A stretch of 30,926 nucleotides of DNA, taken from positions 1-30,926 of IMG/VR virus record IMGVR_UViG_3300043411_000732, one strand, 5' to 3'. The notes beneath the pieces are model-generated. The model searched no databases. It was not told the origin of the DNA and saw only the letters and a program-made list of their open reading frames with translations. Source of the stretch: a virus. Below are positions 1 through 30,926 of this stretch, in pieces (within the stretch, counting starts at the first letter, position 1; every line of letters begins with the position of its first letter). Position numbers and translations under genes: made by a program.

Positions 1-852
1 GAGGAGGCTATACTGGTAGCTAGTGACAAAGCTGTTGATGATCTTTTTGGTAATTCAGTATCTATCAATAGTGATGGCTCTAGAGTAGTTATAGGAGCTT
101 GGATTGCTGATCCTGGTGGTACTACTAATGCTGGTAAAGCCTATATCTTCGCTCGTAGTGGCAACTCATGGTCAGAGGAGGCTATACTGGTAGCTAGTGA
201 CAAGGATGTTAGTGATTGGTTTGGTTGTTCAGTATCTATCAATAGTGATGGCTCTAGAGTGGTTATAGGAGCTCGTTATGCTGATCCTGGTGGTACTAGT
301 GATGCTGGTAAAGCCTATATCTTCGCTCGTAGTGGCAACTCATGGTCAGAGGAGGCTATACTGGTAGCTAGTGACAAAGCTGCTAGTGATTATTTTGGTT
401 GTTCAGTATCTATCAATAGTGATGGCTCTAGAGTAGTTATAGGAGCTGATTATGCTAGTCCTGGTGGTACTACTAATGCTGGTAAAGCCTATATCTTCGC
501 TCGTAGTGGCAACTCATGGTCAGAGGAAGCTATACTGGTAGCTAGCGACAAAGCTAATAGTGATTATTTTGGTTATTCAGTATCTATCAATAGTGATGGC
601 TCTAGAGTGGTTATAGGAGCTGCTTATGCTGATCCTGGTGGTACTATTGATGCTGGTAAAGCCTACATCTTCGCTCGTAGTGGTAACTCATGGTCAGAGG
701 AGGCTATACTGGTAGCTAGTGACAAAGCTGTTGATGATCTTTTTGGTAATTCAGTATCTATCAATAGTGATGGCTCTAGAGTAGTTATAGGAGCTTGGAT
801 TGCTGATCCTGGTGGTACTACTAGTGCTGGTAAAGCCTATACACTCTCATAA
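1..852 (+). CDS. Tail fibre / adhesin with FG-GAP-like repeats, 3' end only
   Basis: The reading frame is open at the left edge, so the start lies outside the window; 283 codons and the stop are visible. The protein is almost entirely five copies of a 58-residue unit. Each unit carries FGxSVSINSDG, then SRVVIGA, a variable patch, GKAYIFARSG and NSWSEEAILVASD. This pattern is that of FG-GAP-type beta-propeller repeats (as in the Pfam FG-GAP_2 family), which occur in surface adhesins and in phage receptor-binding or fibre proteins. The last unit stops just after GKAY with TLS. Variation is concentrated in two short places per unit, the residues before FG and those after VVIGA, as expected for exposed loops. 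It is followed by a strong terminator. A role in host-surface contact is inferred from the repeat family and the phage context; the N-terminal attachment domain is not visible. Confidence 0.8.
   Translation, partial: EEAILVASDKAVDDLFGNSVSINSDGSRVVIGAWIADPGGTTNAGKAYIFARSGNSWSEEAILVASDKDVSDWFGCSVSINSDGSRVVIGARYADPGGTSDAGKAYIFARSGNSWSEEAILVASDKAASDYFGCSVSINSDGSRVVIGADYASPGGTTNAGKAYIFARSGNSWSEEAILVASDKANSDYFGYSVSINSDGSRVVIGAAYADPGGTIDAGKAYIFARSGNSWSEEAILVASDKAVDDLFGNSVSINSDGSRVVIGAWIADPGGTTSAGKAYTLS
1..852 (+). repeat. Five tandem 174-bp coding repeats
   Basis: Units begin at 1, 175, 349, 523 and 697, each exactly 174 bp (58 codons); the last is cut short by the stop. Sequence between units is nearly identical except at two short patches. 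The first 144 bp of unit 1 (1-144) and unit 5 (697-840) differ at a single base, much closer than adjacent units, which suggests duplication of a four-unit block or gene conversion. Confidence 0.95.
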
Positions 853-873
853 AGCATTTTAACCTATATAACA

Positions 874-926
874 ACCATATCCACCATAGGCCGCAGTAGG
901 CCTATGGTGGATATGGTATTTTTTTT
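874..926 (+). terminator. Rho-independent terminator after the fibre gene
   Basis: A perfect inverted repeat (874-892 with 899-917, six-base loop gcagta) is followed directly by a run of T. It lies 20 bp after the fibre stop codon. Confidence 0.9.
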
Positions 927-984
927 CCTTACTACTTTAATCTAGTAGAACACTTTAAGCAGTTCTAATTAAAAAGGTGACTAT

Positions 985-1536
985 ATGGCTAAGAAGTATA
1001 AAAAGAAACAAAATTCAGATTTTACCATCATTAAACAAAAACCATTAGGTAAGAAAATCTCTAAAGCATTAGGTATAGCACCTATTAATGATTTAGTTAT
1101 TAATAAGTCAACTTTAACACAGAAGTGGGAAGATTTATATAATATATACAATGATCTTAGCTCGCATATGGTAGAGTTATCTAAACAAGTAGCTCAAGTT
1201 CTTAATAGTCTTAAGGCTAGTGGAACACCTATACCTTCTGAGGTAGCTATAGCTTCTAAGGCACTATATAAAGATTTAGAGAATATGACTACAGATCTAT
1301 TAGCTATTAGATCTAAACACGATGGTAAAGTTGGTGTAGTTAAGGATGATCAAGAGTTATCAGATCTACTAGAATGTTTTAATATGTATTATTTGCTCTT
1401 TGATAGATTTAAGGCTCTAACGTTCCAGGAGATATTGATTATTACTGAGCATACTATGACATTAAAGAAAGAGCTAGCAGAGACTATTAAGGCCGAAGAA
1501 CAGACCACAAATACTACAGAAACCTTAGAATCTTAA
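985..1536 (+). CDS. Unknown 183-aa protein, basic N-terminus, helical
   Basis: The gene has a good ribosome binding site (AAAGGTGA, 6 bp before the ATG) and stands alone between the fibre terminator and the tRNA cluster. The product begins with a lysine-rich stretch (MAKKYKKKQN), then a long region rich in Leu, Lys, Glu and Ala that should be mostly alpha-helical, with no membrane segment or signal peptide. The C-terminus is acidic and Thr-rich (EEQTTNTTETLES). Its position beside a fibre gene would suit a small tail-assembly or virion protein, but no family is recognised. Confidence 0.75.
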   Translation: MAKKYKKKQNSDFTIIKQKPLGKKISKALGIAPINDLVINKSTLTQKWEDLYNIYNDLSSHMVELSKQVAQVLNSLKASGTPIPSEVAIASKALYKDLENMTTDLLAIRSKHDGKVGVVKDDQELSDLLECFNMYYLLFDRFKALTFQEILIITEHTMTLKKELAETIKAEEQTTNTTETLES

Positions 1537-1542
1537 GATCTG

Positions 1543-1571
1543 TTTCTAAGCTATTTAAGCTAATATATACT
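1543..1571 (+). promoter_or_regulatory. Putative promoter of the tRNA cluster
   Basis: TTTCTA (1543-1548) and TATACT (1566-1571) are separated by 17 bp. The -10 is part of a longer TATATACTGTATATG motif that recurs in other intergenic regions here. It sits 38 bp before the first tRNA. Confidence 0.6.
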
Positions 1572-1608
1572 GTATATGAACAAAAAGAGTAATCTCTTTA
1601 ATCAATAA

Positions 1609-1693
1609 GCCCGAGTGGAGAAATTGGTAAACTCAGCAGACTTAAAATCTGCCGCCATACGGCTTACCGGTTCAAGTCCGGTCTCGGGTACCA
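1609..1693 (+). tRNA. tRNA-Leu(UAA)
   Basis: The cloverleaf is complete. Acceptor GCCCGAG pairs with CTCGGGT (the first pair is G-U). The D-stem is GAG/CTC. The anticodon stem is GCAGA/TCTGC with loop CTTAAAA, giving anticodon TAA. There is a class II variable arm with a GCC/GGC mini-stem, a T-arm ACCGG/CCGGT with loop TTCAAGT, A73 and an encoded CCA (1691-1693). It would read UUA, which is very frequent in the AT-rich genes of this window. Confidence 0.95.
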
Positions 1694-1738
1694 AGAACTT
1701 TTCCTATCTATAAAAATAGATAACATATAAATATAACT

Positions 1739-1822
1739 CTCCCCTGTCCCTGCAACGGTCTTCTAAACCGTACCTTAACGTAGGATGGATGGTATGAGGT
1801 TCGATTCCTCCAGGGGGGACCA
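1739..1822 (+). tRNA. tRNA-Arg(UCU)-like gene without a D-arm
   Basis: The acceptor CTCCCCT (1739-1745) pairs with AGGGGGG (1812-1818), followed by A73 and an encoded CCA. The anticodon stem ACGGT/ACCGT (1755-1771) has loop CTTCTAA, giving anticodon TCT. The T-arm is TGAGG/CCTCC around TTCGATT, with its outermost pair mismatched. Only nine bases (1746-1754) separate the acceptor from the anticodon stem, so there is no room for a D-arm. The variable region is 23 nt and may close as TACC/GGTA. It is either a functional armless tRNA or a degenerate one. It would read AGA, the main Arg codon here. Confidence 0.65.
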
Positions 1823-1842
1823 AATTTTTAAAAGGAATTTAT

Positions 1843-1896
1843 ATGTTCGACCCAATTTATGCCATAACCCTAAATGCTCTAATCCAGAACATTTAA
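1843..1896 (+). CDS. Possible 17-aa leader peptide
   Basis: A ribosome binding site (AAAAGGAATTT) stands before an ATG that opens 17 codons, MFDPIYAITLNALIQNI, ending 12 bp before the next small gene. The spacing suggests translational coupling with the 51-aa gene downstream. The peptide is short enough that chance cannot be excluded. Confidence 0.25.
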   Translation: MFDPIYAITLNALIQNI

Positions 1897-1908
1897 CTAA
1901 AGGAACTT

Positions 1909-2064
1909 ATGCGGAAGTCTTCACATTGTGATCGAGTGATACTTATGACCAAGTTTGTATCTCATCAAGTTCAAAATGTAGTACGCGGCCATCCAGGTTT
2001 TATGTATGTTAACGGTGGTCTAAGTGAACTAAGCGATAAGTTGCTTGAGATTTCACGTAATTAA
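1909..2064 (+). CDS. Small unknown 51-aa protein within the tRNA cluster
   Basis: An ATG preceded by TAAAGGAACTT opens 51 codons; a second in-frame ATG at 1945 would give 39. The product has a basic N-terminal part (MRKSSHCDR) and a C-terminal part reading VNGGLSELSDKLLEISRN. A strong terminator follows 8 bp after the stop, which is what a real transcription unit would show. No family is recognised. The gene is co-oriented with the tRNAs and probably co-transcribed with them. Confidence 0.5.
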   Translation: MRKSSHCDRVILMTKFVSHQVQNVVRGHPGFMYVNGGLSELSDKLLEISRN

Positions 2065-2071
2065 CTTTTAG

Positions 2072-2100
2072 AAGATAACCCTTTACTGGGTTATCTTTTT
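2072..2100 (+). terminator. Terminator after the 51-aa gene
   Basis: A ten-base-pair stem AAGATAACCC / GGGTTATCTT (2072-2081 with 2088-2097) with a six-base loop is followed by a T-rich tail. Confidence 0.85.
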
Positions 2101-2113
2101 TCTTTAAAACCTG

Positions 2114-2141
2114 TTTGTAAAAAATTTCACTTATATATACT
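2114..2141 (+). promoter_or_regulatory. Putative promoter before the CAU tRNA-like gene
   Basis: TTTGTA (2114-2119) and TATACT (2136-2141) are 16 bp apart. The -10 sits inside TATATACTTTATATG, the same extended motif as at 1564. It starts a new unit right after the terminator at 2072-2100. Confidence 0.55.
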
Positions 2142-2211
2142 TTATATGGAGTAGTGTAACAATAGTTTATCATTCTTAGCAGTTCCGTGTTTAAGATAGA
2201 GATAAACTACT

Positions 2212-2296
2212 TGGCCCGACGCCGTACTGGTTGCAGGCACCGGCCTCATAAGCCGGCGGAGAAATCCCATTGTCGGTTCAAACCCGACCGGGCCAA
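2212..2296 (+). tRNA. Class-II-like tRNA (or tRNA-like RNA) with CAU anticodon
   Basis: The acceptor TGGCCCG (2212-2218) pairs with CGGGCCA (2289-2295), followed by A73. The D-stem is GCC/GGC with GG in the loop. The anticodon stem CCGGC/GCCGG has loop CTCATAA, so the anticodon is CAT (2247-2249). The T-arm GTCGG/CCGAC is perfect. The variable region is 15 nt with a GGA/TCC mini-stem, a class II trait typical of Leu and Ser tRNAs and not of Met or Ile. No CCA is encoded. The acceptor helix continues perfectly into the flanks for 13 bp in total (2206-2218 with 2289-2301). The leader can alternatively form a 9-bp hairpin (2163-2171 with 2201-2209). The amino acid it carries is uncertain. Confidence 0.7.
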
Positions 2297-2320
2297 GTAG
2301 TCTATTTCATCTAGAATTTT

Positions 2321-2393
2321 AAGATCCAGTTACGCAGTAACTAGACAGGTAACCAGTCCGTAAGATCTTGGTGAATAGTCCTAACTGGATCTT
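2321..2393 (+). ncRNA. Structured RNA leader, unknown class
   Basis: A perfect 12-bp closing stem (AAGATCCAGTTA, 2321-2332, with 2382-2393) encloses 49 nt. These contain further possible stems such as ACCAG/TTGGT, and GTTAC/GTAAC in competition with the closing stem. There is no T-run, so it is not an obvious terminator. A strong Shine-Dalgarno sequence and a small reading frame begin about 10 nt after it, so a leader that controls translation is one reading; a processing hairpin is another. Confidence 0.4.
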
Positions 2394-2414
2394 TCCTATT
2401 TAAGGAGGTATGTG

Positions 2415-2531
2415 TTGTATACTTTATCAGCAGAAGAAATAAGTAGAATGAAAGAGACTACTTCGGCTATCAATAGTAGTTTAGCATCTATACCTACTTC
2501 TCCTATTATTATAGATAAAATGCCTCAATAG
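2415..2531 (+). CDS. Possible 38-aa protein starting at TTG
   Basis: A near-perfect AAGGAGGT lies 5 bp before a TTG that opens a 38-codon frame (LSAEEISRMKETTSAINSS and onward, ending DKMPQ). A GTG three bases earlier is also in frame. An ATG at 2410, in another frame, would give only a nine-codon peptide. The last ten bases overlap the start of the intron-bearing tRNA. No function is recognised. Confidence 0.3.
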   Translation: MYTLSAEEISRMKETTSAINSSLASIPTSPIIIDKMPQ

Positions 2532-2832
2532 CTTAGCGTTCTAAAGCAATCGACTCATGATATTTGCATAATTGTGCACTAGGGTACGAAAGTTCCTATG
2601 TGAATCCTGTCAAAGTCGGTGAACCCTCTGGCCTTCAAGCCGTGGCAACGCCGAGCGAAGCCTTCTGTACCTAGAAGGAACGTGTAGAGACTTAACGGCA
2701 GGGACCTAATACTTACCACAAGTGAGTTATGGTCAAGACAAAGTCCAGACTAGCAAACAGAGTAATCTGGTAGCGAAAGCTATAGCGGTATGAATCGATA
2801 GATCGTTGGTTAGAATCCAACTTGAGGCACCA
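2522..2832 (+). tRNA. tRNA(CAU), probably tRNA-Ile2, interrupted by a group I intron
   Basis: The exons are 2522-2558 and 2793-2832. Joined, they give a perfect cloverleaf. The acceptor is GCCTCAA/TTGAGGC, followed by T8 A9. The D-stem is GCTT/AAGC. The anticodon stem is ATCGA/TCGAT with loop CTCATAA. The T-arm is GTTGG/CCAAC with loop TTAGAAT, then A73 and an encoded CCA. The intron lies directly 3' of the CAU anticodon (between 36 and 37); the 5' exon ends in T and the intron in G, as group I introns require. The anticodon arm CGACTCATAATCG is that of bacterial tRNA-Ile2, which reads AUA after lysidine modification. AUA is abundant in this window. Elongator tRNA-Met is the alternative. Confidence 0.9.
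2559..2792 (+). ncRNA. Group I self-splicing intron without an ORF
   Basis: The 234-nt intron has a recognisable catalytic core. P3 pairs CCTGTC (2606-2611) with GGCAGG (2697-2702). P7 pairs GACTT (2689-2693) with AAGTC (2741-2745). The R-like element GACTTAACGGCA and the S-like element AAGACAAAGTC match the conserved group I signatures. Other helices include CCTTCT/AGAAGG (2661-2678) and a 3' hairpin TAGC-GAAA-GCTA (2771-2782) with a GNRA tetraloop. Size and site resemble the compact tRNA-anticodon introns of bacteria, such as the one in Azoarcus tRNA-Ile(CAU). P1 and the exact subgroup could not be assigned by eye. Confidence 0.88.
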
Positions 2833-2853
2833 TTCTTTTAATAAGGACATTTT

Positions 2854-3435
2854 ATGGCCAAGAAAGAAGTAAGAATAGTAAATGGCTATAGGATGATCTA
2901 TATGCCAGAACATCATGAAGCAGTAAGAAGTGGTTCAATGGAAGGTTATGTTTATGAACATAGATTAATTGCAGAACAATTTATGGGTCGTAAACTTACT
3001 GATGATGAAGATGTTCATCATCTTAATGGGGATAGATCCAATAATCTTCCTAGAAATCTACTAGTTTTAGAAACTGGTCAACATATGAAATTACATACAT
3101 GGTTACAACAACATGTGATTATTCCTATAGATGGTTCTAAAGTTGATCGAGAAAAAGAAAGAAAATATTGTAAATGCGGTATACAAATAGAAAATGATGC
3201 AAATTATTGCTCTCCTAATTGTGCGTCACTAGATAAAAGAATTATACCTCCAGTAACTAAAGAAGAACTTTCTAAACAGGTTTGGTCTAAACCTACATCA
3301 GAACTAGCTAAAGATTATAATGTATCTGATGTAGCTATAGCTAAACTTTGTAAAAAGCTGGGTGTGGATAAACCGCCTAGAGGTTATTGGAGATTAGTTG
3401 AAACAGGAAATGTTTGTCCTATTCCTCAAGATTAA
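2854..3435 (+). CDS. Free-standing HNH homing endonuclease
   Basis: The 193-residue product has an HNH_3-type nuclease core. EHR at 35-37 is followed by VHHLNGD with His55 and His56, and the NN..RN element at 63-68. A zinc-knuckle-like segment follows (Cys106, Cys108, Cys119, Cys123). The C-terminal helix-turn-helix-like region (about 146-170) ends in KPPRGYW, a tail common in phage HNH enzymes. The start has AAGGACATTTT before ATG. It lies 21 bp after the intron-bearing tRNA and just before a repeated tRNA 3' half, so it is outside the intron but may mobilise it or itself. Its cut site cannot be read from the sequence. Confidence 0.9.
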   Translation: MAKKEVRIVNGYRMIYMPEHHEAVRSGSMEGYVYEHRLIAEQFMGRKLTDDEDVHHLNGDRSNNLPRNLLVLETGQHMKLHTWLQQHVIIPIDGSKVDREKERKYCKCGIQIENDANYCSPNCASLDKRIIPPVTKEELSKQVWSKPTSELAKDYNVSDVAIAKLCKKLGVDKPPRGYWRLVETGNVCPIPQD

Positions 3436-3483
3436 TTTACTATATATCTGAATCCAGTTGCGGGAAGATATAGTATATATGAT

Positions 3484-3534
3484 ATAAGCCGGCGGAGAAA
3501 TCCCATTGTCGGTTCGAATCCCGAACCGCCCACA
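3484..3534 (+). pseudogene. Duplicated 3' half of the CAU tRNA-like gene
   Basis: 3484-3515 is identical over 32 bp to 2248-2279, which runs from inside the anticodon loop of the CAU tRNA-like gene to its T-loop. Beyond that the copy diverges: an extra base in the T-loop region, then ACCGCCCACA. No matching 5' half or acceptor partner is visible upstream. It is therefore a tRNA fragment, not a gene. It closes the segment that holds the intron tRNA and the HNH gene. Confidence 0.75.
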
Positions 3535-3560
3535 GAGCATTTTAGGCATAGTAATCAAAT

Positions 3561-3607
3561 ATATCCCACACAGGCTTTAATGGTCTGTGTGGGATATTTT
3601 TTTTTAT
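3561..3607 (+). terminator. Strong terminator after the HNH/tRNA segment
   Basis: A 13-bp perfect stem (3561-3573 with 3585-3597, beginning ATATCCCACACAG) is followed by nine T. Confidence 0.92.
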
Positions 3608-3665
3608 TTCTAAAAAAATGGGTAATATATACTATATAAGAAGCATGGGCAAGAGTGCCTGTGCA
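3605..3665 (+). promoter_or_regulatory. Cargo promoter, copy 1
   Basis: TATACT (3628-3633) lies in TATATACTATATAAG, with TTATTT 17 bp upstream or TTTCTA 15 bp upstream as a possible -35. The 54 bp from 3612 to 3665 match 16811-16864, upstream of the other GC-rich gene, with one mismatch. The conserved part runs past the -10 into the transcribed leader. Confidence 0.7.
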
Positions 3666-3719
3666 ATGAGCGCATGGTCTGCTCAATCTTAAAGTGGCCT
3701 AAGATAGTGGGAGAGAAGT

Positions 3720-4004
3720 ATGCTAGAATACATTATCGGCTGCCTGGCCCTTTTCAGGGCCGGGAAAAATTCATTATATATTGACGCAGGGGTGGGTGGA
3801 GACCTGTTCTGGGCCGGAAACCCAGAAGTACAAGAGTCCACCTACGGGTGGACGAAGGAAGAAGCGATGACACGATATATCGTGTCATCATTTGACCACC
3901 TGTATGGGACGAGCAACGAGCTCGACCCGTATCGTGAAGTTATACGGCACGAGTGCGAGGCGCTCGCGCCTTCCATCATTCCGATGGAACACTCATCAGA
4001 ATGA
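3720..4004 (+). CDS. GC-rich cargo gene of unknown function, 94 aa
   Basis: The ATG follows GGGAGAGAAGT. Base composition differs from the neighbours: in 3781-3840, 35 of 60 bases are G or C, against 19 of 60 in a typical structural-gene line (9001-9060). The 94-residue product starts with a moderately hydrophobic stretch (MLEYIIGCLALF) and continues with Gly-rich and acidic parts, including DAGVGGDLFW and GWTKEEAMTRYI. No motif is recognised. The gene has its own promoter and is followed by hairpins, the layout of a phage moron. The promoter is shared almost exactly with the metallopeptidase gene at 16889, so the two are probably expressed at the same time. Confidence 0.65.
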   Translation: MLEYIIGCLALFRAGKNSLYIDAGVGGDLFWAGNPEVQESTYGWTKEEAMTRYIVSSFDHLYGTSNELDPYREVIRHECEALAPSIIPMEHSSE

Positions 4005-4013
4005 GAGACCCGA

Positions 4014-4093
4014 CGCCATTCATCTGTCGGAAAGAACGACAGGTGGGTGGCGCCGGTGCTTTAACTTTCCTTCAAGCTACCTATTTTTTTTTT
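4014..4093 (+). terminator. Long hairpin with a distant T-run
   Basis: A 16-bp stem with several G-T pairs (4014-4029 with 4037-4052, loop GAAAGAA) follows the cargo gene. A run of ten T comes 31 bp later at 4084-4093. The distance is too great for a standard intrinsic terminator, so the hairpin may protect the 3' end or act in another way. Confidence 0.45.
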
Positions 4094-4107
4094 GTCACAA
4101 ATACACT

Positions 4108-4135
4108 ACCACTGGAAGCCTAAGCTTCCAGTGGT
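4108..4135. terminator. Terminator hairpin between convergent genes
   Basis: ACCACTGGAAGC (4108-4119) pairs perfectly with 4124-4135 across a four-base loop. It separates the cargo gene from the tail tube gene on the opposite strand. The T-run is weak on both strands. Confidence 0.7.
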
Positions 4136-4154
4136 GGGTTTGTTACGCTTTATA

Positions 4155-5015
4155 TTAAGGAGTAACTACGTTACCAGCTAAATCATCAATATTGTTCTTA
4201 TAACCTTCCTTAGCACGATCAACATCGCCGCTAATAGCATCAATGAAACTCGGACGTAGATACGGATTAGCATTCTTAATATTGATGCTATCAAGTATCT
4301 TCTGAGCAAATAGATTAACGCCTAAACCATACTGAGAGATTCCAGTAAACGGAATAGTTAAATTAAGAATTTCACTAGCGCTGGTTAGATCACGCTTACC
4401 AGTGATTTCACCAGTTTCCTTAGGCATCATGTTGGTTGTTAACCAAGCTTGAGTAATTTTACGATGTGTGGGATCCGGTTCAAAGAATAAGCAGGTCATC
4501 GTATACCAGTCTGCTAGCATGTCCTCAGGCTGGTTTTCGACAGTACCAATTAGAGCATACTTAGTTTCTGGATCCTGAATACCATACTGGATCCAATGCT
4601 GAATGAATGTCTGAATAGGACGACCATACTTTTCAACGAAACTAAATGAAGGTTCAGTGCGAGCACGAGTTACATTAGTAACTTCATCTTGCATTTCACC
4701 TGCACCACCAACTGGATGAGTATCGGTATCAACAGTTAGAGCGGCATTGAAACCTTCGATGGATCTACAATGTAGCTCAACTAATGATTTAAGGATTGAG
4801 TGCCACTTATCAGGATCTGGCATCTTAGAGAAGAACTTAGGTGCTTCAATAAGAATACATACTAGATTACGACGAACATATGCTTGGTTACTTACCCATT
4901 CTTTAAGAACTGGGGCGTAACCCATCTGACCACCATAGGTCAGATCTAGCATCGGTTGGCTAGCGTGTGAGCCAAACGCTTTTTGACCAAGAATGGCCTC
5001 GGTTGGACGAACCAT
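4155..5015 (-). CDS. Probable tail tube protein
   Basis: The 286-aa product lies directly downstream of the sheath gene on the same strand, the usual place for the major tube protein of a contractile tail. Its start is preceded by GAGGAGTTTTTC. It has no signal peptide or membrane segment and contains a Gly-rich central part (THPVGGAGEMQDEV) and repeated aromatic stretches (YTMTCLFFEPD). Its codon use is richer in G and C than that of the baseplate-like genes, as for the sheath, which suggests a highly expressed virion protein. The assignment rests on context more than on a motif I can point to. Confidence 0.6.
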   Translation of the reverse strand: MVRPTEAILGQKAFGSHASQPMLDLTYGGQMGYAPVLKEWVSNQAYVRRNLVCILIEAPKFFSKMPDPDKWHSILKSLVELHCRSIEGFNAALTVDTDTHPVGGAGEMQDEVTNVTRARTEPSFSFVEKYGRPIQTFIQHWIQYGIQDPETKYALIGTVENQPEDMLADWYTMTCLFFEPDPTHRKITQAWLTTNMMPKETGEITGKRDLTSASEILNLTIPFTGISQYGLGVNLFAQKILDSINIKNANPYLRPSFIDAISGDVDRAKEGYKNNIDDLAGNVVTP

Positions 5016-5056
5016 GAAAAACTCCTCAAAATGTTAATACTAGATCTTTGGTTTAA

Positions 5057-5097
5057 AATAGCCAGAAGTTACTTTAAACCTCTGGCTATTTTTTTTA
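5057..5097. terminator. Hairpin between sheath and tube genes
   Basis: AATAGCCAGA (5057-5066) pairs with TCTGGCTATT (5081-5090), with T-runs on the plus side and TTTT on the minus side. On the minus strand it would partly end sheath transcripts before the tube gene, or mark a processing site, and so allow different levels of the two proteins. Confidence 0.7.
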
Positions 5098-5101
5098 CCT
5101 A

Positions 5102-7183
5102 TTAGGTCGTTTCACGCCCTAAATCCGTCATACGGAATGCCTGAACACTAGTCGTCATGACAGTCTTCATAGACGGACTATAGATGCGGATCGGCAATGT
5201 CCAACTAAAGCCACGGATTTCATCGAGTTCAGTAATCGTAGCATCAGGAACGATAACAAAACGATTATCAAAACGATCTTTAGTGCGTGCGTAGATAAAC
5301 TCATTAACTCGGTTAACGAGCTGAGCATTAGTTAGATTAGCTACGCCTGAGAACTCACGCCATGCTGCATGAGCTGCTTTGTTGAGGTAGCAAATAGCCA
5401 TAGCAGTAAAGTAGCTGTTAAGCACTGAAGTGTCATCTGCATATACAGTCTTAAGTGCCGGGAAGAATAGACTACGACGATCATAGTTAAGAACGAAATT
5501 AAGACCAACGTCCCAGTTACGATTGCGTACAGCTGATGGAACCCAAGTAACATTAATACCATACATGTTATCAATAATGCTGCCAGGAGCGCCATCGAAA
5601 TGATAGCCAGACTTCCAACGCCCATTAGAAGCACCCATGTATCGTGCAGACTTAATGGCAACTTCAGCTGATAATGGTAGGTACTTAGTAAATTGACTAT
5701 TACGAAGCTTACCACAGCGCCCTAGAACCATGCCGCGCATCACTGGAGTTCCAAAGTAATCAGATTCCGGATAGAACTGAAGACGTGAACGAAGTGAAAT
5801 AGCTAGTGCAAACTCTTGGGAAGCAGTCAGTACATTATCATTAACATCATGTGTAGATAGAACAACGAAGGTATCCTTACGTTGTGAAATGAAGGAAATT
5901 AAAGCCTTCTTAGTAGAGATAGGGAATCCGGTATCGTAGATTATGGATTCAACGTTAACTGCTAAATCCATTAGTTCATCGTTAGGATCTAGATAACGAA
6001 CTACGTCAGCTTCAACTAGAGCAGCATGGGTAGCATCATCAATAGTACCATCAGATGAACCAGCAAGGAAGATGTTAGTATTTTCAGTAATAGCTACTGA
6101 GTTAACAGCATCTACGAAAATAACTGTATGATAAGGAACACCTTGCGATGATTCACCAGTTAGGATATTATAGAGGAATTTATCAGCAGGATCTGAAGTA
6201 AAATCGCTGAAACTGTCGATGTATGGGATTTCAGCATTATGTAATTGAGTTAATAGAGCTTCAATATAACCATTATAAATTACTACACCACCAATATCAC
6301 CGTATTCTAAAGGATAACGTAAATCATCTATATTACGGTAAGCAGATGGGAAACGATCACCTAAATAGATCTGTTGATCAGTAACTGGATCGATAACGTT
6401 CTGCTTTAGAGTGAACATAACCTTCTGTTCACCGAAGATAGTTGGGGTTACCTTAACGGTTGATAGATTATTTGTAGCCTTCTTAATAACTGATAAGAAG
6501 AATGGATAAGCTTTATTGTTATCCATCATGCGCTGTGGCATGGCTGAGGTGGTTTTGATAGTAGGGGCTGATAAACGGATACCTACATTATTATAGTACT
6601 CGCCTTGATAACTTGACTTCAGCTCTAGGATCGGATAACGCTGTGATTGCGTAAGAGTTATAGGATCAACTTGATCACCAACTCCAACTACTTGCTGACC
6701 AAAGTTATTTAAGTTATTGCTATGCGTAACAACATACTTAAGCTTGAAGCCATTGATTTGACCAATGACAATAGGGGCACCAAGCATGTCGAGCTTAATG
6801 GAACCATCAACGTTGCGGTCAAAATCATTAATTTGGCAGGGTAGGACATCTAGCCATAAAGTTAAGTTAGCTTCAGGACCAGCATCAGCAGGTATGACAC
6901 GCTGATACATACAAGCGTTGCCTTCAGCATTAACTAAATTAGCAAAAACTGTTGAATGGTTAGCAAACTTTCCACGCAAGTCAAATGAATCAGTGCCATA
7001 AACCATGTCACGATTATTGCCGACCAGAAGCTGTGGGTTGCTAGGGCCTTTCTGAGTAAAAAGCCAGAATTTTGGACAATGCTGTGGAATAGCATCGGGT
7101 TCGCGTGGTAATTGCCGAGTGCTTAAATCTTGAACACCTAGATCGATCACCATCGGTGCTGCATTTACGATCTGAGTTACCAT
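5102..7183 (-). CDS. Tail sheath protein
   Basis: The 693-aa product has the C-terminal architecture of contractile sheath proteins. A conserved block holds YFGTPVMRGMVLGRCGKL, the predicted core (PLSAEVAIKSARYMG), the stretch VTWVPSAVRNRNWDVG, an AWREFSG region and a final IRIYSPSMKTVMTTSVQAF segment that would form the C-terminal strands. The N-terminal half has extra domains typical of large phages. The sheath surrounds the tail tube and contracts to drive it through the host envelope. The start has CGGAGATATGAAAC before ATG and lies only 42 bp from the divergent gene at 7226. Confidence 0.9.
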   Translation of the reverse strand: MVTQIVNAAPMVIDLGVQDLSTRQLPREPDAIPQHCPKFWLFTQKGPSNPQLLVGNNRDMVYGTDSFDLRGKFANHSTVFANLVNAEGNACMYQRVIPADAGPEANLTLWLDVLPCQINDFDRNVDGSIKLDMLGAPIVIGQINGFKLKYVVTHSNNLNNFGQQVVGVGDQVDPITLTQSQRYPILELKSSYQGEYYNNVGIRLSAPTIKTTSAMPQRMMDNNKAYPFFLSVIKKATNNLSTVKVTPTIFGEQKVMFTLKQNVIDPVTDQQIYLGDRFPSAYRNIDDLRYPLEYGDIGGVVIYNGYIEALLTQLHNAEIPYIDSFSDFTSDPADKFLYNILTGESSQGVPYHTVIFVDAVNSVAITENTNIFLAGSSDGTIDDATHAALVEADVVRYLDPNDELMDLAVNVESIIYDTGFPISTKKALISFISQRKDTFVVLSTHDVNDNVLTASQEFALAISLRSRLQFYPESDYFGTPVMRGMVLGRCGKLRNSQFTKYLPLSAEVAIKSARYMGASNGRWKSGYHFDGAPGSIIDNMYGINVTWVPSAVRNRNWDVGLNFVLNYDRRSLFFPALKTVYADDTSVLNSYFTAMAICYLNKAAHAAWREFSGVANLTNAQLVNRVNEFIYARTKDRFDNRFVIVPDATITELDEIRGFSWTLPIRIYSPSMKTVMTTSVQAFRMTDLGRETT

Positions 7184-7225
7184 GTTTCATATCTCCGTCT
7201 ATGGATATTAAAAAAGGAGTCTAAA

Positions 7226-8221
7226 ATGACAATTTATAATACTGTGTATGATACCACACTTGGTTCTATCATTGATACTAAGAAGCTTATAGAGAAGATC
7301 ACTGAAAGCTTCATTAAGGATGAATTATTTAAAGAAAATTGTGGTGTAGATAATAGCTTAAAGATTAAGCCTGTCTATATCACTGGTTACCATGACGGAG
7401 AGTCAGAGATACCTTTATTTACGCACTCAATTAAAGTGCCATTTAAAGGCACCGAATATCTTTGCACTGACTTGAGATTGTTCATTGATACCAAAGAATA
7501 TAAAATAAATAAAGATCTTGGTAAGGCTATTAAGAATAAAACTGAATATAACTTCATTAGAAGTAAAAGTATTATTGAATTAGCATGGGTAAATGATGAT
7601 TTAGCTTATCTTAAAGATAACCTAAAATATGCTGCTCATGTCTTTGCTGTTAACATTAGCGAAGCCATAGCTAGAGCTTATGCTTTAGATCATGGTGATA
7701 GACTTAAGTTGAATATATTAGGTATTTTATACTATAGAAGCTTATTCTTAAAGAAAGATGAGCTTGATTATAATAATAAAGAAACAGCCCTAATCCATAC
7801 AATAAAGTTACTAGGGATCAATGAAAAGCTTTTCCATGAAACTGTTGATGGCATCAATGATCTTAGAAATGTAAATGATTTTATTGCGGCTATTAAGAGT
7901 TCATTAGAGAATGTGCGGTTGAATAATTTTAATCTTGTTGTACTACTGACACTTATTAAAAATACTTGGTATGGCAATAATGCTAAGGATTATATTAGTG
8001 TTTCATTAGAACATGTGCCGACTTGGTTAGCTATTGTTTATACAGCTTTAAATGAAAAGACTTATAAGAATAGCATGATCTATAAGATATGTGAAAAAAC
8101 CAAGAAAGCTGGTAATATTGAGAGCTTTATTAAATCCTATGTTGACTTCATTAGCAAATATAATTTAAATAAGGCTACTGAAAGTTTAGAAGATATAGAA
8201 CTCGAGTGCTTAAAGTACTAA
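7226..8221 (+). CDS. Unknown 331-aa protein, probably tail or virion related
   Basis: A strong AAGGAG lies 6 bp before the ATG. The product is Lys- and Asn-rich, largely helical in its second half, with no signal peptide, membrane segment or known motif. The N-terminal third carries short strand-like stretches (VYITGYHDG, IKVPFKGTEYLC). It starts next to the sheath on the other strand and is followed by a hairpin and two large virion-like genes in the same direction. A role in tail assembly is likely from context only. Confidence 0.7.
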   Translation: MTIYNTVYDTTLGSIIDTKKLIEKITESFIKDELFKENCGVDNSLKIKPVYITGYHDGESEIPLFTHSIKVPFKGTEYLCTDLRLFIDTKEYKINKDLGKAIKNKTEYNFIRSKSIIELAWVNDDLAYLKDNLKYAAHVFAVNISEAIARAYALDHGDRLKLNILGILYYRSLFLKKDELDYNNKETALIHTIKLLGINEKLFHETVDGINDLRNVNDFIAAIKSSLENVRLNNFNLVVLLTLIKNTWYGNNAKDYISVSLEHVPTWLAIVYTALNEKTYKNSMIYKICEKTKKAGNIESFIKSYVDFISKYNLNKATESLEDIELECLKY

Positions 8222-8229
8222 AACTAAAG

Positions 8230-8261
8230 CCACCACATCCCTTAATATAGGGATGTGGTGG
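8230..8261 (+). terminator. Hairpin between 7226 and 8284 genes
   Basis: CCACCACATCCC (8230-8241) pairs perfectly with 8250-8261 across an eight-base loop. No T-run follows, so it may be leaky or act in RNA processing; the next ribosome binding site is 12 bp after it. Confidence 0.65.
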
Positions 8262-8283
8262 TTGTAAACAAAAGGAGTTAAGT

Positions 8284-10857
8284 GTGGATAATAGTTATCT
8301 AATTAAACATGCTATTAAAAATGTGTGGTGTGCTCCAGATCAGGATTATCAGTATATAATAGAATTACATAGAGTTACTAAGCTTGAAGGTGAAGCCAAT
8401 AGAGTTATATTATTTAATAGGCGCATAGATCTACCAGTTAAGAATAAACGTTGCCATGTCTTTACTGCTGATGCTATACATCCTAAATATATGAAGATGT
8501 TAGTTGATAATCCAGAATGGGCTTTAGATGAATGGTTCAATATAGGTGAGTTAATAAATAACACTAGTATATTTATGAACATCTATAATGAAAAAGGTAT
8601 AGAGATTCCTAAATTCCAAAGTTGGTATACTCATACTAAAGAAGGCGCTCTTATATTTGCTTTTGAAGAAAATAGTAAAATACCTATTAATTATCAAAGT
8701 GAAGTAGTTTATGTAAGAGCTTATACTAATGCCATCTATAGTAGTGTAAGAGATACTGGTGGTGAAGATACACATTATGAGTATAAGATAGCTAATGATA
8801 CTAATGATATATTAGCTATACAAACATTATATAATACTTATAGTGCTTTAAATGGATATGTTTATTGTTACATAAATGGTGTATATACTAATAAGATTGA
8901 TTTACCTAGATGTAACATAGGTGATGTTATTGAGTTTATATATGATAGTAGTGTAGCTGTAGTTACTAGTTATAGGATAGGTAATTTAAATTCTTTTACT
9001 AGTACTTTAGATCAAGCAGTTAAATATCTACTACTAAGAAATGATAACCGTAATGGCGTTATAGATTACTACGATGATATAGATATTCATATAGTAGCTA
9101 ATATAGCACCTAATGTAGATAAAGGTTTATATTTTCATAGAAATAATAAGAAATCCATTAGAATGGTAACTCATAGAGATTATAGTATATTATTAGATAA
9201 TGTTGTATATGAGACCATTAAGTTAAAGGATATCGTTGGTCCTAGTTATGATAATCAAGATATGCTAATAGAGCTTAAGATACGTAATAGTGGATTCGAT
9301 AGACCATTGATATATGAGAAGAATAGATTACATGAACTATATAAGCTTAGCTATAGTGACAGACAAGCAGCTATGCTTGGGTTAAATGCTTTAAGTATAT
9401 GGCGAGCTGAAGTTCTTGAGAATAGCGATTATGTTAAGTTAATGGATATAGCCTTTAAGGACTTTAATTTAGCTGCTGTAGAACATGCCTATGGATATAA
9501 TAGTATATCAACTATATTGGCTGATACTCCTACTAAAACACATTTCTATAGTGGATGGCAAAGAATAATATTACCACCTGGTTTACAATCTAATAGTACT
9601 TTCTATGAATATGATGCTGATGGTGAGTTAATAGATATGCATTATCAAGTAGCTGGACCAGAATTCTTATCCACTAATCCTAATACTAGATTAGTAGAAG
9701 GTATATATGGACAAGCTACTGATACTCCAGATGTTTATTTTGGTAATGATAACTTAGATATACCTACTGGTTGTAATTATCGTGTATATATGCTAATAGT
9801 AGGTTCACCAGATGGTTGGAAAGATGTTACTAATGATATTTTCTATACTATTGAATCTGGTAAGTTAAAGAATAGTAATTTAATAGGCAATGAGCTATTT
9901 ATGATAAGAACTGATAAGAAGTTCTTAGCTTTAGATTTAAATCTAGTAGCTGTAGCTGGTACTATATATTTTGATTTAGCTGAGATAGAAGATCGAGGTC
10001 TTGGTTATCAATCATATATTATGCCAGTACCAATGGGTGAATTAGATATATTCCTTAATGGGAAATCATTGATTAGAGGTTTAGATTACTTTATTGAGTT
10101 TCCTAGGATACATATAGTTAATAAAGAATACCTTATTCAACCAGCTGGATCTAGTATACAAAATGTAAAAGTTAGATTCACTGGTTTCTGTAATAGAGAT
10201 TTAAGTTTAGATGCCATAGAAGATTATGGTTTCGTAGAACATGGTTTCTTAAGTAATAATAACAGATTTGATGTACGTGATGATAAGGTTATGCGTATAA
10301 CTGTTGGTGGTAAATTAAAGACTAAAGCTGATGTAGAGTTCTCGGAAGAACATTTAGGTATAAATGTTACACATGTCTTAAATGGTAGGCCATATCAAAT
10401 CAAAGATATAGTAGTTCCTGTAACTACTTATACTGTTGATAATGTCTATGATTTAAGAGAACAAGCTATAGTTACTGATAAACTTATAGAGGATTATTTA
10501 ACTCTAAAGTTACCACAACCACCGAGAGTAGTTCCACCAGCTATACCAGCTAGATATGTATTATTCTCACCATTCTTTTCACATATTATCAACGATATGG
10601 CTACTAATATCATTGATGAGGCTAGCTTATCTACCATAACCACAAATATGGATTATGTTAATTTCTTTAAGTCTTATGAGCCTTTATTAAAATTTGATCC
10701 TATTACTAAGAATCTCAATGATGGTTTTGTAGTTATACATCCACATCAGCTTAGTAATACTATTAACCTGAGCTTACTTAAGATGCGTGTTCTAACTAAG
10801 CTCGTTAGCTTATATGGTGATAACAAGATAACACTTTCACCATTTGTGACACTGTAA
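8284..10857 (+). CDS. Large virion/baseplate-like structural protein, 857 aa
   Basis: Starts at GTG, 5 bp after AAAGGAGTT. The protein has no catalytic motif and reads as alternating strands and loops, very rich in Asn, Asp, Ile and Tyr. Near residues 590-620 it contains ELDIFLNGKSLIRGLDYFI. The pattern of NG followed by G.DY also occurs in the fibre-like protein at 18650-19537 (LTEGTDYVL), and such modules are common in phage tail appendages. A proline-rich linker (PQPPRVVPPAIPARY) precedes the last hundred residues. It is probably part of the baseplate or a tail appendage. It is 11 bp from the next gene, so the two form an operon. Confidence 0.7.
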   Translation: MDNSYLIKHAIKNVWCAPDQDYQYIIELHRVTKLEGEANRVILFNRRIDLPVKNKRCHVFTADAIHPKYMKMLVDNPEWALDEWFNIGELINNTSIFMNIYNEKGIEIPKFQSWYTHTKEGALIFAFEENSKIPINYQSEVVYVRAYTNAIYSSVRDTGGEDTHYEYKIANDTNDILAIQTLYNTYSALNGYVYCYINGVYTNKIDLPRCNIGDVIEFIYDSSVAVVTSYRIGNLNSFTSTLDQAVKYLLLRNDNRNGVIDYYDDIDIHIVANIAPNVDKGLYFHRNNKKSIRMVTHRDYSILLDNVVYETIKLKDIVGPSYDNQDMLIELKIRNSGFDRPLIYEKNRLHELYKLSYSDRQAAMLGLNALSIWRAEVLENSDYVKLMDIAFKDFNLAAVEHAYGYNSISTILADTPTKTHFYSGWQRIILPPGLQSNSTFYEYDADGELIDMHYQVAGPEFLSTNPNTRLVEGIYGQATDTPDVYFGNDNLDIPTGCNYRVYMLIVGSPDGWKDVTNDIFYTIESGKLKNSNLIGNELFMIRTDKKFLALDLNLVAVAGTIYFDLAEIEDRGLGYQSYIMPVPMGELDIFLNGKSLIRGLDYFIEFPRIHIVNKEYLIQPAGSSIQNVKVRFTGFCNRDLSLDAIEDYGFVEHGFLSNNNRFDVRDDKVMRITVGGKLKTKADVEFSEEHLGINVTHVLNGRPYQIKDIVVPVTTYTVDNVYDLREQAIVTDKLIEDYLTLKLPQPPRVVPPAIPARYVLFSPFFSHIINDMATNIIDEASLSTITTNMDYVNFFKSYEPLLKFDPITKNLNDGFVVIHPHQLSNTINLSLLKMRVLTKLVSLYGDNKITLSPFVTL

Positions 10858-10868
10858 GGAGTTTATAG

Positions 10869-12545
10869 ATGCCTAATAATCAAGTTAGCCCAGTTTCTGG
10901 CATTGATGGTAAGATACCTGTATATGATCCAGAAGGTTCATGGCGCATATGGAGTTTAGATGAAATATGGTCAGGACCTACTGGACCTGGTGAAGATAGA
11001 TTTGTTCCTAAGGAACTAGATTATGTAATAGATCCGCCTACTTATACAACTTATATAGTCGATCATCTAGATCCTATTTCTTTGACACCAACTTTAAGAG
11101 AGATTAGACCTTCATATTTATCTGGTACTTTTAGTGATATCGATATTTTATTTGGTGTTGGCCCAGGTACACAAGCTGATACTTATAGAATCTATATAGA
11201 TAAATCAGTTACACCTTTTAATCTAGCAGTTGATAATAGACTTAAAATAGCGGGTAGTATGTGTAGCTATTGTAAGATCTTTAAGGGTGGTGATTTAACT
11301 AATGCTGGTAATGTAGTATCTATGGTATATGATAATAATGGTAACTTCGTTTCTAACAATGTCCCATTAGAAATAGTAGCTATTGATAATCATACTAATT
11401 ACTTTATTAAAACTGTAGCTGCTTGTAAGACTACTTTTGATTTACTTGACGGAGAAGTAGTTACAGCAGTTATGTATGATAATGCTGGACATGTGATTTC
11501 TAAGCGCCAGTTACTAGTAGAGAATACTAGTTTCATTAGATCTCTTAATGTTAGCACTAAGTATATTACTCATATATCACTTAAATCACCATTTATACCA
11601 TTAACTAATGATCATCTAATAGAATTCCCTCTCAATGTGCCTGTCAATGCTTTAAATATGGTTGGTGTTGTACATTATAACGATGGTAGTACTTTAGAAC
11701 TACCTGTTGATGGCACTAGATTTAAGATGTTAGGTATTGATCAATATCTAAGTGCTATTGAGGGACAAGACATAGATCTAGTACTTGCATATGCTTTAGC
11801 ACCTAATGAAGTATCATACGGTAATAACATGATACCTGGCTATATAACCGAAAGTTATGTACTTCGTACTGTTAATCCTAATTTTAGCTATAGTGTCAAA
11901 CTTTTCTGCTATCCTGAATGGGTTAATGATACCTATGGTTATAAGCTCAATTGGTTCTTATTAAATCTAGATCGCAATGTAATGTTTGAAGTTACTAACC
12001 ATATACAATTTAATCCAGCCACTGGAACATTTGATCCATTAGGTTATGGTGTAACTCAACGTAAATCAGTTGCAGTTAATCTAAAGGCTGTGTCACCTAT
12101 CTTTGAAGAGTTTTTACATACTCAGTTAGTAGACATTAGTTTATATGCTAGCGCTCCAACTGTACTAGGTACAGCATGGACAGTAGCACATGAGGCTAAT
12201 GGTTCTAGACCAGCTTATGGTGTTAATATACTAGCTAAGAAGAAATCTACTTATGTATTAAATATTGATGCTGGCATTAATAACTATAATGATTGGCTTG
12301 AGCATGTTTATAAGCGTACTTATCCTTTAATCAATAGTATCACTGAAATACAGCCTCCTAATCCTACTCATGTTCAGGTAAGATATGGATTAGAAACTAT
12401 AGAAATTCCAGTAGCTAACTGGAATCAAGATATAACCTTTACTACTGCTCTTGCTAATTATGGAAGTGTCTTTATGACCTTTATAAGACGCATAGGACCA
12501 GAAATAAAGTATCTGGCAGTTGCTTCTATGTTTATTAAGGAATAA
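10869..12545 (+). CDS. Virion/baseplate-like structural protein, 558 aa
   Basis: AAGGAGTTTATAG precedes the ATG, 11 bp after the previous stop. The N-terminal part contains WSGPTGPGED followed by a run of short strand-like segments; the rest is beta-rich with no enzymatic motif. It is co-transcribed with the 857-aa protein and likely works with it in the baseplate or its appendages. The final segment (FMTFIRRIGPEIKYLAVA) is hydrophobic but too interrupted to be a clear membrane helix. The family is not recognised with certainty. Confidence 0.7.
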   Translation: MPNNQVSPVSGIDGKIPVYDPEGSWRIWSLDEIWSGPTGPGEDRFVPKELDYVIDPPTYTTYIVDHLDPISLTPTLREIRPSYLSGTFSDIDILFGVGPGTQADTYRIYIDKSVTPFNLAVDNRLKIAGSMCSYCKIFKGGDLTNAGNVVSMVYDNNGNFVSNNVPLEIVAIDNHTNYFIKTVAACKTTFDLLDGEVVTAVMYDNAGHVISKRQLLVENTSFIRSLNVSTKYITHISLKSPFIPLTNDHLIEFPLNVPVNALNMVGVVHYNDGSTLELPVDGTRFKMLGIDQYLSAIEGQDIDLVLAYALAPNEVSYGNNMIPGYITESYVLRTVNPNFSYSVKLFCYPEWVNDTYGYKLNWFLLNLDRNVMFEVTNHIQFNPATGTFDPLGYGVTQRKSVAVNLKAVSPIFEEFLHTQLVDISLYASAPTVLGTAWTVAHEANGSRPAYGVNILAKKKSTYVLNIDAGINNYNDWLEHVYKRTYPLINSITEIQPPNPTHVQVRYGLETIEIPVANWNQDITFTTALANYGSVFMTFIRRIGPEIKYLAVASMFIKE

Positions 12546-12558
12546 TCGCGCTATGGGG

Positions 12559-12586
12559 CTATAGTGGGCTTATAAACCCACTATAG
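12559..12586 (+). terminator. Hairpin before the 64-aa / reductase pair
   Basis: CTATAGTGGG (12559-12568) pairs with CCCACTATAG (12577-12586). There is only a short T content after it, so read-through into the next gene is possible. Confidence 0.65.
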
Positions 12587-12604
12587 TATCATTAAGGAAC
12601 TCAT

Positions 12605-12799
12605 ATGTTAAAATATCACATCATTAATACACAAGGAACCAAAAATGCTAGCTCACTCCCAATAGGTAAAGCTAAGAATATTAAGCCTAGCTATACTGAT
12701 TATGGAGAAGCTAAAAAGGATTTAGATGAGCTTAATAAGTATAGTAATTTAAAATTCATGATAAGCTATATAGATCCAGATAGATTTAGAAAGGATTAA
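12605..12799 (+). CDS. Unknown 64-aa protein coupled to the reductase gene
   Basis: TAAGGAACTCAT precedes the ATG. The product is basic and soluble (INTQGTKNASSLPIGKAKNI early, then YGEAKKDLDELNKYSNLKF, which should be helical). It ends three bases before the reductase start, so translation of the two is probably coupled. No family is recognised. A partner or regulatory role for the reductase can only be guessed from the spacing. Confidence 0.65.
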   Translation: MLKYHIINTQGTKNASSLPIGKAKNIKPSYTDYGEAKKDLDELNKYSNLKFMISYIDPDRFRKD

Positions 12800-12802
12800 G
12801 AA

Positions 12803-13543
12803 GTGCGTAGAACAGTATTAGTAACAGGTGGTATGGGAGGTTTAGGTACGGCTATATCAAGACAGTTCGTATCAGCTGGTCATCGAGTCATAGTTGGTTA
12901 TATGTCAGCTAATGATGATAAAGATGCTTGGTGTGCTAAAGCTGTTGAGGATGGTTATGATAGCTTTCTGCCACTAAACATGGATGTTTCAGATTATGAT
13001 GAAGTGACCAAAGCTTTAGATAAGATTAAGGAAGAAGTTGGTACTATAGATATTTTGATTAATAATGCTGGTATTACTAGAGATAAGTTCTTCACTAAAC
13101 TAGATGTCAATAAATGGTCAGCAGTAATTAATACTAATCTTAATAGCTTATATAATGTCACTAGTCAAGTAGTTCCTGGAATGGTTGAAAAGGGATATGG
13201 TAGAATCATCAATATCTCATCTGTTAATGGAATACGTGGCCAAGCTGGTCAGACTAACTACTCAGCAGCAAAAGCTGGTGTATTAGGTTTTACTAAGGCT
13301 TTAGCACTTGAGTTAGCAGATAAAGGTATCACCGTTAATGCAATTGCTCCTGGATATATTGGGACTAACATGGTTAAGGCTATTAAAAAGGAGATACTAG
13401 ATGGAATTGTCAGCAGTATTCCCATGGGTCGTTTAGGCACCCCAGAAGAGATCGCTGGTTTATGTGGATACCTAAGTAGTGATTTAGCTGGTTATATAAC
13501 CGGTGCTACTATAGATATTAATGGCGGTCTATACACACGTTAA
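12803..13543 (+). CDS. phaB-like: SDR oxidoreductase, acetoacetyl-CoA reductase (PhaB) type
   Basis: The 246-residue product is a classical short-chain dehydrogenase. It has the nucleotide site TGGMGGLG at 8-15, NNAG at 87-90, and a catalytic set Ser140, Tyr153 and Lys157 in YSAAK. The APGYIGTNMVKAI block is at 182-194 and the C-terminus is INGGLYTR. The GGMGG form of the nucleotide motif, the NNAGITRD and ISSVNG blocks, Gln147/Gln150 and the total length all match PhaB of polyhydroxybutyrate makers (from memory, including residue numbers). FabG-type ketoacyl-ACP reductases are the main alternative. PhaB reduces acetoacetyl-CoA to (R)-3-hydroxybutyryl-CoA with NADPH. GTG start after AAGGA. 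Codon use matches the phage, not a recent host import. Confidence 0.85.
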   Translation: MRRTVLVTGGMGGLGTAISRQFVSAGHRVIVGYMSANDDKDAWCAKAVEDGYDSFLPLNMDVSDYDEVTKALDKIKEEVGTIDILINNAGITRDKFFTKLDVNKWSAVINTNLNSLYNVTSQVVPGMVEKGYGRIINISSVNGIRGQAGQTNYSAAKAGVLGFTKALALELADKGITVNAIAPGYIGTNMVKAIKKEILDGIVSSIPMGRLGTPEEIAGLCGYLSSDLAGYITGATIDINGGLYTR

Positions 13544-13545
13544 AT

Positions 13546-13591
13546 GTTCGATACTACTAGTAGCCTATCAGGGCTACTAGTAGTATCGAAC
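13546..13591 (+). terminator. Terminator after the reductase gene
   Basis: A perfect 20-bp stem (13546-13565 with 13572-13591) with a six-base loop begins 3 bp after the reductase stop. Few T follow. Confidence 0.8.
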
Positions 13592-13594
13592 CTG

Positions 13595-13623
13595 TTTCTA
13601 AAATTATTATAACCATATAAACT
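13595..13623 (+). promoter_or_regulatory. Putative promoter of the 13684 genes
   Basis: TTTCTA (13595-13600) and TAAACT (13618-13623) with a 17-bp spacer, within the same context as at 1543 (CTGTTTCTAA upstream and ACTGTGTATG at the -10). It directly follows the reductase terminator. Confidence 0.55.
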
Positions 13624-13683
13624 GTGTATGGTGTGTATTAAAAAACACCATTGGATTTTCTATTAATATATTAAGGAGTTACT

Positions 13684-13878
13684 ATGATTATCGTGCGTAT
13701 CAGAACCTCTATAACATGTTTTGAAGTTGCAGTTAATGACTCAAACATTGTGGAATTCGCTAAAGTGCTAGAGGATTCCAGTAATGTAGGGATCTTTCAG
13801 GTTTTTGTTAGTGGGATTCAAATGCCTAAAGAAGCCTATGGGTGTAATACTATGACTAAATGGTTCCATGGAGACTAA
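13684..13878 (+). CDS. Unknown 64-aa protein
   Basis: AAGGAGTTACT precedes the ATG. The product is soluble, with strand-like segments (MIIVRIRTSITCFEVAV, VGIFQVFVSGI) that would suit a small alpha-beta fold. It ends one base before the start of the next gene, so the two are translationally coupled and the coupling sequence GGAG lies inside this gene. No family is recognised. Confidence 0.65.
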   Translation: MIIVRIRTSITCFEVAVNDSNIVEFAKVLEDSSNVGIFQVFVSGIQMPKEAYGCNTMTKWFHGD

Positions 13879-13879
13879 A

Positions 13880-14548
13880 ATGTTTAAAATTTTTAAATTT
13901 CTTAATAATAGCATCTTGGATACTTCAGTAGAACATATCGCTGTCTTTAATCCATGTGATGTTAAATCTATCGCTATGGCACTTTATGAGTTTTATAATG
14001 GTCGAAAGTGCTATAGTATAACTAGTGATGTTAGTTTTATCCTTAATGGCAACTATAAGGTTAAGTATCTTGGTTTCAGTATGGATCTTATAGATGCTAA
14101 GGTGGTTGAACGAAAAGGCAGTGTTAGTTATTCAATTAGCACTGAGGATGTATCTATGCTAGATATAGCTGACAAAGATGTTGCTCGAGCTATCTACAAT
14201 CTTTGGCACTTCAATGATAAGAATGCTAGTAAAGAAATCCTTATGTTTGTTTATTGCAATATTGACAACATTATGGATTATATTTCTGGTTATTCTGAAT
14301 TAGAGTTAAAGGATCCTGTTTATAGTGATTCAAAGGATTATTTAGCTTGTGCTGAAGAAGTTAAGAAACGGCTTAAGAATAACTTTGAGAAGTTATACGA
14401 TGGTGAGCTAGTAGATAGTATGCGATATGGTATTTTACGTGGTGAGAATAATAAAGAGAAAATCATAGCTGCCAGGTTAGTTCAAATGGCTGGCTATAAA
14501 TTAATTCACCAACAAGCTACTTCCATTGGTTTAATTAGTTGTAGTTAA
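13880..14548 (+). CDS. Unknown 222-aa protein
   Basis: I place the start at the ATG at 13880, because GGAG lies 6 bp before it. An in-frame ATG at 13868 inside the previous gene has no ribosome binding site. The product begins with a hydrophobic/basic stretch (MFKIFKFLNNSILD) and is otherwise soluble and mixed helix-strand, with a Lys- and Glu-rich second half. It is the last gene before a terminator shared with the converging terminase. No motif or family is recognised. Confidence 0.65.
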   Translation: MFKIFKFLNNSILDTSVEHIAVFNPCDVKSIAMALYEFYNGRKCYSITSDVSFILNGNYKVKYLGFSMDLIDAKVVERKGSVSYSISTEDVSMLDIADKDVARAIYNLWHFNDKNASKEILMFVYCNIDNIMDYISGYSELELKDPVYSDSKDYLACAEEVKKRLKNNFEKLYDGELVDSMRYGILRGENNKEKIIAARLVQMAGYKLIHQQATSIGLISCS

Positions 14549-14556
14549 ATATACCT

Positions 14557-14583
14557 ACCACAGGCCCTCAAAAGGCCTGTGGT
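14557..14583. terminator. Bidirectional terminator between converging genes
   Basis: ACCACAGGCC (14557-14566) pairs with GGCCTGTGGT (14574-14583). It lies between the 3' ends of the 13880 gene (plus) and the terminase (minus), so it can serve both. Confidence 0.75.
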
Positions 14584-14589
14584 GAGGTT

Positions 14590-16734
14590 TTAATAGCCAT
14601 AATGTTTAAATGTACTACTTATCTTCCTGTTTATTTTTTTAGACTCTTTAAGAGACTCTATAAGCTTATCTATACTATGTATAGCTTCATCGTTATTAAG
14701 TTCAGCTACTAGCTTTCTAAGTCTAGCTTCATACTTATAGATTATATAATCGTTTTGCTCTTTTTGTATAGACTCTATAAGGCTTTCTATTTCTGCTTGT
14801 ATAGATTGTTGCCTAATAGCCTCATAGTTAGCTTCAGAACTTTTAGTAGCTTGAACTGTTTCATTTAGAGATAAGATATCCTTAGCATTGATATTATAAT
14901 AATAAAGGTTCTTACCTTGAGATAGTAACCAGAATCCTAATACCCAGCTGATACATAAGTCATCTTTTTCACCAGCGCTATGATCTACTCTACCATTTCT
15001 AATAGTTAAACCTAATAGTTGATCTATGACTTTTTTATCTCTTACTAGATCAGCTGTAGTTTTAGTAGCATTTGTTAGAGTAGTACTATATAGCTCACTA
15101 CGACTAGTTAGACCAGCCCCACTAGTAGCAAAGCCAAAGGTAGCTTTATATTTAATAATTAGATCATTAGCATTATAGACATAACGTTTATCAACTTCAG
15201 TAAAGCGTTCTGGTTTCTCATCCTTCTCTTGAACTACTTTATTATATATACGCTTAAATGGGTTTATATTATTCTCTACTAGTATAAGTAGCAATAGATC
15301 TATAATAGTAGCACCACTTGACCTACGTTCTATAATAAGAGTGATTGTATTATACTTAATAAGCCAACTAGCTAACCATTTAGTATAGAGTATTAGATTA
15401 GTTTCATTAATGTTAGCTGCAGCTATTATAGCACCAGTCTTTATATCTCTTAAAGTCATGGCTATATCATCGTGCCCTATGGCATCGCTAGTATCCACAC
15501 TTAAAACATAGCTAGAAGTGTTTAAACGCTGTTCTATGGAGTTTAAAGGTATGTACCACCTAACTACATAGTTATAAGGCTTACAGATCTCTATAGCCGG
15601 ATCTGGTACCTCTGAGTTACGTATACGTTCAGCTATCTCAACTGAAAATGGAGAAGTTTGACTACCACTAGTCCATATATTGTAATAATCACGTTCAGCA
15701 TCTTCACCTCTAGAACCAGTGATCTCTAATTGTTCTTTAAGCCATGCATCCGTATAACCTAATTGTCTATGACTAAAAGTACAATTAACTCTTAATTCAC
15801 CACTAGGGCTATTTAATCGAATAGTTTCTTCTAGTTCTTTCTCATCTTTACAATCAAAGAACTTCTCAGACCATATAGCTGAATTAGAAAGCATTTCATA
15901 AGCATACTTACCATCTACGTCATCTTTCTTACCAGCAGTAGTAGTAAATAGATTACAATAAGGTTCTCCTTTAGCAGCTGCTATATTTCTAGCAGCTGTA
16001 GTAGCTGGCAAAGCAGCTGGTAAAGTAATAGCTATATTATAGATAAATGCTTTTTCATCAATATGGAAAATAGGGGCAGTTAGACCACGTCCTACATTAA
16101 GAGCAGCTTTAGGAGATTTACTAGGTAATAACCCTTTATATCTATTACCTAATTTCTTGATAGTAATCTCTTCAGTATTAGCTACATCTTTCTTAGTACG
16201 TTGTTTAAGGTAAAATGGAAGCTCATCTATAATATCTTTAAGACGACTAAGTGACCTAGATCTTAGAGTTTCATCTTTAGTAAGCATTGCTATATAAGTA
16301 TCTGTAGACGCTATATTAAGGCAATAAGCCATAAGTATATCTACAGAGAAAGATTTACCAGTTTGACGTGGCTGTATTAGGAATGTAGTAATGTGATTCA
16401 TAAATAACCAATATAAGGCTATATTACCTCTATTGGCTCTAAATGGTAATCTATCTATACCACTACCTGGAACACGAGCTATTTCTCTAGCATGATACCA
16501 AATATTTTGTTTAGCTTCTAAAGCTATAGCCATCATGGTTTCTATATCTAAATTAGGATCAAAAGGATCTATGCCTTGTAGATCTGGATTTAAAAGAGAT
16601 AGAGGAAAAGCGTGATTCTTTACTCCCATATCTCTTAACAATGCACTATAACGTATAAATGAAGTATTAGTAGTCTTAGTATCTATAATAGCACCAGGAT
16701 ATAGATCCCAATCTTTTTCAAAAAGTATAGCCAT
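14590..16734 (-). CDS. terL: Terminase large subunit (DNA packaging motor)
   Basis: The 714-aa product has both terminase domains. The ATPase has Walker A QPRQTGKS at 121-128, Walker B IFHIDE at 222-227 with the catalytic acid at its end, and a coupling-type segment LFTTTAG near 262-268. The C-terminal RNase H-like nuclease shows its acidic residues in VLSVDTSDAIG (Asp414), LIIERRSSG (Glu469) and EKDDLCISW (Asp591/592). It cuts concatemeric DNA and pumps it through the portal into the capsid. The start has AAGGAG before ATCT-ATG. The extra C-terminal region after about 600 is Lys/Glu-rich and probably helical. No small terminase is recognised in the window. Confidence 0.93.
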   Translation of the reverse strand: MAILFEKDWDLYPGAIIDTKTTNTSFIRYSALLRDMGVKNHAFPLSLLNPDLQGIDPFDPNLDIETMMAIALEAKQNIWYHAREIARVPGSGIDRLPFRANRGNIALYWLFMNHITTFLIQPRQTGKSFSVDILMAYCLNIASTDTYIAMLTKDETLRSRSLSRLKDIIDELPFYLKQRTKKDVANTEEITIKKLGNRYKGLLPSKSPKAALNVGRGLTAPIFHIDEKAFIYNIAITLPAALPATTAARNIAAAKGEPYCNLFTTTAGKKDDVDGKYAYEMLSNSAIWSEKFFDCKDEKELEETIRLNSPSGELRVNCTFSHRQLGYTDAWLKEQLEITGSRGEDAERDYYNIWTSGSQTSPFSVEIAERIRNSEVPDPAIEICKPYNYVVRWYIPLNSIEQRLNTSSYVLSVDTSDAIGHDDIAMTLRDIKTGAIIAAANINETNLILYTKWLASWLIKYNTITLIIERRSSGATIIDLLLLILVENNINPFKRIYNKVVQEKDEKPERFTEVDKRYVYNANDLIIKYKATFGFATSGAGLTSRSELYSTTLTNATKTTADLVRDKKVIDQLLGLTIRNGRVDHSAGEKDDLCISWVLGFWLLSQGKNLYYYNINAKDILSLNETVQATKSSEANYEAIRQQSIQAEIESLIESIQKEQNDYIIYKYEARLRKLVAELNNDEAIHSIDKLIESLKESKKINRKISSTFKHYGY

Positions 16735-16802
16735 AGATGCTCCTTGAAGGTCATTTAATTAATGGCATATATGGATATTATACTAGAGAGGACTATGAAC
16801 TA

Positions 16803-16864
16803 TTTATTAAAAAAAAATGGGTAATATATACTATATAAGAAGCATGGACAAGAGTGCCTGTGCA
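16803..16864 (+). promoter_or_regulatory. Cargo promoter, copy 2
   Basis: TATACT (16827-16832) within TATATACTATATAAG, with TTTATT 18 bp upstream as a possible -35. From 16811 to 16864 it matches 3612-3665 with one mismatch in 54 bp. A TATAAT-like box for the divergent terminase is also visible on the minus strand near 16777-16782. Confidence 0.7.
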
Positions 16865-16888
16865 TAGACAGCGTGGATAGGAGGTAAT

Positions 16889-17488
16889 ATGATTAAAATC
16901 CACGAAGGAATATCCCTCGACCTGTGGACGCTCGAGGAGAGCATCGCGATGCATACCACGATGCTCGGCGGCGATAGCGTCGCGGCGCTTAAAAGCGTTC
17001 ACGACGCTATTATTGTTCGAGGCAGCGCCTTCGCGTCGTTGATCGGCGAGGAGCATGTGGCGCAGTATGCCGCATTGTTGCCTAAGAAAGCATCCCTGTT
17101 AAGGCCAGGGATGGTCATCTCGGTCTGCCAGGACGCCCTGAACGCCCTGGCGGCGGATGAAGCAGACGCTATCATCGCCCACGAGGAAGGCCACATCCTC
17201 AGTGGGCATGTGCTGTACGCTCACGAACTTGGACTCACAGACGTGGGCGTCGGAGCTCCGGTAGTGGTTAACACTGCCGTCGAGTTGGCAGCCGACGCCT
17301 ACGCGGCCAAGCGCGTGGGCAAAGGCGCTATGCGCCGGGCACTGCTCGCCATAATTCGGTGGCAAGTAGATACAATTTTCGGGCTATATCGTCGCCTGGG
17401 CAAAAAGCCCAAAGCTACCGCCGAAGAGGTGGTGGCTGCTATCGTGGCCGACGATATCATCCAAGCTCGTCTGGTTGCCCTCGAATGA
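16889..17488 (+). CDS. GC-rich cargo gene: HEXXH zinc metallopeptidase (M48-like)
   Basis: The 199-residue product contains IIAHEEGHILSGH, with HEXXH at 98-102 (His98, Glu99, His102). Thirty residues later comes ELAADAYAAK at 132-141. HExxH followed by ExxAD is the arrangement of M48 and related gluzincin peptidases, with Glu132 as third zinc ligand. Unlike membrane HtpX or Ste24 proteins it has no transmembrane segments, so it should be cytosolic. Its composition is foreign to the window: 40 of 60 bases at 17101-17160 are G or C. GGAGG lies 5 bp before the ATG. Promoter, gene and strong terminator form a self-contained moron-like cassette. Its target protein is unknown; host regulators or defence proteins are possible, but nothing in the sequence shows which. 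Confidence 0.8.
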   Translation: MIKIHEGISLDLWTLEESIAMHTTMLGGDSVAALKSVHDAIIVRGSAFASLIGEEHVAQYAALLPKKASLLRPGMVISVCQDALNALAADEADAIIAHEEGHILSGHVLYAHELGLTDVGVGAPVVVNTAVELAADAYAAKRVGKGAMRRALLAIIRWQVDTIFGLYRRLGKKPKATAEEVVAAIVADDIIQARLVALE

Positions 17489-17491
17489 ACC

Positions 17492-17532
17492 ACCACCCTA
17501 GGCCTGTAAAGCCTAGGGTGGTATTTTTTTTT
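17492..17532. terminator. Strong terminator after the metallopeptidase gene
   Basis: ACCACCCTAGGC (17492-17503) pairs perfectly with 17511-17522, followed by nine T at 17524-17532. Confidence 0.92.
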
Positions 17533-17541
17533 GTTAACAAA

Positions 17542-18195
17542 CTACCTCTGGAATCTACTTCCATATATTTTTTTCTTAAAGAAATCAGAGAAATCATCCC
17601 TCTGCTGATTCTCAACATCATCAATAGCATTAATAGTAGTGACACCTTCTCTATTACTAATATTCTTAGCTTTATCAGATATAACCTTATGTATAGTTGG
17701 TTTAAAGAAGTTATTGTGATGTATCTTAGTAATCTCAGTAATGTAGCTAGTAAGTACTGATTCTACTTCTTGATGACCAAAGTAATACTTGGCTCTACTA
17801 AAGACCTCTGTAGCTAATTTATCTAACTCTATTAAGTCACTAGTTGGTGCTTCTGCTAAGTTAACACCATACTCTAACATAATCTTCCAAGCTTCTAGAT
17901 AGTTCTGCATAATGATATATATATCCTTAATATCATTAGCCACACATAACCTAATGGTAGCACCTTCTTTAAAGTATCTTAGAATCTCTTTAACTGGTAT
18001 ACAAACATTAGTCATCTGGTTATGTATATCTTTATCTATTTCTTTAACATTAGATCTATAGACACCATATAGTGTCATCTCAGCTTGGGATAGAGTAGCT
18101 AGATATGGGACAGATACTTTAAATATATCATTCTCAAATCTCTGTTTAGCTCTATTTAGATTATCTATGGTACTAATCTTACTTGTATTATACAT
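17542..18195 (-). CDS. Unknown 217-aa helical protein
   Basis: The product is mostly helical and charged (FSRAKYYFGHQEVESVL, EITKIHHNNFF), without signal peptide, membrane segment or known motif; its C-terminus is basic (FFKKKIYGSRFQR). It converges on the metallopeptidase gene and is followed, on the minus strand, by the terminator region at 17492. A position between the terminase and other structural genes suggests a packaging or assembly function, but this is only contextual. Confidence 0.65.
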   Translation of the reverse strand: MYNTSKISTIDNLNRAKQRFENDIFKVSVPYLATLSQAEMTLYGVYRSNVKEIDKDIHNQMTNVCIPVKEILRYFKEGATIRLCVANDIKDIYIIMQNYLEAWKIMLEYGVNLAEAPTSDLIELDKLATEVFSRAKYYFGHQEVESVLTSYITEITKIHHNNFFKPTIHKVISDKAKNISNREGVTTINAIDDVENQQRDDFSDFFKKKIYGSRFQR

Positions 18196-18233
18196 AATAG
18201 CCCCCTAAAGTATTTAGATTAGGGAAAAGTTAA

Positions 18234-18263
18234 CTACTAGTAGCCAACATTGGCTACTAGTAG
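18234..18263. terminator. Hairpin between 18277 and 17542 genes
   Basis: CTACTAGTAGCC (18234-18245) pairs with GGCTACTAGTAG (18252-18263). A T-rich tail lies on the plus side. The stem shares the ACTAGTAG core with the terminator at 13546. Confidence 0.75.
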
Positions 18264-18276
18264 TATTTTGGTTTTT

Positions 18277-18615
18277 TTAAGCAGCCTTCTCAAGTCCACT
18301 TACACGAATGGCACTAACTGCATTAGAAACCCGAACCATAACTGATTCACCTGGTGACATTAGTTGACATAGATATTCAACTGAACCACCACCAGCTAAT
18401 AGTTCATCTTGATATCCAATATAATCTTCAGGCAGAATATTAGCAGGATTTGATGCATTAGTAATAACTATATCTGAATTAGCTATTGAACCATCTTTAT
18501 TTACTACAGATATATTAACCGTGGCAAAAACAACACCAGTTGCTGGTACTGTATATAAAGTTACCCACTGGTTAGCTTGTGACAAAGCCTTACCTAGTTT
18601 TCCATTGTTAGCCAT
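18277..18615 (-). CDS. Small structural-type protein, 112 aa
   Basis: The ATG is preceded by AGGAG on the minus strand. The product is beta-rich and small: a strand run WVTLYTVPATGVVFATVNISV near the start, a Gly-rich GGGSVEYLC segment, and a C-terminal SPGESVMVRVSNAVSAIRV. This layout is that of small capsid-decoration or tail-surface proteins of phages; nothing more exact can be said. Codon use is intermediate, as in well-expressed virion genes. Confidence 0.65.
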   Translation of the reverse strand: MANNGKLGKALSQANQWVTLYTVPATGVVFATVNISVVNKDGSIANSDIVITNASNPANILPEDYIGYQDELLAGGGSVEYLCQLMSPGESVMVRVSNAVSAIRVSGLEKAA

Positions 18616-18649
18616 GAAAAAAACTCCTAAACTTAATTTTTAAGAAATA

Positions 18650-19537
18650 TTACGATTTCGCAACCAGCATGTTAACTACATCAGTGAGATAATCTACAGC
18701 ACTCTCTAGTACAGCTATTCTATTAGCTTGACTAGCAACAGCAGGAGCTATAGTAGCAACACTAGTTTCAAGTACAGTAGTACGGTTAATTATATCATTT
18801 AGACTAGTTACCAAATTATTGACTTGTGTTTGTAGAGCTGCTACATCACCATTAGTCTCTAAAGCTGTTAGTCTTGCATCGTATGAAGTTAAAGCAGATA
18901 TTAGTAAGTTGATATCACTAACTGTTAGATTACCTGTAGTAATACTTCCAGTGCCATCACTAATAATAATTCTATCAGGATCAAAACCAACACCTACATT
19001 AAATATATGTTGAGGTCTATTTAATATAGCATCTGCAATCTCTTGCATCTTAAGTATAATATCACCAGAATCATATACATAGTCTACAGACTGATCATGA
19101 TTAATAGGTGGGAATATTTGTTGTACGTTAGTTAAAACATCCCAAACTGTAACTCTTGGGTTATAAGCTATATCTATAAGTTTCTCATAAACATAATTAG
19201 GGTCAGCTATCCAGCTACCACCTATAGTTTGATAAGTAACTTTTATAGTACCATTTGGAGCAGTAAAGTTAAAGCTTATGCCACCATATACCATAGCTCC
19301 TATAGAACGACTAGCAGCTAAATATGGTAAACATAGAACATAATCTGTTCCTTCAGTTAATGTTACATCTCCATTAATACCATCATTATATACAACTGCT
19401 AGATTATTAGTATAAAATGGAGCAAATTCAGGGATAATGATCCTGTATGCAACGGTATTAACTTCTGTTAACGTGTGCAGTTCATCTACCACTAAGTTAG
19501 CTGGTAAACTACCTGTCGGGTCAAAGTTATAAGGCAT
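18650..19537 (-). CDS. Tail-fibre-like structural protein with coiled coil
   Basis: The start is placed at the ATG at 19537 because GGAG lies 6 bp before it; an in-frame GTG 12 bp upstream is less likely. The 295-aa product has a beta-rich N-terminal half with VTLTEGTDYVLCL (the G.DY module also seen in the 857-aa protein). A C-terminal region from about 195 onward reads as trimeric coiled coil: heptads with Leu, Val and Asn, such as ARLTALETNGDVAALQTQV and SVATIAPAVASQANRIAVL. This is typical of fibres or whiskers. It lies 36 bp from the divergent 19574 gene. Confidence 0.7.
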   Translation of the reverse strand: MPYNFDPTGSLPANLVVDELHTLTEVNTVAYRIIIPEFAPFYTNNLAVVYNDGINGDVTLTEGTDYVLCLPYLAASRSIGAMVYGGISFNFTAPNGTIKVTYQTIGGSWIADPNYVYEKLIDIAYNPRVTVWDVLTNVQQIFPPINHDQSVDYVYDSGDIILKMQEIADAILNRPQHIFNVGVGFDPDRIIISDGTGSITTGNLTVSDINLLISALTSYDARLTALETNGDVAALQTQVNNLVTSLNDIINRTTVLETSVATIAPAVASQANRIAVLESAVDYLTDVVNMLVAKS

Positions 19538-19573
19538 TATTGGCTCCACTGGAATTTAAAGAGGAGAGTTGAA

Positions 19574-20818
19574 TTGGGCTATACTTTAGTGAAAGCTGTA
19601 GTTTTAGGTAGAACTATTGGCGGTCAATGGGTTGAAAAAGATATTTCAACTATACCTATTAACATACTGTATAATCAGTACTATAAGGTATATGTTGAGT
19701 TATCTAATCCAAGCTTAATAAATAATATATATGTAGATATGGATACTTTAAAATCAGCTTACTCTAGCTTTACTGGAGTTATGACTGATTTGCTAGCAGA
19801 TATAGGTAATGCAACTTTAGTTACAGTAGCTGAATTACCTAACACTACTATTAAGTACGTTAAATTCTCTGATGCTTTTAGAAGCATGTATAAAGTAAAT
19901 TTAACAAATATAGGCCAAGTTTTACCAGTTAATTACCCAAATACTCTTAGGAATGATCTAGTTGTTACTAGACCTAATTTTGATACTGATATGAGTTTAA
20001 TAAATTCTCATTGTTTAGTTACTGTAAATGGTTATATACATGATACTTTAACTAGTGATAATAAACTATATGTAAAAGATGGTGGTAAGACTATGCGTAA
20101 GGCTAGGAATAACTCTTTAGGTATCATGAGTTTCTTAGATATATCAGAAGTTCATAAGATTAAGTTAACTGATGCTAAGATTATTAAGGATGGTCCTACT
20201 GACTTATATGATCATCTGTATTTAGATGTAGGAACTAGTTTAACTAATAAGAGTTATTTCTTAGTGTTAGGTGGTTATCTAGTTATGCCTGAAGATAATA
20301 TACTTTGGGCTTTTAATGATACTACTTTAACACTTAATTTAGATATGTTACCATATATAGAACGTATATATGAGTCTGATGTAGTTATGGATTTATCAGA
20401 GTTAGCTATAACTAGAGATCCACAACATCCTGAAGTTATGGATATAAACCAACTTAAATCAGATGCTTTTATTCGTAGTTACTTAAAGCTCAATAATACC
20501 TTTATAGTGATATTAGATGTTAACCATCTCACTTATAATAAGATCTACTTAAGGCACAGTAATATGCCTGGAATGTTTACTGCTTACCAAGATCCTAGTT
20601 ATCCATTGATAGTTAACTATGGTCGTGTTGCTGAATATTGGAAAACTTATGAAGATAATCAATGGTCAGTTACTGTTAATGATAGCTTCTTAAGAGAGTA
20701 TGTTATTGACTTTAGAGTTACACCTAATCTTGAATTAGTTAATAATCATTTAATACCAGATAGACAGAATAAGCATTCTAGAGGGTTCTTATTAGAAATA
20801 GGTGGGTATAATATGTAA
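19574..20818 (+). CDS. Virion/baseplate-like structural protein, 414 aa
   Basis: Starts at TTG with GAGGAG seven bases before it. The product is beta-rich, Asn- and Tyr-rich, with no catalytic motif. LVTVNGYIHD near 155 resembles the short NG modules of phage tail proteins. The start sits 36 bp from a divergent fibre-like gene, too close for two separate promoters in the gap. A baseplate or tail-appendage role is likely. It is closed by a strong bidirectional hairpin. Confidence 0.65.
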   Translation: MGYTLVKAVVLGRTIGGQWVEKDISTIPINILYNQYYKVYVELSNPSLINNIYVDMDTLKSAYSSFTGVMTDLLADIGNATLVTVAELPNTTIKYVKFSDAFRSMYKVNLTNIGQVLPVNYPNTLRNDLVVTRPNFDTDMSLINSHCLVTVNGYIHDTLTSDNKLYVKDGGKTMRKARNNSLGIMSFLDISEVHKIKLTDAKIIKDGPTDLYDHLYLDVGTSLTNKSYFLVLGGYLVMPEDNILWAFNDTTLTLNLDMLPYIERIYESDVVMDLSELAITRDPQHPEVMDINQLKSDAFIRSYLKLNNTFIVILDVNHLTYNKIYLRHSNMPGMFTAYQDPSYPLIVNYGRVAEYWKTYEDNQWSVTVNDSFLREYVIDFRVTPNLELVNNHLIPDRQNKHSRGFLLEIGGYNM

Positions 20819-20820
20819 AC

Positions 20821-20856
20821 ACTACCATAGAGGGCCCTAAGGCCCTCTATGGTAGT
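20821..20856. terminator. Bidirectional terminator
   Basis: A perfect 16-bp stem (20821-20836 with 20841-20856, loop CTAA) sits exactly between the 19574 stop and the converging 20860 gene. Confidence 0.85.
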
Positions 20857-20859
20857 AGT

Positions 20860-21303
20860 TTAACTAAATAGGTTAGATATAGCTATAAAGATATCATCAG
20901 CTTTTCTATTAATACTTAATATAAGTATAGTATACCCAACTATTCCAACACACGATAGAATAACTATAACTTTAGCAAAGAACATTTTAAGCTTAATCAT
21001 CTCTGTGGTAGTAGTTCGTTCTATCTCTAAGACTTCATTTTCTAGCTCTGGATTTAATGACTGTGGTGTTATATTGATTTCATCAATAATTATTTTGTTA
21101 TCTATACTTTTAGATGCTATTCGTTTATAACCTTTATATAGCTTATAAAAATAAAAAATTAAGGCTTTTCTTTCTTCTAGTGTTAATTGTTTCTGTGATA
21201 TAGCGACTAAATTATCTCTGATACTACCATGTTTTTGTTGTTCTAATAATATATCAATCTTAGAAATAATAAAGTCAATATGCTGTTCTTCTGTTATAGA
21301 CAT
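20860..21303 (-). CDS. Unknown protein with one C-terminal membrane segment, 147 aa
   Basis: I place the start at the ATG at 21303: AAGGAAT lies 6 bp before it, while the longer frame would need a TTG without a ribosome binding site. The product has a charged helical cytoplasmic part (about 1-105) and one hydrophobic segment, VIVILSCVGIVGYTILILSI, near 115-135, followed by a short charged tail. This is a tail-anchored layout. It could be a membrane-associated assembly factor, a lysis regulator or a superinfection-exclusion protein; the sequence does not decide. It is separated from the portal by a terminator. Confidence 0.6.
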   Translation of the reverse strand: MSITEEQHIDFIISKIDILLEQQKHGSIRDNLVAISQKQLTLEERKALIFYFYKLYKGYKRIASKSIDNKIIIDEINITPQSLNPELENEVLEIERTTTTEMIKLKMFFAKVIVILSCVGIVGYTILILSINRKADDIFIAISNLFS

Positions 21304-21355
21304 ATCGAATTCCTTATAGTTTTTAGCCAATTCATTTAGGCTCTAGGATATGAAC

Positions 21356-21393
21356 CACTATCTACTGTGGCTATTATGCCACAGTAGATAGTG
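21356..21393. terminator. Terminator after the portal gene
   Basis: A perfect 16-bp stem (21356-21371 with 21378-21393, loop TATTAT) lies just 3' of the portal stop on the minus strand. Confidence 0.8.
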
Positions 21394-21400
21394 AAGTGTA

Positions 21401-24085
21401 TTACTCTTCTTTAGTTTCTTTATCTTCCTTAGGTTCTTCTTCCTTCTCAGGCTTCTCTTCCTTTTCTTCTTTTTTGGTTTCTGGTTCTTCAGAGCCTAAC
21501 TCTTCTTCACCTTCATTACCAAAATCTTCAAAGTTATCGGAACCTTCGTTGGAGGATTCTTCTGATTCAGATTCAGAGGACTGTTCAGGAGGTTCTTCGG
21601 CACCTATGGTTTCTAGATTCTTATCCATCACTTGCTTATTACCTTGCATAGAACTAATAAGCTTAAAGGCAGATTTCATAAGGTTAGTAATATGAGCCTT
21701 AGAAATATCATATAGATCAATATTAGGTTTACCTTCATTATCTAAGGTTACTAGTTCAGCTAATTCAGGCATAAAGTTATTCTCGCTCATCCATCTACGA
21801 ATAAAGTAAGCTTTAACTATAGGCTTAATAGAATCCATATAACCAGAAATATTGCCTGTTAAGGATTCATTAGTAAGTTCTGTAGATATCCAATTATCTA
21901 ATACTTTATCTATAGCTTCATTATACTTATCGAAAGATGATAGTTGTGTATCTATAGTAGTTTCATCTGGTTTTGGTAAATCAACTTCCAGTGTGTCAAT
22001 AAATCTATTAAGAAGAACATCTATTAGAGCTTCTTGATTAGTCTTCTGTAGTTCTTTATCTTCATCAGTAAGATAGTTATTTAGTTTACCTATATCAGCC
22101 TTTATTAGCTCTCTTAGTTCTGCTTTAAACTCTTCATCAAACATAAGAAGTTTTCTGATGTAAGAAATAAGCATACTAGTGAATTGAGCTTGATATACTA
22201 ATACACGTTTGGATAGAAGTATATTATTAGATACTACTGTAGTAGCAAACTCTGAATTGAAACCATTATCTACTGTTTCTGGAGATAAACCTAGAGCCAT
22301 ATAAGTTTGTTTACGTAATTCATCTTCAAATTCAGACGGTGGAATAGTATGTTGTAGATTTTTAATATCAAAATCAAACTTAGTATTAGGTAATCCAGGA
22401 TGACCTTCGAAGCTAAATTCAATACCAGCTCTCTGTATCCAGTCTACTAAATCTGTAGGTGAATTAATACCTAATGGAAAATATTGTTGTCTTAGCTTAA
22501 GTACTTCCGCTATAGCAACTTCTACAGTTTTTTGTGGATCAGGATCATGTTCATCTAATGTAAGTCCGACATGTGTTATGTTAATTGAAGATTTAAGATG
22601 AGCCATTACTCTAGCGAACATGAGCATGGCTCGTATGCCACATATTATTCTTAGATTATCTAGTAATGACTTACCAACTCCATTATCATAGTAATCAAAA
22701 GCAAAATACATAATGAACTCTTCTGGTATATATATTATCTTAGTATAGCTATTAGATAGCGATCTAGCTAACATGATCTTATATATCTCTTCATTATTAG
22801 CTATAGTAACTTCTTCGTTATATAAGCCATTCTTAAGTCTTTGTTTAAGATTAGCTTCAACTAAAGCAGCATAGATTTGTACAACATTATCCATATGAGC
22901 ATTGTCTTTTAAATCACTACCTAGTAAGTTATCTTTAGACTTCTGTGTTAAATAACTAGTTAGATCTGATTGATTAGCTCCAGTACCAAATATGGATTGC
23001 ATTCTGTTAGCCATATTTAGTATACCAGTTACTGGATTACCATTTTCATCTAATACTATAAAATAACCTAGATGTTTTTCAGGCTCATTAGGTAAAGATA
23101 CTGGTATAACACTTTCACTTGGTAAATTAAGTACTAATGGTTTACCTACGGATTTTCTAGATAGATTGTCTTTATCTGGCAGTATCTTAACAGCTGTTAC
23201 ATTAGTGTTAACAGTTTTAAAGAGATAGTTATCTAGATCTACTGTCGGTTTAGCTTCAGTGGCTATATTAGTAGTATAGCGACTAGTTATAGCTTTAGAT
23301 CTAGTTTTACGTAGAGCTAATGGTAGTTTTAAGAATTGGAAGTTATCACTGATCTCTATCTTATCGTCTATTAATTTAGGCGATTGTGGATTAATATATA
23401 AACCTTTTTCAGTATAATCTTCTTTACTAATATTGGTTTTATATGACTCTAAGGATAATTTAGCTTTATCACTAAATGGACCTAATATACCTAATGAAGT
23501 TATATTTTTAGATTTACTATCAAGACCATTTAAGGATTCTGTAGATAGTGTAATCTTATTATTAATAACATCATCTATTAGCGATTCTGGTAGAATAGCT
23601 TTGATATAAGAGCCTTTTAAAAATAAGGTATTTTCTAGAATCTTAGGTAAAGTATCATTAAGCTTATAATTAGTGTTAAGATACTTTTTAACAGCTTCTA
23701 GAATCTGACTATTGACTTCAATAGGAAAAACTGTTTCATTAGTACGATAAATTAGTTCTACCTTCGTCATATCCTTTGGTGACAAAATTGAACTAACCAA
23801 TATTTGCATGGCTAGTTCTAGGTCAGGAAATAGACTAAGTATGTTTTTATTGTCAGCGTACCTATCAGCGATAATACCTGACATGGATGTTAGTTTATTG
23901 GTATTAAGAGTGTTAGTAATATTCTTAGTACTATATAAGCTTTGTAAAGATTGATTTTTAGGCATTATGAGCTTAGATATCATAGTAGCCATATTAGGAC
24001 TATTATTTATAAGTGTACTCGCTGCTATGGTTTTATTTTTATTTAAGCTAGCTGCCAATTTAGTAAGAAAATCACTTTTTTTCAT
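21401..24085 (-). CDS. Portal protein
   Basis: The 894-aa product has the look of large-phage portals. The N-terminus is Ser- and Lys-rich, then a LFPDLELAMQILVSSILSPKDM segment typical of portal wing regions, a long mixed core, and a helical clip/stem-like part (YMALGLSPETVDNGFNSE). The family forms a dodecameric ring at the capsid vertex through which the terminase pumps DNA and to which the tail attaches. The last 70 residues are an extreme acidic tail rich in Glu, Ser and Lys (SSESESEESSNEGSD and similar), probably disordered. The identification rests on this architecture and the company of terminase and tail genes. The start codon is 23 bp from that of the divergent 24109 gene. Confidence 0.75.
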   Translation of the reverse strand: MKKSDFLTKLAASLNKNKTIAASTLINNSPNMATMISKLIMPKNQSLQSLYSTKNITNTLNTNKLTSMSGIIADRYADNKNILSLFPDLELAMQILVSSILSPKDMTKVELIYRTNETVFPIEVNSQILEAVKKYLNTNYKLNDTLPKILENTLFLKGSYIKAILPESLIDDVINNKITLSTESLNGLDSKSKNITSLGILGPFSDKAKLSLESYKTNISKEDYTEKGLYINPQSPKLIDDKIEISDNFQFLKLPLALRKTRSKAITSRYTTNIATEAKPTVDLDNYLFKTVNTNVTAVKILPDKDNLSRKSVGKPLVLNLPSESVIPVSLPNEPEKHLGYFIVLDENGNPVTGILNMANRMQSIFGTGANQSDLTSYLTQKSKDNLLGSDLKDNAHMDNVVQIYAALVEANLKQRLKNGLYNEEVTIANNEEIYKIMLARSLSNSYTKIIYIPEEFIMYFAFDYYDNGVGKSLLDNLRIICGIRAMLMFARVMAHLKSSINITHVGLTLDEHDPDPQKTVEVAIAEVLKLRQQYFPLGINSPTDLVDWIQRAGIEFSFEGHPGLPNTKFDFDIKNLQHTIPPSEFEDELRKQTYMALGLSPETVDNGFNSEFATTVVSNNILLSKRVLVYQAQFTSMLISYIRKLLMFDEEFKAELRELIKADIGKLNNYLTDEDKELQKTNQEALIDVLLNRFIDTLEVDLPKPDETTIDTQLSSFDKYNEAIDKVLDNWISTELTNESLTGNISGYMDSIKPIVKAYFIRRWMSENNFMPELAELVTLDNEGKPNIDLYDISKAHITNLMKSAFKLISSMQGNKQVMDKNLETIGAEEPPEQSSESESEESSNEGSDNFEDFGNEGEEELGSEEPETKKEEKEEKPEKEEEPKEDKETKEE

Positions 24086-24108
24086 GACTGATACACCTAG
24101 GGTTCGTT

Positions 24109-26253
24109 ATGGATATTGCACAAAATTATATCAAGCAAAATTTACGCTTGATCCAAACAATGGTTATAAAGTCTAGTATTCATGCAACACTGTTAAATGC
24201 AGAAATTAAGCTTAAATATCCATATGAAACTATACTTGAAAATAATCCAGAGACATGGAGATATTATCTCCACATATCTGGCAACTATCACCCATTAGAT
24301 CGGCAAATTCATGTTACATCATTTGATACACAACAAGATATAGTTTTTAACAGCTTTAATCTATTAACTCATAAGCAAACTAGGAAAAACTATTTAATAG
24401 GAACAAAGAACTACTATATTCTAATAAAGAAGTATCCAGAGCTAGAGTTATTTATTAAAGGTGCTTTATATCCTGTAGATATAAATGATGCCATAGCAGC
24501 TAATGATAATCAAATATTATACTATGATCAAAAACTAGTAGAACCACAAGAGATATCTTTAATTAATAAATTACAACAATATCTAGATACCTATACAGCC
24601 AGATGGAACGTTAGTTCTTTCATAAGCAGTGATGATTTATATCCAGCTGCACAATATGCAATAATGACTCTTAATCTATATCAGAAACTCATAAATATCA
24701 GATTTGCTAACTGTCATACTGCCGAAGCACATAGCTTTCATATAAAGAATTATTTAGCTAGCCATTATGGTCTAGATGTATATATGCCTTATATGTCATT
24801 AGAACAACAATTATTCTTATATAGGAATATACGGTATATAGAACGTAATGCTGGTAAAGTAGAAACCTTTAAAACTCTAGTACATGAAATACTAGAAAAT
24901 AGGGATATTACTCCTTTATATGAACTATCAGTTAAACAGAAACATGAGCTGGATAGTGACTATAGACCAAAGATACATGTAAGAAAGAAAGCTATAACAA
25001 AGATTATTAATGCACCTGAAAAGGATTACTTTGATATAGTTACCTTTGAAAACTATCAACGGCCATTAGCTACTTTAAATGATTGGTATCTAGATAACTT
25101 TAACTTAGATGTTAGACATAAACTAGCTAGTGATAATACTAATACTATTAAAACTAAGTATCTACTGTCTGATATAGTAGATTATTCAGATATGTTACCA
25201 TATACTTTCCAAGAAGCCTTACTTAAACATTGGGTTAGTATGGCTACTAATGGTAGTTATAATACTTATGTTGCTTATTATAACCTAATCACTAATACTA
25301 CAGAATATCTACATGTAAATGATGCTTTTATATATATGCTCTATCTTACTAAGAGTTATTATCGTCAAGATAATGTAACTATGCCTACCTTTATTAATAG
25401 TAAGCAACTTAAGTTTACTAAACCTACAGTAAATGATACATTAGCCTTATTACCTGCTAATAAGCGAGAAGAATTTAGAGCTTTAGCTACTGACATTATA
25501 GCTAGAATGCCTACTATTACTTATATAATTAATACTGAAGATTTTAGTACTTTATGTATGGATATCCATAATTATGCTGTATGGCAATGGGAACTACAAA
25601 CCAGTATTCATGATTTATATAATAGAGCATATGTAAAGAATATGTGCGATTATATGTTCATGGATGTCAATATAGTTCTAGATACCCCAGTTACTACATT
25701 TACTGAATTCTTAACTATAAAAGGCTTAGCTCCATATGAGCATAGTAAAGAATCAAGAGCATTAGCTACTATAGTGAATCTATTTGAAGCAGCTACAGGA
25801 TATAATAGTGATAAATACAATATCCTTAAAAATATACAAGAAGTTCTTATACTAACAATGAAACTTCTAAGTAGTTACTCCATAGATTTTATTAAACAGA
25901 TTAATACCTCTAAAATTAATTTAGCTCCAGCTTCTGTTATAACTGTAGGTGCTCCTAACGGATCTATAGACATATATACTTATATTAATGACATCATAGA
26001 TATAGAAAAATCTGGAACTAGTTGTAAGTATATTACAGATTATGATTTAGGTATAGTAGATATTTATGATACTCCTGGAAAGTGCCAATCCTCAAGTAAC
26101 ATAGATCTAATAGAATTAACTTTTGAAGATACTAAGTTCTGTACTAGTAGTGATCATAGTTTATGTATTGAATTTTCATCTGATGATCCTTATGATGTAT
26201 TTTTAGTTAATCTATCAGAAGAAGACATAGCAAATATTCCTAATGTTGTTTAA
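24109..26253 (+). CDS. Large virion-associated protein, 714 aa
   Basis: The start ATG is preceded by TAGGG; an in-frame ATG 51 bp downstream (24160) lacks a binding site. The product is largely helical in its first two thirds, with many Tyr, Asn and Leu and no known motif, and a strand-rich, acidic C-terminal domain (FEDTKFCTSSDHSLCIEF, SDDPYDVFLVNLSEED). Size, composition and position between the portal and smaller tail genes suggest a baseplate or tail protein. It is 15 bp from the next gene. Confidence 0.65.
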   Translation: MDIAQNYIKQNLRLIQTMVIKSSIHATLLNAEIKLKYPYETILENNPETWRYYLHISGNYHPLDRQIHVTSFDTQQDIVFNSFNLLTHKQTRKNYLIGTKNYYILIKKYPELELFIKGALYPVDINDAIAANDNQILYYDQKLVEPQEISLINKLQQYLDTYTARWNVSSFISSDDLYPAAQYAIMTLNLYQKLINIRFANCHTAEAHSFHIKNYLASHYGLDVYMPYMSLEQQLFLYRNIRYIERNAGKVETFKTLVHEILENRDITPLYELSVKQKHELDSDYRPKIHVRKKAITKIINAPEKDYFDIVTFENYQRPLATLNDWYLDNFNLDVRHKLASDNTNTIKTKYLLSDIVDYSDMLPYTFQEALLKHWVSMATNGSYNTYVAYYNLITNTTEYLHVNDAFIYMLYLTKSYYRQDNVTMPTFINSKQLKFTKPTVNDTLALLPANKREEFRALATDIIARMPTITYIINTEDFSTLCMDIHNYAVWQWELQTSIHDLYNRAYVKNMCDYMFMDVNIVLDTPVTTFTEFLTIKGLAPYEHSKESRALATIVNLFEAATGYNSDKYNILKNIQEVLILTMKLLSSYSIDFIKQINTSKINLAPASVITVGAPNGSIDIYTYINDIIDIEKSGTSCKYITDYDLGIVDIYDTPGKCQSSSNIDLIELTFEDTKFCTSSDHSLCIEFSSDDPYDVFLVNLSEEDIANIPNVV

Positions 26254-26268
26254 GAAAGGTAAAGTTAG

Positions 26269-27105
26269 ATGGATAATAATGTTAGAACAGTATATGGTGC
26301 TTATTTACAAACATGTAGTCTATTAGGACTAGATGTTGAGATTAAGCCTAATAGTACTTTAAATCAGAAGTTTAATCTATATCCAAATGAGGAATTTAAT
26401 AATGGACAATTTCCTACTGTTAAGTATGTTACTATAGGCAATGGTGGCCATACTGCCAGTATAGGTGTGGATGGTATTCCATTAGTAAATCCAGTGCCAC
26501 ATTCACCTAGACATGGTGCTTTATATAACCATTTACCATTTATTATTCGTGAAGTAACTAATGATTTAACACCTACTGAGCGTCTTAAGTATCGTTTACG
26601 GGTACCTGCTACTATAGATAATGTTAATTATATACTGTATTATGCTAAAGTACTAGATCTATCTACAGTTGAACCAAAGATGGAGTTACGTAATATTAGT
26701 AATAATATCATTACTACAACTGATTTCGATCCTAGCTTAACTGATCTTAATCCAGTTAAACCTCCTATGCCGCCTAATAATATATTTAATGCTACTGGTA
26801 ATTATCTATCTACTACAGCTAAGGTTAAATTTACATTAGATGCTAGTGAATTAACTGAACTCATTAATGCTGTTAATATTATCTATGGTAATGATAATTA
26901 TGCCTTTATTAGTGAAATTGGTCTATGCACAGGAGTAGATAGAAATCTAACAACTAATATTGGTGGCCCTAATATAGTGTATACTGAATCAGTAGGTACA
27001 CAGGTTATTAATTTTGTTAATACTGCTATACCATGTTTTGCTCTTAATACAGCTGTTGAGCATACATTGGATATCGGTGATAGTATTGCATTATTGTTCA
27101 CTTAA
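26269..27105 (+). CDS. Virion structural protein, baseplate-like, 278 aa
   Basis: The N-terminal half contains YVTIGNGGHTASIGVDGIP followed by NPVPHSPRHGALYNHLPF, a conserved block that I associate with baseplate or structural proteins of large myoviruses (from memory, not a search). The C-terminal half is beta-rich and ends with a short hydrophobic strand (SIALLFT). AAAGG precedes the ATG. It is co-transcribed with the 714-aa gene and closed by a hairpin. Confidence 0.7.
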   Translation: MDNNVRTVYGAYLQTCSLLGLDVEIKPNSTLNQKFNLYPNEEFNNGQFPTVKYVTIGNGGHTASIGVDGIPLVNPVPHSPRHGALYNHLPFIIREVTNDLTPTERLKYRLRVPATIDNVNYILYYAKVLDLSTVEPKMELRNISNNIITTTDFDPSLTDLNPVKPPMPPNNIFNATGNYLSTTAKVKFTLDASELTELINAVNIIYGNDNYAFISEIGLCTGVDRNLTTNIGGPNIVYTESVGTQVINFVNTAIPCFALNTAVEHTLDIGDSIALLFT

Positions 27106-27117
27106 GAAACCAAATAG

Positions 27118-27147
27118 ACTACTTCTGGGATAATACCCAGAAGTAGT
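27118..27147 (+). terminator. Terminator after the 26269 gene
   Basis: ACTACTTCTGGG (27118-27129) pairs with CCCAGAAGTAGT (27136-27147), followed by CCTTTT. Confidence 0.8.
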
Positions 27148-27186
27148 TCCTTTTAAATTAAATATTTAGAAATCAAGGAGATTGAT

Positions 27187-27327
27187 ATGCGTGCTCTAGT
27201 AGGACTCATTGTAACGCCATTAATTTTTGGAATTAAGCTAATAGTCGGCTTAGTAACTGGCGCCGCTATCGTTGCTACAGCTATTCTATTAGGTATCGTA
27301 GCGATCTTTAGTCCATCTAAAAAATAA
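27187..27327 (+). CDS. Small hydrophobic membrane protein, 46 aa
   Basis: AAGGAGATTGAT precedes the ATG, and a strong terminator follows 7 bp after the stop, so this short gene is a self-contained unit. The product is MRALVGLIVTPLIFGIKLIV and onward to SPSKK: two hydrophobic stretches (about 4-20 and 22-41) broken by a lysine and glycines, with a short basic tail. It should insert in the membrane. A holin-like or host-membrane-modifying role is possible, but no family is recognised and no endolysin is next to it. Confidence 0.65.
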   Translation: MRALVGLIVTPLIFGIKLIVGLVTGAAIVATAILLGIVAIFSPSKK

Positions 27328-27334
27328 TACATAT

Positions 27335-27378
27335 GCACACACTTACCTTTATTGGTAAGTGTGTGCAGTGTTTTTTTT
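27335..27378 (+). terminator. Strong terminator after the membrane protein gene
   Basis: GCACACACTTACC (27335-27347) pairs perfectly with 27354-27366, with eight T at 27371-27378. Confidence 0.9.
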
Positions 27379-27424
27379 GGTATCTAAGGGATTAATGCTT
27401 TGGTTAACTTATTTGGGGATAACT

Positions 27425-28831
27425 ATGGCTGGTTATGATGATTTTACTAAACTACCTATATTTAGGGATATAAAGAAAACTCTAGATAAAGGTAAGGAAC
27501 CAGTTACATTTAGGTATAATGGAACTATACATACTAAACAAAAAGATATTAAGGTTATTAAGATTATATCTATAGATACCATACGTAACTATATTAACAA
27601 TATAGCTGATGAGATACATATTATAATATATTTAGATACTAAACAATATTTACGAGATATATATCCATATGCCGCTAATCTAGAATTTACTTTTGAAATA
27701 TTAGAACTATCTATAACCGAGTATTCTGATGAGAAGGTTTTAAATAGGTATAGAGAACGATTTAAAGCTGTAGTTAAGGATAAAGAGAATGTTAATGCAA
27801 TAGATACTAAGGCTGATAAGCATAGTGATCTCGAATTAGGCTTAATTGGTCCTATAGAGGTTAGATTACAGCTTATCAATAGAATCATAGAACCTTTACG
27901 CATTAAACAAACTAATGGAGTTTTTACTAAGGTTACTCCTAAAGATTTTCTAAATGGTTTATTATATTCTGAAAGTAATCAAATTACTGTTGAAGGCAAA
28001 CCAATTTTACAAGGCATTGATATAGCTGACCCTGTTAGTAATACAGAAGTTCAACACAATATAGTTATACCTAGTGGCACTAGTTTGATAGATATACCTG
28101 ATTTAGCACAAAATCAGTTTTGTGGAGTATATTCAGGTGCTTTAGGTAGTTATGTGCAGTTCTATGATAATAAGTATATTTGGTTTATATATCCATTGTA
28201 TGATTATACTAGATTTGATAGTACTAAAGGTAAGAAAGTTATTTTTTATGTTGGAGATAAAGCTACTATACGTGGTAGTGAAAAAACTTATAGAATAGAA
28301 GGTAATACTATTTATATAGTAATAACTGGTAATACTCAATATTATAATGATTTAGAAAGTGGATATATGGATAGTGGCGCTGGTATCAAAGCGCCACATG
28401 CTAAAGCTTTTATGAAGAAGCCAGTAATACTAACTAAAGATGGAGTAGTAGGTAAGAGAAATAGATTAAACCATGAAGCTGTAGTTAAAGATAGGTCAGA
28501 TGGTTTAAATTTCACACCTAGAGTTAAGGATGGTGTTACTGCTAATCCATTTAAAGTTTATTCTGAAATAGCTAGTAAATCAGTAGCTCAAATTACTTTA
28601 GAATGGAATCATGCTAAATATGACTTAATATATCCAGGTATGCCTTGTAGGTATACTTTCACTAATAATGGTAAATTAACTACATTAACCGGAACTATTC
28701 TACAAACCCATACTCTTATATCATTAAAAGGTAATGCTTCTACTTCTAATCTATATACTATCAACACAATGATAAATATAGCTGTAGATAAAACAACTAC
28801 CATATTAGCAGATACCGAAACTAAGAAATAG
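27425..28831 (+). CDS. Probable baseplate hub-type structural protein, 468 aa
   Basis: I place the start at the ATG at 27425, with GGGGATAACT before it; the longer frame begins inside the upstream terminator and is not credible. The product is beta-rich. Its last 80 residues (ITLEWNHAKYDLIYPGMPC and the TGTILQTHTLISL stretch) have the feel of the barrel region of hub proteins that sit on the tube tip (gp27- or gpD-like), with a central region of long helices (LINRIIEPLRIKQ). That assignment is suggestive only. It is followed 30 bp later by a 122-aa gene. Confidence 0.65.
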   Translation: MAGYDDFTKLPIFRDIKKTLDKGKEPVTFRYNGTIHTKQKDIKVIKIISIDTIRNYINNIADEIHIIIYLDTKQYLRDIYPYAANLEFTFEILELSITEYSDEKVLNRYRERFKAVVKDKENVNAIDTKADKHSDLELGLIGPIEVRLQLINRIIEPLRIKQTNGVFTKVTPKDFLNGLLYSESNQITVEGKPILQGIDIADPVSNTEVQHNIVIPSGTSLIDIPDLAQNQFCGVYSGALGSYVQFYDNKYIWFIYPLYDYTRFDSTKGKKVIFYVGDKATIRGSEKTYRIEGNTIYIVITGNTQYYNDLESGYMDSGAGIKAPHAKAFMKKPVILTKDGVVGKRNRLNHEAVVKDRSDGLNFTPRVKDGVTANPFKVYSEIASKSVAQITLEWNHAKYDLIYPGMPCRYTFTNNGKLTTLTGTILQTHTLISLKGNASTSNLYTINTMINIAVDKTTTILADTETKK

Positions 28832-28861
28832 TTTGGATATTTAAAACAAGGGTGATTTAAG

Positions 28862-29230
28862 ATGTTAACAACTTTAAAAAATACAGCTATTAAGGTACTT
28901 AGTTATTTCAAACCTGTGAATTTAGGATTACATAGCAGTTTAGATAGTGGCTTAGACGATCCTATAGCTACAGATCAAATGTTAGATTTTATTCATAATG
29001 AGGTAGAAGCAGTTCTTAAAGAGAAAACTTCTACTAAGTTTACTACTATTAAACTAGATGAAGAAATATTAGCGACACTTAATCCTAGATTAGGTACATT
29101 TACTGTAGAAAGTATTTCAGTGGCTAATAAAGCTAATAGCAGTATAGTTAAACTTAAACAAGTAGCTACTGGTAAGACTGTTAGAATCAGCTTACAAACC
29201 TTTAGGCTTTTCTTCACTAGTAAAAAATAG
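28862..29230 (+). CDS. Unknown 122-aa protein
   Basis: AAGGGTGATTTAAG precedes the ATG. The N-terminus is amphipathic and slightly hydrophobic (MLTTLKNTAIKVLSYFKPV), followed by a helical acidic part and then strands ending LQTFRLFFTSKK. No family is recognised. It is the last gene of the plus-strand unit and is followed by a structured 3' region (29243 onward). Confidence 0.6.
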   Translation: MLTTLKNTAIKVLSYFKPVNLGLHSSLDSGLDDPIATDQMLDFIHNEVEAVLKEKTSTKFTTIKLDEEILATLNPRLGTFTVESISVANKANSSIVKLKQVATGKTVRISLQTFRLFFTSKK

Positions 29231-29242
29231 TTTAAATGGTTT

Positions 29243-29352
29243 GGAGTGTGACTGTCTCCTTGCGCTCCCAGGTAGATTGTTGTCGTCTACCGATTCTCCT
29301 TGGATGTGGTGCTTAAACCCTCTGGCTCCTATTGGAGCCAGAGGGTCTTTTT
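29243..29352 (+). ncRNA. Possible small RNA or 3'UTR with anti-Shine-Dalgarno loops
   Basis: This stretch of about 110 nt folds into three hairpins. The first is GGAGTG/CGCTCC (29243-29248 with 29263-29268), whose loop holds CTCCTT. The second is GGTAGA/TCTACC (29271-29276 with 29286-29291). A single-stranded linker holds a second CTCCTT (29296-29301). The third is a 13-bp terminator. CTCCTT is complementary to AAGGAG, the binding site used by many genes in the window. The RNA could be made by processing of the 28862 transcript; no separate promoter is seen. Confidence 0.45.
29317..29352. terminator. Strong bidirectional terminator
   Basis: ACCCTCTGGCTCC (29317-29329) pairs with 29334-29346 across TATT, followed by C and six T. 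It separates the plus-strand unit from the converging 29352 gene. Confidence 0.9.
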
Positions 29353-29768
29353 TACCAATCATTTCCATCTAGCACCATAGTTATAGCAACTGGTGTATTA
29401 GTAGGATCTATATGCCCAGATCCATCATAGTTTATTAATGGTGATATAGCATTATTATCAGTAATAATAGAACGATCTATAGTGCCTTTAGTTATATACA
29501 CATAATCAACATTTGGATCATTGTCATCTAATTCACTTAATCTAAACTTAGGTAGATTAAGACCAGGGCCAATGTTAAAGTACATGCGTAATCTAACTAC
29601 TACATTATTGTTATTTAAGAAAGTAGTTAGAGCCTCAAAACCATATTGAAAAGCTGTTTGAGCAGGTATAGGATGTATTAAGAAGTCTTCAGGGTTTAAT
29701 TCAGCAGTATATTCATCATTAAACTTTTCAATCATTAAGTTCAATATACGGCGTTCAGTCATAGCCAT
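29352..29768 (-). CDS. Small virion-related protein, 138 aa
   Basis: AAGGAG lies 8 bp before the ATG on the minus strand. The product starts with a helical stretch (ERRILNLMIEKFNDEY), contains VVVRLRMYFNIGPGLNLPKF and a C-terminal strand pair ending MVLDGNDW. The DGNDW ending resembles the NSDQW ending of the 29832 product, its upstream neighbour on the same strand. Function unknown; a tail or head appendage role fits the context. Confidence 0.6.
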   Translation of the reverse strand: MAMTERRILNLMIEKFNDEYTAELNPEDFLIHPIPAQTAFQYGFEALTTFLNNNNVVVRLRMYFNIGPGLNLPKFRLSELDDNDPNVDYVYITKGTIDRSIITDNNAISPLINYDGSGHIDPTNTPVAITMVLDGNDW

Positions 29769-29788
29769 AATTAAATCTCCTTAAAGAA

Positions 29789-29818
29789 AACACCAGAGGG
29801 CACATGCCCTCTGGTGTT
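29789..29818. terminator. Hairpin between 29832 and 29352 genes
   Basis: AACACCAGAGGGC (29789-29801) pairs perfectly with 29806-29818 across ACAT. Minus-strand transcription from 29832 would meet it before the 29352 gene. Confidence 0.8.
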
Positions 29819-29831
29819 CAGTGGGTTTAGA

Positions 29832-30395
29832 TTACCACTGATCCGAATTGAGGTAAACCTGGAGGTTATTACCATCGTAGGTCGGATTGCCATTGCCATC
29901 CTGACCCCACTTAGCAAGAGTGGTTGAGTTGGCGTGGTCATGACGCTTACCAACAGCATCGTCAATTTCTGAAACCAATGAAGTTGGTCCATTTTGAATA
30001 TTAGTCCACTGTAGAACAACATCCATTGATTCGAACTCAGCAATCTTAACCCAAGTTGAACCAGTAGTGTTGTAAATGTAGGTAGCACCACCAGCAGTAA
30101 CGGTGTTATCAGCAGTAGCATCTAGAACATAAGCAATGGTGATAACAGCTGGGTTCAGCGCATTGCGCGCAGTGATGTCAGCGACAATCGTGCTGGAGCT
30201 GCTAGCAGCAACAGCAGTATTGATCATCGTATTGATGTCAGACTTGCTGATGATACGACGCACTGAGTTACCATCATTAGAAGCAACATATAGATCAAGT
30301 AGATTAGCATCGGCGCTCTTAACGAGGTAAAGAGCTGATGCTTCGTAAGTACCCGGTAGGGTATTAAGTTTATTAACCTTCATTTGAGTAGCCAT
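29832..30395 (-). CDS. Virion structural / fibre-like protein, 187 aa
   Basis: The product has a compact N-terminal domain (MKVNKLNTLPGTYEASALYL with DLYVASNDGN), a central strand-rich part with ADNTVTAGGATYIYNTTGST, and a C-terminal part with RHDHANSTTLAKWG. Short HDH motifs of that kind occur in phage fibres and whiskers. Codon use has more G and C than the baseplate genes, similar to the sheath, suggesting a well-expressed virion protein. The start follows AAAAAGGATGGCAAA. Confidence 0.7.
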   Translation of the reverse strand: MATQMKVNKLNTLPGTYEASALYLVKSADANLLDLYVASNDGNSVRRIISKSDINTMINTAVAASSSSTIVADITARNALNPAVITIAYVLDATADNTVTAGGATYIYNTTGSTWVKIAEFESMDVVLQWTNIQNGPTSLVSEIDDAVGKRHDHANSTTLAKWGQDGNGNPTYDGNNLQVYLNSDQW

Positions 30396-30445
30396 TTTGC
30401 CATCCTTTTTAGTTTATAGACACTGTTGGGTTACCCCATATGATA

Positions 30446-30493
30446 ACCATAACGCCTCATATGCCCTTTAGTGGGCATATGAGGCGTTATGGT
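30446..30493. terminator. Very long terminator hairpin
   Basis: A perfect 21-bp stem (30446-30466 with 30473-30493) with loop TTTAGT; the longest in the window. It lies between the 30503 gene and the 29832 gene, both on the minus strand. Confidence 0.85.
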
Positions 30494-30502
30494 AAAAGAT
30501 AC

Positions 30503-30926
30503 TTATCTGTTATTCATGAAGCGAGTAAGGTTTTCTTTAGCAGCTTCAGTAAATCCAGTATTGAATACTGATTCTAGGTTAACGTACTTATTAACAGGGC
30601 GTTCTTTATCATTGGCTAAAATAAGAAGTAGATTTAGTAAAGCTTGATTGTGCTTAAGTCTATCGCTACTACCAGGCCACTCTTCAGCAAAGCGAGTAAT
30701 ATTCTTATCACCAAAGACACCATTAGAGTGCTTTTTCATATAAGCCATAAGAGTCATAAAAGCACCCTTAAAGATATTATAGTTGGTCTGATTGATAATC
30801 TGAGTAAGTACATTATATAGATTAAATTGATGTCTAGCACCATCCTTAGGAGTAATGATAGCACGAGGTGCCATAACTGTTACATAATTATCAAGGAAGC
30901 CAACAACAGTTTGAATAAAAGCATTC
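30503..30926 (-). CDS. Virion-related protein, 5' end outside window
   Basis: The frame stays open upstream of the ATG at 30874 to the window edge. The added residues are AFIQTVVGFLDNYVTV, a coherent hydrophobic helix, so the true start lies beyond the window and the ATG at 30874 is internal. The visible part is helical: FNLYNVLTQIINQTNYNIF, then FMTLMAYMKKHSNG, then a charged C-terminal region ending LTRFMNNR. No family is recognised. It is separated from the next gene by the long 30446 hairpin. Confidence 0.6.
   Translation of the reverse strand, partial: NAFIQTVVGFLDNYVTVMAPRAIITPKDGARHQFNLYNVLTQIINQTNYNIFKGAFMTLMAYMKKHSNGVFGDKNITRFAEEWPGSSDRLKHNQALLNLLLILANDKERPVNKYVNLESVFNTGFTEAAKENLTRFMNNR

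Follow-up and report, generated by a model that had tools for sequence, protein, structure and literature searches.

A PhaB-type acetoacetyl-CoA reductase gene at the virion gene/terL junction of a phiKZ-like jumbo phage

PhaB1 of C. necator (PDB 3vzp, 4n5m) serves in PHB synthesis and is encoded in the phaCAB operon. The reductase described here is 53% identical to it over 242 aligned residues and has the same catalytic and substrate residues, but it is phage-borne and stands outside such an operon. FabG of the E. coli type shares with the phage reductase the fold and the Ser-Tyr-Lys catalytic set, and differs from it in Asn at 147, Phe at 185, Arg/Lys at 131 and Arg at 174 and in forming a separate clade. 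Among viruses, a 2025 study of PHA-producing mixed cultures reported phbB among the transcribed phage metabolic genes (PMC12013262). These genes likewise encode an acetoacetyl-CoA reductase on phage contigs; the text of that study does not contain the word 'jumbo', and the comparison with our gene is one of description. Phage phbB as a kind is therefore already known, and the phiKZ-like carrier appears to be new within what was searched.

The phage and the insertion site

We analysed a viral contig of 30,926 bases (the window). It is part of the genome of a jumbo phage, a giant bacterial virus, of the phiKZ-like group. PHROG matches to tail sheath, virion proteins and the large terminase (terL), all of phiKZ type, a Pfam PhiKZ_VTX match marking a homologue of the phiKZ gp28 vertex protein, and synteny with Burkholderia phage FLC9 (LC667451) showed that phiKZ-type virion genes lie here in phiKZ-type order. 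FLC9 is the closest isolate, with 45% identity in the sheath and 40% in the 558-aa virion protein; since its genome is 322 kb long, the window covers about one tenth of the length expected for such a phage. The features are collected in Table 1.

Table 1. Coordinates of the insertion site and of other features in the window
Feature	Position	Strand	Remarks
FG-GAP repeat protein	259..852		near left contig end
tRNA-Met(CAU)-type gene	2522..2832	+	appears split in the anticodon loop
Group I intron core	2556..2760		Rfam RF00028
HNH homing-endonuclease-like ORF	2854..3435		downstream of split tRNA gene
558-aa virion structural protein, phrog_3430	10869..12545	+	left border of insertion site
Intergenic hairpin CTATAGTGGG-CTTATAAA-CCCACTATAG, then ribosome-binding site of 64-aa ORF	12546..12604	+	3' of 558-aa virion gene; sequence read directly
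64-aa ORF	12605..12799	+	ends 3 nt before reductase start
PhaB-type acetoacetyl-CoA reductase (SDR), 246 aa, GTG start	12803..13543	+	models, tree, residues
20-bp perfect hairpin, terminator-like	13546..13591	+	3' of reductase
Second two-gene cassette: 64-aa ORF (13684-13878) overlapping 226-aa ORF (13868-14548)	13684..14548	+	same junction
Terminator-like hairpin, readable both directions	14556..14584	.	between second cassette and convergent terL
Large terminase terL	14590..16734	-	right border of insertion site; PHROG match
199-aa ORF	16889..17488	+	just beyond terL; weak M48-peptidase match
Second occurrence of reductase-hairpin arms	18233..18264		between other phage genes

The 246-codon ORF is real, intact and phage-borne. 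The coordinates that the earlier note gave for it and for the 64-aa ORF are exact, and the location that it described inside a phage structural region agrees with the neighbours, which are virion and packaging genes (sheath, virion proteins, terL and the gp28 homologue). The tight coupling of the two ORFs, also claimed there, holds at 3 nt from stop to start, and translational coupling is probable from this arrangement. The 64-aa ORF has no relative in PHROG, Pfam, the phage collection or IMG/VR, and a structure search with its AF2 single-sequence model (pLDDT 74) returned no significant fold match. Each of the two cassettes is closed by a strong hairpin. The arm sequence ACTACTAGTAGCC of the hairpin after the reductase occurs again elsewhere in the phage (4 matches, with 0 expected by chance), and this recurrence ties the reductase cassette to the phage's own signals. 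The PHROG-assigned neighbours, the FLC9 synteny and the shared hairpin arms place this candidate auxiliary metabolic gene on a genuine phage genome.

FLC9 shares with the window the gene order sheath/331-aa/857-aa/558-aa/convergent terL. In FLC9 the 558-aa homologue is followed after 47 bp by terL, with no cargo between them and no SDR, whereas in the window 2.0 kb separate the two genes and hold two two-gene cassettes (64 aa + reductase; 64 aa + 226 aa), a precise insertion when set against FLC9. Among about 70 such junctions in IMG/VR, most were abutted within ~250 bp, and in eleven of them unrelated genes occupy 0.6-6 kb; hence the junction between the 558-aa gene and terL is a cargo insertion hotspot in phiKZ-like phages. 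At the sibling junctions neither the reductase nor any of the three small ORFs beside it has a relative, and an SDR profile that finds 13 of 14 controls gave 0 matches in 50 whole sibling records, many of which are fragments. The reductase gene is confined to a single phiKZ-like record among those examined.

The cargo-bearing junctions belong to records L084, L118-L121, L123, L125, L155, L174, L178 and L189. In L120, L121, L123, L125 and L174 the junction proteins are of ~250-320 aa and mutually alignable, and those of L120 and L121 carry repeats of the form REDGPAVEYxxGxKxW. A by-eye likeness of the 226-aa neighbour to this family was dropped: a profile comparison with the 226-aa protein left out of the profile gave a probability of 0.1%, and the match at 100% was circular, the protein having been included. 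Neither ORF of the second cassette matched a known family. Xanthomonas phage LucasX, likewise phiKZ-like, also has a metabolic gene as cargo in this neighbourhood: an annotated aldehyde dehydrogenase shortly past its terL (16825-18045 of that record, L083).

Two further features of the window were noted. The 199-aa ORF beyond terL has 58.5% GC and a GC3 of 0.67, against ~34% GC for the phage, and is probably a recent foreign gene; a search of 369 genomes from a single class found nothing closely related to it, and it gave no indication of the host. The tRNA-Met gene appears to be interrupted by a 234-nt group I intron (55.2 bits, above the gathering score). Few group I introns are known from phage tRNA genes, and a literature search of titles and abstracts gave no clear precedent.

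Enzyme class and cofactor loop

The reductase passed the curated acetoacetyl-CoA reductase model TIGR01829 (346.7 bits against a cut-off of 302.1, E 7e-104) and failed the FabG model TIGR01830 (277.9 against 297.75 bits). It stayed below the cut-off of the PhaB equivalog NF042966 (196 bits against 436), a model that covers a different PhaB group, since a proteobacterial PhaB linked to phaC (L087) scores just 189 bits. The best PDB matches were the Cupriavidus/Ralstonia PhaB and Burkholderia acetoacetyl-CoA reductases (~250-280 bits, E ~1e-82), with FabG chains at ~200 bits, and relatives at 52-57% identity are encoded beside phaC (L087) or carry the annotation phbB. In a maximum-likelihood tree of 73 proteins the reductase fell in the PhaB clade (support 100/99), nested in beta/gammaproteobacterial PhaB, with FabG as a separate group (100/99). 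A reduced tree repeated this placement. The earlier note had named placement within FabG as the outcome that would count against its PhaB assignment; an AU test rejected a clade of FabG plus the window protein (p = 0.0026).

The AF2 model (pLDDT 90) is nearest to PhaB crystal structures, the best chain being 3vzp (Z 37.7, 1.6 A, 53% identity). FabG chains reach Z ~36 and below, ~1.5-2 Z units under PhaB, a gap so small that the fold alone does not decide between the two. Residues were compared across 24 PhaB and 11 FabG proteins. The phage reductase keeps 49 of the 49 columns that are invariant in PhaB and has the PhaB letter at all six positions that separate PhaB from FabG. The TGGMGG motif stands at residues 8-13, and Ser140, Gln147, Gln150, Tyr153, Lys157, Gly184 and Tyr185 are kept with numbering identical to C. 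necator PhaB (alignment with PDB 4n5l), in agreement with what had been read from the sequence before. In FabG, Arg129 and Arg172 (E. coli numbers) are reported to dock ACP (PMC8007833); their equivalents in the phage reductase are Gly131 and Lys174, as in PhaB, so that the FabG docking pair is lacking.

These data weigh against the view that the protein is a FabG-type 3-oxoacyl-ACP reductase aiding fatty-acid or phospholipid synthesis in infection. Its score below the FabG equivalog cut-offs, the tree and AU test, and the PhaB-type diagnostic positions, with Gly in place of a basic ACP-docking residue, make this very unlikely, even though fold and chemistry are the same and FabG chains fall only slightly lower in the structural comparison. 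Two labels also point towards FabG: PHROG 3142 calls the phage relatives of the reductase 'FabG-like', and the best plasmid relative (L086) is annotated as a beta-ketoacyl-ACP reductase; L086 itself, however, reaches 410 bits with the acetoacetyl-CoA reductase model and only 288 bits, under the cut-off, with that for FabG. FabG identity was rejected by models, residues and tree, and assignment of the phage protein to the PhaB/PhbB-type acetoacetyl-CoA reductases, as previously proposed, is a solid prediction from its sequence.

The cofactor preference is less clear. Work on C. necator PhaB (PMC8904767) assigns part of its cofactor preference to residues 37-41, among which Arg40 touches the NADPH 2'-phosphate. 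The C. necator loop N37-S-P-R-R reads Ala-Asn-Asp-Asp-Lys in the phage reductase, with Arg40 replaced by Asp39 and Pro39 by Asp38; in addition, Thr173 of PhaB1 is Asp in the phage protein. An Asp at the place of Arg40 was seen in 0 of the 24 PhaB compared, which makes the use of NADPH, assumed in the earlier note, uncertain and the use of NADH possible. The loop is variable across PhaB and belongs to the less reliably modelled stretches of the protein (pLDDT ~70), and use of NADH is accordingly put forward as a hypothesis only.

Origin of the gene and other viral PhaB genes

The GC3 of the reductase gene is 0.23 and fits the phage. The suggestion that its AT-rich codon use implies long retention was not borne out: an Acinetobacter plasmid PhaB has a GC3 of 0.22, and the gene is in no sibling phage examined. 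Because the two values are equal in practice, codon use cannot tell long residence from an AT-rich donor. The sister of the reductase varied with sampling, being an Azospirillum plasmid gene in the 73-protein tree and an Acinetobacter plasmid phbB in a quicker tree, and with a sister group this unstable the donor cannot be fixed. The branch of the reductase is long, at 0.6-0.75 substitutions per site.

That the ORF is intact and has kept every invariant PhaB residue over such a branch, that it is flanked by conserved phage genes and that its phage-type hairpin is common to another phage locus all argue against passenger cargo, whether newly gained and of slight or no use to the phage, or bacterial DNA wrongly joined to the contig in assembly. 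We regard this as quite improbable, while noting that absence of the gene from the 50 sibling records, a site that accepts unrelated cargo and the GC3 shared with AT-rich Acinetobacter PhaB would all fit it.

In a direct search of IMG/VR, neither the reductase nor the 64-aa ORF had a near viral relative. Matches by tblastn in the phage collection mostly look like host DNA in 'phage' records and were not used as evidence of phage SDR genes. A profile scan of IMG/VR detected 60 SDR loci. Five of these, all AT-rich (L251-L255), group with PhaB, on the alphaproteobacterial side of the clade. They resemble the window gene in being viral, in belonging to PHROG 3142 and, for L254 and L255, in passing TIGR01829. 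They differ from it in their branch of PhaB and in their T4-like setting, and represent a separate acquisition: by family matches, the PhaB gene of L255 lies among genes for the sliding clamp, clamp loader, recombination nuclease subunits and late sigma factor, and that of L254 near a RegA-type translation repressor and an endolysin, all T4-type. In both L254 and L255 the PhaB gene is directly 3' of an IMP dehydrogenase/GMP reductase-like gene. Since the T4-like contigs carry PhaB of the alphaproteobacterial branch and the window a PhaB nested in the beta/gammaproteobacterial one, the phylogeny indicates at least two captures of PhaB, by viruses that are not related to each other.

Proposed role in infection

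We consider it reasonably probable that the phage took from a host an auxiliary metabolic gene for an (R)-specific PhaB/PhbB acetoacetyl-CoA reductase, carried as cargo at the virion gene/terL hotspot of a phiKZ-like jumbo phage and acting in infection on host acetoacetyl-CoA. The reductase would be made during infection and, through Ser140, Tyr153 and Lys157 and with NAD(P)H, would convert host acetoacetyl-CoA to (R)-3-hydroxybutyryl-CoA; the reverse reaction is also chemically possible. The thiolase PhaA and the polymerase PhaC of the host would complement the phage enzyme, and no phaA, phaC, phasin or PHA regulator gene was seen within the 31-kb window, about one tenth of such a genome. In a PHB-forming host, this would redirect carbon and reducing power between acetyl-CoA, reduced cofactor and PHB, into or out of the polymer, with plausible consequences for granules and carbon flow.

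The missing phaC in the fragment, together with the Asp residues in place of Arg40 and Pro39, would also suit a PhaB-type enzyme that serves the phage chiefly by balancing redox, with NADH or NADPH consumed, or regenerated in reverse from (R)-3-hydroxybutyryl-CoA, and not by forming polymer. The cofactor preference is not safely readable from a loop as variable and weakly modelled as this one, and we hold such a role to be unlikely. Of lower probability still is a more specific proposal, in which the phage recruited an NADH-preferring PhaB with an altered cofactor loop and a dedicated 64-aa partner, making PHB metabolism a redox or carbon valve in infection.

Many environmental bacteria store carbon in polymers, and how phages control this storage has received little study; the literature searched contained one report of transcribed phage PHA genes. 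With a clean PhaB gene whose capture site can be seen in a phiKZ-like genome, the question of whether phages tap or build PHB during infection can be put to a concrete gene.
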